DNA from: Pyrococcus furiosus DSM 3638
GTDB taxonomy: Archaea > Methanobacteriota_B > Thermococci > Thermococcales > Thermococcaceae
Assembly: GCF_000007305.1 (NCBI RefSeq)
Contig: NC_003413.1
Location: 1,600,141 to 1,664,140, forward strand
DNA: 64,000 nucleotides
Direction of reading: 5' to 3'
This document shows positions 1-64,000 of this stretch, in pieces (the first letter of the stretch is position 1; every line of letters starts with the position of its first letter). The position numbers were made by a program, and so were the translations under genes. The notes beneath the pieces were generated by a model that was not told the DNA's origin, did no database searches, and was given only the letters and a program-made list of their open reading frames with translations.

Positions 1-2
1 TT

Positions 3-755
3 GAGGCTACTGAAAGAGGAATTCTGCTTAAAGAAGGAAAAATTAACGAGAGCGAGGTCGGAATTGGTGAACTTATAAGGATGGCTGTAGCAGCGACAAA
101 GAAATATCAGGATGCAAATCCAAACTTTGGGATAATAGTGTTGAGTATTCCCTTAATAGTTTCACTGTCTTCAGGAGCTTCTATAGAGGATGCCGGTAAA
201 ATGGCTACCAGATTGATTTCCAAATCAACGCCCTTAGATACAGTAGAGCTCTACAAAGCGATAAGAATTGCCAATCCAAAAGGTATTCCAAGAGGGGTTA
301 AATATGACGTATACAGCGACACTTCGTTTGAGGATCTCGTTAGAGATGGAATTAATCTCTATAAGTTGGCAGAAATTAGCTGCGAAAGGGAATTAGTGTT
401 TTGTGAATGGTTAAATAACTATGACCTAACATATGAAACGCTAAAGCTTCTTGAAAATAATTTAGAGAAAGAAGATCTTGAAGGTAAGGTAAGAAAAACA
501 TTTGTTGTTCTCTTATCCAAATATGAAGACACTCTCATAATAAGGAAGGCTGGAATTCAAGAAGCTAAGAAAGTTAAAGAAATGGCCACCCAGTTGCTTA
601 AAAATAAGATAACTGAAGAGGAATTTGAGAGGTTTATGTATGAAAAAAGAGACTTAAGAAACCCAGGAAGTTTAGCCGACATTATGGCAACGGCACTGTC
701 TCTGCTCATGCTAAAGGGATATCGCCTAGAATCAAAATTTTTGCGGAAAATATAA
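3..755 (+). CDS. CitG/MdcB-like triphosphoribosyl-dephospho-CoA synthase family protein (5' truncated by window)
   Basis: The reading frame is open from base 3, so the gene starts before the window and about 250 C-terminal residues are visible. The segment N-P-N-F-G-I-I-V-L (around bases 117-143) followed by a small-residue helix resembles the conserved loop of the CitG family, which makes the triphosphoribosyl-dephospho-CoA prosthetic group of citrate or malonate lyases. Many archaea carry CitG-like proteins without those lyases, so the true substrate is uncertain. The protein looks soluble and all-helical, with no membrane segment. A methionine at base 81 is internal rather than the start, because family-like sequence continues upstream of it. 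Confidence 0.72.
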   Translation, partial: EATERGILLKEGKINESEVGIGELIRMAVAATKKYQDANPNFGIIVLSIPLIVSLSSGASIEDAGKMATRLISKSTPLDTVELYKAIRIANPKGIPRGVKYDVYSDTSFEDLVRDGINLYKLAEISCERELVFCEWLNNYDLTYETLKLLENNLEKEDLEGKVRKTFVVLLSKYEDTLIIRKAGIQEAKKVKEMATQLLKNKITEEEFERFMYEKRDLRNPGSLADIMATALSLLMLKGYRLESKFLRKI

Positions 756-831
756 CCATTATTTTACACCAAACATGAAAAGAACCTCCTACCCGGGACT
801 CACCCTCTATCCTATAACTGACCCACTATAA

Positions 832-854
832 GGCACATCAGAGATGTAAGTGCC
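832..854. other. GC-rich hairpin in the gap before the histone gene
   Basis: The 756-923 gap holds no ORF of note. Inside it, bases 781-840 are about 50 percent G+C, well above the surrounding AT-rich spacer, and 832-854 can fold as GGCAC ... GTGCC with an inner ACATC/GATGT alternative. It could be the end of an unannotated small RNA or a transcript-end structure for the upstream gene. No C/D or H/ACA boxes could be assigned. Confidence 0.3.
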
Positions 855-923
855 AAAATATCAAATAATTATTAATTAGATCTCCTTCTAATAGCCCATA
901 GGAGGATTAGGCGGCAAAAATTT

Positions 924-940
924 GCGAAAAGTTTATATAC
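924..940 (+). promoter_or_regulatory. BRE/TATA promoter of the histone gene
   Basis: GCGAAAAGTTTATATAC is a strong archaeal BRE plus TATA element. Its centre lies about 50 bases before the histone ATG, giving a leader of about 25-30 bases that contains the GGAGGTG ribosome binding site. Confidence 0.75.
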
Positions 941-988
941 TTTTACAGCCCTATTTTAAACGAAAGAACCTTGTAGGAGGTGTGGATG

Positions 989-1192
989 ATGGGAGAATTA
1001 CCAATTGCCCCAGTTGACAGACTTATAAGAAAGGCTGGTGCTCAGAGAGTTAGCGAGCAAGCAGCTAAGGTACTTGCAGAGCACCTTGAGGAAAAAGCTA
1101 TTGAGATCGCAAAAAAGGCAGTAGATCTTGCAAAGCACGCAGGTAGAAAGACCGTTAAGGTCGAAGACATTAAGCTCGCAATTAAGAGCTGA
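989..1192 (+). CDS. Archaeal histone (HpyA-type)
   Basis: A 67-residue histone-fold protein that wraps DNA as dimers, tetramers and longer polymers. The start [17 protein letters not shown] is the standard Pyrococcus histone N-terminus, and [16 protein letters not shown] is the standard C-terminal helix. There are no tails. The ATG at 989 was chosen because it restores the conserved 67-residue length and lies 6 bases after GGAGGTG (976-982). A GTG at 980 overlaps that binding site and an ATG at 986 would add one residue. The gene stands alone behind its own strong promoter, with a T-rich terminator after it. Confidence 0.95.
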
Positions 1193-1226
1193 TTTCTCCG
1201 TTTTTACTTTTCCTTTTGTCCCCCTT
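1193..1226 (+). terminator. T-rich terminator after the histone gene
   Basis: Immediately after the histone stop are several T runs (TTTTTACTTTTCCTTTTG), typical of archaeal intrinsic terminators, with no stable hairpin needed. Confidence 0.5.
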
Positions 1227-1271
1227 GTAAGACCTTTAGTGTTTTTAAAGGGTTTCTTTTAATGTTTTCCC

Positions 1272-2549
1272 ATGGATTATGAAGTTGCAGTAAGAATTAC
1301 TAGAAGAAATCATAACGCCTTTGTTCACCTTCTTGCAGCGTTAGAGAGCCAAGGCTATGATTTGTCCAACGTGTTAGTTTCTAACAATTTAGATGAAATA
1401 ATTGAGAAGAGGCCAAAAGTGATTCTATACTCCTTCTATAGCCAAGAAGTTGATACTGTTAAAAAGGAAGTTGAAAAAATTAGGAAGAATATCAACGCAA
1501 TTTTGGTAGCAGGAGGATATCATGCAATAGCGATGCCCAAGCATACCCTCAAAGTCCTGGGATTTGACATTGCCGTTATAGGGGAAGGAGAAGAAGCTCT
1601 TTATGACCTCCTTACAAAGCTTAGAAAAACAAACTACACTATAACAAAAGATCTCACTGAAGTGAGGGGACTTGCTTTTTATCTTGGAGATGAATTTGTA
1701 TTCACGGGATTTGCAAAGGTTGAGGACTTTTGGAAATTCCCCCCATACCCAGAGGGATTAAAGTTAATTTCGCCAATGGAGATAAGTAGAGGATGCCCCT
1801 TTGGATGCTACTATTGTCAAACTCCTTACGCAAAAGGTTTCAGAATGAGACATAGGCCAATTGACCAGATAGTAAAGTACTCAAAGAGAATGAAAGACAT
1901 GAGATATATAACCCCAAATGCATTCGCATATGGGAGTCCTGGGGGAATATTAAAAATTGAAAAAGTCGAAGCGCTTCTTCGGGCGTTACAACCTCTTAGA
2001 AGAGAAGGAAGAAGACTGTTTTATGGAACATTTCCAAGTGAGGTGAGACCAGAATTCGTTACTAGGGAGACTGTAGAGCTTTTAGTTAAGTATACAGACA
2101 CAAAAAGGCTAGCAATAGGAGCTCAAAGCGGAGATGATAAAATGCTGAAAGCAATGCACAGAGTACATAGAGTGGAACACGTGATTAATGCTGTTGAACT
2201 CTCCCTTGAGTATGGGATAACCCCTGTAGTAGACTTTATAGTAGGTTTACCAGGAGAAACCGAAGAGATGCAAAGAAAAAGTATTGAACTAATGAAATGG
2301 ATTATTAAAAAGGGTGGAAAAGTCAGGGCTCATTACTTCATGCCCCTACCTGGGACCCCCTGGGCAAAATGCAAGCCATCTCCCCTTAGCGAAGAAATGA
2401 AAAAATTCTTGGGGAGAATGGCAGCGGAAGGAAAAATTGAAGGAGCATGGGGAATACAGATAGAAACCTCCAGGAAACTCCAGAAACTTATAGAAGAGTT
2501 CTATGAAGAGCCGTTTAGCTATGTGGGAAAAGTGAAAGAAATTTGCTAA
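1272..2549 (+). CDS. B12-binding/radical SAM domain protein
   Basis: A 425-residue protein of the archaeal family that joins an N-terminal cobalamin-binding Rossmann-like domain (about residues 1-140, with VAGGYHAIAMP and VIGEGEEAL) to a radical SAM barrel. The iron-sulfur motif CPFGCYYCQ (CxxxCxxC) is at about residues 175-183, and the later segments GAQSGDD and DFIVGLPGET fit the barrel's SAM-binding strands. Such enzymes usually methylate or cleave unactivated carbons, but the substrate of this subfamily (MJ1487-like) is unknown to me. ATG 1272 is the first start in frame. A TATA-like GTTTTTAAAG lies about 30 bases upstream and no clear SD is present, so the mRNA is probably short-leadered or leaderless. 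Confidence 0.85.
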   Translation: MDYEVAVRITRRNHNAFVHLLAALESQGYDLSNVLVSNNLDEIIEKRPKVILYSFYSQEVDTVKKEVEKIRKNINAILVAGGYHAIAMPKHTLKVLGFDIAVIGEGEEALYDLLTKLRKTNYTITKDLTEVRGLAFYLGDEFVFTGFAKVEDFWKFPPYPEGLKLISPMEISRGCPFGCYYCQTPYAKGFRMRHRPIDQIVKYSKRMKDMRYITPNAFAYGSPGGILKIEKVEALLRALQPLRREGRRLFYGTFPSEVRPEFVTRETVELLVKYTDTKRLAIGAQSGDDKMLKAMHRVHRVEHVINAVELSLEYGITPVVDFIVGLPGETEEMQRKSIELMKWIIKKGGKVRAHYFMPLPGTPWAKCKPSPLSEEMKKFLGRMAAEGKIEGAWGIQIETSRKLQKLIEEFYEEPFSYVGKVKEIC

Positions 2550-2614
2550 ATAGTTAAAGGCCCAGGCCCAAAAATTTATAACTCTAAACTTCGCTCAAAA
2601 TATCCGATAGTTAT

Positions 2615-3010
2615 ATGTATCCCGAAAACTATGAAAAGTTTGAAAAAATAATTGAAAGGTTGCGAGAATTCAAGGGGGTTATAATAGTAGAGGGAAAGCG
2701 AGATGAAGATTCCCTACGCAAATTGGGGGTCCAAACGGAGATCCTCAGGCTCTCCCGATCATCCCTTGCAGATGTAGCGTTACTAGCCTCTGAACATGAA
2801 GAAGTAATGATCCTAACAGATTTCGACGAAACTGGAGAGAAACTCGCAAAAAGGCTCTACGACCTCTTAGTAGGTCTAACAAAAGTCGATATGGAAACTA
2901 GAAGGGAACTCCAATTTATTGCCTCAAAGGACGCTAAGGGGATTGAAGATCTCTATGATTTGTGGGAGAGCCTGAGGCTCCGTTTCTGGGCCCCTAAGGA
3001 GGGTGATTAA
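2615..3010 (+). CDS. Small TOPRIM domain protein (RNase M5-like)
   Basis: A 131-residue stand-alone TOPRIM protein. The glutamate motif VEGKRDEDSL (about residues 25-34) and the aspartate motif LTDFDETG (about 67-74) form the Mg-binding site found in RNase M5, primases and topoisomerases. Similar small archaeal proteins are annotated as 5S rRNA maturation endonuclease-like, but that role is unproven here. Its stop overlaps the first possible dnaG start (TAATG), so the two TOPRIM proteins are co-transcribed, which suggests a link to RNA processing or to DnaG. Confidence 0.8.
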   Translation: MYPENYEKFEKIIERLREFKGVIIVEGKRDEDSLRKLGVQTEILRLSRSSLADVALLASEHEEVMILTDFDETGEKLAKRLYDLLVGLTKVDMETRRELQFIASKDAKGIEDLYDLWESLRLRFWAPKEGD

Positions 3011-4353
3011 TGAAAAGAAAGAAGACTGTGATCCACCAGTTGATTTCCGAAAAACAAAGATTTGAAAAAGCTAAAGAAGGTGGGAATATGGCAGCAAAAG
3101 ATGATTTCGGAACGACAAAGTATATTATTCATGCTGAATTTGAGGCTAATGGGGTTGTCGAAAGACCAGATGTAGTGGGGGCAATTTTTGGTCAGACGGA
3201 AGGACTTCTTGGGGACGATTTAGATCTAAGAGAACTTCAAAAAACTGGAAGAATAGGAAGAATCAAAGTTGAGGTACACACAAAGGCAGGCAAAACTTAT
3301 GGAACAATTTTAGTACCCTCAAGCCTAGATAGAGTAGAAACTGCAATTATAGCAGCAGCCCTTGAAACCATAGATAGAGTAGGTCCTTGCGAAGCAAAAA
3401 TAAGAGTGATAAAAATAGAGGATGTTAGAGCCACAAAAAGGAAGTATATAATCGAAAGGGCAAAAGAAATACTCGAAACACTCATGGAGGAGGAGATCCC
3501 AGAAACACAAGAGCTAGTTGAGGAAGTTAGAAAGGCAGTAAGAGAAATGGAGCTTATCGAATATGGTCCTGAGAAGTTACCCGCAGGACCCCATGTCCCA
3601 TTTTCTGACTCAATAATAGTTGTTGAGGGCAGAGCAGATGTCCTTAATCTCTTAAGGCACGGGATAAAGAACGCAATTGCTGTAGAAGGAACATCAATTC
3701 CTGAAACAATAATAAAACTAAGTAAGGAGAGAATAGTAACAGCGTTTACCGATGGAGACAGAGGAGGAGAGCTAATTCTAAAAGAGCTCCTCCAAGTTGC
3801 TGATATAGACTACGTAGCCAGAGCTCCAGAAGGAAAAGAAGTTGAAGAGCTAACTAAAAAAGAAATTATAAAGGCGCTAAGAAGTAAGGTCCCAGCGGAC
3901 CAGTTATTAACGATTGTTCAACAAAGGAAAGAGCTTTTTGATAAGTTAGGAAGAGAAAGGAGAAGAGGCGGGGCTCGAAAACAAGAATATACGAAGAAAG
4001 GAAGTTTAAACCCCCAACCGCAAGTTCACCCAAATGAAAAAATTGTAAAGCCCCTAAAAGTACTAAAGCCAGACTACAAAGAATTTGAGGAATTCATCGA
4101 GAAGGTAAAGAACGACTCAATAGCTCTCCTAATAGATGAAAATAAGAACATAATAAAAGAAGTGCCAATAAGAGACATGTTAAGTGCAATAGAAAGCTCA
4201 GAAAGTATATATGCTGTTGTGTTTAACGGAGTCATAACCCAAAGGTTAATTGATATAGTGAGCGAGAAAGGAGCAAAATACTTGATTGGTGCAAGAAAAG
4301 CTAATGTAGTTAGAAGACCCATAACCCTTAAGATCATAACTTTCGCAGAATGA
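3010..4353 (+). CDS. dnaG: DnaG-type primase / exosome-associated DnaG
   Basis: Archaeal DnaG homologue. In archaea this protein is mainly known as a stable partner of the RNA exosome through Csl4, with weak primase activity. The archaeal N-terminal domain begins KDDFGTTKYIIHAEFEANG, and the TOPRIM core (VVEGRADVLNLLRHG, then AFTDGDRGGELI) lies at about residues 205-260. Two starts are possible. ATG 3010 gives 447 residues and overlaps the upstream stop; ATG 3088 gives 421 residues, is preceded by AAGGTGGG and matches the usual archaeal N-terminus. I recall related Pyrococcus proteins carrying the longer N-terminus, so I kept the long form. The lysine-rich linker near residues 310-350 probably separates the core from a C-terminal domain. 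Confidence 0.9.
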   Translation: MKRKKTVIHQLISEKQRFEKAKEGGNMAAKDDFGTTKYIIHAEFEANGVVERPDVVGAIFGQTEGLLGDDLDLRELQKTGRIGRIKVEVHTKAGKTYGTILVPSSLDRVETAIIAAALETIDRVGPCEAKIRVIKIEDVRATKRKYIIERAKEILETLMEEEIPETQELVEEVRKAVREMELIEYGPEKLPAGPHVPFSDSIIVVEGRADVLNLLRHGIKNAIAVEGTSIPETIIKLSKERIVTAFTDGDRGGELILKELLQVADIDYVARAPEGKEVEELTKKEIIKALRSKVPADQLLTIVQQRKELFDKLGRERRRGGARKQEYTKKGSLNPQPQVHPNEKIVKPLKVLKPDYKEFEEFIEKVKNDSIALLIDENKNIIKEVPIRDMLSAIESSESIYAVVFNGVITQRLIDIVSEKGAKYLIGARKANVVRRPITLKIITFAE

Positions 4354-4362
4354 GCTCTTTTT

Positions 4363-4412
4363 CTCTTGACTTCTATTTTTTGAAAAAGAAATAAAAAGTA
4401 AAAGTAGAAGAG
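4363..4412. terminator. Bidirectional terminator between dnaG and the transporter gene
   Basis: The convergent 63-base gap contains an imperfect inverted repeat, CTTCTATTTTT ... AAAAGTAGAAG, with T tracts on both strands. It can end transcription arriving from either side. Confidence 0.5.
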
Positions 4413-4416
4413 GGCT

Positions 4417-5178
4417 TTAGATTTCTTCTTCACTTTGTGGAGCTATCTTTTCCCACAACAGAGCTTCAATAAATAATATCACCACTAGAGCCAGCGAAAT
4501 GTAATATCTAATTTCAATTATGTGCTTGATTTGGAGGCCAAATCCTATGAGGAATATTAAGGCAGATATCCCTGCCACTACTTTTGCTATTGAGAGCTTT
4601 TTCTCTGTTGTAATGATTGGTAGCAGTTCAAAAATTGCTACAATGAACACCATCGCTGATACACACTTAAGAAACATGTCAGATATTTCTGGAGCAGAAT
4701 TAGTCAAACCTACTAGAAGAACTATCATAAACAACCAGAGAGCAGCTTTTGTTCTAGGTTTACGTGTTAAATGTTGAATTATCTGAAGGGCAACCTCTGA
4801 AGTTGGCAAGATACTAGTCAACCCTGCCAGGAATACAGCGATACCTATCAATGCCAAAATTAGGGTGCTTGAGATTATAGTGGGTAAATAACCTAAGATT
4901 GCAAGTGCTTCCTCTTCTTCTCCCTGAGCATATTCCTTTAGTATCATTTCTCCACTCTCAGACGCTCCCAAGAAGTTTATGATGGCAAATGTTCCAATGA
5001 TCCCAAGAATTAGCTGAATGAGAATTCCAATACTTATAATTTTTTCAGGTGAAAATCTCTTACCAATAAAGCTTCCAAGCATAATATAGAACCCAAACCC
5101 TAACCCAACTGCATATATTGCCCTATCTGCAGCTACCCTTATCATGTCAAACGTTATTGGCTTGAAGCTTGTAATCAT
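4417..5178 (-). CDS. NSS-family sodium-dependent transporter, C-terminal half (TM6-TM12)
   Basis: A 253-residue membrane protein with about seven hydrophobic helices. The opening FDMIRVAADRAIYAVGLGFGFYIM matches the loop before TM6 and TM6 of LeuT-type neurotransmitter:sodium symporters, including the GLGFG signature, and IIGTFAIINFLG looks like TM7. On its own it is only half a transporter. Its ATG directly follows the TAG that ends the gene at 5179-5700 and is in the same frame, so the two ORFs are one family-length polypeptide (about 427 codons) interrupted by one stop codon. It could be a pseudogene, two subunits made separately, or a stop-codon read-through case. Confidence 0.75.
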   Translation of the reverse strand: MITSFKPITFDMIRVAADRAIYAVGLGFGFYIMLGSFIGKRFSPEKIISIGILIQLILGIIGTFAIINFLGASESGEMILKEYAQGEEEEALAILGYLPTIISSTLILALIGIAVFLAGLTSILPTSEVALQIIQHLTRKPRTKAALWLFMIVLLVGLTNSAPEISDMFLKCVSAMVFIVAIFELLPIITTEKKLSIAKVVAGISALIFLIGFGLQIKHIIEIRYYISLALVVILFIEALLWEKIAPQSEEEI

Positions 5179-5700
5179 CTACTTGCCTAAGCTAGTAATC
5201 TCTGCAATTCTAGAAATTTGATAAGAGGAAACTGCAAGTAAGAGAGTCAAGAATATAAATGCCATCGAGCCTATGGCCATGATCGTGAAGGTCTTTTCCC
5301 TTGCTCTAGCTAAGATAACAACTATTATTGCCAGAACTACAATCTTTGATATCAATCTTCCAAGTGTTTCAGTTCCCAGATAAGGAGCAAGTACCGATAG
5401 CCCCACGTTTGCTGTGTAATATGACAGGAACAACACAATTACTGAGAAAATTAGCAAAATTATTCCTGGTTTCCTAACGACTTTCTCGTAGAATTCTGCA
5501 AAAAAATAATCTGACTCTCCAATCTTCTTAGTTTCCATAATGGCAAGATATGTGAACATGGCCAAGAATACTAAGTGCAATATAAGACCAGACATGCCAT
5601 ATTTTAGCCACATCTGTGGGAAAAGGCCTAGTGTTCCAATTCCTGTCGCATATCCAGCAACGAGGGTTATTAGGTATATCTCCCACTTCTTAATCTTCAT
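5179..5700 (-). CDS. NSS-family sodium-dependent transporter, N-terminal half (TM1-TM5)
   Basis: A 173-residue membrane protein with about five helices. GYATGIGTLGLFPQMWLKYG resembles the unwound TM1 sodium/substrate site of NSS transporters (A-x-G-x-G-N-x-x-R-F-P in LeuT), but the usual asparagine, arginine and phenylalanine are not all kept. The ORF ends ITSLGK-TAG, and the same frame continues as the C-terminal half at 5178. Neither half has a separate promoter. A TATA element lies about 40 bases upstream of this start. Substrate unknown; amino acids are usual for the family. Confidence 0.75.
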   Translation of the reverse strand: MKIKKWEIYLITLVAGYATGIGTLGLFPQMWLKYGMSGLILHLVFLAMFTYLAIMETKKIGESDYFFAEFYEKVVRKPGIILLIFSVIVLFLSYYTANVGLSVLAPYLGTETLGRLISKIVVLAIIVVILARAREKTFTIMAIGSMAFIFLTLLLAVSSYQISRIAEITSLGK

Positions 5701-5735
5701 TCTTTCCCCCCATTATCATTTTACTAAACCACAAC

Positions 5736-5746
5736 ATATAAAACTT
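5736..5746 (-). promoter_or_regulatory. TATA box of the split transporter gene
   Basis: On the minus strand GTTTTATATGT lies about 40 bases before the ATG at 5700 and is the only good TATA element between the divergent genes. Confidence 0.5.
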
Positions 5747-5783
5747 CTCTTTAACTAACTAAAAAAGTGGAGAGGGAGGTAAA

Positions 5784-6869
5784 ATGCAGGCAGTAGTTCT
5801 AGCAGGAGGTAAAGGAACCCGCCTATTGCCACTGACAGTATATCGACCAAAACCAATGATACCATTTTTCAACAGGCCAATAATGGAATACATTGTAGAA
5901 AGCTTGGTTAAATTTGGAGTAGATGAAATCATTGTCCTAGTAGGGTATCTGAAAGAGAGAATTTTTGAATACTTTGGAAATGGAGAAGAATTTGGAGTAG
6001 AAATAAAGTACTCAAATGGGGAAAATCTAAAACTTGGAACTGCGGGAGCTCTAAAAAAAGCTGAAAAACTTATCCAAGACACCTTCTTAGTAGTTTCGGG
6101 AGATATTCTAACAAATTTGGACTTTAGGAGTTTAGTTGAATACCACAAAAAGAAGGGAGGCCCCGCGACAATAGCCCTAACAAAAGTGGAAGATCCCAGT
6201 GCGTATGGAGTAGCGGTATTAGATAAGGAAGGGAGAATATCATACTTCAAAGAGAAACCAAAAAGGGAAGAGGCTCCAAGCAATTTGGTAAATGCAGGAA
6301 TATATGTATTTGAACCAGAAATTTTTGATTTAATCCCGAAGGGTAAAAACTTCGATTTTTCCTTGGATCTCTTTCCAAAAATGCTAAATGAAAACATTCC
6401 TATCTACGGATATCCTTTTGATGAGTACTGGAATGATATAGGAAGACCCTCCACATATCTCCAAGCTACTGAAGATGTATTTTTGGGTAAACTAAGGCTA
6501 CCTCAAATAAATGTTGGATCACTAAAAGGAAACATTGAAAAAGGGGGAAGTCTATTCACGGGAAGTAGGTGCATACTAAGAAGACCAAGAATCATCGGCT
6601 TTGCAGTCTTGGGGAACAATGTTGAAATCAGCAAAGATGTAACAATAGAAAGGTCAGTTATATTCTCCAACGTTACCATAGAAGAAGGAGCAGAAATTAG
6701 AGAGGCAATAATTGGAGAAAACGTCTACATAGGTAAGGGAGTTGTTATTGAGCCAGGAAGTGTTATTGGAGATAACTCAATAATTGAAGACTTTAGTAAA
6801 GTTGGTGCAAATGTTAAGATTTGGGCAGATTCGAGAATTGGTAAAGAAAGTATAATACTACCCGACTGA
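5784..6869 (+). CDS. Nucleotidyltransferase with C-terminal left-handed beta-helix (mannose-1-phosphate guanylyltransferase/UDP-glucose pyrophosphorylase type)
   Basis: A 361-residue sugar-1-phosphate nucleotidyltransferase. The signature LAGGKGTRLLPLT (residues 6-18) is the nucleotide-binding loop, RPKPMIPFFNRPIMEY supplies the lysine contact, and VVSGDIL is the metal site. From about residue 245, hexapeptide-like repeats (NVTIEEGAEIREAIIGENVYIGKG) form a left-handed beta-helix. GGGAGGT sits just before the ATG. The next gene is a shortened phosphomannomutase homologue, 10 bases downstream. Bacteria often fuse these two modules, so the pair probably acts together in making an activated sugar for glycans. 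Mannose versus glucose specificity cannot be told from sequence by eye. Confidence 0.85.
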   Translation: MQAVVLAGGKGTRLLPLTVYRPKPMIPFFNRPIMEYIVESLVKFGVDEIIVLVGYLKERIFEYFGNGEEFGVEIKYSNGENLKLGTAGALKKAEKLIQDTFLVVSGDILTNLDFRSLVEYHKKKGGPATIALTKVEDPSAYGVAVLDKEGRISYFKEKPKREEAPSNLVNAGIYVFEPEIFDLIPKGKNFDFSLDLFPKMLNENIPIYGYPFDEYWNDIGRPSTYLQATEDVFLGKLRLPQINVGSLKGNIEKGGSLFTGSRCILRRPRIIGFAVLGNNVEISKDVTIERSVIFSNVTIEEGAEIREAIIGENVYIGKGVVIEPGSVIGDNSIIEDFSKVGANVKIWADSRIGKESIILPD

Positions 6870-6879
6870 GGTGATGGAA

Positions 6880-7584
6880 ATGGAGTTATATTACTCAGAA
6901 AAGTTCAATCCAGAAGAACTTGCCCTCCTGGGAAGAGCTATAGGAACTGCTACCCAGGGGACAATTGTAGTGGGGAGAGATGGAAGGGCCATATCAAGAT
7001 ATGGAAAGAGGGCTTTAGTTGTAGGAATAGTGAGTACGGGGTCAACAGTAATGGACGTTAGGCTAATTCCAATGATAGCTCTAAGGGACTTTGCAAAGAA
7101 AAAGGGATACCCATTTGTATACGTCTACTACTACGGCGGAGTTAGGGTTGAAATAAGTGGGCTTGAAGTCGAAGAAGTAAAGGCAATTGCCGAAAGTAGG
7201 GCCTTTGTAGAGGCACCTCCAAATGACATTGGGGCCACTGTGTACTATCCAAATGCTTTGGATGACCTCCTATATGAATTGTTTAGGCACTATAATTTCA
7301 CCATAGGTGGAAAAGCTCTTGTAGATTGCATGAACACTCCAGCAGCCCTTCTCTTCCCACGACTTAACGAAAGGTTTGGATTTGAAGTCGAGCTTATCAA
7401 CGATATGATGACCAGTTATCTTCCACCAAAACCAAAGGAAGTATTTCTTCAGAAGTTATCCAAAGGCGAGTACGACTTTGGTCTAAGATTTAGACCTGAT
7501 GGAATAGCTGAAGTCTATAAAGACAATGAAGTGAAGGAGTTCGATAGCTTATGGAAGCTACTTGATCACTTGGCTAAATTTTAA
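6880..7584 (+). CDS. Truncated, catalytically degenerate phosphomannomutase-like protein
   Basis: A 234-residue protein matching only the first two domains of alpha-D-phosphohexomutases (normally about 455 residues). TIVVGRDGRAIS and DVRLIPMIALRDFA align with domain I. The phosphoserine loop TASHNP is replaced by a VYYYGG stretch, and the metal loop DGDxDR is replaced by LRFRPDG, so mutase chemistry should be lost. The ATG at 6880 was chosen because GAGGTGA (6868-6874) lies 5 bases before it; GTG 6871 and ATG 6874 overlap that site. It follows the nucleotidyltransferase, so a regulatory or structural partner role is likely. This is inference. Confidence 0.75.
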   Translation: MELYYSEKFNPEELALLGRAIGTATQGTIVVGRDGRAISRYGKRALVVGIVSTGSTVMDVRLIPMIALRDFAKKKGYPFVYVYYYGGVRVEISGLEVEEVKAIAESRAFVEAPPNDIGATVYYPNALDDLLYELFRHYNFTIGGKALVDCMNTPAALLFPRLNERFGFEVELINDMMTSYLPPKPKEVFLQKLSKGEYDFGLRFRPDGIAEVYKDNEVKEFDSLWKLLDHLAKF

Positions 7585-7599
7585 TGCTTGGTGAAAATA

Positions 7600-8232
7600 A
7601 TGAAGAGAGGGCTCTTCATAGTCCTCGAAGGGATAGATGGCTCTGGCAAAACAACACAGGCAAGACTACTAGCAAGATGGTTTGAGGACAATGGATTCAA
7701 AGTCGTACTCACAAAAGAACCTACCGACACAGAGTTTGGAAAGATCATTAGAAAGCTAGTGTTAGAAGGAAGCATAATAGATGGGGGTAGAATAAGCCTA
7801 GAGGCTGAAGCTTTGCTCTTTGCAGCAGACAGGGCCGAACATGTGAAAAAGATAATAGAACCAGCCCTTAGAGAGGGGAAAGTAGTAATTTCAGATAGAT
7901 ACTTTTATTCCTCTCTAGCATACCAATGGGCGAGGGGATTAAACCTGGAGTGGTTAATAGAGATAAACAAATTTGCCCCGCATCCAGATATAGCAATTCT
8001 CCTTGACATACCTCCAAGGGAAGGCATAAAAAGGATCAAAAAAAGAAGTTCACAGACGGAATTCGACAAGTTATTTAAGTTGCAAGAGAAAGTAAGAGAG
8101 AATTATATAAAACTTGCCAAGATGTTTGATGAAATTAAGATAATTGACGCAACTAAAAGTGTAGAAGAGGTCCATAGGGAAATAATAAGTTCGATAAAAG
8201 AAATCTGGGGGAAAAACTATGGTTCTAGATAA
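7600..8232 (+). CDS. tmk: Thymidylate kinase
   Basis: A 210-residue dTMP kinase that makes dTDP for DNA synthesis. The P-loop GIDGSGKTT lies at about residues 11-19, and the DR-Y motif [12 protein letters not shown] holds the dTMP-binding arginine. [13 protein letters not shown] is the lid region. The start ATG at 7600 follows GGTGA with 5-base spacing; the TTG and GTG just upstream were rejected. It overlaps srp54 by 14 bases, indicating translational coupling. Confidence 0.93.
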
Positions 8233-9550
8233 CCTAGGGAAAGCACTTGCCAACACTCTAAAGAAGATAGCCAGAGCCAGCAGTGTGGATGAAGCTTTAA
8301 TCAAAGAGTTAGTTAGGGATATCCAGAGAGCTCTAATTCAAGCTGACGTAAACGTTAGACTAGTTCTTCAACTTACAAGAGAAATACAGAGAAGAGCACT
8401 GGAAGAGAAGCCTCCTGCAGGAATATCTAAGAAAGAACACATTATAAAAATAGTCTATGAAGAGTTAACAAAATTCCTCGGAACAGAAGCAAAGCCAATA
8501 GAAATCAAGGAGAAACCAACAATTTTGTTAATGGTTGGAATTCAGGGAAGTGGAAAAACTACAACGGTTGCAAAACTTGCGAGATACTTCCAAAAAAGAG
8601 GATATAAGGTCGGAGTTGTATGTTCAGATACCTGGAGACCTGGGGCTTATCACCAGCTTAGGCAACTTCTAGATCGTTACCACATAGAAGTGTTTGGAAA
8701 TCCTCAAGAAAAAGATGCCATAAAGTTAGCAAAAGAAGGAGTTGATTACTTCAAATCTAAAGGAGTAGACATAATAATAGTGGATACCGCGGGAAGGCAC
8801 AAAGAAGACAAGGCGTTAATTGAAGAGATGAAGCAAATAAGCAACGTAATACATCCTCATGAGGTTATACTTGTAATTGATGGAACAATAGGACAACAAG
8901 CATACAACCAGGCCTTAGCCTTTAAAGAAGCAACACCGATTGGCTCCATAATAGTCACAAAGCTCGATGGATCTGCCAAGGGAGGAGGAGCCCTTTCTGC
9001 AGTTGCCGCAACAGGGGCTCCAATAAAATTCATAGGTACGGGAGAAAAGATAGATGATATCGAGCCCTTTGACCCACCGAGATTTGTTTCAAGACTCTTG
9101 GGACTTGGAGATATTCAAGGATTGCTGGAAAAATTTAAGGAGTTAGAGAAAGAAGTTGAAATAAAAGAGGAAGACATTGAAAGATTCTTAAGGGGTAAAT
9201 TTACACTTAAGGACATGTATGCTCAGCTTGAAGCGATGAGAAAAATGGGGCCCCTAAAACAAATACTGAGAATGATTCCCGGGCTGGGATATTCCCTTCC
9301 CGATGACGTGATCTCAATCGGAGAAGAGAGGCTAAAGAAATTCAAAGTAATAATGGATTCAATGACAGAGGAAGAACTGCTAAATCCCGAGATAATAAAC
9401 TATTCCAGGATCAAGAGAATTGCAAGAGGATCAGGAACATCTACAAAGGATGTAAAAGAACTTTTAGATCAATATAGGCAGATGAAAAAGTTATTTAAGA
9501 GCATGAACAAGAGACAATTGAGCAGACTTGCCAGGAGGTTTGGTATGTAA
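8219..9550 (+). CDS. srp54: Signal recognition particle GTPase SRP54
   Basis: A 443-residue SRP54, the protein that binds signal peptides and 7S RNA and docks with FtsY (also in this window at 42727-43695). N domain residues 1-90. G domain with [10 protein letters not shown] (about 105), SDTWRPGAY (about 138), [10 protein letters not shown] (about 182) and [11 protein letters not shown] (about 244). The methionine-rich M domain runs from about residue 300 ([27 protein letters not shown]). Length is standard. The gene overlaps tmk upstream, and the next ORF starts within its stop codon. Confidence 0.97.
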
Positions 9551-9783
9551 TGGAAGCATTCATTCTAGTAATAACATATCCTGGAAAGGAAAAAGAGGTA
9601 TATGAGGCACTAAAGGCTAGGCCAGAAGTGAAGGAGATATACAGAGTTTACGGTGATTATGACATAGTAGCTAGAGTTGAAGTAAAAGACCTAAAAGACC
9701 TCGATAGATTCCACGATGAGGTTTTAAGAAAAATCACAGGTGTTGAGGTAAGTGAAACCCTTATTACAAGCTCTTACCAATAG
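9550..9783 (+). CDS. Stand-alone Lrp/AsnC ligand-binding (RAM) domain protein
   Basis: A 77-residue protein consisting only of the alpha-beta ligand-binding and assembly domain of Lrp/AsnC regulators, with no DNA-binding helix-turn-helix. VRVYGDYDIVARVEV-like core residues (YRVYGDYDIVARVE) match the family. Stand-alone forms assemble into decamers or octamers that bind amino acids and may modulate full-length regulators. A full-length AsnC-type regulator lies 0.5 kb downstream in the same gene string. The ATG overlaps the srp54 stop (TAATG). Confidence 0.88.
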   Translation: MEAFILVITYPGKEKEVYEALKARPEVKEIYRVYGDYDIVARVEVKDLKDLDRFHDEVLRKITGVEVSETLITSSYQ

Positions 9784-9792
9784 GTGAAGAGG

Positions 9793-10344
9793 GTGGAGAA
9801 GAAATTTATAGCCATTTATGATTTAGAAAGCGATAAGATTGAAATTATTGACGACAAGTTTAGATTTAAGTGCATAGAAGATTGCGGAAAGTGTTGCATA
9901 TATAATGAGATCCCTCTCAGGGAAGAAGATATCCAGAAAATCTTATCCCTCGGATATGAAGAAGAATATTTTGTTGACTATACAAAGATGTTTTACAGAG
10001 GGCCAAAGTTCCTGGGATATGGAATGAAAAAAAGACCTTTTGATGATGCCTGTGTATTTCTAGATCCAGAAACGAAGAAGTGTAGGATATATGAGCATAG
10101 ACCCGTTGCTTGCAGAATATATCCTTTTGTATTAGTTAAACATGAGAAAAAACTAGAGATTTATGTAAAGGAAGATCCCCGATGCCCTGGAATAAATTCT
10201 CCAGATGGAGAAGGTATTGTGGAGATAATCAAAAAGTATTTTATTCCAATTATTGAAGAATTAAAGGGTGAAATTAATGGAAATCGACGATCTCGACAGG
10301 AAGATTTTATCTCTTTTAATAGAAGACTCGAGACTGTCGTATAG
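9793..10344 (+). CDS. YkgJ-family cysteine cluster protein
   Basis: A 183-residue member of the YkgJ (CxxCxxCC) family, thought to bind zinc or iron-sulfur. The visible motif is CIEDCGKCC near the N-terminus, followed by CVFL ... KKCRIYEHRPVACRIYPF and DPRCPG. The GTG at 9793 was chosen because GGTGA (9783-9787) lies 5 bases before it; a GTG at 9784 overlaps that site. The last 68 bases overlap the start of the next gene in another frame, and the arginine-rich tail there (GNRRSRQEDF) is unlike the rest of the protein, so the C-terminus may be an unconserved extension. Confidence 0.78.
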   Translation: MEKKFIAIYDLESDKIEIIDDKFRFKCIEDCGKCCIYNEIPLREEDIQKILSLGYEEEYFVDYTKMFYRGPKFLGYGMKKRPFDDACVFLDPETKKCRIYEHRPVACRIYPFVLVKHEKKLEIYVKEDPRCPGINSPDGEGIVEIIKKYFIPIIEELKGEINGNRRSRQEDFISFNRRLETVV

Positions 10345-10723
10345 AGAAATAGCAAAAAAACTCAATGTTGCAGTTGGTACAATATACAACAGAATCAAAA
10401 AACTTGAAGATATGGGAGTAATTCAAGGATTTACAGTAAAGTTGAACTATGAGAAGTTAGGGTACGAGTTAACCGCAATTATTGGAATTAAAGCCCAGGG
10501 AAAGAAAATTAGAGAAATAGAGAGAATAATTGCAAGAGATAAGCATGTAACATGTGTGTATGATGTGACAGGAGAATATGACATAATTGTTATTGCAAAG
10601 TTTAGATCAAGAGAAGATATGAACAGGTTCGTAAAGAGCGTGCTAAGCGTTGATGGAGTTGAAAAAACAAATACACATGTTGCATTAGAAATAGTGAAAG
10701 AAGACTTCAGACTAGAACCTTAG
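10277..10723 (+). CDS. Lrp/AsnC family transcriptional regulator
   Basis: A 148-residue feast/famine regulator. The N-terminal winged helix (DLDRKILSLLIEDSRLSYREIAKKLNVAVGTIYNRIKKLE, about residues 4-43) binds DNA, and the C-terminal RAM domain (about 65-140, with VYDVTGEYDIIVIAKF) binds amino acids and drives assembly. ATG 10277 gives the family N-terminus MEIDDLDRKIL; a GTG three codons upstream overlaps the GGTGA-like site. The target genes are not evident. The gene overlaps its upstream neighbour by 68 bases and converges on the GfcR-like gene with overlapping stops. Confidence 0.9.
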   Translation: MEIDDLDRKILSLLIEDSRLSYREIAKKLNVAVGTIYNRIKKLEDMGVIQGFTVKLNYEKLGYELTAIIGIKAQGKKIREIERIIARDKHVTCVYDVTGEYDIIVIAKFRSREDMNRFVKSVLSVDGVEKTNTHVALEIVKEDFRLEP

Positions 10724-11433
10724 AGGTTAACCAGTGCCTCTACTGGAATGTTGTATTCTTCTTTGAGCCTTTCTACAATATCACCAACACTTATTAAGAA
10801 GAACATTCCAACTGGAATTGCTCCTGCCTGCCTGCAAAGCTCTACTAGAGCTCTTTGAGTTTCTCCACTTCTGACAACATCATCAACTATTAAAACTCTC
10901 TCCCCCTTTTTGAGTGCCCAGGTGGGAAGATAAAGGGTTGTGATACTTCCTGAAGCGCTTGGAATATAGTTAACTTCGTAGAATCTTTCAACTCCAACCT
11001 CTTTCTTCTTCTTTGCATAAACAACATCAACTCCTAATTCATTCGCAATCTGAACTGCTAAAGGAATGCCATCGGTTGCCGCGGTTAATATTTTTTCAAC
11101 TCCCACCTTCATGTACTTCAAAGCAACATCCTCAGAAATTAGAGCCAATAAGTTTGTATCACTTAATACGCTCATAGAATCAAAGAATCCATGCGAATCA
11201 AATCTCAGTCTCTTTTTCACTTCTTCCTCCAAGTTTAAATAGGGGGATAGCTTTTCAAACAACTCTCGTGCTCTCTCAACACTAGGAAGAACTTTCCCTT
11301 TCACATATCTATTGAGAACTGTTACTGGGAGACCAGTAATCTCCGATAAATCTTCATATGTGTATGTTTTCTTTAAAACCCTTAACATCCTGATTACCCT
11401 AAGCTTTTCTCTCACCGCTTCAAGTTGATTCAT
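10720..11433 (-). CDS. gfcR: GfcR-type regulator: helix-turn-helix fused to phosphoribosyltransferase
   Basis: A 237-residue protein with an N-terminal helix-turn-helix (YEDLSEITGLPVTVLNRYVKG, about residues 25-45) and a C-terminal type I phosphoribosyltransferase fold. The PRPP loop RVLIVDDVVRSGETQRA lies near residues 183-199. In haloarchaea GfcR activates sugar catabolism genes; the enzyme part probably senses a metabolite. The start at 11433 is preferred because a GGGGTGG sequence precedes it, while the ATG at 11448 has none. Its TATA box lies about 35 bases upstream. Confidence 0.85.
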   Translation of the reverse strand: MNQLEAVREKLRVIRMLRVLKKTYTYEDLSEITGLPVTVLNRYVKGKVLPSVERARELFEKLSPYLNLEEEVKKRLRFDSHGFFDSMSVLSDTNLLALISEDVALKYMKVGVEKILTAATDGIPLAVQIANELGVDVVYAKKKKEVGVERFYEVNYIPSASGSITTLYLPTWALKKGERVLIVDDVVRSGETQRALVELCRQAGAIPVGMFFLISVGDIVERLKEEYNIPVEALVNL

Positions 11434-11462
11434 TCTCCGCCACCCCATCTTAAGTTAACAAA

Positions 11463-11476
11463 AATTTGTATAAATG
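11463..11476 (-). promoter_or_regulatory. TATA box of the GfcR-like gene
   Basis: Minus-strand CATTTATACAAAT is located 30-43 bases before the chosen start codon. Confidence 0.5.
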
Positions 11477-11520
11477 AGTTTCGGAAAGGTTTGGAAAGAA
11501 AGCAAAGAAGTCTTCGAAAT

Positions 11521-11532
11521 CCTTAAAAACCC
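11521..11532 (+). promoter_or_regulatory. TATA box of tRNA-Val
   Basis: CCTTAAAAACCC is centred about 31 bases before the first tRNA base, the normal distance for an archaeal tRNA promoter starting at or near the mature 5' end. Confidence 0.5.
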
Positions 11533-11557
11533 ATTAGGAATCATCGTAAGTGGGAAA

Positions 11558-11635
11558 GGGCCCGTGGTCTAGACTGGTTATGACGCCGCCCTCACAAGGC
11601 GGAGGTCCGGGGTTCAAATCCCCGCGGGCCCACCA
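11558..11635 (+). tRNA. tRNA-Val (anticodon CAC)
   Basis: Full cloverleaf with acceptor stem GGGCCCG/CGGGCCC, D loop GTCTAGACTGGTTATGAC, anticodon stem CCGCC/GGCGG around loop CTCACAA (anticodon CAC at 11591-11593, reading GTG), T stem CGGGG/CCCCG with TTCAAAT, discriminator A and an encoded CCA at 11633-11635. There is no intron. A C/D box RNA begins within about 7 bases after the CCA, suggesting one transcript for both. Confidence 0.97.
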
Positions 11636-11641
11636 AAAGCG

Positions 11642-11700
11642 CAGAGATGATGACCGGTTTCGGATCCGATGGATGAGGACATCAGCTATCGCTGATCTCT
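11642..11700 (+). ncRNA. C/D box guide sRNA directly downstream of tRNA-Val
   Basis: Strict archaeal C/D architecture: box C ATGATGA (11647-11653), 12-base guide, box D' CCGA (11666-11669), 4-base spacer, box C' TGAGGA (11674-11679), 12-base guide CATCAGCTATCG (11680-11691), box D CTGA (11692-11695). Flanks AGAG and TCTCT form the terminal stem. It should guide 2'-O-methylation by fibrillarin/Nop5/L7Ae, with the target base opposite the fifth guide base before D or D'. Targets were not determined. No separate promoter is visible, so it is probably cut from the tRNA transcript. Confidence 0.8.
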
Positions 11701-12104
11701 CATTCTATTCTAATTCCCCAAAATCCAACTCTGTGACCTGGCTCCAGCTGAGGGGAATGGAGTATGTTTGATAAAGTCTTATGGAAAACAAAATAAGCGC
11801 TGCTCTTTTCCATCCTCTTTGCAGCCACACTTATAAACTCCCTCTTAAGCTCTGAATTTTTGTCGAACTTTATAAGTGCTGAAAACTTCTCTTCTGTGTC
11901 TAGGTCTTTGAGTGTTCCTAGGTATAAAGAAGGCGTCCCATATGCAAATCCAACAACATCAATTCTTTTTGGAGGATTAACCTCCCTTTTCATTTTTTCT
12001 GTGATAAAGCTGTATACACCCTCTCCTATTTTTGAGTTGTACTTGATTTCTTTCTTTACAACTATTCCCTCAAGGGTGTTAAATATCTCCAGCCTACTAA
12101 CCAT
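11700..12104 (-). CDS. Hypothetical protein, unknown function
   Basis: A 134-residue soluble protein that I do not recognise. It has a mixed alpha/beta composition, no cysteines and no membrane segment; the region VVGFAYGTPSLYLGTLKDLDTEEKFSALIKF looks like a compact beta-rich core. The start at 12104 (MVSRLEIF) lies about 25-35 bases after a TATA element, so its mRNA should be leaderless or nearly so. Its stop touches the 3' end of the C/D RNA on the other strand. It marks the left chromosomal edge of the composite transposon, which inserted about 110 bases upstream of it. Confidence 0.65.
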   Translation of the reverse strand: MVSRLEIFNTLEGIVVKKEIKYNSKIGEGVYSFITEKMKREVNPPKRIDVVGFAYGTPSLYLGTLKDLDTEEKFSALIKFDKNSELKREFISVAAKRMEKSSAYFVFHKTLSNILHSPQLEPGHRVGFWGIRIE

Positions 12105-12125
12105 CAACTTCGGATATTTTTTCGA

Positions 12126-12142
12126 TTATACTATAAATTTTT
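12126..12142 (-). promoter_or_regulatory. TATA box of the hypothetical gene at 11700-12104
   Basis: Minus-strand AAATTTATAGTATAATC lies about 30 bases before the start codon. The spacer between here and the transposon end (12143-12210) holds nothing else recognised. Confidence 0.5.
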
Positions 12143-12210
12143 CCGAAAATTTTTTGACAAATTGTTAAACGAGTTAATTACCTCATATGCAGAACCCAAA
12201 GAAAAACCTA

Positions 12211-12218
12211 CAGGAGGA
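12211..12218 (+). repeat. Left 8-bp target-site duplication of the composite transposon
   Basis: CAGGAGGA lies immediately outside the left end of IS copy 1 and recurs at 30074-30081 immediately outside the right end of IS copy 2. IS6-family insertions create 8-bp duplications. The inner flanks (13000-13007 ATTTTTCC and 29285-29292 CCTTCCCT) do not match each other, so the duplication belongs to the whole unit. Confidence 0.9.
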
Positions 12219-12999
12219 GATACTATTAGGATAAGCTGTGGGGTGTCAGGTTTAAGTTACTGGCAGTACTTTAGAAAAAGAAGGGGGAACATGAAGTCTG
12301 AAACCATTATTTACTGGGTGGTTTCAGCCTTAAAACCCTTTCGTCGCAACAAAATCCCACCAGAAAAGAAAATCAGGGGAGTAGAATTATACCTGCGAGG
12401 CCTCAGTTACCGGCAAACCGCCAGAATACTCAAAATCAGTCACGTAACAGTCTGGGAGGCAGTCCAAAAACTCGCAGAAGCAGTTTACAAGCCAAAAATC
12501 CTCGCAGTCAAAAAACAGCGAAACTTCATCGCAGTTGACGAAACAGTAATAAAAATCAACGGGAAGAAAAGATACCTCTGGGCTGCAATTGACGTTGAGA
12601 GCAAGGAAGTTTTAGCAGTCTGGATTACGACTGTTAGAAACTGGTGGGTTGCCAGGGATTTCATTCTGGTTGTTTTAAAGTCGTGTGAAGGGCAGCCTGT
12701 CTTTCTGGTTGACAGGGCGAGCTGGTATAAGTCTGCTTTTAAGAGTTTGAGGTTGGGTTATCTGCATGTGACTTTCGGGCCGAGGAACAGTGTTGAGCGC
12801 TGGTTTAGGACGTTGAAGGAGAGGACGAAGCGTTTCTGGAATAATTTCAGGGGTAAAGACTGGAGGAGGGTTCATAGGTTTGTTTTTCTGTTTGCCTTCT
12901 GGTATAATTTTGTCAGAATTCATTCTAGTTTTGGTGATCCGCCTGGTGATGTTACTGAATGGCTTCAGGAGGTGATGCCCCAGTTATCCTAACAGTATC
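12219..12999 (+). mobile_element. IS6-family insertion sequence, copy 1 (ISPfu type)
   Basis: A 781-bp element with 16-bp terminal inverted repeats: left GATACTATTAGGATAA (12219-12234), right TTATCCTAACAGTATC (12984-12999). The left repeat differs from the right by one base (A for G at position 7). The transposase fills most of the element. By eye it is otherwise the same as copy 2. Confidence 0.92.
12291..12992 (+). CDS. IS6-family transposase, copy 1
   Basis: A 233-residue DDE transposase. An N-terminal helix-turn-helix (GLSYRQTARILKISHVTVWEAV, about residues 44-65) is followed by the catalytic core with FIAVDETVIKI (first D), VFLVDRASWY (second D) and NSVERWFRTLKERTKRFW (E). The ATG at 12291 follows AAGGGGGAAC. 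The upstream frame is open to 12162, but that part crosses the inverted repeat and is chance. The first third of the gene is A/C-rich and the second half G/T-rich on the coding strand. Confidence 0.93.
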   Translation: MKSETIIYWVVSALKPFRRNKIPPEKKIRGVELYLRGLSYRQTARILKISHVTVWEAVQKLAEAVYKPKILAVKKQRNFIAVDETVIKINGKKRYLWAAIDVESKEVLAVWITTVRNWWVARDFILVVLKSCEGQPVFLVDRASWYKSAFKSLRLGYLHVTFGPRNSVERWFRTLKERTKRFWNNFRGKDWRRVHRFVFLFAFWYNFVRIHSSFGDPPGDVTEWLQEVMPQLS

Positions 13000-13061
13000 A
13001 TTTTTCCGGACGATGGGTTTAAATATGTTGAGGCATTTGAGAGATACTTGAGTGAGGGCCG

Positions 13062-13379
13062 ATGAAAGTTGCTGTGTACCTGCTGTTTCTCCAATCATTT
13101 TTCCTTTTGTATTACTCAGCCAGCGCTTTTGGAAGCGAAAGGTATATGTTGCTTATTTTTGGCCTTCTGAACTTTCTCCTTGCCTGGGGAATAGTTAAGG
13201 ATGAAAGAAGAGCTATAAAGATAACAATCGCATACAAGGGTGTGGATTTTTTCTTTGCACTCTTAATGCTGATGGGAGGAGCGATTTTTCAATCATTAAA
13301 CGCCGCAATAGATTTGGCAATACTTCATGATTTGATCGGGCTTTTTGGTAAAAAAGAAGAGCCTACGGAAGAAAGCTGA
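13062..13379 (+). CDS. Small membrane protein, unknown function
   Basis: A 105-residue protein with about three hydrophobic helices (VAVYLLFLQSFFLLYYSAS, YMLLIFGLLNFLLAWGIV, FFFALLMLMGGAIFQSL) and an acidic tail KKEEPTEES. I do not recognise a family. A TATA-like GTTTAAATAT lies about 40 bases upstream. It is the first cargo gene inside the composite transposon, and its end overlaps the convergent sugar kinase by 17 bases. Confidence 0.6.
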   Translation: MKVAVYLLFLQSFFLLYYSASAFGSERYMLLIFGLLNFLLAWGIVKDERRAIKITIAYKGVDFFFALLMLMGGAIFQSLNAAIDLAILHDLIGLFGKKEEPTEES

Positions 13380-14301
13380 ATTTCCTATGCTTCAAAACCT
13401 CTTCTAAACTCGGCACGCTCCAGGCTCCGCGTTTTGTAGTTGAGAGCGCAGCCACCAGGTTTGCAAAGCTTCCCAACTCTTTTAGCTCTTCTTTGGAGAA
13501 CTCCAGTATGTCAAGCTTGCCCATGTAGAAAAGAGATGCTAATAGGGCTGCCATGAAGGCATCTCCGGCTCCAGTGGTATCTACAGGCTCAACTTTAAAC
13601 GAAGGCACATCAACCCTTATGTCTTTGTGGATAATTGTACTTCCTTCAGCTCCTCTTGTTATCGCAACAAGAGCAAAGTTGAAGTCCTCAAGGGCTATTC
13701 CATTTTTGTTGAGGTACTCCAGCTCTCCATCTCCAATTTTTACTATATCTGCGAGCTTAAGGGCTTCTTCTATGTCTTTGAGCATTTCTTTCTCTCTTCC
13801 TCTCCACAAATCGAGTCTGATATTAACATCATAGCTGATGGGAACTTTTCCTTTGACCGCTCTAAGAACCTCGAACACTGTTGACCTGCTTGGTTCTCTC
13901 GCAAAGAGGACACTTCCAAAATGTAAAAGCTCAGCATCTCTCATAAAATCCCATTGTATCTCTTCCTTCCTTAGGTTAAAGTAAGCCACACCATCGTACA
14001 GTATAAACTCGGGCTTTGCTCCTATAAGCTGGACAAAGACTATTCCTGTATGTTTGTTAGTGTCCTTTATTATGTATTTTGTTTCAACTCTCTCTTTTTT
14101 GAGTTCTTCTATAAGAAATTCACCAAAAGGGTCGTCACCGACTTTGCTTATCAGTGCACTTTTTGCCCCAAGCCTTCTCAGACCAACTACAACATTCGCT
14201 GGAGCGCCCCCAGGATGCTTTTCAAATTCTCTAACGTCTTTTAGTTTTCCCTCTTCTTTTGCGATAAAGTCTATTAGAATTTCTCCTATTGCGTATATCA
14301 T
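13363..14301 (-). CDS. PfkB-family sugar kinase, probable fructokinase
   Basis: A 312-residue ribokinase-family kinase. The N-terminal signature GGAPANVVVGLRRLG (about residues 31-45) and the C-terminal signature DTTGAGDAFMAALLA (about 239-253, with the catalytic D in GAGD) are intact. A close homologue in the same island of T. litoralis was characterised as an ATP-dependent fructokinase giving fructose 6-phosphate, so I infer that activity here. It is divergent from malE and shares a 233-base control region with repeated ACTT-AAGT boxes that look like TrmB-type sites. Confidence 0.85.
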   Translation of the reverse strand: MIYAIGEILIDFIAKEEGKLKDVREFEKHPGGAPANVVVGLRRLGAKSALISKVGDDPFGEFLIEELKKERVETKYIIKDTNKHTGIVFVQLIGAKPEFILYDGVAYFNLRKEEIQWDFMRDAELLHFGSVLFAREPSRSTVFEVLRAVKGKVPISYDVNIRLDLWRGREKEMLKDIEEALKLADIVKIGDGELEYLNKNGIALEDFNFALVAITRGAEGSTIIHKDIRVDVPSFKVEPVDTTGAGDAFMAALLASLFYMGKLDILEFSKEELKELGSFANLVAALSTTKRGAWSVPSLEEVLKHRKFSFLP

Positions 14302-14331
14302 TCCAATCCCCCAAGGAGTATTGTTTAGGAG

Positions 14332-14370
14332 ACTTAAAGTTTTACTTTAGGGATGTTTGTACTTAAAGTA
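14332..14370. promoter_or_regulatory. Repeated ACTTAAAGT boxes upstream of the sugar kinase
   Basis: ACTTAAAGT at 14332-14340 and TACTTAAAGTA at 14360-14370 are near-palindromes 28 bases apart. The first coincides with the likely TATA region of the minus-strand kinase. They resemble the TACTTT...AGTA half-sites known for TrmB at the trehalose/maltose promoter, so the kinase may be under the same control. This is inference. Confidence 0.45.
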
Positions 14371-14456
14371 AATAAATAGCATGCTTATAGTTGAGCTATA
14401 GGTTCCATATAAAAACAGCAACTAGCATTTCGTTTAGGATGTGCATAGCATCATAA

Positions 14457-15887
<1,431 letters not shown>

Positions 15888-15928
15888 TTTTTGTTTTTTA
15901 CTTCTTAACACAAATGGAGGGGAAGATA

Positions 15929-16822
15929 ATGGATAATAACCTCACTTCCAAACTCAAGTATAGGGAAGCAAAACTTGGTTATTTAATGATACTCCCTCTT
16001 CTGACAGTAGTTTTAGTGTTCATAATCTTACCTGTTATGGGAACCTTTTGGATTAGCCTTCATAGGGATGTGACCTTTATTCCTGAAAAACCGTTTGTTG
16101 GACTGAGAAATTATTTACGCGTGTTATCTGCTCGAGAATTCTGGTATTCTACTTTTGTTACAGTATCTTTCTCGTTTGTTAGTGTTTCTCTAGAAACAAT
16201 ATTGGGATTAAGTTTTGCGCTAATATTGAATGAAAGACTCAAAGGGAGAGGGGTATTAAGAGCTATAGTTTTGATTCCCTGGGCAGTTCCAACAATCATC
16301 TCCGCGAGAACTTGGGAACTCATGTATAATTATAGCTATGGTCTTTTTAATTGGATATTGTCTATTCTTGGAGTAAGTCCAGTAAATTGGCTTGGGACTC
16401 CAATAAGTGCTTTTTTTGCTATCGTAATTGCTGATGTTTGGAAAACAACACCTTTTATGACTCTTTTACTGTTGGCAGGTTTGCAAGCCATTCCACAAGA
16501 CTTGTATGAAGCAGCCTTGATAGATGGTGCGAGCATGTTCGAGAGGTTTAAGAGTATTACTTTGCCTTTATTAAAACCGGTTTTGATTGTAGCACTTATA
16601 TTGAGAACTATTGATGCATTGAGGGTGTTTGATATAATCTATGTACTTACTGGTGGAGGCCCAGGAGGTGCTACCACGTCAATTTCTCTCTTAGCTTTCA
16701 ACTATTACAATCTTGGAGACTACGGAATTGGCTCTGCAATCTCGATTTTAACCTTTGTTCTAGTATTGTCGTTTACAATAGTGTACTTAAAAGTAGGAAG
16801 ATTCAGGGAGGGATTGAAATGA
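15929..16822 (+). CDS. malF: Trehalose/maltose ABC transporter permease MalF
   Basis: A 297-residue permease with about six membrane helices. The EAA loop contacting MalK is EAALIDGASMFERFKSITLPLLKP (about residues 199-222). ATG 15929 was chosen because GGAGGGG (15916-15922) precedes it; the ATG at 15914 overlaps that site. The stop overlaps the malG start (ATGA), indicating coupled translation. Confidence 0.93.
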   Translation: MDNNLTSKLKYREAKLGYLMILPLLTVVLVFIILPVMGTFWISLHRDVTFIPEKPFVGLRNYLRVLSAREFWYSTFVTVSFSFVSVSLETILGLSFALILNERLKGRGVLRAIVLIPWAVPTIISARTWELMYNYSYGLFNWILSILGVSPVNWLGTPISAFFAIVIADVWKTTPFMTLLLLAGLQAIPQDLYEAALIDGASMFERFKSITLPLLKPVLIVALILRTIDALRVFDIIYVLTGGGPGGATTSISLLAFNYYNLGDYGIGSAISILTFVLVLSFTIVYLKVGRFREGLK

Positions 16823-17655
16823 GAGAGGAAGTTCTAAAAAGAATATTACTAATTATCGGGGCCATATTAATGGCAATAATCTGTCTGTTTCCGTTTATAT
16901 GGATGATTGTTGTTTCCTTTGCAGAGGATCCAACGTTCTTAGGATCTCCGCTTGTAGAGTATAAATCTACTCTTGAGAATTATGTGAGGGTTTTAAGTGA
17001 TCCTACCTTGCATTTCCCAGCTTATTTAAAGAACAGTATAATTATAGCCAGCCTTGTAACTCTTACAACTGTCAGTATTTCTTCTCTTGCTGCATATGCA
17101 GTTTCAAGAATAGAGTTCAAAGGGAGATTACTGATCCCAATATTTGTGCTGGGACTCTCTATGTTTCCTCAGATAAGTCTAGTTGGTTATTTATTCAAGT
17201 TTATAGAAAAGTTAGGATGGGTGAACACCTATCAAGCCCTATATTTCCCTTATGTTGCCTGGACGCTTCCTCTTTCATTGTGGATTCTTCTAAGCTACTT
17301 TTCTCAACTTCCAAAAGATTTGGATGAAGCTGCAATGATTGATGGAGCATCCCGAATAAAGACTCTAACTACGATAATACTTCCTTTATCTGCTCCTGCT
17401 TTGTTTTCAACAGCATTATTAGTGTTCATTGCAGCATTTAATGAATTTATGTTTGCTTTGTTATTTACCACCGATCACAGGGCAAGAACAGTCCCTGTAG
17501 GTATAGCACTTTTCCAAGGAGTTCATGGTGAAATTCCATGGGGAAGCGTGATGGCAGCGTCGGTAATCTCTACGATCCCGCTTGTAATAATGGCATTGCT
17601 TTTCCAGAAATACATTGTTAGTGGTTTAACTGCTGGGGCACTAAAAGGAGAGTGA
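16819..17655 (+). CDS. malG: Trehalose/maltose ABC transporter permease MalG
   Basis: A 278-residue permease with six predicted helices. The EAA loop EAAMIDGASRIKTLTTIILPLSAP lies near residues 172-195. It pairs with MalF in the membrane to form the channel driven by a MalK dimer. The start overlaps the malF stop by 4 bases and treT follows after 4 bases. Confidence 0.93.
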   Translation: MREEVLKRILLIIGAILMAIICLFPFIWMIVVSFAEDPTFLGSPLVEYKSTLENYVRVLSDPTLHFPAYLKNSIIIASLVTLTTVSISSLAAYAVSRIEFKGRLLIPIFVLGLSMFPQISLVGYLFKFIEKLGWVNTYQALYFPYVAWTLPLSLWILLSYFSQLPKDLDEAAMIDGASRIKTLTTIILPLSAPALFSTALLVFIAAFNEFMFALLFTTDHRARTVPVGIALFQGVHGEIPWGSVMAASVISTIPLVIMALLFQKYIVSGLTAGALKGE

Positions 17656-17659
17656 TAGA

Positions 17660-18898
17660 ATGTATGAGGTAACGAAGTTTGGTGGAGAAGGTAAAAGGCT
17701 TGAGGACTACAGGGAAATAATAGGAGATGAAGCTCTGGAAGCTATTAAAGCTAAGGCAGAAAATCTGAAAGATAAGAGTTTTGTTCACGTAAACTCCACA
17801 TCTTTTGGTGGAGGAGTTGCTGAAATTCTGCACAACCTCGTCCCTCTGATGAGGGATGTCGGAATAGACGCAAGATGGTTTGTAATTGAGGGGACAAATG
17901 AATTTTTCAATGTTACAAAGAGTTTTCACAATGCTCTCCAGGGAAACAAGGAGCTTAGGTTAACTGAGGAAATGAAAAAGCTTTATTTAGAGATAAACAA
18001 AAAGAACGCAGAAGACATTGACCTGACCCAATTTGACTACGTCTTGATACACGATCCTCAACCGGCACCGCTTATAGAGTTTTATGAGAAAAGGCAGCCT
18101 TGGATTTGGAGATGCCATATAGATCTAAGTGATCCAAACTTGGAGTTTTGGAAGTTTCTGAGGCAGTTTGTCGAGAAATATGACAGATATATCTTCCACA
18201 TGGAAGAATACGTTCAAGAGGATCTAAACCAAGAGAAAGTCGTTATAATGCCTCCCTCTATTGATCCTCTCAGTGAAAAGAACATGGAGCTAAGTGAAAG
18301 TGAAATCTTAAAAACCTTAGAAAGGTTTGATGTAGATCCAGAGAGACCGATAATCACGCAGGTAGCTCGTTTTGACCCATGGAAAGGAGTCTTCGATGTA
18401 ATTGACGTTTACAGAAAAGTCAAGGAGAAGATACCAGAAGTTCAGCTCCTGCTAGTTGGTGTAATGGCGCATGATGACCCAGAAGGCTGGATATACTTTG
18501 AGAAAACCTTAAGAAAAATCGGAGAAGATTACGACATCAAAGTGCTTACAAACCTTACTGGAGTTCACGCAAGAGAGGTAAATGCCTTCCAGAGGGCAAG
18601 CGATGTGATTCTCCAGATGTCCATTAGGGAAGGATTCGGGTTGACCGTTACCGAAGCAATGTGGAAAGAAAAGCCAGTGGTAGGCAGAGCTGTGGGAGGA
18701 ATAAAACTCCAGATAGTGGATGGAAAAACAGGTTTCCTGGTGAAGGATGTTAACGATGCCATTGAGAAAACGCTTTATCTCCTCGAGCACAAAGATGTAG
18801 CACAGGAAATGGGCAAAAACGCCAAAGAAAGGATTAAAGAGAATTTCATAATAACAAAGCATCTTGAGAGGTATCTTGATTTACTAAATTCTTTTTAA
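17660..18898 (+). CDS. treT: Trehalose synthase, glycosyltransferring (TreT)
   Basis: A 412-residue GT4 (GT-B fold) glycosyltransferase that reversibly joins ADP/UDP-glucose and glucose to give trehalose, so imported trehalose can be split to glucose and NDP-glucose. The N-terminal domain carries NSTSFGGGVAEILHNLVP, and the C-terminal nucleotide domain carries VARFDPWKG and the E-x7-E motif EGFGLTVTE at about residue 324. Its position inside the transport operon is that of the characterised TreT of T. litoralis and P. furiosus. Confidence 0.94.
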   Translation: MYEVTKFGGEGKRLEDYREIIGDEALEAIKAKAENLKDKSFVHVNSTSFGGGVAEILHNLVPLMRDVGIDARWFVIEGTNEFFNVTKSFHNALQGNKELRLTEEMKKLYLEINKKNAEDIDLTQFDYVLIHDPQPAPLIEFYEKRQPWIWRCHIDLSDPNLEFWKFLRQFVEKYDRYIFHMEEYVQEDLNQEKVVIMPPSIDPLSEKNMELSESEILKTLERFDVDPERPIITQVARFDPWKGVFDVIDVYRKVKEKIPEVQLLLVGVMAHDDPEGWIYFEKTLRKIGEDYDIKVLTNLTGVHAREVNAFQRASDVILQMSIREGFGLTVTEAMWKEKPVVGRAVGGIKLQIVDGKTGFLVKDVNDAIEKTLYLLEHKDVAQEMGKNAKERIKENFIITKHLERYLDLLNSF

Positions 18899-18930
18899 AC
18901 CTCCTTCCAATATATTTTTAGGTGACAGTA

Positions 18931-19947
18931 ATGGAGATTCCCCCAGAAATTTCACATGCTTTGAGTGAGATTGGATTTACAAAGTATGAAATCCTCACTT
19001 ACTGGACTCTCTTGGTTTATGGGCCCAGTACTGCGAAGGAAATATCCACAAAAAGCGGGATTCCATACAACAGGGTCTATGATACAATATCCTCCTTAAA
19101 ACTTAGAGGATTTGTGACTGAAATTGAAGGGACACCAAAGGTATACGCTGCCTACTCACCAAGAATAGCATTTTTCAGGTTCAAAAAAGAACTCGAAGAC
19201 ATAATGAAAAAGCTCGAAATTGAGCTTAATAATGTAAAAAAGGAAGAACAGAGACCTGCAATATGGAGGAGCAGGAGTTTTGACGAAGCCATTGAGATGT
19301 TCAGAGAGTCACTCTATTCAGCTAAAAATGAGGTTATAGTAGTTACTCCAAGCGAATTCTTTGAAACAATAAGAGAAGATTTGATCAAAACTCTCGAGAG
19401 AGGTGTAACGGTGTCCCTCTATATCGACAAAATCCCGGATCTATCAGAGTTCAAAGGGAAAGGGAATTTCTTTGTTAGGCAGTTCTACAAGCTGAACCAC
19501 TTAATAGGCATGACTGATGGAAAAGAGGTAGTCACAATTCAGAATGCCACTTTTGACTCTATTGGACCTCCTTCATTTAAGTCCACTTATCCTGAGATAA
19601 TATTCTCCCAATACAGTCTCATAATAGAAATTTTCAAGGAATCCACACTCGAAAAAGAGATTATCGGCAATCCAAAAGATATTAGATTCTTCGCTATGTT
19701 TCATGCAGTAGACTTTGTTAAAAATCACTTAAAAAACAGAAACATCTATGCTGAGATAACTGGAAAAAACTTGGAGTCAGGCAGATTAGAAACCCTTACC
19801 GGAAGGGTTGTAGGATACACACTCTCTCTCAGGGAAGCCGTTAACAATATCCATCTCGAAACTGAAAACGGGGTTGTAAAGGTTGGAGGCATGTTTGCGG
19901 TTATTGAAGATTATGAAAGTACTGAAATAAAATTCATTATGGGGTGA
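18931..19947 (+). CDS. trmB: TrmB, sugar-responsive transcriptional regulator
   Basis: A 338-residue regulator. The N-terminal winged helix ([39 protein letters not shown] cut at about residues 15-52) binds operators. A coiled-coil follows at about 75-110, then a C-terminal sugar-binding domain that senses maltose, trehalose or glucose. ATG 18931 with GGTGA 5 bases upstream gives exactly the published length of 338. It represses the malE operon through the box at about 14497 and is cotranscribed with its targets; its stop overlaps the frame leading into malK. Confidence 0.95.
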
Positions 19948-19952
19948 TTTTT

Positions 19953-21071
19953 ATGGCTGGTGTTAGGCTTGTAGATGTTTGGAAGGTGTTTGGGGAGGTT
20001 ACTGCTGTTAGGGAGTTGAGTTTGGAGGTTAAGGATGGGGAGTTTATGATTCTTTTGGGCCCGAGTGGTTGTGGGAAGACAACAACGCTCAGGATGATTG
20101 CTGGGCTGGAGGAGCCGAGTAGGGGGCAGATTTACATTGGTGATAGGCTGGTTGCTGACCCGGAGAAGGGAATTTTCGTCCCGCCGAAGGATAGGGATAT
20201 TGCGATGGTTTTTCAGAGTTATGCGTTGTACCCGCATATGACTGTTTATGATAATATTGCTTTTCCGTTGAAGCTCAGGAAGGTTCCGAGGCAGGAGATT
20301 GACCAGCGTGTTAGGGAGGTTGCTGAGCTCCTCGGTTTGACGGAGCTTTTGAATAGGAAGCCGAGGGAATTAAGCGGTGGGCAGAGGCAGCGTGTTGCGT
20401 TGGGTAGGGCGATTGTTAGGAAGCCGCAGGTGTTTTTGATGGATGAGCCTTTGAGTAATTTGGATGCTAAGTTGAGGGTTAGGATGCGTGCTGAACTGAA
20501 GAAGTTGCAGAGGCAGCTTGGTGTGACGACGATTTACGTGACCCACGATCAGGTTGAGGCTATGACGATGGGTGATAGGATTGCTGTGATGAATGGGGGT
20601 GTTTTGCAGCAGGTTGGTTCGCCGGATGAGGTTTATGATAAGCCTGCGAATACTTTTGTGGCTGGTTTTATTGGAAGCCCGCCGATGAATTTTCTTGATG
20701 CTATTGTTACTGAGGATGGGTTTGTGGATTTTGGGGAGTTTAGGTTGAAGCTTCTTCCGGATCAGTTTGAGGTTTTGGGGGAGTTGGGTTATGTTGGTAG
20801 GGAGGTAATCTTTGGTATTCGTCCGGAGGATTTGTATGATGCGATGTTTGCTCGGGTGAGGGTTCCTGGGGAGAATTTGGTTAGGGCTGTGGTTGAGATT
20901 GTGGAGAATTTGGGTAGTGAGAGGATTGTGCATTTGCGTGTTGGTGGTGTGACTTTTGTTGGTGCTTTTCGTTCGGAGTCTAGGGTTAGGGAGGGTGTGG
21001 AGGTTGATGTTGTGTTTGATATGAAGAAGATTCACATCTTCGACAAAACCACAGGAAAAGCAATATTCTAG
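19953..21071 (+). CDS. malK: Trehalose/maltose ABC transporter ATPase MalK
   Basis: A 372-residue ATPase. Walker A GPSGCGKTTT is at about residues 36-45, signature LSGGQRQRVALGRAI near 142, Walker B VFLMDEPLSNLDAK near 160, the H-loop TIYVTHD near 194, and a C-terminal OB/TOBE regulatory domain from about 240. ATG 19953 has GGGGTGA 6 bases upstream and gives the length of the T. litoralis protein. The coding strand is extremely G/T-rich until about 21030 and then returns to normal codons, unlike all neighbours, leaving a 221-codon open frame on the other strand that I treat as a shadow. Confidence 0.95.
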   Translation: MAGVRLVDVWKVFGEVTAVRELSLEVKDGEFMILLGPSGCGKTTTLRMIAGLEEPSRGQIYIGDRLVADPEKGIFVPPKDRDIAMVFQSYALYPHMTVYDNIAFPLKLRKVPRQEIDQRVREVAELLGLTELLNRKPRELSGGQRQRVALGRAIVRKPQVFLMDEPLSNLDAKLRVRMRAELKKLQRQLGVTTIYVTHDQVEAMTMGDRIAVMNGGVLQQVGSPDEVYDKPANTFVAGFIGSPPMNFLDAIVTEDGFVDFGEFRLKLLPDQFEVLGELGYVGREVIFGIRPEDLYDAMFARVRVPGENLVRAVVEIVENLGSERIVHLRVGGVTFVGAFRSESRVREGVEVDVVFDMKKIHIFDKTTGKAIF

Positions 21072-21135
21072 GCCTCTTCTCCTCCCTTAAATTTTAAAAA
21101 CAATTCATGCATAACAAATGCCAAGGTGGTGTTGT

Positions 21136-22620
21136 GTGCTAGCCGTTATAACTTTCACAGATCCAAGGAAAACTGCCCTTTCAGTAGAGAGGGAAAAAGC
21201 CCTGTTGGAAAAACATAAAAACCTTATAAAGGAACTGAAGTCCTCTAACCTCGAAGTTTTTGACGTTAATGAGGCTCTTGGGAAATATGAAGCCCTCGAA
21301 AGGGGAGAAAACTTTGGAGTTGATGATAAAGAGGAAGTCCTTAAAGCTTCCAGATTGATAGGCTCCAGAGATATAAGTGGAATTATCTTGGGCCTGTGGC
21401 ACTGGACGGAGAGCAATCTTGTAACGTTGCTGGCAAAGGAAACCAACAAACCTCTGCTTCTCTATGCCGACGATGATCCAGCTTGGGCTGGGAGTACATG
21501 TATAACCTCTGTTGGAGCTTCCCTATGGGAAAGCTCCGTAAACTATCATGCCCTACACCATGTAAGGCTTAAGGGAGATGTAGAGAAAGTAAAAGCATGG
21601 GCAAGGGCTGCAGAGGCTGTATCGAAGCTATCCAAAAAATCCTTACTTCTCTGGGGAGCTCCTTATACACTTGGAATGGAGCATTTAATGGACGACCTTC
21701 CAAGATTAAAAAGGTTTATAGGGGACTTCTTGATCCTCGATCAGTACACAATAATCAAGAGAGCAGATTCAATGATTAGTGATGAAAAAGAGCGTATTCG
21801 TGTTGAGGAGTTCTTTGACTGGCTGAATGAGAAGGCAAAGGTTAATTATGACAATAAAATGCTAACTCCGGAGGTTTTAAGGAGACAGATAGCCATATAC
21901 CTCGCCGCAAAGGATATCTGGAAGGAATATGAACAAGAAACGGTAGCTGTTTCGATTAAATGCCAGCCGGAGCTTAGTGAGATATATGGAGTGACCGCAT
22001 GTCTAATCCCAGCTCTCTTCCCGTTTAATGCCGATGCAAAAGGAGAAAAACCTGTTGTGCCAGCTACATGTGAAGGAGACGTGAAAGGGACTATAAGCTC
22101 TGCTTTACTCTTTTATTTGAGTGGAAAACCCCCGCTTTTTGGTGACATAAAGTACGTTGACGATGAGCTTGTACTGATAGCAAACTGCGGTGCCTCATCC
22201 CTTTACTATGCAAAGCTCAGCGAAAACCCCGAAGAAAACCTCAAGGAAACAACCATACAAGGCCAATGCCAAGGAAAAAGCGGAGGAGCATTAACATATA
22301 GAACTCCACCAACTAAGCTCACCGTTGCAAGGCTTATAAGAAAAGGAGGAGAGTACTACCTCCTATACTTCCTTGCAGAGGGGGTTGAGATCACTGAAGA
22401 AATCGAATCCAAGCTAAAATGGGGCAAACAATGGCCTCATACAGCAATAAGGAATCCCCTCGACAAGGAGAAGTTCCTAAATATAATGGGGGCAAATCAT
22501 CTCTCAGCAGTTCCTGGAGATTTCACGGAGGAAATTGAGTTCGTAGCAAGAATGTGGGGTATCAAAGCGGTAAATCTGAGAAAGAAGGAAGAAGTTGAGA
22601 ATTTTTTGACTTCTCTTTAA
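21136..22620 (+). CDS. L-fucose isomerase-like protein
   Basis: A 494-residue protein related to the FucI/AraA ketol-isomerase fold. The segments SIKCQPELSEIYGVTACLIPALF (about residues 276-298) and VPATCEGDVKGTISSALLFYLSG (about 314-336) match the conserved active-site region of the family (E and D metal ligands in CEGD). GTG 21136 was chosen because AAGGTGGT (21123-21130) is 5 bases upstream; ATG 21118 precedes that site. TTTTAAAAAC about 40 bases earlier could be its promoter. The true sugar is unknown. It leads a three-gene carbohydrate string. Confidence 0.7.
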   Translation: MLAVITFTDPRKTALSVEREKALLEKHKNLIKELKSSNLEVFDVNEALGKYEALERGENFGVDDKEEVLKASRLIGSRDISGIILGLWHWTESNLVTLLAKETNKPLLLYADDDPAWAGSTCITSVGASLWESSVNYHALHHVRLKGDVEKVKAWARAAEAVSKLSKKSLLLWGAPYTLGMEHLMDDLPRLKRFIGDFLILDQYTIIKRADSMISDEKERIRVEEFFDWLNEKAKVNYDNKMLTPEVLRRQIAIYLAAKDIWKEYEQETVAVSIKCQPELSEIYGVTACLIPALFPFNADAKGEKPVVPATCEGDVKGTISSALLFYLSGKPPLFGDIKYVDDELVLIANCGASSLYYAKLSENPEENLKETTIQGQCQGKSGGALTYRTPPTKLTVARLIRKGGEYYLLYFLAEGVEITEEIESKLKWGKQWPHTAIRNPLDKEKFLNIMGANHLSAVPGDFTEEIEFVARMWGIKAVNLRKKEEVENFLTSL

Positions 22621-22644
22621 TCTCAATTCTTTGGAGGTTGAGGG

Positions 22645-24558
22645 ATGTCAGTTATTCTCTCTTATAACGGGGCTTTTGCCGTTACGAGACAAAATGGAGA
22701 TATGAAAGATGGCTATGATGGTTTTTATATCTTTGACACTCGCTTTCTAAAGGGAGTGAAGCTCAAGTTAGATAAGAACAGCGTGCTCATAGGAAGCTCT
22801 CAGGATGGCCCGAGAAAGGCATATTCTCATTTTTCCATAGAAGATGAAGTAGTTCTGTTGAGAAAGCGAGAAATAAAGGACAACTGGGCATATAGAGAAG
22901 AACTTCAGTTCTACAATACCTCAAAGAGGAAGGTGCACCTTAGAGTGGAGTACTCCTTTAAAGTTCCAATAGAAGATATTTTTGAAGTTAGAAAATTCGG
23001 AGGACAAAAAATTAGACGCAGGATCAAGAGCTCTCTTGGAGACGAAAATGAGTATTCCTATACTGGAAAAGATAAAATCAAAAGAAATCTGAAGATCAAA
23101 ACAAACATGAGAACTGAAAAAGGACTGGCATTTGCAGAGATTACTCTAGAACCCCTTGAGAAAGAGACTCTCTACCTTGAATTCATTCCCAAGATTTCGA
23201 AGGAAGGACTTGAAATATTTTTGACAGAAAAGCCTCTTTTGCTTCCAAATGTTGTCTCAACGAACTTAACATGGCTTGATAGAGTTTTTGAGCGGGCTAT
23301 TGAGGATCTAACTGCCTTGACAGCGTACACCAACTATGGAATGGTTCCATTTGCTGGTATTCCGTATTATGCATGTCCTTTTGGAAGAGACAGCATTATC
23401 ACATCGTGGTTTCTGCTTCCATATTATCCCCAGTATGCCGAAGGCACTTTAAAATTCTTTGCCAAGATTCAGGGAAAGAAGTTTAATCCACTTAATGAAG
23501 AAGAGCCCGGCAAGATTCCCCACGAGTTTAGGTTTGGTGAGTTGTCTCATTCGAGAAAAATGCCTTTTGCTCCTTATTACGGAACCGTAGATGCAACCCC
23601 TCTCTACGTTATTTTAGCCGCTGAATACCTTCGGTGGACTGGTGATAGGGAGCTAATAGAAAGGCTCAAACCAAATCTGACTGCTGCGGTGGAATGGATT
23701 TTGAGGAGACTTGATGAAGGTGGGGGATACATAAGGTATAAGGGAGGACTCTTGGCTAATCAAGGATGGAAGGACTCGAAGGAAGGCATTCCAACTGAGG
23801 AGGGCACCCCTACTAAACCACCTGTTGCCTTGGTAGAAGTGCAGGGATATGCCTATAAGGCACTTATGGATGCAGCTTCACTTGGTCTGACTTCACTGGA
23901 TCCAAAAATGCTCAAAAAGGAAGCAGAAGAACTAAAGAAGAGATTTAACAAGGATTTCTGGTGCGATGGCTTCTATGCTCTTGCTCTAGATGGAGACAAC
24001 GTTCCATCTAAGGTGGTCTCTTCCAACATGGGGCATCTCTTATTTACCGGAATAGCTGAGCATCAAGAAAAAATAGCTGAAAGGTTATTTGAGGAGGACA
24101 TGTTCTCTGGATGGGGAATTAGAACACTCAGCTCAAAGGAAAAGGCCTATAACCCATTTAGCTATCACAATGGTAGCATATGGCCTCACGACAATGCAGT
24201 AATTGCCATTGGACTTGCATCAATTGGAGAAAAGGAAAAGGCAAGAATGCTTGCAGAGGCGATATTCAAAACTGCAAAGTTCCTTCCCAATTCTCAGCTT
24301 CCAGAACTCTTCAGTGGTCTTGAGAGTGAATATCCACTATTATGCCCTAGGGCAAATGCCCCACAGGCGTGGAGTGCTGCGAGTGTATTTGCACTTCTCA
24401 CAGCTCTGTTAGGTCTTAAAGCTGAAAAAGAACTAACTGTTTCCCCCTTATTGCCCAAAAACTTTAAGGTTTCAGCGTTGGTTAGGTTTAGAAGGAAGGC
24501 ATACTTGATTGAATCTCAAGAGAAGGAGGTTGTTAGATTTGAAGAGCGAGATATTTGA
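22645..24558 (+). CDS. Glycogen debranching-type / amylo-alpha-1,6-glucosidase-like enzyme
   Basis: A 637-residue protein. The N-terminal beta-rich domain (about residues 1-200, with YDGFYIFDTRFLKGVKL) resembles the N-terminal domain of bacterial glycogen debranching-like proteins. The C-terminal part is a six-hairpin alpha/alpha barrel (PYYACPFGRDSIITSWFLLP near 245; PFSYHNGSIWPHDNAVIA near 505; PRANAPQAWSAAS near 570), with acidic residues such as D of GRDS and E of PELFSGLES as candidate catalysts. There is no signal peptide, so it is intracellular. The exact linkage cleaved is not known. Confidence 0.75.
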   Translation: MSVILSYNGAFAVTRQNGDMKDGYDGFYIFDTRFLKGVKLKLDKNSVLIGSSQDGPRKAYSHFSIEDEVVLLRKREIKDNWAYREELQFYNTSKRKVHLRVEYSFKVPIEDIFEVRKFGGQKIRRRIKSSLGDENEYSYTGKDKIKRNLKIKTNMRTEKGLAFAEITLEPLEKETLYLEFIPKISKEGLEIFLTEKPLLLPNVVSTNLTWLDRVFERAIEDLTALTAYTNYGMVPFAGIPYYACPFGRDSIITSWFLLPYYPQYAEGTLKFFAKIQGKKFNPLNEEEPGKIPHEFRFGELSHSRKMPFAPYYGTVDATPLYVILAAEYLRWTGDRELIERLKPNLTAAVEWILRRLDEGGGYIRYKGGLLANQGWKDSKEGIPTEEGTPTKPPVALVEVQGYAYKALMDAASLGLTSLDPKMLKKEAEELKKRFNKDFWCDGFYALALDGDNVPSKVVSSNMGHLLFTGIAEHQEKIAERLFEEDMFSGWGIRTLSSKEKAYNPFSYHNGSIWPHDNAVIAIGLASIGEKEKARMLAEAIFKTAKFLPNSQLPELFSGLESEYPLLCPRANAPQAWSAASVFALLTALLGLKAEKELTVSPLLPKNFKVSALVRFRRKAYLIESQEKEVVRFEERDI

Positions 24559-25498
24559 AAAGATTATCAAAATAGAAGGGAACAAAATTGACATAAAGCC
24601 TCCAAAAAAGATTCCTCAGCCTATTTTGTCTCCCTCTAGAGAAGGTTTTGATTCAAGAAACACTTACAATCCTGCGGTTATTAAAGAGAAGGACAGGATA
24701 GTAATGCTTTACAGAGCAGAATCCAAAGAAGATAAGCTGACGGGCAGGATTGGGCTTGCAATAAGTTACGATGGCATTAACTTTTTTAGACATCCAGAAC
24801 CAATAATTGAACCCGAATACAAGTGGGAAAGTGTTGGTGTTGAAGATCCAAGGATAGTGAAGGTTGGTAAGACGTACTATATGACTTACACCGGTTACGA
24901 TGGTAAAACAGCGAGGTTGTGTCTGGCGACCTCAAAGAATATGCTAACATGGAAGAAACACGGGCCAATTTTTGAAGGTTTTGAGTACAAAAAGAACAAC
25001 ATCAAAGGTTGGACAAAAAGCGGCGCAATCTTGCCAAAAAAGCTTGAAAAAGGCAATTTTAAGGGAAACTACTTGATGTATTTTGGCGATTCAAATATCT
25101 GGATGGCAGTTTCAAAGGACTTGGTCAACTGGGAGTACATGAAAGAGCCTGTGCTATCTCCAAGAGAAGGATACTTCGATAACGTTCTGGTTGAACCTGG
25201 CCCACCTTTGTTTGAGACTAGCTATGGAATAGCTTTGATTTACAATAGCGCTGGCAGATATGGAGATAAGTTAAAGTACAAAGTGGGAGTTGTAATTTTC
25301 GATAAAGAATACCCAGATAAGGTTGTTGCAAGGACTGAAACCCCACTAATGGTTCCGGAGTATGAATGGGAGCTTTATGGCCACGTTAATAATGTCGTCT
25401 TTGTTGAAGGCATGGTGGAACACGAGAACAAGATTTTGCTGTATTACGGTGGAGCTGATAGGCATATTGGTTTAGCCTACTGGACAACAGACTTATAA
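24539..25498 (+). CDS. GH130-like mannoside phosphorylase/hydrolase family protein
   Basis: A 319-residue five-bladed beta-propeller of the GH130 type. Conserved pieces are NTYNPAVI, IGLAISYDGINF, VGVEDPRIVKVGKTYYMTYTGYDG and the C-terminal YYGGADRHIGLAYW. Characterised GH130 enzymes phosphorolyse or hydrolyse beta-mannosides, so an oligomannoside substrate is plausible but unproven. I chose the TTG at 24539, 8 bases after GGAGGT (24525-24530), so it overlaps the previous gene by 20 bases; a TTG at 24530 overlaps the binding site. Confidence 0.78.
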   Translation: MKSEIFEKIIKIEGNKIDIKPPKKIPQPILSPSREGFDSRNTYNPAVIKEKDRIVMLYRAESKEDKLTGRIGLAISYDGINFFRHPEPIIEPEYKWESVGVEDPRIVKVGKTYYMTYTGYDGKTARLCLATSKNMLTWKKHGPIFEGFEYKKNNIKGWTKSGAILPKKLEKGNFKGNYLMYFGDSNIWMAVSKDLVNWEYMKEPVLSPREGYFDNVLVEPGPPLFETSYGIALIYNSAGRYGDKLKYKVGVVIFDKEYPDKVVARTETPLMVPEYEWELYGHVNNVVFVEGMVEHENKILLYYGGADRHIGLAYWTTDL

Positions 25499-25502
25499 AA
25501 CC
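25493..25502 (+). promoter_or_regulatory. TATA box before the thiamine/iron-type permease
   Basis: CTTATAAAAC overlaps the end of the GH130-like gene and lies about 25 bases before the ATG at 25522, which has no SD. Transcription would start at or next to the ATG. Confidence 0.45.
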
Positions 25503-25521
25503 ATATAACTCATTAAATCCG

Positions 25522-26490
25522 ATGAGAATGAAGTGGAGAAACTTCATAGTTTTCCTACCTCTTGTTTTCCTCTTCATGTTCTTTTATTTCCCTCTAATGA
25601 GCATATTAAAGGAGGGTTTGTGGGATAACGGGATTACGCTGAAGTATATTCTCCAGGTAATCTCAAACAGCTATCACAGAAGGGTTGTATTTTTCACTTT
25701 TTGGCAGGCACTTGCCTCTACACTCTTAACACTGTTGTTGGGGTTACCTGGGGCGTATATCTTTGCAAAATATGACTTCCCAGGCAAGGGAATTTTAAAA
25801 GCCCTTCTAACGGTTCCCTTTGTAATGCCTAGCATCATGGTTGCCTTGGGCTTTATACTCCTATTTGGGCGATCTGGAGTAATTGCACAGCTGATTGGAA
25901 GGGATCCAGGAATTCTCTACTCATGGAAGGCAATAATTTTGGCTCACGCCTTTTACAACTTTCCCGTGGTTGTGAGGATGGTGTCTTCATTATGGCAGCG
26001 CATAAACCCCCACTACGAAGAAGCCGCCATAAGCTTGGGGGCAAGGGGATTCACACTCTTTAGGAAAGTCACCTTACCGATGCTCATGCCGGCTATATTT
26101 GCCTCCTCAATGCTGACATTTGTCTTCTGCTTTTTGAGTTTTTCAATCCCTTTAATCCTTGGTGGATACCAGTATGCGACCATAGAGGTTGACATATTCA
26201 CGGCAATAATGACCCTCTTGGACTTCAAAACAGGAGCGGCTTTGGCTATAATTCAAATCTTTTTAAGCTTTATTTTTATGTACCTCTACTTAAAAAGCCT
26301 TGACCTTTATGCAAAGGCCGAGGAACAGAGAATATTTAGAAAACCACTACCTCTAACCTTGAAAGAACTTTTGGGCGTAAAGGGAGTGTTTATAACACTC
26401 TACTCCAGCGTAGTGTTCCTTTTTATTTTATCTCCTCTAATAGCTGTTGTTTACCACTCGTTCACCTATGGAGGCAGGTTTACCCCTTGA
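25522..26490 (+). CDS. Thiamine/iron-type ABC permease, N-terminal half (frameshifted)
   Basis: 322 residues covering the first permease domain of a ThiP/FbpB-like two-domain protein, with six helices and an EAA loop EEAAISLGARGFTLFRKVTLP near residue 173. The frame stops at TGA 26488-26490 just after TYGGRFTP, in the middle of the linker helix. Removing one C from the CCCC run at 26483-26486 would continue as FTLEWYRRVFSPEYNP in the frame of the next ORF. The gene is therefore either broken by one base, a sequencing error, or frameshifted in translation. Confidence 0.8.
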   Translation: MRMKWRNFIVFLPLVFLFMFFYFPLMSILKEGLWDNGITLKYILQVISNSYHRRVVFFTFWQALASTLLTLLLGLPGAYIFAKYDFPGKGILKALLTVPFVMPSIMVALGFILLFGRSGVIAQLIGRDPGILYSWKAIILAHAFYNFPVVVRMVSSLWQRINPHYEEAAISLGARGFTLFRKVTLPMLMPAIFASSMLTFVFCFLSFSIPLILGGYQYATIEVDIFTAIMTLLDFKTGAALAIIQIFLSFIFMYLYLKSLDLYAKAEEQRIFRKPLPLTLKELLGVKGVFITLYSSVVFLFILSPLIAVVYHSFTYGGRFTP

Positions 26491-27154
26491 ATGGTACAGA
26501 AGGGTTTTCTCCCCAGAGTATAACCCTATATTCGGTGCAAACAGCATAACAGCGATTAGGAATTCCTTCTTCTTTGGATTTTCTACAGTTCTTATTTCGA
26601 CTCTTTTGGCTTTAAGCATAGCTTACATAATGTACAGATGGGAATTCAAGGGCAAAAACATATTTGATGCACTTGTGATGCTGCCTTTGGCTTCTTCTGC
26701 AATAACCCTTGGCTTAGGATACATAAGGGCTTTCCACAAACCCCCTCTGAACCTTTTAGGCACCTGGTACCTGATAGTCTTTGCACACACGATTATTGCC
26801 TACCCCTTTGTTCTAAGAGCAATCTCCACGGTGCTGAAGAAGATAAAGCCCAGCCTAAAGGAAGCCGCCATGAGCTTGGGAGCCAACGAACTCAAAGCAT
26901 TCTTGAAAGTTGAGCTTCCTCTCGCTTTTGGAAGCATAGTAGTGGGGGCGATATTCGCCTTTGCGATGAGCATAGCCGAGCTTGGAGCTACCTACATGAT
27001 ATACAAGCCCGAATACACAACAATAACCATTGCAATATACCGCTTTTTAGGCTCACGGCAACTCGGTCCGGCATCAGCAATGTCCGTTATTTTAATGCTG
27101 GTCAGTACAATAGCCTTTATTTTAATTGAGAGAACGGGGGAGGAGATATGGTGA
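26468..27154 (+). CDS. Thiamine/iron-type ABC permease, C-terminal half (frameshifted)
   Basis: Second permease domain of the same protein, in the +1 frame relative to the first half and overlapping it. The EAA loop is KEAAMSLGANELKAFLKVELPLAFGS. The ATG at 26468 is only the nearest start; the true protein most likely continues from the upstream frame, since LEWYRRVFSPEY is ordinary family sequence. The ATPase gene overlaps its 3' end by 7 bases. Confidence 0.75.
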   Translation: MEAGLPLEWYRRVFSPEYNPIFGANSITAIRNSFFFGFSTVLISTLLALSIAYIMYRWEFKGKNIFDALVMLPLASSAITLGLGYIRAFHKPPLNLLGTWYLIVFAHTIIAYPFVLRAISTVLKKIKPSLKEAAMSLGANELKAFLKVELPLAFGSIVVGAIFAFAMSIAELGATYMIYKPEYTTITIAIYRFLGSRQLGPASAMSVILMLVSTIAFILIERTGEEIW

Positions 27155-28161
27155 GGTTAAGACTTGAAGACATAGAGTTTAAGCAGGCGGATTTCAGGCT
27201 TGATATTCCCTTCCTAGAGGCGAAACCGGGAGAGTTTTTAACCTTGCTCGGCCCGAGTGGCTGTGGAAAGACAACAACACTTAGAATAATAGCTGGTTTT
27301 GAGAAGCCAGACAAGGGGAAGATATACTTTGATGATACCGTTATGAACGATGTTCCTCCATATGAAAGGAACATAGGCATTGTCTTTCAGGATTATGCTC
27401 TCTTTCCACATATGACGGTTTATGACAACATCTCCTTCGGTTTAAAGCTCAGAAAGCTCTCTAAGGAAGAGATTAAAAGACGAGTCTCATGGGCTCTTGA
27501 GCTTGTGGGTTTGAAGGGATTTGAAGACCGTTACCCCGAGCAGCTGAGCGGTGGTCAGCAGCAGAGAGTTGCACTGGCAAGGGCTTTGGTGATAGAGCCC
27601 CAGCTTTTGCTTTTAGATGAACCTCTTTCCAATCTCGATGCAAAAATAAGAGAAAGGCTTAGGGGAGAAATAAAAAGAATCCAAAAAGAGCTTGGAATAA
27701 CTACAATCTATGTAACGCATGATCAGGAGGAAGCTATGGCAATAAGTGATAGGATAGCCGTTATGAGCGTTGGAAAGATAGAGCAGGTTGGGAATCCATT
27801 GGATCTCTACTACAACCCAAAAAATGAGTTTGTAGCCAGGTTTTTAGGTCTTTCTAACATTTTAGAGGTTAACGCAGAAGAGGGAAAAGCATATGTTGGG
27901 AACCTTTGCTTTGAAGTTAAAACGGAAGGGAGAGTAAAGATATTCTTTAGGCCGGAGAGCGTTTATATCGAAGAGGGAGACATGGGAGAAATAGTGGACT
28001 ACGAACTGCTCCCGGGTAGAATACGGCTCAAGATTGATGTGGAGGGCAAGGTTATAATCGCAGAAAGATTCTTGGATGAGATCCCCTTTTCAATTGAAAA
28101 GATACCAAAAAAAGTTGGAATAAAAGTAAAAAGCTTTTCAATACTTAGCTCATCCCCTTGA
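27148..28161 (+). CDS. ABC transporter ATPase of the thiamine/iron-type system
   Basis: A 337-residue CUT/PotA-like ATPase. Walker A GPSGCGKTTTL is at about residues 35-45, signature LSGGQQQRVALARAL near 133, Walker B LLLLDEPLSNLDAKI near 152, H-loop TIYVTHDQEEA near 189, plus a C-terminal TOBE-like domain. GGGAGGAG precedes the ATG. It partners the preceding permease. Its 3' end overlaps the convergent binding-protein gene by 12 bases. Confidence 0.88.
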   Translation: MVRLRLEDIEFKQADFRLDIPFLEAKPGEFLTLLGPSGCGKTTTLRIIAGFEKPDKGKIYFDDTVMNDVPPYERNIGIVFQDYALFPHMTVYDNISFGLKLRKLSKEEIKRRVSWALELVGLKGFEDRYPEQLSGGQQQRVALARALVIEPQLLLLDEPLSNLDAKIRERLRGEIKRIQKELGITTIYVTHDQEEAMAISDRIAVMSVGKIEQVGNPLDLYYNPKNEFVARFLGLSNILEVNAEEGKAYVGNLCFEVKTEGRVKIFFRPESVYIEEGDMGEIVDYELLPGRIRLKIDVEGKVIIAERFLDEIPFSIEKIPKKVGIKVKSFSILSSSP

Positions 28162-29223
28162 AGATATTATCTCTTCTGGGCTCTTTCCTTCTACCATTAG
28201 AGCTGTCCATTCCTTAATCCAGCGTTCGAAGTTCTCCTTTACGTATTCTGGGTCGAGGGTTACAGGTTTTATCTCTTCTGGTTGAAGGGCATATTTAAAC
28301 ACTTCTGGCAGTTCAACGTTCGGGTTTACGGGATACATCCACTGGTTGGTGGGAATAGCACTTTGGAAGTCTTCTGTGAGCATGAACTCTATGAACTTCT
28401 TTGCCAGCTCTTTGTTCTTTGCACCTTTTACTATTCCTGCTCCCTCTATCTGCATGTAGTTGCCCTCTTCGAAGGCTATAGCTTTAACATAGGTTATGTT
28501 GTCGTAATAGACCGTTGCAGCTGGTGATGTAGCGTAGCTAAGCACCAGAGGGAATTCACCGTTCATAAAAGCTGTCCAAGCTTCTGTCCATCCTTTAACT
28601 ATGTGGACGTCATTTTCCTTAAGCTTCTCCCAGTAGTAGAGATATTCATCATCTCCATATACTGCTATCGTCCACAATAAAAATGCAGCTCCTGGAGAAG
28701 ACGTCCTAGGATCTTCAATAACGAGCTTTCCTTTCCACTCCGGTTTTGTGAGGTCTTCAAGACTCTTTGGGGGATTTTGCACCATATCCTCCCTGTAGTT
28801 TATTGCAATATATCCATAATCGTAGGGGGTTAGGTGAAACGTTGGGTCAAAGATGAGGTTTTCTGGGACGAGGTTTATGTTCTCTGGTTTGTAAGGTTCT
28901 AGTACTCCAGCTTCGATTGCCTTTGCTAAAAGACTGTTGTCTATTCCTATAACTAGATCGGCTCTTGGGTTATCTTTTTCCAGAATTAACCTGTTTAGAA
29001 CCTCTCCAGCATCTCCAATGAGCTGGAGTTCAACTTTAACTCCGTATTTCTCTTCAAATTTTGGAATTACTTCACTTGCTAGGTATTCAAAGCTGTCGTA
29101 GGAGTAGATAACAAGCTTTTGCTCTTCTTTTACCGTGCTCTCTGTTGATGTTTGACTCTGCGTAATGCATCCAAGGGTTGTTGCTATCAAGAGAAGCCCC
29201 AAAATAACCGCGAACCTCTTCAT
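28150..29223 (-). CDS. ABC transporter substrate-binding lipoprotein (thiamine/iron type)
   Basis: A 357-residue binding protein of the ThiB/FbpA-type fold. The signal peptide ends in the lipobox ATTLGC near residue 19, then a Ser/Thr linker. LVIYSYDSFEYLASEVIPKFEEKYG is the family opening, followed by ADLVIGIDNSLL and EGAGIVKGAKN. Overall similarity to thiamine-binding proteins suggests thiamine or a derivative, but iron(III) transporters share the fold. ATG 29223 has AGGTGA 5 bases upstream. It is convergent to the ATPase, an unusual arrangement, and is the last cargo gene before IS copy 2. Confidence 0.85.
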   Translation of the reverse strand: MKRFAVILGLLLIATTLGCITQSQTSTESTVKEEQKLVIYSYDSFEYLASEVIPKFEEKYGVKVELQLIGDAGEVLNRLILEKDNPRADLVIGIDNSLLAKAIEAGVLEPYKPENINLVPENLIFDPTFHLTPYDYGYIAINYREDMVQNPPKSLEDLTKPEWKGKLVIEDPRTSSPGAAFLLWTIAVYGDDEYLYYWEKLKENDVHIVKGWTEAWTAFMNGEFPLVLSYATSPAATVYYDNITYVKAIAFEEGNYMQIEGAGIVKGAKNKELAKKFIEFMLTEDFQSAIPTNQWMYPVNPNVELPEVFKYALQPEEIKPVTLDPEYVKENFERWIKEWTALMVEGKSPEEIISSRG

Positions 29224-29292
29224 GCTCATCACCTAAAACCCATTTCTATTCTTTCAAAACTGTGTTCTAGGGAGGGTTTAAAAACCTTCCCT

Positions 29293-30073
29293 GATACTGT
29301 TAGGATAAGCTGTGGGGTGTCAGGTTTAAGTTACTGGCAGTACTTTAGAAAAAGAAGGGGGAACATGAAGTCTGAAACCATTATTTACTGGGTGGTTTCA
29401 GCCTTAAAACCCTTTCGTCGCAACAAAATCCCACCAGAAAAGAAAATCAGGGGAGTAGAATTATACCTGCGAGGCCTCAGTTACCGGCAAACCGCCAGAA
29501 TACTCAAAATCAGTCACGTAACAGTCTGGGAGGCAGTCCAAAAACTCGCAGAAGCAGTTTACAAGCCAAAAATCCTCGCAGTCAAAAAACAGCGAAACTT
29601 CATCGCAGTTGACGAAACAGTAATAAAAATCAACGGGAAGAAAAGATACCTCTGGGCTGCAATTGACGTTGAGAGCAAGGAAGTTTTAGCAGTCTGGATT
29701 ACGACTGTTAGAAACTGGTGGGTTGCCAGGGATTTCATTCTGGTTGTTTTAAAGTCGTGTGAAGGGCAGCCTGTCTTTCTGGTTGACAGGGCGAGCTGGT
29801 ATAAGTCTGCTTTTAAGAGTTTGAGGTTGGGTTATCTGCATGTGACTTTCGGGCCGAGGAACAGTGTTGAGCGCTGGTTTAGGACGTTGAAGGAGAGGAC
29901 GAAGCGTTTCTGGAATAATTTCAGGGGTAAAGACTGGAGGAGGGTTCATAGGTTTGTTTTTCTGTTTGCCTTCTGGTATAATTTTGTCAGAATTCATTCT
30001 AGTTTTGGTGATCCGCCTGGTGATGTTACTGAATGGCTTCAGGAGGTGATGCCCCAGTTATCCTAACAGTATC
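29293..30073 (+). mobile_element. IS6-family insertion sequence, copy 2 (ISPfu type)
   Basis: A 781-bp element in the same orientation as copy 1, with perfect 16-bp inverted repeats GATACTGTTAGGATAA (29293-29308) and TTATCCTAACAGTATC (30058-30073). It forms the right boundary of the composite transposon. Confidence 0.93.
29365..30066 (+). CDS. IS6-family transposase, copy 2
   Basis: 233 residues, identical in protein sequence to the copy at 12291-12992, with the same helix-turn-helix and DDE residues and no frameshift, so both copies could be active. A longer frame reaching back to 29152 crosses the IS end and is chance. Confidence 0.93.
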   Translation: MKSETIIYWVVSALKPFRRNKIPPEKKIRGVELYLRGLSYRQTARILKISHVTVWEAVQKLAEAVYKPKILAVKKQRNFIAVDETVIKINGKKRYLWAAIDVESKEVLAVWITTVRNWWVARDFILVVLKSCEGQPVFLVDRASWYKSAFKSLRLGYLHVTFGPRNSVERWFRTLKERTKRFWNNFRGKDWRRVHRFVFLFAFWYNFVRIHSSFGDPPGDVTEWLQEVMPQLS

Positions 30074-30081
30074 CAGGAGGA
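30074..30081 (+). repeat. Right 8-bp target-site duplication of the composite transposon
   Basis: CAGGAGGA, identical to 12211-12218. The sequence before insertion would have run from CCTA through a single CAGGAGGA into TTAGGTAACG. Confidence 0.9.
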
Positions 30082-30090
30082 TTAGGTAAC

Positions 30091-30100
30091 GTTTATATCT
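30091..30100 (+). promoter_or_regulatory. TATA box of gltX
   Basis: GTTTATATCT lies about 35 bases before the gltX ATG and only 10 bases from the transposon's target duplication. The insertion thus left the core promoter intact but replaced everything upstream. Confidence 0.6.
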
Positions 30101-30131
30101 TTTTTGAATGTCATTTTTCCAGGGGAGAAAG

Positions 30132-31850
30132 ATGGAAGTAGAAAAGCTTGCACTCAAGTACGCTCTAATAAATGCAATAGAGCACGACGGTAAAGCTAAT
30201 CCAAAGGCAGTCATAGGGAAAATACTCGGAGAAAACCCCGAGCTCAGAAAGAAGGCCAGAGAAATTGTTCCAATAGTTAATAAAATTGTAGAGGAAGTTA
30301 ATACCCTCTCACTGGAAGAGCAGAAAAAGAAACTTGAAGAAATTTATCCAGAGTACTTCATGGAAGGCACTAAAAAAGAAAAAGAGGAGAAAAAGCAACT
30401 CCCCCCACTACCTAAAGCAGAAAAGGGTAAGGTTGTAACAAGATTTGCTCCAAATCCAGACGGTGCTTTTCACCTGGGGAATGCTAGAGCAGCAATATTA
30501 AGCTATGAGTATGCCAAAATGTACGATGGAAAGTTTATTCTAAGGTTCGATGACACGGATCCAAAGGTAAAGAGGCCAGAGCTAATATTCTACGACATGA
30601 TAATAGAAGACTTAGAATGGTTAGGGATAAAACCAGACGAAATTGTTTATGCAAGTGATAGGCTTGAAATTTATTACAAATACGCAGAAGAGCTCATAAA
30701 AATGGGAAAGGCATATGTATGTACTTGCCCACCAGATGAGTTTAGGAAGTTAAGGGATCAAGGAATTGCTTGCCCCCATAGAGATGAACCCGTAGAGGTG
30801 CAACTGGAAAGATGGAAAAAAATGCTAAATGGAGAATATAGAGAGGGAGAGGCCGTAGTTAGAATTAAAACTGATTTAAACCACCCAAATCCAGCGGTTA
30901 GAGATTGGCCCGCTCTTAGAATTGTTGATGAGCCAAATCACCCAAGGACTGGAAATAAGTATAGGGTATGGCCTCTCTACAACTTTGCTTCGGCAATAGA
31001 TGACCACGAATTAGGAGTTACTCACATCTTCAGAGGGCAAGAACACTCAGAAAATGAGACGAGGCAAAGGTATATCTACGAGTATTTTGGATGGGAATAT
31101 CCAGTAACAGTTCATCACGGAAGACTGTCAATTGAAGGAGTAATTCTCAGCAAGTCAAAGACTAGAAAGGGGATAGAGGAAGGGAAATATCTAGGATGGG
31201 ATGATCCCAGGTTGGGAACCATAAGGGCCTTAAGAAGGAGAGGAATCTTGCCGGAAGCAATAAGAGAGCTAATCCTGGAGGTTGGACTTAAAAAGAGCGA
31301 CGCAACCGTAAGCTGGGATAACCTAGCTGCAATAAATAGAAAACTCGTTGATCCAATAGCAAATAGATACTTCTTTGTTGCAGACCCGATTCCCATGTAT
31401 ATAGAGGAGGCCGAAGAGTTTGAGGCAAAGATACCTCTTCACCCAGATCATCCAGAAAGGGGATACAGAGTGCTAAAATTCGAACCGGGAAAGCCAATTT
31501 ATGTCTCAAAAGACGATCTAAGCTTGTTAAAGCCAGGAGGATTTATTAGACTAAAGGACTTATTTAACGTCGAAATTTTAGAGGTAGGGGATACAATAAA
31601 GGCGAGATTCCACAGCCATGAATATGAAGTCGCGAGGAAAAACAAGTGGAGAATGATTCACTGGGTTCCAGAGGGTAAAGAGTGTGAGGTAATAATTCCA
31701 GAAGGAGAAGAGCTAATAATCAGAAAGGGCCTACTGGAAAAGAATGCCAACGTAAAAGAAGGAGAAATAGTGCAGTTTGAAAGATTTGGATTTGTAAGGA
31801 TTGACAAAATAGAAAACGACAAAGTTATCGCAATATATGCCCACAAATGA
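30132..31850 (+). CDS. gltX: Glutamyl-tRNA synthetase
   Basis: A 572-residue class I synthetase of the archaeal/eukaryotic type. The HIGH-like motif is in FAPNPDGAFHLGNARAA (about residues 107-123) and the KMSKS-like motif in VILSKSKTRKGI (about 337-348). A zinc-binding pair, CTCPPDEF and CPHRD, occurs in between. The C-terminal beta-barrel anticodon domain starts near residue 425. ATG 30132 with GGGGAGA upstream fits; a longer frame to 30108 lies in the promoter. It charges tRNA-Glu and, where no GlnRS exists, also tRNA-Gln. Confidence 0.95.
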   Translation: MEVEKLALKYALINAIEHDGKANPKAVIGKILGENPELRKKAREIVPIVNKIVEEVNTLSLEEQKKKLEEIYPEYFMEGTKKEKEEKKQLPPLPKAEKGKVVTRFAPNPDGAFHLGNARAAILSYEYAKMYDGKFILRFDDTDPKVKRPELIFYDMIIEDLEWLGIKPDEIVYASDRLEIYYKYAEELIKMGKAYVCTCPPDEFRKLRDQGIACPHRDEPVEVQLERWKKMLNGEYREGEAVVRIKTDLNHPNPAVRDWPALRIVDEPNHPRTGNKYRVWPLYNFASAIDDHELGVTHIFRGQEHSENETRQRYIYEYFGWEYPVTVHHGRLSIEGVILSKSKTRKGIEEGKYLGWDDPRLGTIRALRRRGILPEAIRELILEVGLKKSDATVSWDNLAAINRKLVDPIANRYFFVADPIPMYIEEAEEFEAKIPLHPDHPERGYRVLKFEPGKPIYVSKDDLSLLKPGGFIRLKDLFNVEILEVGDTIKARFHSHEYEVARKNKWRMIHWVPEGKECEVIIPEGEELIIRKGLLEKNANVKEGEIVQFERFGFVRIDKIENDKVIAIYAHK

Positions 31851-31861
31851 TTTTTCTCCCT

Positions 31862-32362
31862 TTAATTTTTTCTGTATAGGGATCTTCCCTTTGAATCTAT
31901 AGAGACTAGTAGAGGCATGTCTCTCACTTCTAATTCCCAAACTGCATCAGTCATTCCCAAATCTTCCCAATAGACGTCTCTCACCTTAACTATAAATTCC
32001 CTAGCTAAGCTACCAGCTCCTCCTGGGTAAGAAAAGTACACTGCCCTACCTTTAAATTTCTCATGATTCATGCCCCCTTTCCCTATCACCCCTCTAACTC
32101 CGCGATTGAATAGGAAATCTAGGTACTTTTCCATCCTAGCACTTGTGGTTGGGCCTGCCGAAACTACAATGCCATTTTTAATTAAAGGGCCGCAATGATA
32201 TATCACGGCACCTTCAGGGTTGAAAGGGAAGCCTTCTTCAAGAAATCTCCTATGAGCTAGATCCCTAGCAGTGTAAACGATTCCAGAAAGAAGAACTCTA
32301 TCTCCAATTTCCAAATCCCTAATATCTTCCCAGGTTAAGGGAGTTTTTAGCCTTACTGCCAT
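31862..32362 (-). CDS. Fumarase, beta subunit (class I, two-subunit)
   Basis: A 166-residue C-terminal domain of class I (iron-sulfur) fumarases. GDRVLLSGIVYTARDLAHRRF, YHCGPLI and SAGPTTSARM are typical of this half. It pairs with the alpha subunit encoded directly upstream and overlapping by 10 bases. P. furiosus is known to have a two-subunit [4Fe-4S] fumarase, which this matches. Tartrate dehydratase is a related alternative. Confidence 0.92.
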   Translation of the reverse strand: MAVRLKTPLTWEDIRDLEIGDRVLLSGIVYTARDLAHRRFLEEGFPFNPEGAVIYHCGPLIKNGIVVSAGPTTSARMEKYLDFLFNRGVRGVIGKGGMNHEKFKGRAVYFSYPGGAGSLAREFIVKVRDVYWEDLGMTDAVWELEVRDMPLLVSIDSKGRSLYRKN

Positions 32363-33180
32363 ATCACGACCTCCCCATCTTCTTTCTCTTCAATAAATGC
32401 CCTTCTATGTGCCCAACATTGGATGGCAATCCCAACTATAAAACTCGCAGGGTGTCTTTCTCCCACTTCAATTTTCACATCTAATGCCGTTGTCTTCCCT
32501 CCCAATCCCATGGGACCTATATCCAAGAAGTTTATCTCCTCCAGAATTTCCTCTTCCAGCCATCCTAACTTTTCATGCCTCTCGCCAATTTTTCTGAAGA
32601 GCGATTTCTTGGCCAAAGTTATAGCTCTTTCAGCAGGACTTGCAATTCCAATGCCAACAATTATAGGAGGGCAAGGCTTTCCGCCACACGATCTAATGTG
32701 ATCAATAATTTTCTTCTTTACTCCTTCAAACCAGTCCCCGGGGGTTAAAGGAAATAGTGCAGAGCAATTTTCACTTCCACCTCCTTTAATGAGTATGCTA
32801 ATTCTGTTTCTTTTCCCAGGTTCAATATGAATTTCTGGCACATTTCCCACAACTTTTCCCGAAAGGAGACAAATTGCATTTGGTCTTAGAGGTATTTCAT
32901 CTGTCGCCCTTTTTACAGCTTCAGCTATAGTTTCATAGATCTCCTTAACGTTCCAAGTTCCATCTGTTTCAACAAAGAAGATCGGAGTTCCAGTATCTTG
33001 ACAGAGAGGAACCTTTTCTTTTTTCGATGTTTTTACAGCTCTAAGCATTATTTCTAGGTTATATTTTGCTATTTCGTAGTCTTCCCTTTCATAGGCATTC
33101 TTTAGTGCCAAAGCTACATCCTCAGGAAGGTTTGTAACTGCGAGCTTAAGGGCTTCCACTATGTCCTCCACTTTGATCAA
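32353..33180 (-). CDS. Fumarase, alpha subunit (class I, [4Fe-4S])
   Basis: A 275-residue N-terminal half of class I fumarase holding the catalytic [4Fe-4S] cluster. Candidate ligands are the cysteines in PLCQDTGTP (about residue 59), GSENCSALFP (about 138) and SCGGKPCPP (about 165). The start is TTG 33180, with a G-rich stretch about 9 bases upstream; a GTG three codons later is possible. It interconverts fumarate and malate, probably within a partial citric acid cycle supplying precursors. Confidence 0.92.
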   Translation of the reverse strand: MIKVEDIVEALKLAVTNLPEDVALALKNAYEREDYEIAKYNLEIMLRAVKTSKKEKVPLCQDTGTPIFFVETDGTWNVKEIYETIAEAVKRATDEIPLRPNAICLLSGKVVGNVPEIHIEPGKRNRISILIKGGGSENCSALFPLTPGDWFEGVKKKIIDHIRSCGGKPCPPIIVGIGIASPAERAITLAKKSLFRKIGERHEKLGWLEEEILEEINFLDIGPMGLGGKTTALDVKIEVGERHPASFIVGIAIQCWAHRRAFIEEKEDGEVVIWQ

Positions 33181-33184
33181 TTAC

Positions 33185-33370
33185 CTATCCCCCCGCCCTA
33201 GCTTTGCTTAACTCTTCTAAGAACTTCTCAACTTCCCCTTCAATTTCCACAACATATAGAACTAAAATTTTTCTCCTCTCTACGTTAATCACATTTATTC
33301 CAACATTTATGTTTCTTTTCTTGGCAATTTCCAAGAGTTCTTGAGGAGGAACAGCTGTCTTAATTATCAT
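33185..33370 (-). CDS. Small conserved-looking protein upstream of fumarase
   Basis: A 61-residue protein that I do not recognise. The sequence alternates strands and helices (IIKTAVPPQELLEIAKKRNINVGINVINVERRKILVLYVV is the core, read in pieces) and could be a small ferredoxin-like alpha/beta fold. It has no cysteines. It precedes the fumarase genes by 4 bases on the same strand, so it is in their operon. The TATA palindrome lies about 26 bases before the ATG with no SD, indicating a leaderless mRNA. Confidence 0.6.
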   Translation of the reverse strand: MIIKTAVPPQELLEIAKKRNINVGINVINVERRKILVLYVVEIEGEVEKFLEELSKARAGG

Positions 33371-33389
33371 ATAGGAGAGAATACATAAG

Positions 33390-33403
33390 CGTTTTATAAA
33401 ACG
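33390..33403. promoter_or_regulatory. Perfect palindromic TATA element between divergent genes
   Basis: CGTTTTATAAAACG is a 14-bp perfect palindrome centred 26 bases from the minus-strand start (33370) and 34 bases from the plus-strand start (33431). It can serve as TATA box for both directions. No second TATA element is visible in this 60-base gap. Confidence 0.6.
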
Positions 33404-33430
33404 ATTGCTCTATATTGTATGGTGAACATA

Positions 33431-33763
33431 ATGGATGAGATTATTGTTGTAACAACCCCCACAATCCCAGGATACAAGATCATCGAAGTGAAAGGAATAG
33501 CTAGGGGCGGAATTGTTATGGCCACTCACTTGGGAAGGGACATATTGGCACTCCTCAGAAACATAAAGGGAGGGGAAGTAAAAGAGTACACACAAATGAT
33601 GGCAGAAGCTAGAGAGGAAGCTCTAAGAAGAATGATTGAGCACGCAAAAAAGTTGGGAGCAAATGCAGTAGTTAACTTTAGATTCGCAACTTCAAATGTT
33701 GGCGGAGGAATGGCTGAAGTTTATGCATATGGCACAGCAGTTGTAGTTGAGAGGGAGAAATAA
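33431..33763 (+). CDS. YbjQ/UPF0145 family protein
   Basis: A 110-residue member of the YbjQ family, which forms pentameric rings and is sometimes called heavy-metal-binding, though function is unclear. VVTTPTIPGYKIIEVKGIARGG and LGANAVVNFRFATSNVGGGMAEVYAYGTAVVV are the family hallmarks. ATG 33431 follows GGTGA with 6-base spacing; an earlier GTG overlaps that site. It overlaps the next gene's ATG by one base, so the two are coupled. Confidence 0.85.
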   Translation: MDEIIVVTTPTIPGYKIIEVKGIARGGIVMATHLGRDILALLRNIKGGEVKEYTQMMAEAREEALRRMIEHAKKLGANAVVNFRFATSNVGGGMAEVYAYGTAVVVEREK

Positions 33764-34473
33764 TGAATCCAGCACCTTTTCTTCTCCTCGGGGGAGCATT
33801 AGCCTGGCTAACCTTATATCTCCTGGGAGGAAGAAAAGTCAAAGCAGGAGAGTTCATCTTAGGAGCAATTATCTTTCCATTATCTATAACTCTCCAGAAC
33901 ATAGTTCAGCAACTTCCCCTTTTGTGGGTGGGTATAAGGCCAGATATAACAAGTCTGGGAACTTCGGAGATAATCGCCATAAGCATATGGATGGGCCTTA
34001 TAGCGGGAATCTTTCAAGAACTTTTTAAATACATATTTGTTAGAGGGAAGAGTGCTGGTTATGCATTTTCCGTAGGTCTCGGATTTGCGATAAGCGAGGT
34101 AATCTTCATAACTGCCCTTGTTACTCTCTCCGCTAAAGGAGGGACACCTTCCCAACCTTTTGCGACAAATCTCCTTTCCCTAGCGGAAAGATATCTTGTC
34201 GTTCTTTTCCACGTAGGAACAGCAATTATGTTAACCCAGGGCACAAGAAAAGTCTTAATTGAAGTCATTGGATTGCATGCCCTAATTGATTCAATGGCCG
34301 CCTATTACCAATTAATGTCCGCAGTATACATTAAAACAAACAAAATTTACATGATCCCAAGGATTCTTCTTCTGACGGAAATAGTTCTAGCCGTAATAAC
34401 AGTTATTGTCTTAATAGCTTCACTTCCAAAAATATCTCAAGTAAAGGAAGAAAAAGAAGAAGTCATTTGGTAA
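33763..34473 (+). CDS. YhfC-type intramembrane metalloprotease-like membrane protein
   Basis: A 236-residue membrane protein with about seven helices. Conserved polar residues inside helices, FQELFKYIF (E-x3-K), LFHVGTAIML (H) and GLHALIDSMA (H-x3-D), match the presumed active site of YhfC/CPBP-like intramembrane proteases. Substrate and regulator unknown. It ends 11 bases into the convergent thiolase-like gene. Confidence 0.7.
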   Translation: MNPAPFLLLGGALAWLTLYLLGGRKVKAGEFILGAIIFPLSITLQNIVQQLPLLWVGIRPDITSLGTSEIIAISIWMGLIAGIFQELFKYIFVRGKSAGYAFSVGLGFAISEVIFITALVTLSAKGGTPSQPFATNLLSLAERYLVVLFHVGTAIMLTQGTRKVLIEVIGLHALIDSMAAYYQLMSAVYIKTNKIYMIPRILLLTEIVLAVITVIVLIASLPKISQVKEEKEEVIW

Positions 34474-35422
34474 GGCTGAATTTTAGGTTCTCTGATTTCT
34501 CTTTTACTTGAAGCCTGAACTGGCAAGCTTTACATATTTCTCCACTTGTGGGCTGGCCACAAATCTTACAGCGATTTAGTTTTACTTCCTTGGCATATGT
34601 TTTTGCTAAGAGGGGGAATATTTTGTCGTAGCTCCTCAACAGCTGATATTTAGTCCCAGGATGCTTCTCCTCCATTTCATTGAGCCAATCTCTAATTTCA
34701 GCCCTAAATGCTTCAGTTGCATAAGGACACTCACTTAAATCCACTTCAATGTTGTTTAAAACTGCATAGAGAACGATTTCTTTCTCGGGAACCTCCCTGA
34801 GAGGTTTTATTCTAGGAACTAACCCTTCATGAATTACCTCATAGTAAGGACCAGTTCTTCCTAATCTTGCCACATCTCCCCTCATCAAATTCATTAAAAA
34901 TACTTGAACTTCATCGTCCAAGTTAAGTCCTAAGGCAAGCTTATCAACTCCCAATTCCTCAGCTGCCTTGTTGAGCAACCATCGTCTCCATACTCCACAA
35001 TAAGAACAGGCGCCCACTCTCTCTTCTCTAGGCCCCATAATTTCCACAGTTTCATCTAATGTGAAGCCAATAAAATCCTTAAACCTGTAAATGTGATGCT
35101 CCACTCCTAAAAGTTCTGCATTTTTTCGAGCAACTTCAACACTTTTATCTCTATACCCTTTAATCCCCTCATCAATTGTTATTGCAACCAGCTCAAAGGG
35201 AAACTTTTTCCTTAGCTTTGCCAAAATGTGCATAAGAACTACGCTGTCCTTTCCTCCGCTCACCGCAACTCCAACTTTTTCCCCTCTTTTTATCATCCTG
35301 TACTTTCTTATAGTTCTCTTTACCTTTCCCTCCACTAGCTCATTGAAGTGCTTGTGGCAGTAGTATCTACCCTCGTATCGGGCAAAATATATGGCCTCTC
35401 TTCCACACTTTGAACACTTCAT
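34463..35422 (-). CDS. tRNA 2-thiolation enzyme-like protein (TtcA/TtuA/Ncs6 family)
   Basis: A 319-residue protein. N-terminal zinc finger CSKCGREAIYFARYEGRYYCHKH, ATP-pyrophosphatase P-loop VAVSGGKDSVVLM (about residues 51-63), the catalytic cysteine motif CSYCGVWRR (about 135), GLNLDDEVQ and a C-terminal zinc finger CKICGQPTSGEICKAC. These are the features of archaeal Ncs6/TtuA proteins that thiolate tRNA uridines, usually with a ubiquitin-like sulfur carrier and a [4Fe-4S] cluster. Whether it modifies U34 or U54 cannot be settled here. A C/D box RNA lies 40 bases upstream on the same strand. Confidence 0.85.
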   Translation of the reverse strand: MKCSKCGREAIYFARYEGRYYCHKHFNELVEGKVKRTIRKYRMIKRGEKVGVAVSGGKDSVVLMHILAKLRKKFPFELVAITIDEGIKGYRDKSVEVARKNAELLGVEHHIYRFKDFIGFTLDETVEIMGPREERVGACSYCGVWRRWLLNKAAEELGVDKLALGLNLDDEVQVFLMNLMRGDVARLGRTGPYYEVIHEGLVPRIKPLREVPEKEIVLYAVLNNIEVDLSECPYATEAFRAEIRDWLNEMEEKHPGTKYQLLRSYDKIFPLLAKTYAKEVKLNRCKICGQPTSGEICKACQFRLQVKEKSENLKFSLTK

Positions 35423-35446
35423 TTTAACTCGAAAGTAAAGGAGAGC

Positions 35447-35461
35447 AAAAATTTTTAAAGG
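35447..35461 (-). promoter_or_regulatory. TATA box of the tRNA thiolase-like gene
   Basis: Minus-strand CCTTTAAAAATTTTT lies about 30 bases before the ATG at 35422 and immediately downstream of the C/D RNA. Confidence 0.45.
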
Positions 35462-35462
35462 T

Positions 35463-35521
35463 GGTGGTCAGCCCATGCGAGTCTCTTCACACCTCTGCCG
35501 AAATCTCCTTCATCATCCCTT
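35463..35521 (-). ncRNA. C/D box guide sRNA upstream of the tRNA thiolase-like gene
   Basis: On the minus strand: box C ATGATGA (35516-35510), 12-base guide AGGAGATTTCGG, box D' CAGA (35497-35494), 4-base spacer, box C' TGAAGA (35489-35484), 12-base guide GACTCGCATGGG, box D CTGA (35471-35468), with GG/CC flanking pairs. Both guides are exactly 12 bases, as archaeal C/D RNPs need. A TATA-like GTTTTTAATC lies about 25-30 bases upstream (near 35545-35556). Targets are not determined. The rest of the 35423-35605 gap holds only these promoters. Confidence 0.85.
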
Positions 35522-35605
35522 ATGCTCTAACTTCAAGGTTAAGATTAAAAACCTTGCTAATGAAGTTAAAACGAATTACCTCCTTTACAATGGGAGGATG
35601 GGAGA

Positions 35606-37051
35606 GTGTGTGAATATACTTATCCAAATGGGCAAAAATGCAAAAGAAAACCTCTAAAAGGTTCAAAATATTGCTCTCTCCACATACCTTTCGAAGAGGG
35701 AGAGCTTCTCTATGGAGATAAAATTAGAGAGATAAAAAAGAGAGCCTTTGAGAGAACCCTTGAAAGGGGAGTTAAAACGTTTGAAGGGGTAAAACTATAC
35801 GATGTTGTAATCTTAAGCAAGAAGATTGAAAACCCCATAATTTTCAAAAATTCAGAAATAAAACGGCTTATAATTGGGAATTCACAGCTTTCAAGCTTAA
35901 CAATAATAAACTCCAAAGTAGACTCGATAATTTTGGCAAATTCCAAGATTAGCTCCCTATACATAAACAAGGTTGACGGGTATGGAGTGAGTATCTGCTC
36001 AGCAGAATTTACGTCAGCAATACTGATTAGGAATTCTGAAATTAAATACATCCTCATAAACTCAACGAGATATGAAAGAAAGGAGGTAACAGCAGAAGAA
36101 ACCTTTGGAGAAGCTGGGAGAATCGCAGGAAGGATAGAAATTTCAAACATAAAAGGGGTGAGGAGAATAGCCATTAACTCAAGATACCCTCTACTAGAAA
36201 TTATTGAAAAAGAGCTAGGAGTTAAGTTTGATACAAAAAAGAAGGAATATGTGAGAGCTAGTATCTTGAACATAAGAAACATAGGGTTTGATGAAAATCC
36301 CAGGTTCAAAAGACAAATTAGAGTGTATATTAACAGGTTCTCTGGACAACTACTTATAGAAAACTCTACAGTTCCTGGCCATGTATCAATAGTCAACAGT
36401 AGAGTTAAATATCCAGAATTCGTCCATACAACAGTTTTAAACAACTTAATCATGAGGAACTCAAAGTTTTACAGCGATGAGAATTGGAATCTAAGTTATC
36501 TCCCTAATTTATTAGCCGAACTCCAGGTTTTAGGATTTATAGTAATTGAAAACTCGGAATTTAACAATCCCTATCTAGCAGAGGTCTTCTACAGAATAGC
36601 AAGAACTACCTGGGAAGCCAGCGGAGATAAGGAGAAGGCGGATGAGTACTATTACCTAGAGATGCTTGCAAGGAGAAACAGAGTCCTCTCCCACTATAAG
36701 AGAGGTCCAAAAACAGTGAAGAAGATTTTCAGACTCACGGAAGTTTTCTTCGAATGGATGTTTGCGGACTTAACTTGTAAATATGGAACAGACTGGAAAA
36801 GACCCGTATTTTTGTGGTTAGGGCTAGTTATCTTTGGCTTTCCCATACTTTATGCGGTAACACAGAGCATAGAACCTTTGAATTCCCCTCTTGATTATGT
36901 ATACTTTAGCATAGTTACTGCAACAACACTTGGCTATGGGGATATTCATCCCACAGGAGTTGGAAAGGCAATTGCATCTGCTGAGGCAATATTTGGCATG
37001 TTCATGTGGGCAGTGTTCCTTACAGTATTTGCAAGAAAATACATGAGGTGA
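35606..37051 (+). CDS. Two-TM potassium channel with N-terminal zinc-knuckle and beta-solenoid-like domain
   Basis: A 481-residue protein. Residues 2-25 (CEYTYPNGQKCKRK and KYCSLH) form a C-x7-C-x10-C-x2-H metal knuckle. Residues about 50-340 hold irregular repeats of the type I-x-N-S-x-I, such as IFKNSEIKRLIIGNSQLSSL, which suggest a pentapeptide-like beta-solenoid. The C-terminus has two membrane helices around the pore filter ATTLGYGDIHPTG (about residues 438-446). The domain order is solenoid-sensor then channel. The start is GTG 35606, 7 bases after GGGAGGA. The gating signal is unknown. Confidence 0.8.
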   Translation: MCEYTYPNGQKCKRKPLKGSKYCSLHIPFEEGELLYGDKIREIKKRAFERTLERGVKTFEGVKLYDVVILSKKIENPIIFKNSEIKRLIIGNSQLSSLTIINSKVDSIILANSKISSLYINKVDGYGVSICSAEFTSAILIRNSEIKYILINSTRYERKEVTAEETFGEAGRIAGRIEISNIKGVRRIAINSRYPLLEIIEKELGVKFDTKKKEYVRASILNIRNIGFDENPRFKRQIRVYINRFSGQLLIENSTVPGHVSIVNSRVKYPEFVHTTVLNNLIMRNSKFYSDENWNLSYLPNLLAELQVLGFIVIENSEFNNPYLAEVFYRIARTTWEASGDKEKADEYYYLEMLARRNRVLSHYKRGPKTVKKIFRLTEVFFEWMFADLTCKYGTDWKRPVFLWLGLVIFGFPILYAVTQSIEPLNSPLDYVYFSIVTATTLGYGDIHPTGVGKAIASAEAIFGMFMWAVFLTVFARKYMR

Positions 37052-37056
37052 GAATA

Positions 37057-38184
37057 ATGATAGGGCTAATAGTCAATCCCATTGCAGGAATGGGGGGTAG
37101 AGTTGCTTTAAAAGGAACTGATGGAGTTGTTGAGGAAGCAATCAAAAGAGGTGCTACACCCGTCACTCCTAATCTTGTTAGGTTATTCCTTCAAGAGCTT
37201 GCCAACTATGATATAAAAGTGAAATTTCTAACTGGCCCAGGCCCCCTGGGAGAAGATTTCCTAAAAGAATTTAATTTTCCATATGAAGTAATTAAGCACA
37301 GAGAGATCTCATGGAGGGAAATAGAAGGAGTCAAAATTCCGGATACTACGAGAGAAGATACAAAATATCTAGCGAAACAGATGATTAGTAAGGTCAAAAT
37401 TATTGTTTTTGCTGGGGGAGATGGAACCGCTAGAGATATTGTTGAAGTAGTAGGAAAATCGATTCCGATTTTAGGAATACCGAGTGGAGTAAAGATGTAT
37501 TCAAGTGTGTTTGCAACATCTCCTGAGGATGCTGCGAAGGTATTAGTTGAGTTCCTAAAGAATAGTGCAAAATTGGAGGAGAGAGAAGTACTTGATCTTG
37601 ATGAAGAAGCATATAGAAGGGACGAACTGAAAGTGAAGCTCTATGGATATGCCGTAGTTCCAGTCGTAGAAACACTCGTACAAGGAAGCAAAGAAGCAAC
37701 AAAAGTTGACGAAAAAGAGGAGTTAGAAGCATTAGCAGAGGCTGTAGCAGAGGATATACTCTCAGAAGATGGAATATACTTCCTTGGTGCAGGTTCCACT
37801 ATAATGAGGATAAAAGATAAGTTAGGAATTGATGGGACATTACTGGGTGTTGATATCGTTGAAGTTAAAGATGGAAAGGCCAAGTTATTAGTTAAGGATG
37901 CAAGTGAGAAAGATTTGCTAAAGTTTATAGACAGAAATCCCAAAGTTGTTGTAACAGTTGTAGGTGGTCTAAACTTTTTATTTGGAAGGGGTAATCAGCA
38001 GTTCTCCCCTAACGTATTGAAGAAGATCCCGAAGGAAAACATCATAGTTGTGGCAACACCTTCAAAAATAAGCGAAGGTTTCGTTAGGGTATACACTGGA
38101 GACAAAGATGTTGACAAAAAATTCAAGGGTTTCATAAAAATCAGAGTATCTCCATGGATGGAAAAGTTAATTAGAGTGTTATGA
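37057..38184 (+). CDS. ATP-NAD kinase-like protein (COG3199-type)
   Basis: A 375-residue protein with the NAD kinase/diacylglycerol kinase fold. GLIVNPIAGMGGRVALKGTDG at the N-terminus, the GGDGT motif in VFAGGDGTARDIVEVVG (about residues 117-133), and GIPSGVKMYS are diagnostic. Archaeal members may phosphorylate NAD or another small molecule. The ATG at 37057 follows GAGGTGA; a longer frame to 37006 overlaps the channel gene. The two genes are 5 bases apart and co-transcribed, so its product or substrate could be relevant to channel control. Confidence 0.82.
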   Translation: MIGLIVNPIAGMGGRVALKGTDGVVEEAIKRGATPVTPNLVRLFLQELANYDIKVKFLTGPGPLGEDFLKEFNFPYEVIKHREISWREIEGVKIPDTTREDTKYLAKQMISKVKIIVFAGGDGTARDIVEVVGKSIPILGIPSGVKMYSSVFATSPEDAAKVLVEFLKNSAKLEEREVLDLDEEAYRRDELKVKLYGYAVVPVVETLVQGSKEATKVDEKEELEALAEAVAEDILSEDGIYFLGAGSTIMRIKDKLGIDGTLLGVDIVEVKDGKAKLLVKDASEKDLLKFIDRNPKVVVTVVGGLNFLFGRGNQQFSPNVLKKIPKENIIVVATPSKISEGFVRVYTGDKDVDKKFKGFIKIRVSPWMEKLIRVL

Positions 38185-38287
38185 AACGGCAGAAGAAAAA
38201 ATGGAATGCCAAGAAACACTTTGAAACTTTTTAGAAACACGAAATTCCTTTTTTAGTTCTTGGCCTTACATTAAAATGGTGATGGCC

Positions 38288-39454
38288 ATGAGAGGTGTGC
38301 TAAGTCTGTTGGTAGTAGCAATGTTGGTTTTAAGTATGGGTGTAGTGCCAGGAGTTACAGCAGCTACATCAACAACTGCAGAATACAGTTCAGTAGTAAT
38401 ACTTGTAAGTGACAACGAGGCAGATGTAACATTAGCCGAAAAGATAGCCGAGGTACTTAATGCATCTGTAGTTGTTACCAAGTGGGGGGTCTATGAGGAG
38501 AACGTTACAGCAGAGATAACATCACTAGATCCAGATCTAGTAATAATAATAGGAGGTCCAAGAGCTGTAGTGAAGGCTTACGAGGAAGACCTTGAAGCTT
38601 TGGGAATAACATACATAAGAGCCTGGGGCAACACTAGAGTCGAAACTGCAGTTGATGCAGTAAACAAGATTTCACAAATGTTCCCAGGGTTTGAAAAGAA
38701 GGTAAGAGTGGCAATAGTGCATGGATGGGACTTAGCAGGGATAATCCACCTTAGAGGAAAGAAGTTCATGATTCCAATATTCATAAAGGACTCAAATGTC
38801 AGCATAACAATAATTAACAAATTCAACGGTGTTGAGATAATAAAGAACAGACAACACGAGAAAATAATGGAAAAAATTAAAGAAAAAATCCGCGAGAGAG
38901 TGAAAAATGTAACAGAAGAAGTTATTGAGAACATAACCCAAAATATTGCTGAGAGAGCAATAAACCTTGCAGAAGAAAGGGTAAACTTAGCTGAAGAATT
39001 AGTAAACAATATGACACAACAAAACGTAACAATTCCTGGAGTCATTCCACTACTAGAGAACGCTAAGAGACACTTAGAAGAAGCCAAGAAGGCATATGAA
39101 GAAGGCTACTACGGAAGAGCTTATGGACTTGCAGTTGCATCAAAGAACATAGCTGAAGTAGTCATAAGGAGAGTTAGCGAAAAGTTTGATGAAAAGTTTG
39201 CAAAGGACATAGCATTCAAACTTAGAGTTAGGGTAAGAGTGCTCGAAATGGTAGCCCTAAGACTACAAGCCAAAGGAGCCAACGTTACAGAGATATTAGA
39301 TAAGATCGAACAGGCAAAAGAGGCACTGAAGAACAAGGACATCGATACAGCCAGACAACTTATAGCAGAAATAGAAAAAGAGTTAAGAATGAAGATTAGG
39401 GAAATGATTGTCACAAAAAAGCTGAGAAAAAAGGTGAAGAAGAATGAAGTTTAA
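38288..39454 (+). CDS. Secreted protein with cell-wall-binding-repeat-2-like domain, paralogue 1
   Basis: A 388-residue exported protein. Signal peptide (about residues 1-26, LSLLVVAMLVLSMGVVPGVTA), then an alpha/beta domain with VVILVSDNEADVTLAEKIAEVLNA and LVIIIGGPRAVV resembling CW_binding_2 repeats of surface proteins, then a long helical part (about 190-385) with coiled-coil-like and TPR-like stretches (LEEAKKAYEEGYYGRAYGLA) and N-glycosylation sequons such as NVT and NIT. The tail is lysine-rich and has no membrane anchor. ATG 38288 is preferred (GGTGAT 38279-38284). Function unknown. Confidence 0.7.
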   Translation: MRGVLSLLVVAMLVLSMGVVPGVTAATSTTAEYSSVVILVSDNEADVTLAEKIAEVLNASVVVTKWGVYEENVTAEITSLDPDLVIIIGGPRAVVKAYEEDLEALGITYIRAWGNTRVETAVDAVNKISQMFPGFEKKVRVAIVHGWDLAGIIHLRGKKFMIPIFIKDSNVSITIINKFNGVEIIKNRQHEKIMEKIKEKIRERVKNVTEEVIENITQNIAERAINLAEERVNLAEELVNNMTQQNVTIPGVIPLLENAKRHLEEAKKAYEEGYYGRAYGLAVASKNIAEVVIRRVSEKFDEKFAKDIAFKLRVRVRVLEMVALRLQAKGANVTEILDKIEQAKEALKNKDIDTARQLIAEIEKELRMKIREMIVTKKLRKKVKKNEV

Positions 39455-40517
39455 GCCTTTAACTCTCCTCCTTTTATCTTTCATTATAACGTCAACAATT
39501 CCAGGAGAAGTCGCTTCTCAAGTTCATGGGATAGTTATCCTAGTTAGCGACAATGAAGCAGACTTAACTCTTGCAGAAAAAGTTGCAGAGGTTTTAAATG
39601 CGGAATTAGTTGTAACGCCTTGGGGATTATACAATGAAAGCGTTGTGGAGGATATTTTAGAAAAAAATCCTTCCTTTGTTATGATAATTGGAGGACCAAA
39701 GGCCGTTGTTCCAGAATATGAAAAAGTACTTGAAAGTTTAGGGGTTCCAAGGACCAGAATTTGGGGTGAAACAAGAGTTGAAACTTCAAAGGCAGTAGTT
39801 CAATATCTTTTAAAAGATTATCCAGACATATTCAAGAGAGTTAATATAGTTATAATCCATGGGTGGGACCTGCCTGGAATAGTAAAGGCCAAAAAAATGA
39901 AATACTCTATTCCAATATTTGTATCACAAAATACAACTGAGATACCCAAGATTCCCTCCAGTAAAATTACAATCATTGAAAGCCCATATTCAATGGCGAT
40001 TATGGCGAGATTTAGAAAATATCTACAAAATGCCACGTATATTGAAGTAGAGATAACTCCAGCCATTGCAAATGAGGCAATAAAGAGAGCAGAAATAACA
40101 ATAATAAGAGCGGAAAAGATATTAGGAGAACCAAACCCAGAACTTCCGTCTCCCGTGAATCTTCTCGATCAAGCAAAAAGACTGCTAGGAATGGCAAAAA
40201 TACAGTTTGAAAGAGGCAACTATCAAAAAGCGTACATTCTCTCTCTTCAGGCCAAACTGTTAGCAGAGAAGGTGATTTTGCTAGCCAACATATCTCCAAA
40301 ATCTCCCGGAATTGAAATCCAGGTGGAACTAAGAATGCTGCAAATTGTAACATCTAGATTAGAAAAGCTTGGATACGACGTTAGTGAAGTAAAAGACCTC
40401 CTTAACAAAGCTCAAGAAGCCCTAAAAGCTGGTAGAATAGCTGAGGCAATCCAATACATAAACAAAGCTAAGAAAAAGCTAAGGGAAATTAGAACAAAAC
40501 AATGGAGAGGAAGATAG
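39444..40517 (+). CDS. Secreted protein with cell-wall-binding-repeat-2-like domain, paralogue 2
   Basis: A 357-residue paralogue of the preceding protein with the same architecture: signal peptide (PLTLLLLSFIITSTIPGEVAS), VILVSDNEADLTLAEKVAEVLNAELVVTPWG, FVMIIGGPKAVV, HGWDLPGI, then a helical C-terminus (LLGMAKIQFERGNYQKAYILS). It overlaps the first by 11 bases, so they form an operon and probably a complex. Its TAG stop abuts the convergent DRG stop with no gap. Confidence 0.7.
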   Translation: MKFKPLTLLLLSFIITSTIPGEVASQVHGIVILVSDNEADLTLAEKVAEVLNAELVVTPWGLYNESVVEDILEKNPSFVMIIGGPKAVVPEYEKVLESLGVPRTRIWGETRVETSKAVVQYLLKDYPDIFKRVNIVIIHGWDLPGIVKAKKMKYSIPIFVSQNTTEIPKIPSSKITIIESPYSMAIMARFRKYLQNATYIEVEITPAIANEAIKRAEITIIRAEKILGEPNPELPSPVNLLDQAKRLLGMAKIQFERGNYQKAYILSLQAKLLAEKVILLANISPKSPGIEIQVELRMLQIVTSRLEKLGYDVSEVKDLLNKAQEALKAGRIAEAIQYINKAKKKLREIRTKQWRGR

Positions 40518-41681
40518 TTATCTCGCGTGAATTTCCACTATATCCCCATCTTCCAAAACATGGTCTAATCCAACCCTCTGCCCTGGGAACTTTACACTCT
40601 TCCCCCACACTCTCGCGTATTTGAAGTTTTTCACTAAATCTTTATGAATCCTCTCAGCAACATCCTGGACTGTTGCACCTTTTCTCAAAGCAATGGGTGG
40701 ATAAGCTGGCTCTTCCCCTGGGCTTTTTGTGAACACCCTAATTATATCTGCAATTTCATATATGGCCTCCTTCACCGCCTCCAAGTTTATTCTCTTCTTG
40801 GCGGAAACTGGAATTATTTTAAACCTTTCTCCAAATGCTTTCACTAATTTTTCGTAATTTGCTCTGCTCCCAGGGGCATCTCCCTTGTTTGCTATTATAA
40901 TCGCCTTCTTCCACACAAGACTATCATCTAAGGCATCAGCAAACTCCTCAAGAGTAACTGGTTCCATAACTGTTATCTCCGCAGAGTGTATCTTTTCCTC
41001 TCTTAACATCTTCATGACTTCATCAATATCTCCCTTAATGTTCTCAATTCCATTAATCACAATTCCACCGCTTGGAGTTTTCCTTATTTCAACTTTTGGC
41101 TTCTTTTTGTTGACCTTAATTCCCGCCCTTTCAAATTCTTGAAGGAGAATATTCATCTGACGAACTGGATCTTCGCTCAAATCCACAACAATGGCGATAG
41201 CATCGGCATTTCTAACAACTGCAAGAAGCTGAGGCCCCATTCCTTTACCAAGGGCAGCCCCCTCAATTAGCCCAGGGACTTCTACCAACTGAATTTGAAC
41301 ATCTTTATAATTCAACATTGCTGGAACAGGCTCAGTTGTTGTGAAGGGATAATCAGCACTCTCAACATCGACTCCCGTTAGGGCCTTTAAAAGTTCAGAC
41401 TTGCCTACATTCGGCAATCCAACCAACACTATTTGAGCCGCTCCCTCCTTTTTTACAGCTAAAGAATAACCTCCACCCTTTCTCTGCTGTCTCTGCTTTT
41501 CTAGCTCTTTCCTAAGCTCTGCAAGTTTTCGTTTAATTTGTAATCTAAGCTTTTCTGTTCCTTTATGCTTTGGAACTAAGGCATACATTTTCTCAAGTGC
41601 CCGAATCTTCTCTGGAATAGTCTTGGCATTCCTATATTCCTCTTCCGCTGCTAGATATTCAGCAGTAACGTTCGTTGGCAT
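40518..41681 (-). CDS. DRG/Obg-family GTPase with TGS domain
   Basis: A 387-residue developmentally-regulated-GTP-binding-like protein, linked to ribosomes and translation. N-terminal basic helical region (EKIRALEKMYALVPKHKGTEKL), GTPase motifs G1 GLPNVGKSELL (about residues 87-97), G3 VEVPGLIEGA, G4 NKGD near 266, and a C-terminal TGS domain (about 325-387, ending VLEDGDIVEIHAR). Length and order fit the archaeal DRG group. Confidence 0.9.
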   Translation of the reverse strand: MPTNVTAEYLAAEEEYRNAKTIPEKIRALEKMYALVPKHKGTEKLRLQIKRKLAELRKELEKQRQQRKGGGYSLAVKKEGAAQIVLVGLPNVGKSELLKALTGVDVESADYPFTTTEPVPAMLNYKDVQIQLVEVPGLIEGAALGKGMGPQLLAVVRNADAIAIVVDLSEDPVRQMNILLQEFERAGIKVNKKKPKVEIRKTPSGGIVINGIENIKGDIDEVMKMLREEKIHSAEITVMEPVTLEEFADALDDSLVWKKAIIIANKGDAPGSRANYEKLVKAFGERFKIIPVSAKKRINLEAVKEAIYEIADIIRVFTKSPGEEPAYPPIALRKGATVQDVAERIHKDLVKNFKYARVWGKSVKFPGQRVGLDHVLEDGDIVEIHAR

Positions 41682-41724
41682 TGCTGAACACCCTCAGAAC
41701 TTCTAAAAGATAGAAAATTAGAAC

Positions 41725-41759
41725 TTTTATAAAGCTAACCACGAAAAGTTTATAGTAAG
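41725..41759. promoter_or_regulatory. Divergent promoters of DRG and the metal-dependent hydrolase
   Basis: Minus-strand GCTTTATAAAA (41725-41735) lies about 45 bases before the DRG start. Plus-strand AAGTTTATAGTAAG (41746-41759) lies about 35 bases before the hydrolase ATG. Confidence 0.5.
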
Positions 41760-41789
41760 CTTTTGTTATTATATTCCTGGGTGGTGGAG

Positions 41790-42467
41790 ATGGTGAAAGT
41801 AACATTTCTCGGACACGCAGCTTTCTACATAGAGGGAAGCAAAAAAATCCTAATAGACCCATTCCTAAGCGGAAATCCAGTCGCAAGCGCTAAGCCAGAC
41901 GACTTTAAGAGTGTAGACCTAATTTTAGTCACCCACGCCCATGGAGACCACCTCGGAGATGTCGGAACTATAGCTAAGAGAACAGGAGCAAAGGTTGTTG
42001 CAATGTATGATCTGGCAAACTACATAGCAGAGAAGTACAAGGGAGTTGAGACAATAGGGATGAACTATGGACCCACTAAGGTCGATGAAGTGGAGATAGT
42101 TCAAGTTCCTGCTTGGCATTCAAGTAGCGATGGAAAGTACAGCATAGGAAACGCCTGTGGGTACATAGTGAAGCTCGACGGAGTAACAATATACCACGCT
42201 GGAGATACCTACGTATTCAAAGACATGGAGTTATTTGCAGAGCTATATGGCCCAATTGACGTTGCTCTACTTCCAATAGGTGGTCACTTCACAATGGGTG
42301 TTAGAGAAGCAGCAAAAGCTGTTGAACTCCTAAAGCCAAGACATGTCATCCCAATGCATTACAACACCTGGCCACCTATTGCTGCTGATCCAGAAGAGTT
42401 CAAGAAGTTGGTAGGAGAAAAAGCAAAGGTTGTCATTCTAAAACCAGGGGAATCTTTAGAGCTCTAA
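41790..42467 (+). CDS. UPF0173 metal-dependent hydrolase (metallo-beta-lactamase fold)
   Basis: A 225-residue metallo-beta-lactamase-fold hydrolase. The metal motif THAHGDHLGD (H-x-H-x-D-H) lies at about residues 49-58, with further ligands in PAWHSS, HAGDTY and PMHYNTWPP. Physiological substrate unknown. ATG 41790 has GGTGGTGG upstream, giving the family length. Convergent overlap of 12 bases with the DUF167 gene. Confidence 0.9.
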   Translation: MVKVTFLGHAAFYIEGSKKILIDPFLSGNPVASAKPDDFKSVDLILVTHAHGDHLGDVGTIAKRTGAKVVAMYDLANYIAEKYKGVETIGMNYGPTKVDEVEIVQVPAWHSSSDGKYSIGNACGYIVKLDGVTIYHAGDTYVFKDMELFAELYGPIDVALLPIGGHFTMGVREAAKAVELLKPRHVIPMHYNTWPPIAADPEEFKKLVGEKAKVVILKPGESLEL

Positions 42468-42734
42468 TTTCTCTATCACTTCTTTCTTCGTAATTCCTTT
42501 TATAAGGAGATCTTTCTCTCTAGAGGTTTCACCTCTTACTATAACAACTTCTGCCCCGAAAAGTTTTTTGAAGAACTTCATTAACTCCTTGTTTGCTTTT
42601 CCTTTTACTGGTGGTGCCGCTACATTTACTTTCACTCTACCCCTAGTTCCATCTATACCAACAATTTTTGTTTCTCTAGCGTTGGGAGCTACTATGACTG
42701 ATAAAATTACTCCTTCTGAAGTTTCTCTAAGCAT
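42456..42734 (-). CDS. DUF167/UPF0235 (YggU) family protein
   Basis: A 92-residue protein. [37 protein letters not shown] is the family core. Function is unproven. The ATG at 42734, with GGTGAGG upstream, gives standard size. It starts 8 bases inside the end of ftsY, so it is translated from the ftsY transcript. Confidence 0.9.
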
Positions 42735-43695
42735 TTTCCTCACCAAATATTCTCTCTAAGAACCATTCCTTTTCAAATGGTCTTAGATCATCGTATCCTT
42801 GTCCTACTCCTACAAAGAGGATTGGAGCATCTATTACATAGCTGATGCTTAAAGCTGCTCCTCCCCTAGCATCTGCATCAAGCTTTGTTAATATGATCCC
42901 ATCGATCTTAACTGCTTCGTTAAACTGGCGAGCCTGTTCAACGATGGCATTTCCAGCCAATGCATCCCCAACAAATATGACAAGATTTGGCTTTGTAACT
43001 CTTGCAATTTTCTTCATTTCATCCATTAAATTCCTGTTTGTCTCGCTTCTCCCCGCTGTATCGATAAGAACGACATCTATTCCCCTAGCTTTGGCATGTT
43101 GTATTGCATCATATGCAACAGCCGCAGGATCAGCTCCATAGGAGTGTTTTATTACTTTTACACCAATTCTTTTAGCATGCTCCTCCAATTGCTCTATTGC
43201 CCCTGCCCTAAAAGTGTCACTTGCAGCTATAACGACACTAAATCCGTGATTTTTAAGCCAATTAGCCAGCTTTGCTATCGTGGTTGTTTTTCCCGAACCG
43301 TTGAATCCCACAAACATAATAACGTAGGGCTTTTCCGCTTTTCTAATTTCCTCAATTAGGTCTATTCTCCTAGAAGTCTCCAAGATTTCGGAAACTGCCT
43401 CCTTAACGGCCTCTTCTATTATTTTTCCTTTATCAGTTCCAATTCTAACTTTTTTACCTACAAGCTTTTGTTTTATCTTTTCTCTTAATGCATCGACAAC
43501 CTCAAGAGCGACGTCAGCTTCAAGAAGATCAATTTCAAGCTCATCCAAGGCTTTGTCAACGTCCTTTTCCTTAATTTCAACAGTCAGTATTCTATCCAAT
43601 AACCCCTTTTTCTCAACTTCCTCCTCTTCCTTTTCGACTTCTTCTTCAACTCTTTTCACGAATGACTTTAGCTTCTCTCTAAGCTTTCCAAACAT
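42727..43695 (-). CDS. ftsY: Signal recognition particle receptor FtsY
   Basis: A 322-residue SRP receptor GTPase partnering SRP54 (8219-9550). Charged N-terminal region ([14 protein letters not shown]), then an NG domain: [15 protein letters not shown] (about residue 129), [15 protein letters not shown] (about 160), [16 protein letters not shown] (about 211), [14 protein letters not shown] (about 273). It lacks a membrane anchor, so it binds membranes peripherally. Confidence 0.96.
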
Positions 43696-43821
43696 TGTAC
43701 TTCCCCCGTCTTTGGTAGTATGAAAGTCGCTTTAACTTTTACTTTTTCCATACTACACCTTTCCATTATTAATACTCATGATCATTGTCCCTTTTTTGAA
43801 CATCAATGCCCATTTACGAAA

Positions 43822-43846
43822 GCTTTAAATGTTTACAAATGTAAAC
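43822..43846 (+). promoter_or_regulatory. Promoter and operator of the ketoacid oxidoreductase cluster
   Basis: GCTTTAAAT (43822-43830) is a TATA element directly followed by the inverted repeat GTTTAC-AAAT-GTAAAC (43831-43846), about 18 bases before the GTG start. The position over the transcription start suggests a repressor site, possibly of the Lrp/AsnC type. The regulator is unknown. The rest of the gap back to 43696 is AT-rich with nothing recognised. Confidence 0.5.
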
Positions 43847-43863
43847 TCTGAAGGGGATTACAA

Positions 43864-44124
43864 GTGGGGGAAAATGTCCAAATTAATAAAGATGGCTATC
43901 TCGTTATTGGAAAAACAAACGCCGTTGAGATCAGTATTGATACTTTTCTCTGCAAAGGATGCGGAATATGTGTAGAAATGTGTCCCAGGAAGGTTTTTGA
44001 ATGGAGCAAAGAGCTCAGTGAAAAGGGTGTCCACTATCCAATCCCAGTTCATGCAGATAAATGCGTAAGGTGTAAGCTCTGTGAATTATTGTGTCCAGAC
44101 TTCGCCATTGCAGTTAGGTGGTAG
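43864..44124 (+). CDS. korD: 2-ketoacid:ferredoxin oxidoreductase, delta (ferredoxin-like) subunit
   Basis: An 86-residue protein with two [4Fe-4S] motifs, CKGCGICVEMCP and CVRCKLCELLCP, carrying electrons from the thiamine-diphosphate site to ferredoxin. The start is GTG, with GAAGGGGAT about 6 bases before it. It is the first gene of a seven-gene string; only this delta subunit is present, so it may serve both alpha-beta-gamma sets. From known P. furiosus work the first set is the 2-oxoglutarate enzyme KGOR. Confidence 0.9.
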   Translation: MGENVQINKDGYLVIGKTNAVEISIDTFLCKGCGICVEMCPRKVFEWSKELSEKGVHYPIPVHADKCVRCKLCELLCPDFAIAVRW

Positions 44125-44126
44125 AA

Positions 44127-45317
44127 ATGATAATAAGGGGAGATGAACCTGAACAAAAAGCCCTTCTTAGAAAATTGTATAGAGCGGGCAATTATTTCAT
44201 GATGGGAGATGAGGCCATAGCTTATGGAGCCATTTTTGCTGGATGTAGATTTTATGCAGGCTACCCAATAACCCCCTCAAGCGAGATTGCCGAAACAATG
44301 GCGAGGGAACTTCCAAAGGTAGGAGGATATTATCTGCAGATGGAGGATGAGATCGCAAGCATAGCAGCAATTATTGGAGCTTCATGGACTGGATTAAAGG
44401 CCATGACTGCTACTTCTGGTCCTGGGTTTAGCTTAATGCAGGAGAACATTGGTTATGCGGTAATGACCGAAACACCAGTAGTAATAGTAGACGTGCAGAG
44501 AAGTGGGCCATCTACAGGTCAAGCCACTAAGGGAGCCCAAGGAGACTTCTTCCAAGCGAGATGGGGAACCCATGGGGATCATCCTATAATAGCTGTCTCT
44601 CCCATAAGCGTTGAAGATGCATTTTGGGAAACTATAAGAGCATTTAATATAGCTGAACAATTAAGAACCCCGGTGATAGTTCTTTTTGATGGAATTCTAG
44701 GACATACAAGAGAGCAGATAAGAATTCCCGATCCCGATGAAGTTGAGATATCATATAGAAAGCTTCCTAGGAATGAGGAGGAGGCTAAGCTGCCATTTGG
44801 AGATCCTCACGGAGATGGAGTACCACCAATGCCAATCTTCGGAAAAGGATACTTTACCCACGTAACTGGCTCAACCCACAAAGAGAACGGGCTCAGAGAT
44901 GTTTACACTCCTGAAGTTCATGACAGATTGGTTAGAAGATTACACAAGAAAATTGAGAAAAACAGGCATATTTATGAGAAATACAACGAGTATTTCACTG
45001 ACGACGCAGAGATTTTAGTTGTAAGCTGGGGAGTTTCTGCTAGACCCTCCCTAGGAGCTGTAAAAAAGGCGAGAGAAGAGGGAATAAAGGCTGGTCTTTT
45101 CGTGCCAAAGACCGTTCATCCCTTCCCAGGAGAAAAAATGAGAGAGCTCGGTAAGAAAGTGAGAGCAATTCTCGTTCCAGAAATGAATTTGGGGCAACTG
45201 ATCTTAGAAGTTCAGAGATTTGTAAATGATGACGTTATTCTAAAGGGCGTAAACAAAATTGGTGGAGTTCCCATAACCGTTGAAGAAATTTTGAGAGAGA
45301 TTAGGGGTGTTGCTTGA
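44127..45317 (+). CDS. korA: 2-ketoacid:ferredoxin oxidoreductase, alpha subunit (first set, KGOR-type)
   Basis: A 396-residue alpha subunit. AGCRFYAGYPITPSSEI and ATSGPGFSLMQENIGYAVMTETPVVIVD (split about residues 95-122) are the substrate/CoA-side motifs of the family. ATG 44127 has AGGTGG 5 bases upstream. Oxidises a 2-ketoacid (2-oxoglutarate by literature knowledge) to acyl-CoA with reduction of ferredoxin. It shares long stretches identical in DNA with the second alpha gene. Confidence 0.92.
   Translation: MIIRGDEPEQKALLRKLYRAGNYFMMGDEAIAYGAIFAGCRFYAGYPITPSSEIAETMARELPKVGGYYLQMEDEIASIAAIIGASWTGLKAMTATSGPGFSLMQENIGYAVMTETPVVIVDVQRSGPSTGQATKGAQGDFFQARWGTHGDHPIIAVSPISVEDAFWETIRAFNIAEQLRTPVIVLFDGILGHTREQIRIPDPDEVEISYRKLPRNEEEAKLPFGDPHGDGVPPMPIFGKGYFTHVTGSTHKENGLRDVYTPEVHDRLVRRLHKKIEKNRHIYEKYNEYFTDDAEILVVSWGVSARPSLGAVKKAREEGIKAGLFVPKTVHPFPGEKMRELGKKVRAILVPEMNLGQLILEVQRFVNDDVILKGVNKIGGVPITVEEILREIRGVA
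44397..44497 (+). repeat. 101-bp tract identical to 46917-47017 (alpha genes)
   Basis: Identical DNA, including third codon positions, at constant offset 2520 in the two alpha-subunit genes, ending sharply at both sides. A second identical tract is 44769-44852 with 47289-47372 (84 bp). Sequence between the tracts is clearly diverged, which points to gene conversion. Confidence 0.85.
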
Positions 45318-46165
45318 TGGCCAAAGAGATTTATTCTAAGTATCCGATGGTTAAGTATCTCAGAAAAGAGGCCCTCCCAACAGCTCTTTGCCCAGGGTGT
45401 GGAGGAGGAACTGTATTAAATGCTTTTGCAAATGCAATTGACCAGCTAAAGATCGATCCGCGGGACTTAGTTGTTGTAAGTGGAATTGGATGTTCCGCTT
45501 GGATAGCCTCACCTTACTTCCTTGCAGACACTCTTCATACAACTCACGGGAGAGCGATTGCATTTGCCACTGGAGTTAAGGTAGGACTTCCAGATAAGTA
45601 TGTTGTGGTAATAAGTGGAGATGGGGACCTGGCAAGCATTGGGGGAAATCACTTAATTCACGCTGCAAGAAGGAACATAGACATTACTGTAATCCTTGTT
45701 AACAACTTCATTTATGGAATGACTGGAGGACAGGTAGCTCCGACAACGCCTTTCGGTGCAATAACGACCACAACCCCATATAGGAACATTGAACACCCTC
45801 TAAATATAGCCGAGACAGTTGCTGCGGCTGGAGCTTCTTATGTGGCTAGGTGGACTACAGCTCACGTCTATCAATTGATTGAAAGCATAAAGAAAGCTAT
45901 TACAACCAAAGGATTCTCCCTAGTTGAAGTTATTTCTCAGTGTCCAGTTCAGTTTGGAAGGAGAAATAAAATGAAGCAGCCAGCAGAAATGCTGAGATGG
46001 TTCTTAAAGAACTCTGTCCCCATAAGCAAAGCAAAGAATATGAGTGAAGAAGAGCTTGAAGGAAAGTTTATAGTTGGAGAATTCGTCAACAGAAGAAAAC
46101 CTGAGTTTGTAGGGGAATTGAACAAGCTCATTAGGGAAGTTCAAAGTAAGTTTAAGGAGGAGTGA
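45317..46165 (+). CDS. korB: 2-ketoacid:ferredoxin oxidoreductase, beta subunit (first set, KGOR-type)
   Basis: A 282-residue thiamine-diphosphate-binding subunit. LCPGCGGGTVLNAF near residue 24 supplies cluster-type cysteines, GIGCSAWIA follows, and VVISGDGDLASIGGNHLIHAARRNIDITVILVNN (split about 99-130) is the GDG...NN thiamine motif. ATG 45317 overlaps the alpha stop; a TTG one codon earlier is disregarded. Confidence 0.93.
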   Translation: MAKEIYSKYPMVKYLRKEALPTALCPGCGGGTVLNAFANAIDQLKIDPRDLVVVSGIGCSAWIASPYFLADTLHTTHGRAIAFATGVKVGLPDKYVVVISGDGDLASIGGNHLIHAARRNIDITVILVNNFIYGMTGGQVAPTTPFGAITTTTPYRNIEHPLNIAETVAAAGASYVARWTTAHVYQLIESIKKAITTKGFSLVEVISQCPVQFGRRNKMKQPAEMLRWFLKNSVPISKAKNMSEEELEGKFIVGEFVNRRKPEFVGELNKLIREVQSKFKEE

Positions 46166-46168
46166 GAG

Positions 46169-46684
46169 ATGCAAATAAGGTTTGCAGGTATTGGAGGACA
46201 AGGTGTCGTTTTGGCAGGGGTAATATTAGGGGAGGCCGCTGCAATAGAAGGATTGAGAGTACTTCAGACTCAAGATTATAGCTCAGCTTCCAGAGGAGGG
46301 CACTCAATAGCTGATGTAATAATCTCTAATGAGGAAATTTACGATGTAATGGTAACTGAAGCTGATGTTCTTGTGGCATTGCATCAGCTGGGTTATGAAA
46401 CAGCGAAGTCCAAGTTAAAAAAAGATGGAATCCTAATAATAGATACTGACCTTGTAAAACCCGATAGAGAGTACATTGGCGCCCCTTTTACAAGAATAGC
46501 AGAAGAGACAACAGGCCTAGCCCTAACAGTCAACATGGTAGCTTTGGGGTATTTAATAGGAAAAACTCAGATTGTAAAGCCCGAAAGTGTTGAAGAAGCG
46601 ATAAGAAGGAGAGTTCCAAAAGGAACTGAGGAGATAAACATTAAAGCATTTAGAAAGGGTTTAGAGGTGAGCATGAATGAATAA
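46169..46684 (+). CDS. korC: 2-ketoacid:ferredoxin oxidoreductase, gamma subunit (first set, KGOR-type)
   Basis: A 171-residue gamma subunit with the family opening IRFAGIGGQGVVLAGVILGEAA and the QTQDYSSASRGGHSIADVI stretch. It lies 3 bases after korB and overlaps the second alpha gene by 8 bases, so both sets are one transcript. Confidence 0.93.
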   Translation: MQIRFAGIGGQGVVLAGVILGEAAAIEGLRVLQTQDYSSASRGGHSIADVIISNEEIYDVMVTEADVLVALHQLGYETAKSKLKKDGILIIDTDLVKPDREYIGAPFTRIAEETTGLALTVNMVALGYLIGKTQIVKPESVEEAIRRRVPKGTEEINIKAFRKGLEVSMNE

Positions 46685-47840
46685 AAGATTTCCCTTTCCT
46701 GTGGGAGAACCTGATTTCATTCAGGGAGACGAGGCCATAGCAAGAGCCGCAATCTTAGCTGGATGTAGATTTTATGCAGGCTACCCAATTACACCCGCAA
46801 GCGAGATATTTGAGGCTATGGCCCTTTATATGCCCCTTGTAGATGGAGTAGTTATACAGATGGAGGATGAGATCGCAAGCATTGCGGCAGCAATAGGAGC
46901 CTCTTGGGCAGGAGCTAAGGCCATGACTGCTACTTCTGGTCCTGGGTTTAGCTTAATGCAGGAGAACATTGGTTATGCGGTAATGACCGAAACACCAGTA
47001 GTAATAGTAGACGTGCAAAGGAGCGGACCATCAACGGGACAACCCACTCTGCCAGCACAGGGGGATATTATGCAAGCTATATGGGGAACACATGGGGATC
47101 ATAGCTTAATTGTCCTAAGCCCCTCCACAGTTCAAGAGGCCTTTGACTTCACGATAAGGGCCTTCAATCTATCGGAAAAATACAGAACTCCCGTTATTCT
47201 TCTAACAGATGCCGAAGTTGGGCATATGAGAGAAAGAGTATACATTCCAAATCCAGACGAGATAGAGATAATAAATAGAAAGCTTCCCAGGAATGAGGAG
47301 GAGGCTAAGCTGCCATTTGGAGATCCTCACGGAGATGGAGTACCACCAATGCCAATCTTCGGAAAAGGATACAGGACATATGTTACAGGATTAACTCATG
47401 ACGAGAAGGGTAGACCCAGAACAGTTGATAGAGAAGTCCATGAAAGGCTAATTAAGAGAATAGTGGAGAAGATAGAGAAAAACAAGAAAGATATCTTTAC
47501 CTATGAAACTTACGAACTCGAAGATGCAGAGATAGGAGTTGTGGCCACCGGAATAGTGGCAAGATCAGCTCTTAGGGCTGTAAAAATGCTCAGAGAAGAA
47601 GGAATAAAGGCAGGACTTTTAAAAATAGAAACAATATGGCCTTTCGATTTCGAATTAATAGAGAGAATAGCCGAAAGGGTTGACAAGCTTTACGTTCCAG
47701 AAATGAATTTAGGGCAACTATATCATTTAATCAAAGAAGGAGCAAATGGAAAAGCTGAGGTTAAGCTCATTAGCAAGATTGGTGGGGAAGTTCACACTCC
47801 AATGGAAATTTTCGAGTTCATAAGGAGGGAGTTTAAATGA
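46677..47840 (+). CDS. 2-ketoacid:ferredoxin oxidoreductase, alpha subunit (second set)
   Basis: A 387-residue paralogue of the first alpha subunit, with AGCRFYAGYPITPASEI and the same ATSGPGFSLMQENIGY block. It lacks its own delta gene. I recall this second set as the P. furiosus oxidoreductase of unassigned specificity (XOR). GAGGTGAG precedes the ATG. See the gene-conversion tracts. Confidence 0.9.
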   Translation: MNKRFPFPVGEPDFIQGDEAIARAAILAGCRFYAGYPITPASEIFEAMALYMPLVDGVVIQMEDEIASIAAAIGASWAGAKAMTATSGPGFSLMQENIGYAVMTETPVVIVDVQRSGPSTGQPTLPAQGDIMQAIWGTHGDHSLIVLSPSTVQEAFDFTIRAFNLSEKYRTPVILLTDAEVGHMRERVYIPNPDEIEIINRKLPRNEEEAKLPFGDPHGDGVPPMPIFGKGYRTYVTGLTHDEKGRPRTVDREVHERLIKRIVEKIEKNKKDIFTYETYELEDAEIGVVATGIVARSALRAVKMLREEGIKAGLLKIETIWPFDFELIERIAERVDKLYVPEMNLGQLYHLIKEGANGKAEVKLISKIGGEVHTPMEIFEFIRREFK

Positions 47841-48682
47841 AACTTGTTTCTGCTTATGAAATTAGAGACAAATACCTAAGAAAAGACATGCTCCCCACAA
47901 TCTTTTGCCCAGGCTGTGGAATTGGTTCAGTTCTACAATTTACACTTAGGGCAATTGATGACCTGGGACTTGATCCAGATAAAATAGTTTGGGTAAGTGG
48001 GATAGGATGTTCTTCGAGAGTTCCTGGATTCGTGAACTTTGATGGCCTCCACACTACCCACGGTAGAGCGTTGGCCTTTGCTACTGGAATTAAGCTAGCG
48101 AACCCAGAGCTAAAGATAATAGCTTTTATGGGAGACGGGGATGCGGCTGCTATAGGAGGAAATCACTTAATTCATGCAATTAGAAGGAACCTAGATGTGA
48201 CTGTTATACTAATCAACAACTTCACCTACGGGATGACTGGAGGACAAGTCGCACCAACAACTCCAAAGGGACTTAGGGGAACTACAGCCCCCTATGGACA
48301 GTTTGAAAATCCATTTGACATAGCACAACTTGCAGTCGCTGCTGGCGCAAATTACGTGGCAAGATGGACAGTTTTCAACTATATTCAAGGAATAAACAGC
48401 ATAAAGAAAGCACTCAGCAAGGAAGGATTTACTCTCGTGGAGTTCCTCAGCCCCTGTCCAATTAGTTTCGGAAGGAGAAACAGAATGAAGAGTGCTCCAG
48501 AAATTATTAGATGGTATCAAGAGATAACAGTTCCTATAAGCAAAGCAAAGAACATGAAACCTGAGGAGTTGGAAGGAAAGATAGTTATTGGGGAGTTCGT
48601 CGATAGAGATAGGCCAGGGCTCGTTAGAGAATACATGGAGTACATTAAGAGAGCAAAGAAGATCATGGGGTGGGAAGAATGA
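47837..48682 (+). CDS. 2-ketoacid:ferredoxin oxidoreductase, beta subunit (second set)
   Basis: A 281-residue thiamine-diphosphate subunit: FCPGCGIGSVLQF, SGIGCSSRVPGF, and IAFMGDGDAAAIGGNHLIHAIRRNLDVTVILINN as the cofactor motif. The start overlaps the alpha stop by 4 bases. Confidence 0.92.
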   Translation: MKLVSAYEIRDKYLRKDMLPTIFCPGCGIGSVLQFTLRAIDDLGLDPDKIVWVSGIGCSSRVPGFVNFDGLHTTHGRALAFATGIKLANPELKIIAFMGDGDAAAIGGNHLIHAIRRNLDVTVILINNFTYGMTGGQVAPTTPKGLRGTTAPYGQFENPFDIAQLAVAAGANYVARWTVFNYIQGINSIKKALSKEGFTLVEFLSPCPISFGRRNRMKSAPEIIRWYQEITVPISKAKNMKPEELEGKIVIGEFVDRDRPGLVREYMEYIKRAKKIMGWEE

Positions 48683-49221
48683 GGAAGGAAATTCTTTTGG
48701 GAGGATTTGGAGGCCAGGGTATAATATTGGCGAGTGTAATTCTTGGAAGGGCTGCAGCTGTCTATGAAGGACTATATGCTGTTCAGACTCAAGCTTATGG
48801 CCCCGAGTCAAGAGGAGGCGCGAGTAGAGCTGAAGTTGTGATAAGTGATGAGCCTATAGATTACCCAAAAACAGTTAGTCCAGATTATGCAATTTTGCTA
48901 AGTCAACAGGCGTACAATAAGTATTTGCCCTTAGTTAAAAAAGGAGGTATTGTAATTCTAGAAGAAGACTTAATCCCCCACAGAGATCCAGAACTAGAAA
49001 AGGACAAAGAAGTGCATGCCCTTCCCCTAACAAAAATAGCAGAAGAAACAACTGGTCTCAGTCTAACAATGAATATCCTCACCCTAGGATATTTTGTAGG
49101 GATTACTAAAATTGTGAAAAAGGAGAGCATAGAAAAAGCCGTTTTAGACTCCGTCCCTAAAGGCACCGAAAAAATAAATTTAAAAGCTCTACACAAGGGT
49201 TTCGAGCTTTCTGAGAAGTAG
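48679..49221 (+). CDS. 2-ketoacid:ferredoxin oxidoreductase, gamma subunit (second set)
   Basis: A 180-residue gamma subunit: LLGGFGGQGIILASVILGRAA and QTQAYGPESRGGASRAEVVISD. ATG 48679 overlaps the beta stop and has GGGGTGGG upstream; a GTG at 48670 overlaps that site. It ends the seven-gene string. Confidence 0.92.
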   Translation: MRKEILLGGFGGQGIILASVILGRAAAVYEGLYAVQTQAYGPESRGGASRAEVVISDEPIDYPKTVSPDYAILLSQQAYNKYLPLVKKGGIVILEEDLIPHRDPELEKDKEVHALPLTKIAEETTGLSLTMNILTLGYFVGITKIVKKESIEKAVLDSVPKGTEKINLKALHKGFELSEK

Positions 49222-49228
49222 TTTCTTC

Positions 49229-49245
49229 TTGGATTTTTTATCCAA
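49229..49245. promoter_or_regulatory. Operator 1, TTGGAT-N5-ATCCAA
   Basis: A perfect 6+5+6 inverted repeat just upstream of the TATA box of the BtuF-like gene. The same repeat recurs at 49272-49288, so it is a paired regulator site rather than chance. Confidence 0.7.
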
Positions 49246-49247
49246 AA

Positions 49248-49258
49248 CTTTTTAAACT
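49248..49258 (+). promoter_or_regulatory. TATA box of the BtuF-like gene
   Basis: CTTTTTAAACT lies between the two operators and about 48 bases before the ATG, giving a transcription start near 49280, inside operator 2. Confidence 0.55.
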
Positions 49259-49271
49259 ATTCTCTTTACTG

Positions 49272-49288
49272 TTGGATGATTAATCCAA
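49272..49288. promoter_or_regulatory. Operator 2, TTGGAT-N5-ATCCAA
   Basis: Perfect repeat of operator 1 with a different 5-base spacer (GATTA versus TTTTT). Centre-to-centre distance is 43 bases, about four helical turns. It runs into the AAGGAGGG ribosome binding site and covers the predicted transcription start, a classic repression position. No other copy was seen upstream of genes in this window. Confidence 0.7.
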
Positions 49289-49300
49289 GGAGGGAATCAC

Positions 49301-50392
49301 ATGAAAAGAGCCATACCTGTATTTCTGCTCATAGTGCTTGTGTGGATTAGTGGATGTATAGGAGGAGGTACCTCAACAATTCCAACAACTCCATCAGCAC
49401 CAGAAACAACAACAATAACAAAAACAGAAAAAGTAGTGGAAACAGTTACACAAACAGTAACGGTAACCCAAACAATGACTCCCCAGAAGTATCCAATTAC
49501 AATAGTCGATTCACTTGGAAGAGAAGTTAAAATAGAAAAGGAGCCAGAGAGGATAGTTTCTCTTGCCCCCAGCATTACCGAGACTCTGTACTTTATAGGA
49601 GCACTTGATAAGGTGGTGGGAGTTACAAAGTTCGACGATTTCCCACCAGATGTAAAGGAAGGAAGGACAATAATTGGAGGATTTTCTGATCCAAACATAG
49701 AGGTAATTGCATCCTTAAATCCTGACCTCATAATAGGAACTAGTATGCACATGCAGTATCTTGACAAGTTACAAGAAATCGCTCCAGTAATAATCGTTGA
49801 TCCAAAGAACATTGACGAAATCTACGAGTGGATAATCAAGTTAGGAAAAGTTGTTAACAGGGAGGAGGAAGCTGTCGGAGTTGTAAACTATATGAAGGCT
49901 ATAGTGGAGGATGTAGAGAGTAAGGTCTCAAATGCCTCCAGGCCAAAAGTCTTCTACCTTTTAGGTTACTGGGATGGATACTGGACGACAGGAAAAGGAA
50001 CATTCATAGATAGCTTAATAACAATGGCTGGGGGAGAAAACATCTTTAGCGATATCGAGGGATGGAAGAAAGTCAGCGCAGAAGACATAGTGGCGAGAAA
50101 CCCTGAAGTGATCATAATTTCATACCACGCAGGCGTTAATCCAGGAGATCTATGCAACACACCTCTAGCAAATACAGACGCTGTGAAGAATGGGAGAGTT
50201 TATGTAATTAGTGATGACAACATAATATCCAGACCTGGGCCAAGAATTGTTCTAGCACTTCAAGAGATAGCATATTTCATTCATCCCGAAGCATTTAACT
50301 ACGCTTACCAACCCAAGGCTTGTGCCCGTTGCTTCTTCATGACTTTTTCTTTATTTTTTAATGAAGACTTATTGTGGGTAGAGTGGTTATAG
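49301..50392 (+). CDS. BtuF/FepB-type ABC substrate-binding lipoprotein
   Basis: A 363-residue binding protein of the cobalamin/iron-chelate class. Signal peptide with lipobox WISGC (cysteine at residue 19), a Thr-rich linker (about 25-65), then IVDSLGREVKIEKEPERIVSLAPSITETLYFIG and NPDLIIGTSMH, the standard fold. No permease or ATPase of this class is adjacent. The tail after YQPKAC (about 20 residues, hydrophobic) overlaps the convergent gene by 35 bases and looks like an unconserved extension. The metal or B12 ligand is unknown; the double operator suggests control by metal or cofactor status. Confidence 0.85.
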   Translation: MKRAIPVFLLIVLVWISGCIGGGTSTIPTTPSAPETTTITKTEKVVETVTQTVTVTQTMTPQKYPITIVDSLGREVKIEKEPERIVSLAPSITETLYFIGALDKVVGVTKFDDFPPDVKEGRTIIGGFSDPNIEVIASLNPDLIIGTSMHMQYLDKLQEIAPVIIVDPKNIDEIYEWIIKLGKVVNREEEAVGVVNYMKAIVEDVESKVSNASRPKVFYLLGYWDGYWTTGKGTFIDSLITMAGGENIFSDIEGWKKVSAEDIVARNPEVIIISYHAGVNPGDLCNTPLANTDAVKNGRVYVISDDNIISRPGPRIVLALQEIAYFIHPEAFNYAYQPKACARCFFMTFSLFFNEDLLWVEWL

Positions 50393-50813
50393 CTAAGCTT
50401 AAGAGACCACCAATTAAGAGTGCGGGAATTGTAGATTTTTTATCTATTCCCAGGACATAGGCAGCTAATGAACCAGTCCAAATGCCTGTCCCAGGGAGAG
50501 GTATTGCAACAAAGACTACTAAACCCAAAAAGCCCCATTTTTTTACATATGGACTGGCTTTTTTCCTAGTCCTTTCTAAATAATAGATGTAAAGCTTAGA
50601 TATTTTTCCCAGGGGGGTAGACATCAAAAGCTCCATGATTTTATCGATGTAGGGAAGGGCATAGGGAAGTACCAAGGATAAGATTATAACCCCTAAGATA
50701 GCAGCCATTATACTTTCAAAAATTCCATATCCGCGTTGGATTCCATAAACAACAGCATACCTCCCTTCAAAAGTTGGAATGAGTGACATCACAAAAACTT
50801 CTAAAAAGCTCAT
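50358..50813 (-). CDS. Small multi-drug export family membrane protein (COG2426)
   Basis: A 151-residue membrane protein with about four helices. SLIPTFEGRYAVVYGIQRGYG and FVAIPLPGTGIWTGSLAAYVLG are the paired E/R- and PxPGTG-containing re-entrant motifs of the family often called putative small multi-drug export protein, function unproven. ATG 50813 follows GGGGGTGAT; a GTG at 50822 overlaps that site. Confidence 0.8.
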   Translation of the reverse strand: MSFLEVFVMSLIPTFEGRYAVVYGIQRGYGIFESIMAAILGVIILSLVLPYALPYIDKIMELLMSTPLGKISKLYIYYLERTRKKASPYVKKWGFLGLVVFVAIPLPGTGIWTGSLAAYVLGIDKKSTIPALLIGGLLSLAITTLPTISLH

Positions 50814-50827
50814 ATGTATCACCCCCT

Positions 50828-51403
50828 CTAAATTAGTCCAGCCTCGTAGAGAGAATGATATGCTTTTAAAAGAGCTTGTTGGAGCCTCTTAGGACCAAAA
50901 TTCTTTGCCGCTTCTCTCAACCCCTTTTCTAAAATTCTAGTAAGGATTATTCTAATGTCTTCACCCAAGTTCAGCCTATCAAAATTCTCTAAAGTTAATC
51001 TCGTAATTTCATAGGGATCCCTATAGTTTAACCCTTTGAGAAGTTTGAGAGGTATTCCTTCCTTTAAAGGTCTTATGTCCTCAAACTCAATTATTGTAAC
51101 TTCATCTTCTCCGTAAAGCTCTCCGTATATTCTCGATAACTCCCTAACTAACTCTTTCACATCCGAAAACCCATCTAACTGGGCGTCCTGGGTTGTTAGC
51201 TCCTTAACCTTCTTTACCCTGACATCTTTTATTCTGGCCTTAGCTATTGCAGTGTCACTTGGGGTTATCACTATGTACACTTCACTCCCAGGTTTCGCCT
51301 CATACTTCCCGTATCTGATTGTTGTTACCTTATCACCCCTCAGGATTTTCCCTTTGTATTTATTATCCAGAAGAATGAACTTCCTTATCTGAACCGTTTT
51401 CAC
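50828..51403 (-). CDS. ASCH (PUA-like) domain protein
   Basis: A 191-residue protein with an N-terminal ASCH domain (about residues 5-105: [55 protein letters not shown]), a fold thought to bind RNA or nucleotides. The C-terminal 80 residues are helical and unassigned. It overlaps the upstream HAD gene by 41 bases. Confidence 0.75.
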
Positions 51404-52085
51404 GTTCTAGCACCTCCAGAAGCTGAGGAAGTTCTGTAATTACATAATCAGCGTATTCCTTGTACTCCAGATCTAATTCAGCATACTTTCCATACTTAAA
51501 CCAGACCGTCTTCATGCCCACGTTTTTAGCTCCATATATATCGGAATATAGCCTATCTCCAACCATAATAGCCTCCTCTGGTTTCACATTGAAGGCCTTT
51601 AAGGCCTTCTTAAATATTTTTGGATGAGGTTTCTTAACTCCCTCAAAGTCTGAAATCATAACGTGCTCAAAGAAATCATCAAGCTCCAATCTCAGAATTT
51701 TTTCCCACTGTTTTATTGGATTTCCATCTGTTATGATCCCAGTCATGTAACCTTCTTTCTTGAGTCTCAATAGAGTTTTCCTAGCCCCAGGAACTTCTCT
51801 AAGATAAGTGAACTTTGTATTGTGATAGGCTATAACTCCAGCCGCAACCCACTTCGGATTGTATTCCAAATCTAACCTCCTGAGAAGATAATCAAAGTGA
51901 TAAGGGAAATTACTTCCATACTCTTTTATTAGTTCCAAAAGCTCGTTATATGCGGTATCAAAATCAACAGGCATTCCATGCCTGATCATGTTTTCAATAG
52001 CATTCTTTCTAGCTACTTCAGCTAATTTGCTAGTATCAACCAAAGTATCATCCAAATCAAAAAATATCACCTTGATTCTCCTCAT
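51363..52085 (-). CDS. HAD-family phosphatase (glyceraldehyde 3-phosphate phosphatase-like)
   Basis: A 240-residue HAD hydrolase. Motif [13 protein letters not shown] (residues 8-19), motif II ITDGNP, motif III K in [12 protein letters not shown] and motif [17 protein letters not shown]. Archaeal relatives such as PH1421 are annotated as glyceraldehyde 3-phosphate phosphatase. The exact substrate is not certain. Confidence 0.85.
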
Positions 52086-52127
52086 GACAACTCACAAAAA
52101 TAAGTGAGAAAAAAGAAATTAAAAACT

Positions 52128-53411
52128 TCACTCCTTCATTGGTAGGCCATAGTCGAAGGAGTAGTAAACCTTCTGGTACTCTAGCCTGAAGTAGTAGACA
52201 TCCTTTCTGACCTTCTTTGGATCTTCCTTATCTATTAGAACTCTCTTGATGAAGTGGGCGATTTCTCTCATTTCATCTTCCATCATTCCAACTCTTGTCA
52301 TCTCTTGAACTCCAATTCTTAATCCACTGGGCTCGTTGACTTTTTCAAGTGGATCCCATGGAAGTAGGTTCTTGTTGAGGATTATTCCAGCTTCTTCAAG
52401 AAGTGGAGCAGCCCATCCTCCACCGGCTGGGTGTAGGTCACTTACGTCCACTATAACTTGGTGGCTCTTTGTATAGCCTTGATCTTCACCGATAACCTTG
52501 AACCCCTCTTCAGCCAAAGCTTCAGCAAGAGCCTTAGCATTCTTAACTATCTGCTTTGCATACGCTTCACCATACTCCAACATTTCTGCTGCTGTAATAA
52601 CCTTACCAGCCATGTGGTGAAGGTGGTGATTGCTCACTACTCCTGGGAATATTGCCCATTGTAACTTTGCTATTGTTTCATCGTCTGCAAACTTTTTGTA
52701 GAGTATAACTCCACCCTGAGGACCTGGGAATGTCTTGTGTGTTGAAGCTGTCATTATGTCTGCTCCTTCCCTAAGTGGATCCTGGAACTCTCCTCCAGCT
52801 ATGAGACCTAGTACGTGAGCGGCATCATAGACAACAAAGGCACCAACCTCCTTAGCCACTGGAGCTAGTTCCTTTACTGGGTGTGGAAATGGGAATAGTG
52901 AGCCACCAAACATCACTATCTTTGGTTCTAACTCCCTTATCATTTTCTCTGCCTTATCAACATCGATGTTAAAGCTCTCAAAGTCAAATGGCCAAGTGTG
53001 TACTTCTAGTCCTCTCATTCCAGCAGCTCCGAAGGGCATGTGGCTTATGTGACCTCCGTGGCTAGTGTGAAGAACTATAACCTTGTCACCTGGTTGTCCA
53101 AGACCAAAGAATACCGCCTGATTTGCATTAGTTCCAGAAATTGGTCTTAAATCAGCGTAATCACTCTTAAATAACTTTGTGAATAGCTCTACTCCAATGA
53201 GCTCAACCTCATCAACGTATTTACATCCCTGATAGTACCTCTGCTTCGGCCAGCCCTCAGCATACTTGTGCATGAAGCCTGAAGCAACGGCTCTGTTTAC
53301 ACTCGGGGATGTTATGTTTTCACTTGCAATGAGGTTTATAGTGTGGCTTCTCCATTTTTCATGCTCCTCTATAAAGTTTAGAACCTTGTCTCTATACTCC
53401 TTATATGTCAT
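52128..53411 (-). CDS. glyA: Serine hydroxymethyltransferase
   Basis: A 427-residue PLP enzyme converting serine and glycine with a tetrahydropterin carrier. The PLP lysine lies in TASTHKTFPGPQGG, and NLIASENITSPSV, GYPKQRYYQG-like EGWPKQRYYQGCKYVDEVE and GTNANQAVFF are diagnostic. The start at 53411 (MTYKEYRDKV) has GAGGTGA upstream and gives the family length; the frame continues open to 53504 through the promoter. Confidence 0.95.
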   Translation of the reverse strand: MTYKEYRDKVLNFIEEHEKWRSHTINLIASENITSPSVNRAVASGFMHKYAEGWPKQRYYQGCKYVDEVELIGVELFTKLFKSDYADLRPISGTNANQAVFFGLGQPGDKVIVLHTSHGGHISHMPFGAAGMRGLEVHTWPFDFESFNIDVDKAEKMIRELEPKIVMFGGSLFPFPHPVKELAPVAKEVGAFVVYDAAHVLGLIAGGEFQDPLREGADIMTASTHKTFPGPQGGVILYKKFADDETIAKLQWAIFPGVVSNHHLHHMAGKVITAAEMLEYGEAYAKQIVKNAKALAEALAEEGFKVIGEDQGYTKSHQVIVDVSDLHPAGGGWAAPLLEEAGIILNKNLLPWDPLEKVNEPSGLRIGVQEMTRVGMMEDEMREIAHFIKRVLIDKEDPKKVRKDVYYFRLEYQKVYYSFDYGLPMKE

Positions 53412-53444
53412 CGAAAATTCACCTCGATACACTATTTCATGATC

Positions 53445-53457
53445 ATATAATTTAAAG
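53445..53457 (-). promoter_or_regulatory. TATA box of glyA
   Basis: Minus-strand CTTTAAATTATAT is centred about 40 bases before the glyA start. Confidence 0.5.
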
Positions 53458-53537
53458 GTTTGCCCAGGAAATTCGATAATTGTTGAGTTTACTATCTTTT
53501 TCACAATCTTTACTAAGAAGAAAACTTGACAAAATGT

Positions 53538-53548
53538 CTTTTAAAAAC
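53538..53548 (+). promoter_or_regulatory. TATA box of the Zn/Mn-type ABC genes
   Basis: CTTTTAAAAAC lies about 40 bases before the ATPase ATG at 53583. No TTGGAT-type operator is present here. Confidence 0.45.
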
Positions 53549-53582
53549 TGATGCCAAGACAAAAACTATGGGGGGAGAAACA

Positions 53583-54371
53583 ATGGAAAATGTTATTGAA
53601 GCAGAGGATCTCACGATAACTTACAATGGAAAAGTTGCGGTGAAAAATTTAACATTCAAATTAAAAGAGGGAGAAACACTGTTATTGCTTGGGCCAAACG
53701 GAGCTGGCAAAACTACACTATTAAAAGTTATAGCCGGAATTCATTCGGAATATACTGGAAAAATAACTGTTTTAGGGAAATCCCCAAGGGAAAGTAGAGG
53801 GTATGTGGCATATGTTCCCCAAACCATAACCTTGAATTCGGAAATTCCCCTAACAGTGCTAGAAGTCGTGACCATGGGAGGATTGTATAAAGAAGGAATC
53901 GTCCACTTTAACGTTCCAAGTGAAATAGTTAAGAAAAGCTTGGAAGTTCTTGGATTTTTAGGAATTAAAAACCTGGCAAATAAACCATTTAGAGAATTAA
54001 GTGGAGGACAAAAACAGCGAGTTATAATAGCAAGAGCCCTAATGTCTGATCCAAAAATATTGTTGCTAGATGAACCTATCTCCGCATTAGATCCAAAGGC
54101 AAAGGCCACAGTTACTTCAACGCTCTCCAAGATAAAGGAGGAATTAAACCTAACGATGATAATAACTACTCACGATGTTAATCCCCTCATAGAAATTGGA
54201 GACAAAGTTATGCTGATAAATAAAAAGTTGGTGGCCTTTGGAAGTCCAGAAGAGGTTCTGAGAGATGAAGTTATCAGCACAATTTATGGCCCCTCATCTA
54301 AAACCGTCAAAGTTGGAGAAAGGGTGTACTGCATAATTGGTGACGTTCATTTAGGAGGTGGGAAAATATGA
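53583..54371 (+). CDS. Zn/Mn-type ABC transporter ATPase (ZnuC-like)
   Basis: A 262-residue ATPase: Walker A GPNGAGKTTLL (about residues 37-47), signature LSGGQKQRVIIARAL (about 140), Walker B ILLLDEPISALDPKA (about 160), and H-loop TTHD. GGGGGGAG precedes the ATG; a longer frame from 53526 crosses the promoter. It overlaps the ABC-3 permease gene by 4 bases. No binding protein is adjacent. Confidence 0.88.
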   Translation: MENVIEAEDLTITYNGKVAVKNLTFKLKEGETLLLLGPNGAGKTTLLKVIAGIHSEYTGKITVLGKSPRESRGYVAYVPQTITLNSEIPLTVLEVVTMGGLYKEGIVHFNVPSEIVKKSLEVLGFLGIKNLANKPFRELSGGQKQRVIIARALMSDPKILLLDEPISALDPKAKATVTSTLSKIKEELNLTMIITTHDVNPLIEIGDKVMLINKKLVAFGSPEEVLRDEVISTIYGPSSKTVKVGERVYCIIGDVHLGGGKI

Positions 54372-55195
54372 TCGACGAGTATCTAGTTAGGGCAATATTT
54401 GCAAGCCTAATTACAGGAGTTTTGCTCGGTTTTCTTAGTCCCTTGATAAATATGAAAAGAATAGCCTTTTTAACCCATGCAACATTTCATTCCCTTTTAT
54501 TAGGAGCCATCTTGGGAATGATAGTGGGGTTAGTAACTAACAACTTAGAGCTAATTTTTCCTATTTCCCTAGTAGTTGTTGTTATTACCACCTTAATCAT
54601 TGCCAAACTCGAATTGGCGGGCTATTCCCCAGATACTTCAGTCGGAACTATGACTGGGATTGTTGCAGGGCTAACTCTTCTCGGTTTTGGAGTGTTATAT
54701 AAAGTTATGGCTTCCAAGCCATACTTCGGTCTATCAGAGAGCATTGTGAGTTACCTTACTGGTGAAATATTCTTAACTACTTTCAGAGATCTCTGGATAT
54801 TGACAATTGGGGGCGGAATAGCATTAATGCTAATGCTTGCCTTTTATAGGGATTTTGTTTACCTAAGCTTTGATCCCGAAGGTCTCGAGAGTCATGGAGG
54901 AAAGCCGGGGTTATATCTTGTGATTCTATATCTTTTAGTTGGAGCAATCGCGGGGTTGATTGTAAAGACAGTCGGTTTAATAACACTCCAAGTACTTTCA
55001 GTCTTGCCTGGGGCCATAGGGATAAGGATCGCAAAAAACATCAGAGAGCTTGTTTTCATAAGTCTCTCCTTAACATTAATAATCCAACTTTTCTCGGTAA
55101 TTTTTGGCTATTACTCTAACATTCCTCCCAGTGGAGTTGCCACAATAATCTTGGGTATAATCTATGGAGGAATAATATCCAGGAGGAGAGAATAA
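54368..55195 (+). CDS. ABC-3 family permease (Zn/Mn-type, ZnuB-like)
   Basis: A 275-residue permease with about eight helices. HATFHSLLLGAILGMIVGL resembles the first conserved helix of ABC-3 permeases, SPDTSVGTMTGIVAGL the middle, and VLPGAIGIRIAKNIRELVFISL the loop contacting the ATPase. Zinc or manganese import is the usual role. It shares one base with the rnhB start. Confidence 0.85.
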   Translation: MIDEYLVRAIFASLITGVLLGFLSPLINMKRIAFLTHATFHSLLLGAILGMIVGLVTNNLELIFPISLVVVVITTLIIAKLELAGYSPDTSVGTMTGIVAGLTLLGFGVLYKVMASKPYFGLSESIVSYLTGEIFLTTFRDLWILTIGGGIALMLMLAFYRDFVYLSFDPEGLESHGGKPGLYLVILYLLVGAIAGLIVKTVGLITLQVLSVLPGAIGIRIAKNIRELVFISLSLTLIIQLFSVIFGYYSNIPPSGVATIILGIIYGGIISRRRE

Positions 55196-55869
55196 TGAAA
55201 ATAGGGGGAATTGACGAAGCAGGAAGAGGACCAGCGATAGGGCCATTAGTAGTAGCTACTGTCGTCGTTGATGAGAAAAACATTGAGAAGCTCAGAAACA
55301 TTGGAGTAAAAGACTCCAAACAACTAACACCCCATGAAAGGAAGAATTTATTTTCCCAGATAACCTCAATAGCGGATGATTACAAAATAGTGATAGTATC
55401 CCCAGAAGAAATCGACAATAGATCAGGAACAATGAACGAGTTAGAGGTAGAGAAGTTTGCTCTCGCCCTAAATTCGCTTCAGATAAAACCAGCTCTTATA
55501 TACGCTGATGCAGCGGATGTAGATGCCAATAGATTTGCAAGCTTGATAGAGAGAAGACTCAATTATAAGGCGAAGATTATTGCCGAACACAAGGCCGATG
55601 CAAAGTATCCAGTAGTTTCAGCAGCTTCAATACTTGCAAAGGTTGTTAGGGATGAGGAAATTGAAAAATTAAAAAAGCAATATGGAGACTTTGGCTCTGG
55701 GTATCCAAGTGATCCAAAAACCAAGAAATGGCTTGAAGAGTACTACAAAAAACACAACTCTTTCCCTCCAATAGTCAGACGAACCTGGGAAACTGTAAGA
55801 AAAATAGAGGAAAGCATTAAAGCCAAAAAATCCCAGCTAACGCTTGATAAATTCTTTAAGAAACCTTAG
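55195..55869 (+). CDS. rnhB: Ribonuclease HII
   Basis: A 224-residue RNase HII that nicks RNA in RNA-DNA hybrids. The opening GGIDEAGRGPAIGPLV gives the DE pair of the active site, YADAADVDANRF gives a third acid, and EHKADAKYPVVSAASILAKVVRD gives the fourth. The C-terminus ends LTLDKFFKK, a PCNA-interacting-peptide-like motif. It overlaps the convergent PMT-like gene by 33 bases. Confidence 0.95.
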   Translation: MKIGGIDEAGRGPAIGPLVVATVVVDEKNIEKLRNIGVKDSKQLTPHERKNLFSQITSIADDYKIVIVSPEEIDNRSGTMNELEVEKFALALNSLQIKPALIYADAADVDANRFASLIERRLNYKAKIIAEHKADAKYPVVSAASILAKVVRDEEIEKLKKQYGDFGSGYPSDPKTKKWLEEYYKKHNSFPPIVRRTWETVRKIEESIKAKKSQLTLDKFFKKP

Positions 55870-57378
55870 AAAGTCTATCCACAACCTTCCATATTCTTTG
55901 ATCCACTCCCAGTAGATCTTCAAAGATTTTTCGAAGTACTCCCACTTTATTATTTCATAGCTAATGACTCCCATGGCAACAGCTGCAGGCGGAATTAGTG
56001 GCGTTGCATAGAATATAAATTGCGTTTTTCCTCCCAAAAGATACTGAAGTGCAAAGAATCCCACTATTGACCAGAACATCCAGAAGATTTCTGCAAGTCC
56101 TTTTACTTTTCTAGAAACATAAGGAACTGCAAATAGAAATGCAATCATTGAGACCATAAGAATTGGATCTGTAACTGCGTATACATCTGGATTGTAATGG
56201 AATGGGAAGGGTTTTGCAGAGAAGAACCACATCCAAAATGGAGCTTCTGCTGGATGCTCCCCCTTATAACTTAAATGCCAAGCAAAGCTTGATAAAAATT
56301 CTTGTAGCCATGGAATAAACCCAATTGCCTTTATAATTGGCAACTCTGGTATTAAAAAGCCAATTATTGGGAGTATTATCCCAGATATGAGAAGTTCCTT
56401 TAGCCCTTTCTCCCTAATAATTTTTACCCAGAGAACTGGAAAGACAAAGGCCCCGCTCAATTTACTTGCTGCAGCTAACCCAAGGGTAAAGCCCGCAAGT
56501 CTAAGTCGATTTAGAACAATGAAGAACAAAAACAACCCAACAAAGAACGCTACATGAATATCAAGCATGGCAACTATGCCCGTTGAGAATAACAACGGAT
56601 CTGCAGCTATAAAGAGGGAGGATATCGAAGTTGCAAGGTAACTCTTTGTAAGTCTATATGTAACGTAAGCAACAATAATTACCAATATGAAATGCTCTAT
56701 TATACCTGGAACCCTCCAATAGAAAGGCTTATCCTCAATCAGCATTCCCAGAGCGATTAAATCTTTTCCCAGGAATGGATGCTCAGTATTTAGATACTTG
56801 TGAATGTTCTCCTTATCTGGATACCTATACCCGGGAATTACAATTATTCCCTCTATCTTCTCCACATCCCTCAGAAATGCTTCAAAATTTCTCTCTGGAA
56901 TTTTGTAGTATACCGCGGGAAACTCACTATAGTATTGATACTCAACAAAGACATGCTTATAAGCTACTTCCCACACTTTGAGCTTCAAATCTTCCCATCT
57001 GCTTTCGTTACGAGTATAATTGAAAGGAATTATCTCAACTTTAACCCCAAGCTTCTTTGCGAATTCTGGGATCTCGGGATAATTCCTATACAGCCCTTCA
57101 AATTTTAAACCATGGAAATTGACTATAACTTTTCCCGAATATAACGGTTCTTTAAATATGATATTTACACCCGAAGTATCGTTTTCCACGTAGCTAACTT
57201 TAATACCCAGGAGGGCAAGCATGTTCCTTGTTGCAGAAACATACCACACTTCATCCCCCATATAGTCATCGACTTTAGCCCACTCAACCATATAATAAGT
57301 GGAACCAATAAGAAGAAGAGATAGGTAGGAGAAAAACAGTATTTCTCTCCACTTTTTCTTTAATATAGAGTCACCCAT
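55837..57378 (-). CDS. PMT/GT39-like membrane glycosyltransferase
   Basis: A 513-residue membrane protein with about ten helices. The first external loop carries DEVWYVSATRNMLALLG, matching the conserved acidic DE motif of dolichyl-phosphate-mannose:protein mannosyltransferases, and DIHVAFFVGLFLFFIVLNRLRLAG and AAASKLSGAFVFPVLWV are typical later helices. A large soluble loop (about residues 60-205) is inserted after TM1. It probably transfers a sugar from a lipid carrier to surface proteins or glycans. It overlaps moeA by 19 bases. Confidence 0.78.
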   Translation of the reverse strand: MGDSILKKKWREILFFSYLSLLLIGSTYYMVEWAKVDDYMGDEVWYVSATRNMLALLGIKVSYVENDTSGVNIIFKEPLYSGKVIVNFHGLKFEGLYRNYPEIPEFAKKLGVKVEIIPFNYTRNESRWEDLKLKVWEVAYKHVFVEYQYYSEFPAVYYKIPERNFEAFLRDVEKIEGIIVIPGYRYPDKENIHKYLNTEHPFLGKDLIALGMLIEDKPFYWRVPGIIEHFILVIIVAYVTYRLTKSYLATSISSLFIAADPLLFSTGIVAMLDIHVAFFVGLFLFFIVLNRLRLAGFTLGLAAASKLSGAFVFPVLWVKIIREKGLKELLISGIILPIIGFLIPELPIIKAIGFIPWLQEFLSSFAWHLSYKGEHPAEAPFWMWFFSAKPFPFHYNPDVYAVTDPILMVSMIAFLFAVPYVSRKVKGLAEIFWMFWSIVGFFALQYLLGGKTQFIFYATPLIPPAAVAMGVISYEIIKWEYFEKSLKIYWEWIKEYGRLWIDFLRFLKEFIKR

Positions 57379-58547
57379 ACTTCTTCACCTCTACGGTATC
57401 CCTCCACATCCTCCGGAACAACAAGGTAGGCATTGCTTTGGACAAGGGAACTTATAATTCCGCTACCTTTCTTCTTTATCACTTTTGCCTTTCCATCCCT
57501 ATACATTACCCTTACAAACTCATATCTGCCCAGCTGACTTGGGACGTCATCTTCAAGCACGGCCCTAACCTTCACTTCGTAATCCTTAGCTCCAACAAGC
57601 TTCGCCAAGGCATGTTTAACGAACAAGTGAAACTGAGTAAAAACAGCTACTGGATAGCCACTCATTACGAAAACTCTTTCTCCATACCCTATGGGCCTTC
57701 CAGGCCTTATTGTAGTTCCATGGAAGAGAAGATTAACAAACTTATGGGCATAATCCATGTCTCCAAAGGCAGAACCTCCTGTTATTAGCACAAGGTCGCA
57801 TTCCCTCTTAGCTTTCTCTAGGGCAGATCTAATCAGGTCTTCATTGTCTGGTACCACTCCGTATAGAATGGGTTCCCCAAAGTATCTCTCGACTAATGCT
57901 GATAGCATTATTGAATTTGTATCAACGATTTTGCCTTTCTCAAATTCTTCTAAACTTGGCTCTTGCACAAGCTCGCTTCCAGTAATAATTATCCCAACTT
58001 TAGGTTTCACCTTTACTGGAACCTTTCTAATACCCAAAGCCTTCAGCAAAGCCAAGTCTTGAGGCCTTAGTATTGTCCCCTTTTTGAGAGCAATATCTCC
58101 CTTCTTTACATCTTCCCCAGCAAAAGATATGTTCTGCCCAGGAGCTACTGGTCTTAGAACGTAAATTTTGCTACCTTCTCTCTTGACCATCTCCTGCATT
58201 ATAACAGCATTAGCACCCCTGGGAATTTTACCTCCTGTTAAAACTTTAATTGCCTTTCCAGCTATTACTTCTTTGTTTGGGTTCTCTCCAATTGGGACTT
58301 CCTCTATAACCTCTAACTCTACTGGAGAGTATTCCCTCGCCTCAAACGTATCCTCAGCTCTTACTGCATACCCATCGACTGCAGCTCTGTCAAAGGGAGG
58401 CAAGTCATATGAAGCAACAATATCTTCTGCCAGAACTCTTCCTAGAGCATCTTTAAGCGGAACATATTCAACTTCTTCTATCTCTTTCAAGTCGTTGAGA
58501 ACAATGGACAATGCCTCTTCATAGGGAGTAAGCCTCTTGAACTCCAT
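57360..58547 (-). CDS. moeA: Molybdopterin biosynthesis protein MoeA
   Basis: A 395-residue MoeA that inserts molybdenum or tungsten into molybdopterin; in Pyrococcus the metal is mainly tungsten. Diagnostic pieces are LPPFDRAAVDGYAVRA, LTGGKIPRGANAVIMQE, GIIITGSELV, LVLITGGSAFGDMDY and the C-terminal domain from about residue 320. It serves tungstoenzymes such as aldehyde:ferredoxin oxidoreductases. Confidence 0.93.
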   Translation of the reverse strand: MEFKRLTPYEEALSIVLNDLKEIEEVEYVPLKDALGRVLAEDIVASYDLPPFDRAAVDGYAVRAEDTFEAREYSPVELEVIEEVPIGENPNKEVIAGKAIKVLTGGKIPRGANAVIMQEMVKREGSKIYVLRPVAPGQNISFAGEDVKKGDIALKKGTILRPQDLALLKALGIRKVPVKVKPKVGIIITGSELVQEPSLEEFEKGKIVDTNSIMLSALVERYFGEPILYGVVPDNEDLIRSALEKAKRECDLVLITGGSAFGDMDYAHKFVNLLFHGTTIRPGRPIGYGERVFVMSGYPVAVFTQFHLFVKHALAKLVGAKDYEVKVRAVLEDDVPSQLGRYEFVRVMYRDGKAKVIKKKGSGIISSLVQSNAYLVVPEDVEGYRRGEEVWVTLY

Positions 58548-58587
58548 TTTACCACCAAAACATAAAAGTAATATGAAGATAAAGAGT

Positions 58588-59952
58588 TTACTGATGCCTT
58601 CTTAGGAGGGAGAGATAACTGAGAAATGTCCCAGTTGAGATAGTATCACCAAGGCCAACCGTAGATACTGGATTTGGAACGAGTCTCGTTGGCACTATGA
58701 CAACTTTGTATTCTTTTAGTCTCAATTTTCTTTTTGCCTCTTCAAATCTCAGTTTTATGTATTCACTCCTTTCATTATAGGGAACACTCATTCCAACTTT
58801 CACATCTCTTGGGTCATTTATATCTCCTAGAGAAGCCCTAGTAGCTGCAAGTATAGTTCCAAAGTCAAGACTCCTCATTAATTCTTCTTCGCTTAATGGA
58901 TTGTCCCTGTGAGTTATGTACATGAGGTAATATATCGTGTGAACTTGCAAGATCTCAAAGTTTAGCTCATCAAGTATTATCATTCCGCCAAGTATCGCAT
59001 CCTCAATCCTGTTGTACATAAATATCCTATCAGCTAAATCTGAATACCCTAGGACACTTAGGATGTAAGCAATTTCTGCCTCATCCATTCCAACGCTATC
59101 CACCATTGGAAAGATATTGTTCACGACCTTCTTCCTCAGTCTTCTGTCTTGAATTGACGCAAATTCAACGTGGATCTTAATATCTTTGTTCTTCTTAAGC
59201 AGTCTGATGTCCTCTTTTGCTCTTCTAAGATAGTAGTTTGCATCTTTACCATCCGAATATTGAAGCCTTATTCCCTGATATCCAGAGAGAATTGCACCAT
59301 CAACCATTTCACCAATTTCTGGCAAAAACTTTCTCAATTCATCCTTAGTTTCTATCCTACTAATTGATTCAAATCTTGAAGAGACAATAAATCTTCCCGA
59401 ATGGGGAACTTCGATAACCTCGTCTCCGAGCTTAAACCTTGTCCCCTTCCTAAATTCAAATATCCTATTAACCTTCAGGGGATCACCTTCTCTATAAGCA
59501 CTTTGAATAGGCTTCAGAACTAGTTTGTCTTCCTCGACTACTGGATACAGTATCCCTTCCTTGAAGAGTTCTGCAAGTCTCTTCGGAAGAAAGGGGGTGT
59601 AGGCTATTACCTTTTTAACTTTCAACCCTACAAGTATATTCGCAATAATTCCCGCCTGCCCACCTATTCTCTCTGTATCATATTTGAAAGTCTTGTCAAA
59701 CCATTGATGTAACTCCTCGTTAACGAGGGGAACTGCCATGGGCTTTCCTGTCTTGAGTGCATGCACAAGTCTTGCGACAAAATCTAACGGTTCATTAATT
59801 TCTCTGGGATATTCTTCTAGCCTTCTCTTTATTTTATCGGGACCAAATTCCTCTATTAACCTTTGAATTATTTCAGCATTCAGGTTTACGATAGCATCAA
59901 CATTTGCATTATAGGCAGTATATATTCCGAGCTCTCTGACTTCATCTATCAT
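58588..59952 (-). CDS. pfkC: ADP-dependent phosphofructokinase
   Basis: A 454-residue kinase of the modified Embden-Meyerhof pathway; it phosphorylates fructose 6-phosphate with ADP. YTAYNANVDAIVNL (N-terminal), RIGGQAGIIANILVGLKVKKVIAYTP, SVGMDEAEIAYI and the C-terminal PNPVSTVGLGDTISTGTF (catalytic D in GLGDTIS) are typical. ATG 59952 restores the known length. The glycolytic regulator box TATCAC-N5-GTGATA was not found exactly in its upstream 50 bases. Confidence 0.94.
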   Translation of the reverse strand: MIDEVRELGIYTAYNANVDAIVNLNAEIIQRLIEEFGPDKIKRRLEEYPREINEPLDFVARLVHALKTGKPMAVPLVNEELHQWFDKTFKYDTERIGGQAGIIANILVGLKVKKVIAYTPFLPKRLAELFKEGILYPVVEEDKLVLKPIQSAYREGDPLKVNRIFEFRKGTRFKLGDEVIEVPHSGRFIVSSRFESISRIETKDELRKFLPEIGEMVDGAILSGYQGIRLQYSDGKDANYYLRRAKEDIRLLKKNKDIKIHVEFASIQDRRLRKKVVNNIFPMVDSVGMDEAEIAYILSVLGYSDLADRIFMYNRIEDAILGGMIILDELNFEILQVHTIYYLMYITHRDNPLSEEELMRSLDFGTILAATRASLGDINDPRDVKVGMSVPYNERSEYIKLRFEEAKRKLRLKEYKVVIVPTRLVPNPVSTVGLGDTISTGTFLSYLSLLRRHQ

Positions 59953-60064
59953 GAATACCACCCTCAGTGTTATTTGACCAGGGATATAATAATGAGATTA
60001 TTTAAAAAACTTTTTCAATTTAGATGCCTAGGGAGATAAAAGAGATCCAAAGTAGGTGGTGGAA

Positions 60065-61087
60065 GTGGCGAGAGACGAGGTAAGAAGGATACTTCCAGCA
60101 GATATAAAAAGAGAAGTTCTAATTAAAGATGAAAACGCGGAAACTAATCCTGATTGGGGATTTCCTCCAGAAAAAAGGCCAATAGAAATGCACATTCAAT
60201 TTGGAGTCATAAACTTAGACAAACCTCCAGGACCAACAAGTCATGAAGTAGTTGCCTGGATTAAGAAGATACTAAATCTCGAAAAAGCAGGACACGGAGG
60301 AACTTTAGATCCCAAAGTTAGTGGCGTGCTTCCTGTGGCACTTGAAAAAGCCACAAGAGTAGTCCAGGCCCTACTTCCTGCAGGAAAGGAATACGTAGCA
60401 TTAATGCATCTTCATGGGGATGTACCAGAGGACAAGATAATTCAGGTAATGAAAGAGTTTGAGGGAGAAATAATTCAGAGACCCCCACTTAGAAGCGCTG
60501 TGAAAAGAAGACTTAGAACTAGAAAAGTTTACTATATTGAGGTTCTTGAAATAGAGGGAAGAGATGTTCTCTTTAGAGTAGGAGTTGAGGCAGGAACGTA
60601 CATAAGATCACTTATTCACCACATTGGCCTGGCCCTTGGAGTTGGCGCCCATATGTCTGAGCTGAGAAGAACAAGAAGCGGACCATTCAAAGAAGATGAA
60701 ACTTTAATAACCCTTCACGATCTTGTGGACTATTATTACTTCTGGAAAGAAGATGGAATTGAAGAGTATTTTAGAAAAGCAATACAGCCGATGGAAAAGG
60801 CGGTTGAACACCTACCAAAGGTCTGGATAAAAGACTCAGCAGTTGCAGCTGTAACTCACGGAGCTGATCTGGCAGTTCCTGGGATAGCTAAGCTTCATGC
60901 AGGGATAAAAAGAGGTGATTTAGTGGCAATTATGACATTAAAAGATGAGTTAGTAGCTTTAGGAAAGGCCATGATGACGAGTCAAGAGATGTTAGAAAAA
61001 ACAAAAGGAATAGCCGTTGATGTAGAAAAGGTATTCATGCCTAGGGATTGGTATCCAAAGTTATGGGAAAAAAGAGATAGAAGCTAA
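60065..61087 (+). CDS. truB: tRNA/rRNA pseudouridine synthase Cbf5 (TruB family)
   Basis: A 340-residue catalytic subunit of the archaeal H/ACA RNP, also able to act on tRNA U55. INLDKPPGPTSHEVVAWI, the catalytic aspartate in HGGTLDPKVSGVLPVAL (about residue 85), GTYIRSLIHHIG, and a C-terminal PUA domain (about 250-335, VWIKDSAVAAVTHGADL). GTG 60065 gives the standard length; the frame is open to 60056. Two C/D guide RNAs elsewhere in the window belong to the sister methylation system. Confidence 0.95.
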   Translation: MARDEVRRILPADIKREVLIKDENAETNPDWGFPPEKRPIEMHIQFGVINLDKPPGPTSHEVVAWIKKILNLEKAGHGGTLDPKVSGVLPVALEKATRVVQALLPAGKEYVALMHLHGDVPEDKIIQVMKEFEGEIIQRPPLRSAVKRRLRTRKVYYIEVLEIEGRDVLFRVGVEAGTYIRSLIHHIGLALGVGAHMSELRRTRSGPFKEDETLITLHDLVDYYYFWKEDGIEEYFRKAIQPMEKAVEHLPKVWIKDSAVAAVTHGADLAVPGIAKLHAGIKRGDLVAIMTLKDELVALGKAMMTSQEMLEKTKGIAVDVEKVFMPRDWYPKLWEKRDRS

Positions 61088-61089
61088 AT

Positions 61090-61422
61090 TCATGATACTC
61101 TTGTTTTTTCTTTTCTCAATGAATATGTGAGTCCATAAGCTGGCCATAACCCAGGGGGCTGAGAATAGTGATGGAGGTTCCTTAAAATTTTTTCTGCATC
61201 TTTTCTTGTTTTGGCTTTTATTATTAGCTTCCCTGGCCTTAAGATAACTTCCGCTCTTGGGAGATGTAAAAGAATCTTATCCCCCATAATCTCTGGCTTT
61301 GCTCTCATGAGCAACTGCCTAAGTTCAGCATAGGCATCGTCAGTTATTTCCTGTTCAAGAACTTCCTCACTGGATTTCCTAAAAAGCCTGCTCAAAAAAC
61401 TACTCGACTCTTCCTCCTCCAT
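61090..61422 (-). CDS. Hypothetical protein, unknown function
   Basis: A 110-residue soluble protein. The acidic N-terminus EEEESSSFLSRLFRKSSEE is followed by an alpha/beta region with VILRPGKLIIKAKTRKDAEKILRNLHHY. The strand-turn-helix with PG resembles small archaeal TATA-binding- or KH-like folds only loosely; no family is claimed. It is convergent with Cbf5, with 2 bases between stops. Confidence 0.6.
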   Translation of the reverse strand: MEEEESSSFLSRLFRKSSEEVLEQEITDDAYAELRQLLMRAKPEIMGDKILLHLPRAEVILRPGKLIIKAKTRKDAEKILRNLHHYSQPPGLWPAYGLTYSLRKEKTRVS

Positions 61423-61526
61423 TGCCGTTCAATACCCCCCGGAAATTGTATACTTTCCAATTTTTATTGAGGACAACACTCTTTTTAAGGTTTTCTCAAT
61501 ATAGAAATAAAAAATTACGAAAAGAG

Positions 61527-62225
61527 CTAAAGAATCATCCTAGCATCTACGGCAATTGCTGAATCCTCATATGCGAAGATTGGATTTATGTCAATTTCCT
61601 TGATTTCTGGCAACTCTAAAGCTAGCTCTCCAACCTTTACAATTATGTCAGCAAGAGCTTCAATGTTAACGGGTTTCTCTCCTCTAGCTCCAGCAAGAAT
61701 TGGATATGCTTTAATTTCCCTAATCATTTCAAGAGCATCTTCTTTTGTTATTGGCGCCACTCTGAAGCTAACATCTTTAAGAATTTCCACAAATATTCCA
61801 CCAAGACCAAACATCACTGCAGGTCCAAACTGTGGATCTCTTATCATACCTACTATAACTTCTCTTCCCAGGGGGAGCATTCTGTAGATTATAACACCCC
61901 AGAGATCTGCATCGGGCTTGTAATTTCTTGCGTTTTGCATTATAGTTCTAAAAGCTTCTCTAGCTTCCTCGTCATTCTTGATGTTTATCTTCACTCCACC
62001 AGCATCGCTCTTGTGGATTATCTGAGGTGAAACTATCTTCATGACAACTGGATATCCAATCTCTCCTGAAAATTTTACAGCCTCTTCCTCGTTTCTAGCA
62101 ACTTTAAACTCAGGTACTGGAATTCCATAAAGCTTCAGAATCTCCTTGGCCTCTGGTTCAACTAGTGGTCTATTTTCAGCTTTTGCCTTTTCGATAATTT
62201 CCCTAGCCTTAGCAACCCTGTCCAT
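61527..62225 (-). CDS. acdB: Acetyl-CoA synthetase (ADP-forming), beta subunit
   Basis: A 232-residue beta subunit with an ATP-grasp domain. KAKAENRPLVEPEAKEILKLYGIPVPEFKVA, YPVVMKIVSPQIIHKSDAGGV (the conserved HKSD segment) and EIKEIDINPIFAYEDSAIAVDARMIL are family landmarks. It makes ATP from acetyl-CoA or other acyl-CoAs together with a separately encoded alpha subunit. In P. furiosus this fits the isoenzyme I beta subunit, and it uses the acyl-CoA made by the ketoacid oxidoreductases at 43.9-49.2 kb. Confidence 0.93.
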   Translation of the reverse strand: MDRVAKAREIIEKAKAENRPLVEPEAKEILKLYGIPVPEFKVARNEEEAVKFSGEIGYPVVMKIVSPQIIHKSDAGGVKINIKNDEEAREAFRTIMQNARNYKPDADLWGVIIYRMLPLGREVIVGMIRDPQFGPAVMFGLGGIFVEILKDVSFRVAPITKEDALEMIREIKAYPILAGARGEKPVNIEALADIIVKVGELALELPEIKEIDINPIFAYEDSAIAVDARMIL

Positions 62226-62271
62226 CTCAATTCACCTCATAATCTTGACAATTCCAAATAATTTCATGTAG

Positions 62272-63195
62272 TTAAAAGTATTTCCATTTTTTAAACCATT
62301 CAAGTGTTTCCTTTAACCCCTCCTCTAGAGAATAAGAAGGCTCGAATCCAAGCTTTCTAATTTCATTTATATCTGCAACACTTCTCTTTATATCCCCAGG
62401 CCGTTCAGGAGCAAATAAAATTTGAGAAGAGGAGCTTGTGAGGTCTATAATCTTTAAGGCCAGCTCAAGTATCGATGTTTCCTTTCCAGTGGCAACGTTG
62501 AAAATCTTTCCATTGGCTCTCTCTTTCTCAGCAACTAATAAATTGGCCTGAACGACGTCTTTTACATATATAAAGTCCCTCGTTTGCTTTCCGTCTCCAA
62601 AGATAACTAAAGGTTCATTTTTAAGGGCATTCTTCATGAAAATGCTTATCACTCCAGCATATGCTGAACTCTGCCTTGGACCATAAACGTTAAAATAACG
62701 AAGAATAACACCAGGGACTCCATAGAGCTCGTAAAATACCCTAACATAATGCTCTCCTGCCAATTTGCTAACTCCATATGGAGATATCGGCTTCGGTAGA
62801 TAATCCTCCTTAAGTGGAAGGTTCTTATTCTCTCCATAAACAGCAGCAGAAGATGCAAAAATTATCTTTCCTGACCCCTCACTTAGGGCTTTCAAAATAT
62901 TCAAAGTTCCAATAACGTTGACTTCATCCGTAAAGATAGGATCCCTAACACTCTCCTCAACGCTTATTTGAGCAGCCTCATGGAAAACATAGTCGGCTTC
63001 CCTTATTATCTCAGCTATTGAAGAGTAATCCCTTATATCAGCCTCAATGAATTTTGCACCCTGGGGGATGTTTTCAATTTTTCCAGAGTACAGGTTATCA
63101 ATAACAATAACTTCATTCTCTTCAACCAAGGCCTCAGCTATGTGGGATCCTATGAACCCCGCTCCTCCCGTTACAACAACTAACTTATTCTTCAT
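62272..63195 (-). CDS. NAD-dependent UDP-sugar epimerase (GalE-like)
   Basis: A 307-residue short-chain dehydrogenase/reductase enzyme. VVTGGAGFIGSHIAEAL (NAD loop, residues 7-23), DNLYSG, the S of FASSAAVYG and the catalytic Y-x3-K in SPYGVSKLAGEHY (about 144-156). It probably interconverts UDP-glucose and UDP-galactose or the N-acetyl forms. It is monocistronic. Confidence 0.9.
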   Translation of the reverse strand: MKNKLVVVTGGAGFIGSHIAEALVEENEVIVIDNLYSGKIENIPQGAKFIEADIRDYSSIAEIIREADYVFHEAAQISVEESVRDPIFTDEVNVIGTLNILKALSEGSGKIIFASSAAVYGENKNLPLKEDYLPKPISPYGVSKLAGEHYVRVFYELYGVPGVILRYFNVYGPRQSSAYAGVISIFMKNALKNEPLVIFGDGKQTRDFIYVKDVVQANLLVAEKERANGKIFNVATGKETSILELALKIIDLTSSSSQILFAPERPGDIKRSVADINEIRKLGFEPSYSLEEGLKETLEWFKKWKYF

Positions 63196-63251
63196 TTTTC
63201 GAACCCGGAACTGATTTAAGTTTCTGAGATAAAAGGATTTTGGGGTTTGAA

Positions 63252-63908
63252 ATGATCAAAGGGGTTATATTCGATGTAGATGAAACACTAGTTTATTACG
63301 AGGGCTACTCACTCAAGGAATGGTATGAAAAGATAGCAAAGCCCACAATGAAAAAGCTGGGGATTTTAATTGACTGGGAAACTTTTAGAAAGATGGCCAA
63401 AGGAGAGCTTCCAAGGAGTTACGTTGAAGAATTCGGGATAGATCACGTGACCTTCTGGAAAGCTTTGGATAAAGCGAATAGAAGATACAGGGAAGAACTA
63501 TTAAATGAGGGAAAAATTCGCACATATGATGACGTCGAAGCAATAAAAGAACTAAAGAAGTTGGGATTGAAGCTTGCCGCAGTAAGCAACGCTTCTCAAG
63601 ATAACACAGAACTTGTCCTCAAGGCTTTTAATCTTCTCGACTATTTTGACGTAGTTTATGGAAAAGATTACACCTATTTAGATGGTGTGAAACCGAACCC
63701 ATACCTAATAAATAAGGCCCTAAATACCCTTGGCCTCAGGCCAGATGAAGCTATTCTGGTAGGAGATAGTGATCTGGATATAATTGCAGGGAAAAGGGCT
63801 GGAGTTACCGTTGTTCAAATAGTAAGGGAGAAGAAATACGAAGGAGCAGACTATTATATTCAAAATTTGTGGGAATTGGTGGATCTAATCAAAAGATCAC
63901 GATGTTAA
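63252..63908 (+). CDS. HAD-family hydrolase
   Basis: A 218-residue HAD protein. Motif I IFDVDETLVYYEG (residues 6-18), motif II AVSNASQDN, motif III K in VKPNPYLINKAL and motif IV LVGDSDLDIIAGKRAG. Substrate unknown. ATG 63252 was chosen; a TTG four codons upstream is less likely. Confidence 0.85.
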   Translation: MIKGVIFDVDETLVYYEGYSLKEWYEKIAKPTMKKLGILIDWETFRKMAKGELPRSYVEEFGIDHVTFWKALDKANRRYREELLNEGKIRTYDDVEAIKELKKLGLKLAAVSNASQDNTELVLKAFNLLDYFDVVYGKDYTYLDGVKPNPYLINKALNTLGLRPDEAILVGDSDLDIIAGKRAGVTVVQIVREKKYEGADYYIQNLWELVDLIKRSRC

Positions 63909-63991
63909 AGACTCTCTCACAGGAAACGAAAAAGCTTAAAATTAAGTTTTACTTACAATATGTTAGAAAAGCGAGAATAGGGTGAGGTGAG

Positions 63992-64000
63992 ATGGGAGAG
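63992..64000 (+). CDS. Start of a further gene (cut by window end)
   Basis: ATGGGAGAG follows GGTGAGGTGA with good spacing, and a TATA-like GCTTAAAATT lies about 60 bases upstream, so a gene probably begins here. Only three codons are visible and nothing can be said about the product. Confidence 0.35.

Follow-up and report, generated by a model that had tools for sequence, protein, structure and literature searches.

Which regulator, answering to which signal, would act through two identical palindromes placed on either side of the promoter of a single btuF-like gene? The question arises at one locus of the window, by which is meant the whole 64-kb stretch of DNA analysed here, where TTGGAT-N5-ATCCAA occurs twice around a core promoter with the following features:

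49229..49245, no strand assigned: upstream operator TTGGAT-TTTTT-ATCCAA, with 3 bp between it and the TATA-like element
49249..49256, + strand: TATA-like element TTTTTAAA, between the operators, recognised by consensus scoring
49272..49288, no strand assigned: downstream operator TTGGAT-GATTA-ATCCAA, covering the predicted transcription start
49289..49294, + strand: Shine-Dalgarno-like GGAGGG, abutting the downstream operator, recognised from the sequence
49301..50392, + strand: btuF-like gene for a substrate-binding protein of 363 aa (Peripla_BP_2, PF01497), with its ATG at 49301

The preliminary description of this locus, two identical palindromes straddling the promoter of a BtuF-like gene, proved accurate: the copies are exact, their starts are 43 bp apart with the TATA-like element in between, and the downstream copy (49272-49288), at the predicted start, does touch the Shine-Dalgarno-like sequence (49289-49294). 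These are the only exact matches in the whole 64 kb, and two exact copies were found in none of 1000 dinucleotide shuffles of the window (mean 0.015, maximum 1). With up to two mismatches allowed the window contains 10 matches compared with 5.25 expected, and 5 of 100 shuffles reach 10, so these loose matches are regarded as noise. Comparison of the window with Rfam returned no riboswitch, only a tRNA and sR28, and a plasmid search with the window promoter gave no match.

The product of the btuF-like gene matches PF01497 (Pfam), a general periplasmic-binding family, and by eye its N terminus is signal- or lipobox-like. The broad TroA_like model is the only NCBIfam model that it passes, the specific ones (PGF-CTERM-type, BtuF and IsdE, for B12, heme and siderophores alike) remaining below their own cut-offs. 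Judged by the neighbours and the common motif in relatives, the protein is probably a cobalamin binding protein. Its closest btuF matches come from genus g3, at 69-78% identity, and the nearest of the compared genomes to the window is G001, with 25% of sampled words in common. Pyrococcus furiosus and T. litoralis have a 16-kb segment in common. By eye, the C-terminal residues encoded at 50340-50392 extend beyond the point at which several relatives stop, and in genera g4 and g5 (e.g. G014, G087) BtuF is seemingly doubled, with two matching halves in one open frame of ~565-730 aa. The gene had been described as lone, which is correct for the window and incorrect for relatives, where btuF adjoins cbiP or diverges from cobT; btuC in relatives has a motif copy of its own.

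The exact motif has a match in 36 of 94 genomes of the family Thermococcaceae. A relaxed form, TGGAYWWWWWRTCCA, gives 513 sites in these 94 related genomes, with at least one site per genome, versus 9 for a reversed control. The 60 sites listed were audited, comprising all those of 13 genomes (G002 to G014) and four of the six sites of a 14th, G015; G001 was examined with the stricter motif only. Most of the audited sites (47 of 60) precede genes for B12 uptake or salvage, for a B12-dependent enzyme or its helper, or for ribonucleotide reductases. Uptake is represented by btuF (7 sites, two of them shared with a divergent cobT) and btuC (4), salvage by cobT/cbiP/cbiB-cobS clusters (4), methylmalonyl-CoA mutase (MCM) by its large subunit (9), small subunit (4) and meaB (2), and the ribonucleotide reductases by nrdD (16) and nrdJ (1). 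Eleven of the 60 precede the alpha subunit of an acyl-CoA synthetase and two precede unknown genes. A script assigned 57 of the sites via a reading frame starting within reach, and three were assigned by hand (C18:106514 of G002, before MCM small, and two G005 sites inside an over-long nrdD frame). Gene order was the basis of assignment for G014:1132837 (MCM small beside a PHP-domain gene) and for the salvage-cluster sites G014:754895 and G015:1007548. Pfam confirms NRDD, B12-binding, MeaB, FecCD, RNR barrel and CbiA/GATase_3 domains in G001, while CobT, CbiB, CobS, CobY and MCM large owe their names to visual inspection of the sequence.

The reading of the palindromes as operators had been made to depend on conservation upstream of orthologues, and such conservation is found, with the btuF copies recurring in other genera. 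Among loci fetched by protein search, not via the motif, the operator is present at 27 of 27 distinct MCM large promoters and at 39 of 44 btuF promoters, the other five being starts that fall within a doubled BtuF frame. Protein-search samples were drawn for MCM large, btuF and nrdJ, best-scoring genomes first; promoters whose last 60 bases agree were counted once, and matches were required to reach 45% identity and to start no later than residue 70. The promoters of nrdD, MCM small, meaB, btuC, cobT and L259 come mostly from motif-fetched or neighbouring loci, and for these the operator positions are informative and the match rates little. This genome-wide association of the motif with B12 genes indicates that the sites are operators of a B12 regulon and not of a metal regulon. 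The pair in the window thus very likely serves as operator in a Thermococcaceae vitamin B12 regulon, in which btuF would be repressed and MCM activated.

The motif also stands at the promoter of a gene for a seemingly secreted protein, alike by eye in L242, L256, L257, L261 and L034, and in L098 at that of a different frame with a seemingly secreted product. In L242, L257 and L098 the gene lies near an hcp-like gene. The gene for the apparently secreted protein (with that of L098) is a possible new member of the regulon.

The acyl-CoA synthetase gene is less readily placed. Of the five alpha subunits, PF0233 is the closest to the motif-bearing genes of genera g3 and g4. The primers for PF0233 (ACS3 alpha) of P. 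furiosus encode an N terminus MTVNLDF and a C terminus KYLAEL, according to passages of one report (PMC3942289); examples of PF0233-like motif-bearing genes are L065, which ends KYLSEL, and L071, which has NLDFLFYP. The same passages describe ACS3 as corresponding to the succinyl-CoA synthetase of T. kodakarensis (SCS; PMC3942289), and since the motif-bearing genes resemble PF0233, they probably encode SCS alpha. Against this identification, the G001 copy whose start is most like that of PF0233 (L062) is without the motif, and the motif-bearing G001 copy (L017, beside nrdD) has a different start. SCS would provide an outlet for succinyl-CoA that has no need of B12, alongside nrdDG as a B12-free alternative. 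Most neighbourhoods fetched (L027 and L062-L081) have an ArsR1-DUF211-ArsR2 operon next to the acyl-CoA synthetase gene. The TATA region of this operon resembles TTTATATATGTAAA in many of them, a sequence that is nearly palindromic, and another regulator may possibly act there. Autoregulation was considered for the site at the ArsR operon and set aside, as an acyl-CoA synthetase promoter or that of a CitM-type gene is the better fit for the sites.

The position of the operator, given as operator centre minus TATA start, differs between gene classes. TATA elements were located by consensus score in the region 62-20 bp before the ATG. All 31 distinct MCM large promoters have an operator, at -40 in 25, at -39 or -41 in 2 and at -28 to -32 in 4, as do all 13 MCM small promoters (-39 in 11, -40 in 1, -9 in 1). 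L259, a mutase-linked carboxylase/decarboxylase-like subunit named by eye, has its operator at -39. The btuC operators (n=5) lie at +18 to +24 in four cases and at +37 in one, and those of meaB (10 of 11 promoters) at +15 to +24. An operator is found at 42 of 50 btuF promoters, 24 of which have two, mainly at -12/-13 and at +31 to +35; the eight misses are L185, L186, L187, L189 and L190, with starts that fall within a doubled BtuF frame, and L038, L332 and L339, whose matches begin at residue 54-62 and probably fall within such a frame too. All 24 nrdD promoters have an operator and 11 have two, most lying at +23 to +38 with the second copies upstream. The cobT promoters all have one (18 of 18), many being common to btuF. 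Among acyl-CoA synthetase promoters 15 of the 24 sampled have an operator and 9 are without, the positions being scattered from -46 to +31 with two at -39/-40. The nrdJ operator (21 of 30 loci) is unusually far away, ~170-200 bp from the start. Before this gene for the B12-dependent ribonucleotide reductase, L192-L221 have by eye a long, partly conserved region at 0-200 bp, in which a TATA-like block lies near -90; GACAGGGGTG precedes the nrdJ start in many loci. A long leader may possibly precede nrdJ.

Uptake genes and nrdD thus have their main operator overlapping or next to the core promoter, and the MCM genes have theirs 39-40 bp upstream of TATA. Sites of the regulator TrmBL1 repress when downstream of TATA and activate when upstream, as described in parts of two papers (PMC4706686, PMC4158304). 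By analogy with this rule, repression would be expected from the btuF and btuC sites and from most nrdD sites, and activation from the MCM sites. The operator of meaB, a mutase helper, has a repressor-type position that fits no simple reading, and the acyl-CoA synthetase positions fit a scheme of repression and activation loosely.

Operator pairs with TATA in between recur before btuF in several genera, one copy often being degenerate. The counterpart of the upstream copy in relatives lies directly upstream of TATA and is the one often degenerate, while that of the downstream copy lies between TATA and the ATG. The 43-bp distance had been taken as about four helical turns, suggestive of cooperative binding, an argument that is weakened by the relatives. 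Among the 24 sampled two-operator btuF promoters (at most one mismatch), the copies are 47 bp apart in 10 and 48 bp apart in 8, with 43 (the window), 45, 50 and 31 bp once each and 13 bp twice; 43 bp is thus found in the window alone. The nrdD pairs are spaced by 51 bp in seven promoters and otherwise by 62, 71, and in two by 92 bp. The common spacing of 47-48 bp corresponds roughly to opposite faces of the helix, and a fixed phase is therefore not supported. In L266, L269 and L270 two overlapping copies, with one mismatch each and a TCCGGAC core in common, lie downstream of TATA before btuF and replace the usual spaced pair.

In the mechanism that we propose, a dimeric regulator would bind both btuF copies when B12 is plentiful and block the core promoter, so that B12 uptake would be shut off. 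The same protein would repress btuCD, the salvage genes and the B12-independent alternatives (nrdDG and probably SCS alpha), and would activate methylmalonyl-CoA mutase from its site 39-40 bp upstream of TATA. The two position classes may also be explained by two regulators that read one motif, one repressing from the core-promoter sites and the other activating from -39/-40. Consistent with this, the btuF and btuC operators are absent from -39/-40, where most MCM operators sit, and mutase promoters have, by eye, extra common sequence between operator and TATA. Two regulators are nonetheless unlikely, as the core motif is the same in both position classes and a single protein acting in both ways according to position is known in this group, as parts of the TrmBL1 papers describe (PMC4706686, PMC4158304). 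The regulator might instead sense cobalt or a metabolite of the succinyl-CoA/methylmalonyl-CoA/propionyl-CoA branch, with the B12 genes included because that branch needs B12. Both MCM subunits, meaB, the L259 subunit and the acyl-CoA synthetase, all motif-bearing, would suit such a metabolite, but nrdD (16 of the 60 audited sites), nrdJ, btuF, btuC, cobT and cbiP belong together through B12, not through the branch, which makes this reading quite unlikely. DtxR-type metal regulation of a metal-chelate transporter, for which the generality of PF01497 and the NCBIfam models for B12, heme and siderophores, all equally below cut-off, leave room, is highly improbable given a regulon of B12 genes and no iron or manganese gene recognised at the 60 audited sites (two of which precede unknown genes). 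Of the regulator classes first suggested, then, a cofactor-responsive one is probable and the metal-responsive DtxR class is disfavoured, since the motif genes are centred on B12.

Outside the Thermococcaceae, 8 of the 21 other genomes of the phylum set have 15 relaxed sites, all of which were inspected, while the reversed control has 0. The seven sites of families f2 and f3 are all inside reading frames. In f4, another family of the class, five of eight sites precede B12-binding proteins (Pfam), one of the five sites running into the initial codons of the longest possible frame; two more are inside frames and one is without a near gene. By eye, the operator in the f4 B12-binding-protein cases lies close upstream of a TATA-like element, a third arrangement. 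A wider proposal, plausible and put forward tentatively, is that one archaeal B12-sensing protein with a single operator type represses uptake, salvage and bypasses, activates the mutase, and is shared with f4 for corrinoid proteins.

Several candidates for this regulator were considered. An NrpR-like protein encoded near btuF in G001 has a match in only one of seven motif-bearing Thermococcaceae tested and was rejected. ArsR1, ArsR2 and an Lrp/AsnC-type winged helix-turn-helix protein (wHTH), whose gene adjoins acyl-CoA synthetase in genus g2, match in 7 of 7 Thermococcaceae. They are weakened by having no match at E<=1e-6 among the best candidates scored (at most 36 per genome) in five f4 genomes (77-96% complete), including three with the motif upstream of B12-binding genes. 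The Lrp-like protein is further weakened by its presence in f2 and f5, which lack sites before B12-binding genes. A CarH-type regulator (HTH plus B12-binding domain) was not recognised among the frames read in a PF02310 search of 10 genomes, each of which has a frame of 147-159 aa (the mutase small subunit where checked) and one of 423-487 aa (radical SAM by eye in the three fetched); six further PF02310 matches, beyond those read, occur in G001, G005 and G007 only. No inspected motif site precedes an obvious regulator gene of its own, and a literature search found no paper on an archaeal B12-responsive transcription factor. The operator DNA itself may serve as bait for finding such a factor. 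What began as an isolated palindrome pair becomes a defined, testable B12 regulon in hyperthermophiles, one that predicts the sign of control for several genes.

Rodionov et al. (2003, J Biol Chem 278:41148) reportedly predicted an archaeal 'CBL-box' as the signal of a hypothetical B12 regulator in some archaea. The window motif is probably the same as that box; a literature search by the term CBL-box found no paper. The preliminary description knew of no published Thermococcales motif of this form, yet TrmBL1 (Tgr) binds the Thermococcales glycolytic motif (TGM) TATCAC-N5-GTGATA, likewise a 6-N5-6 palindrome, according to passages of PMC4158304. Insofar as those passages describe it, TGM differs in its half-site (TATCAC there, TTGGAT here) and in serving a sugar regulon instead of a B12 regulon. 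The form shared with this TrmB-family motif makes a TrmB-like protein a lead for the regulator. Bacterial cobalamin riboswitches control B12-independent isozymes. Their control of B12 transport and synthesis genes is described in passages of PMC545781; those regulons are RNA-based, whereas the signal here is a DNA palindrome.
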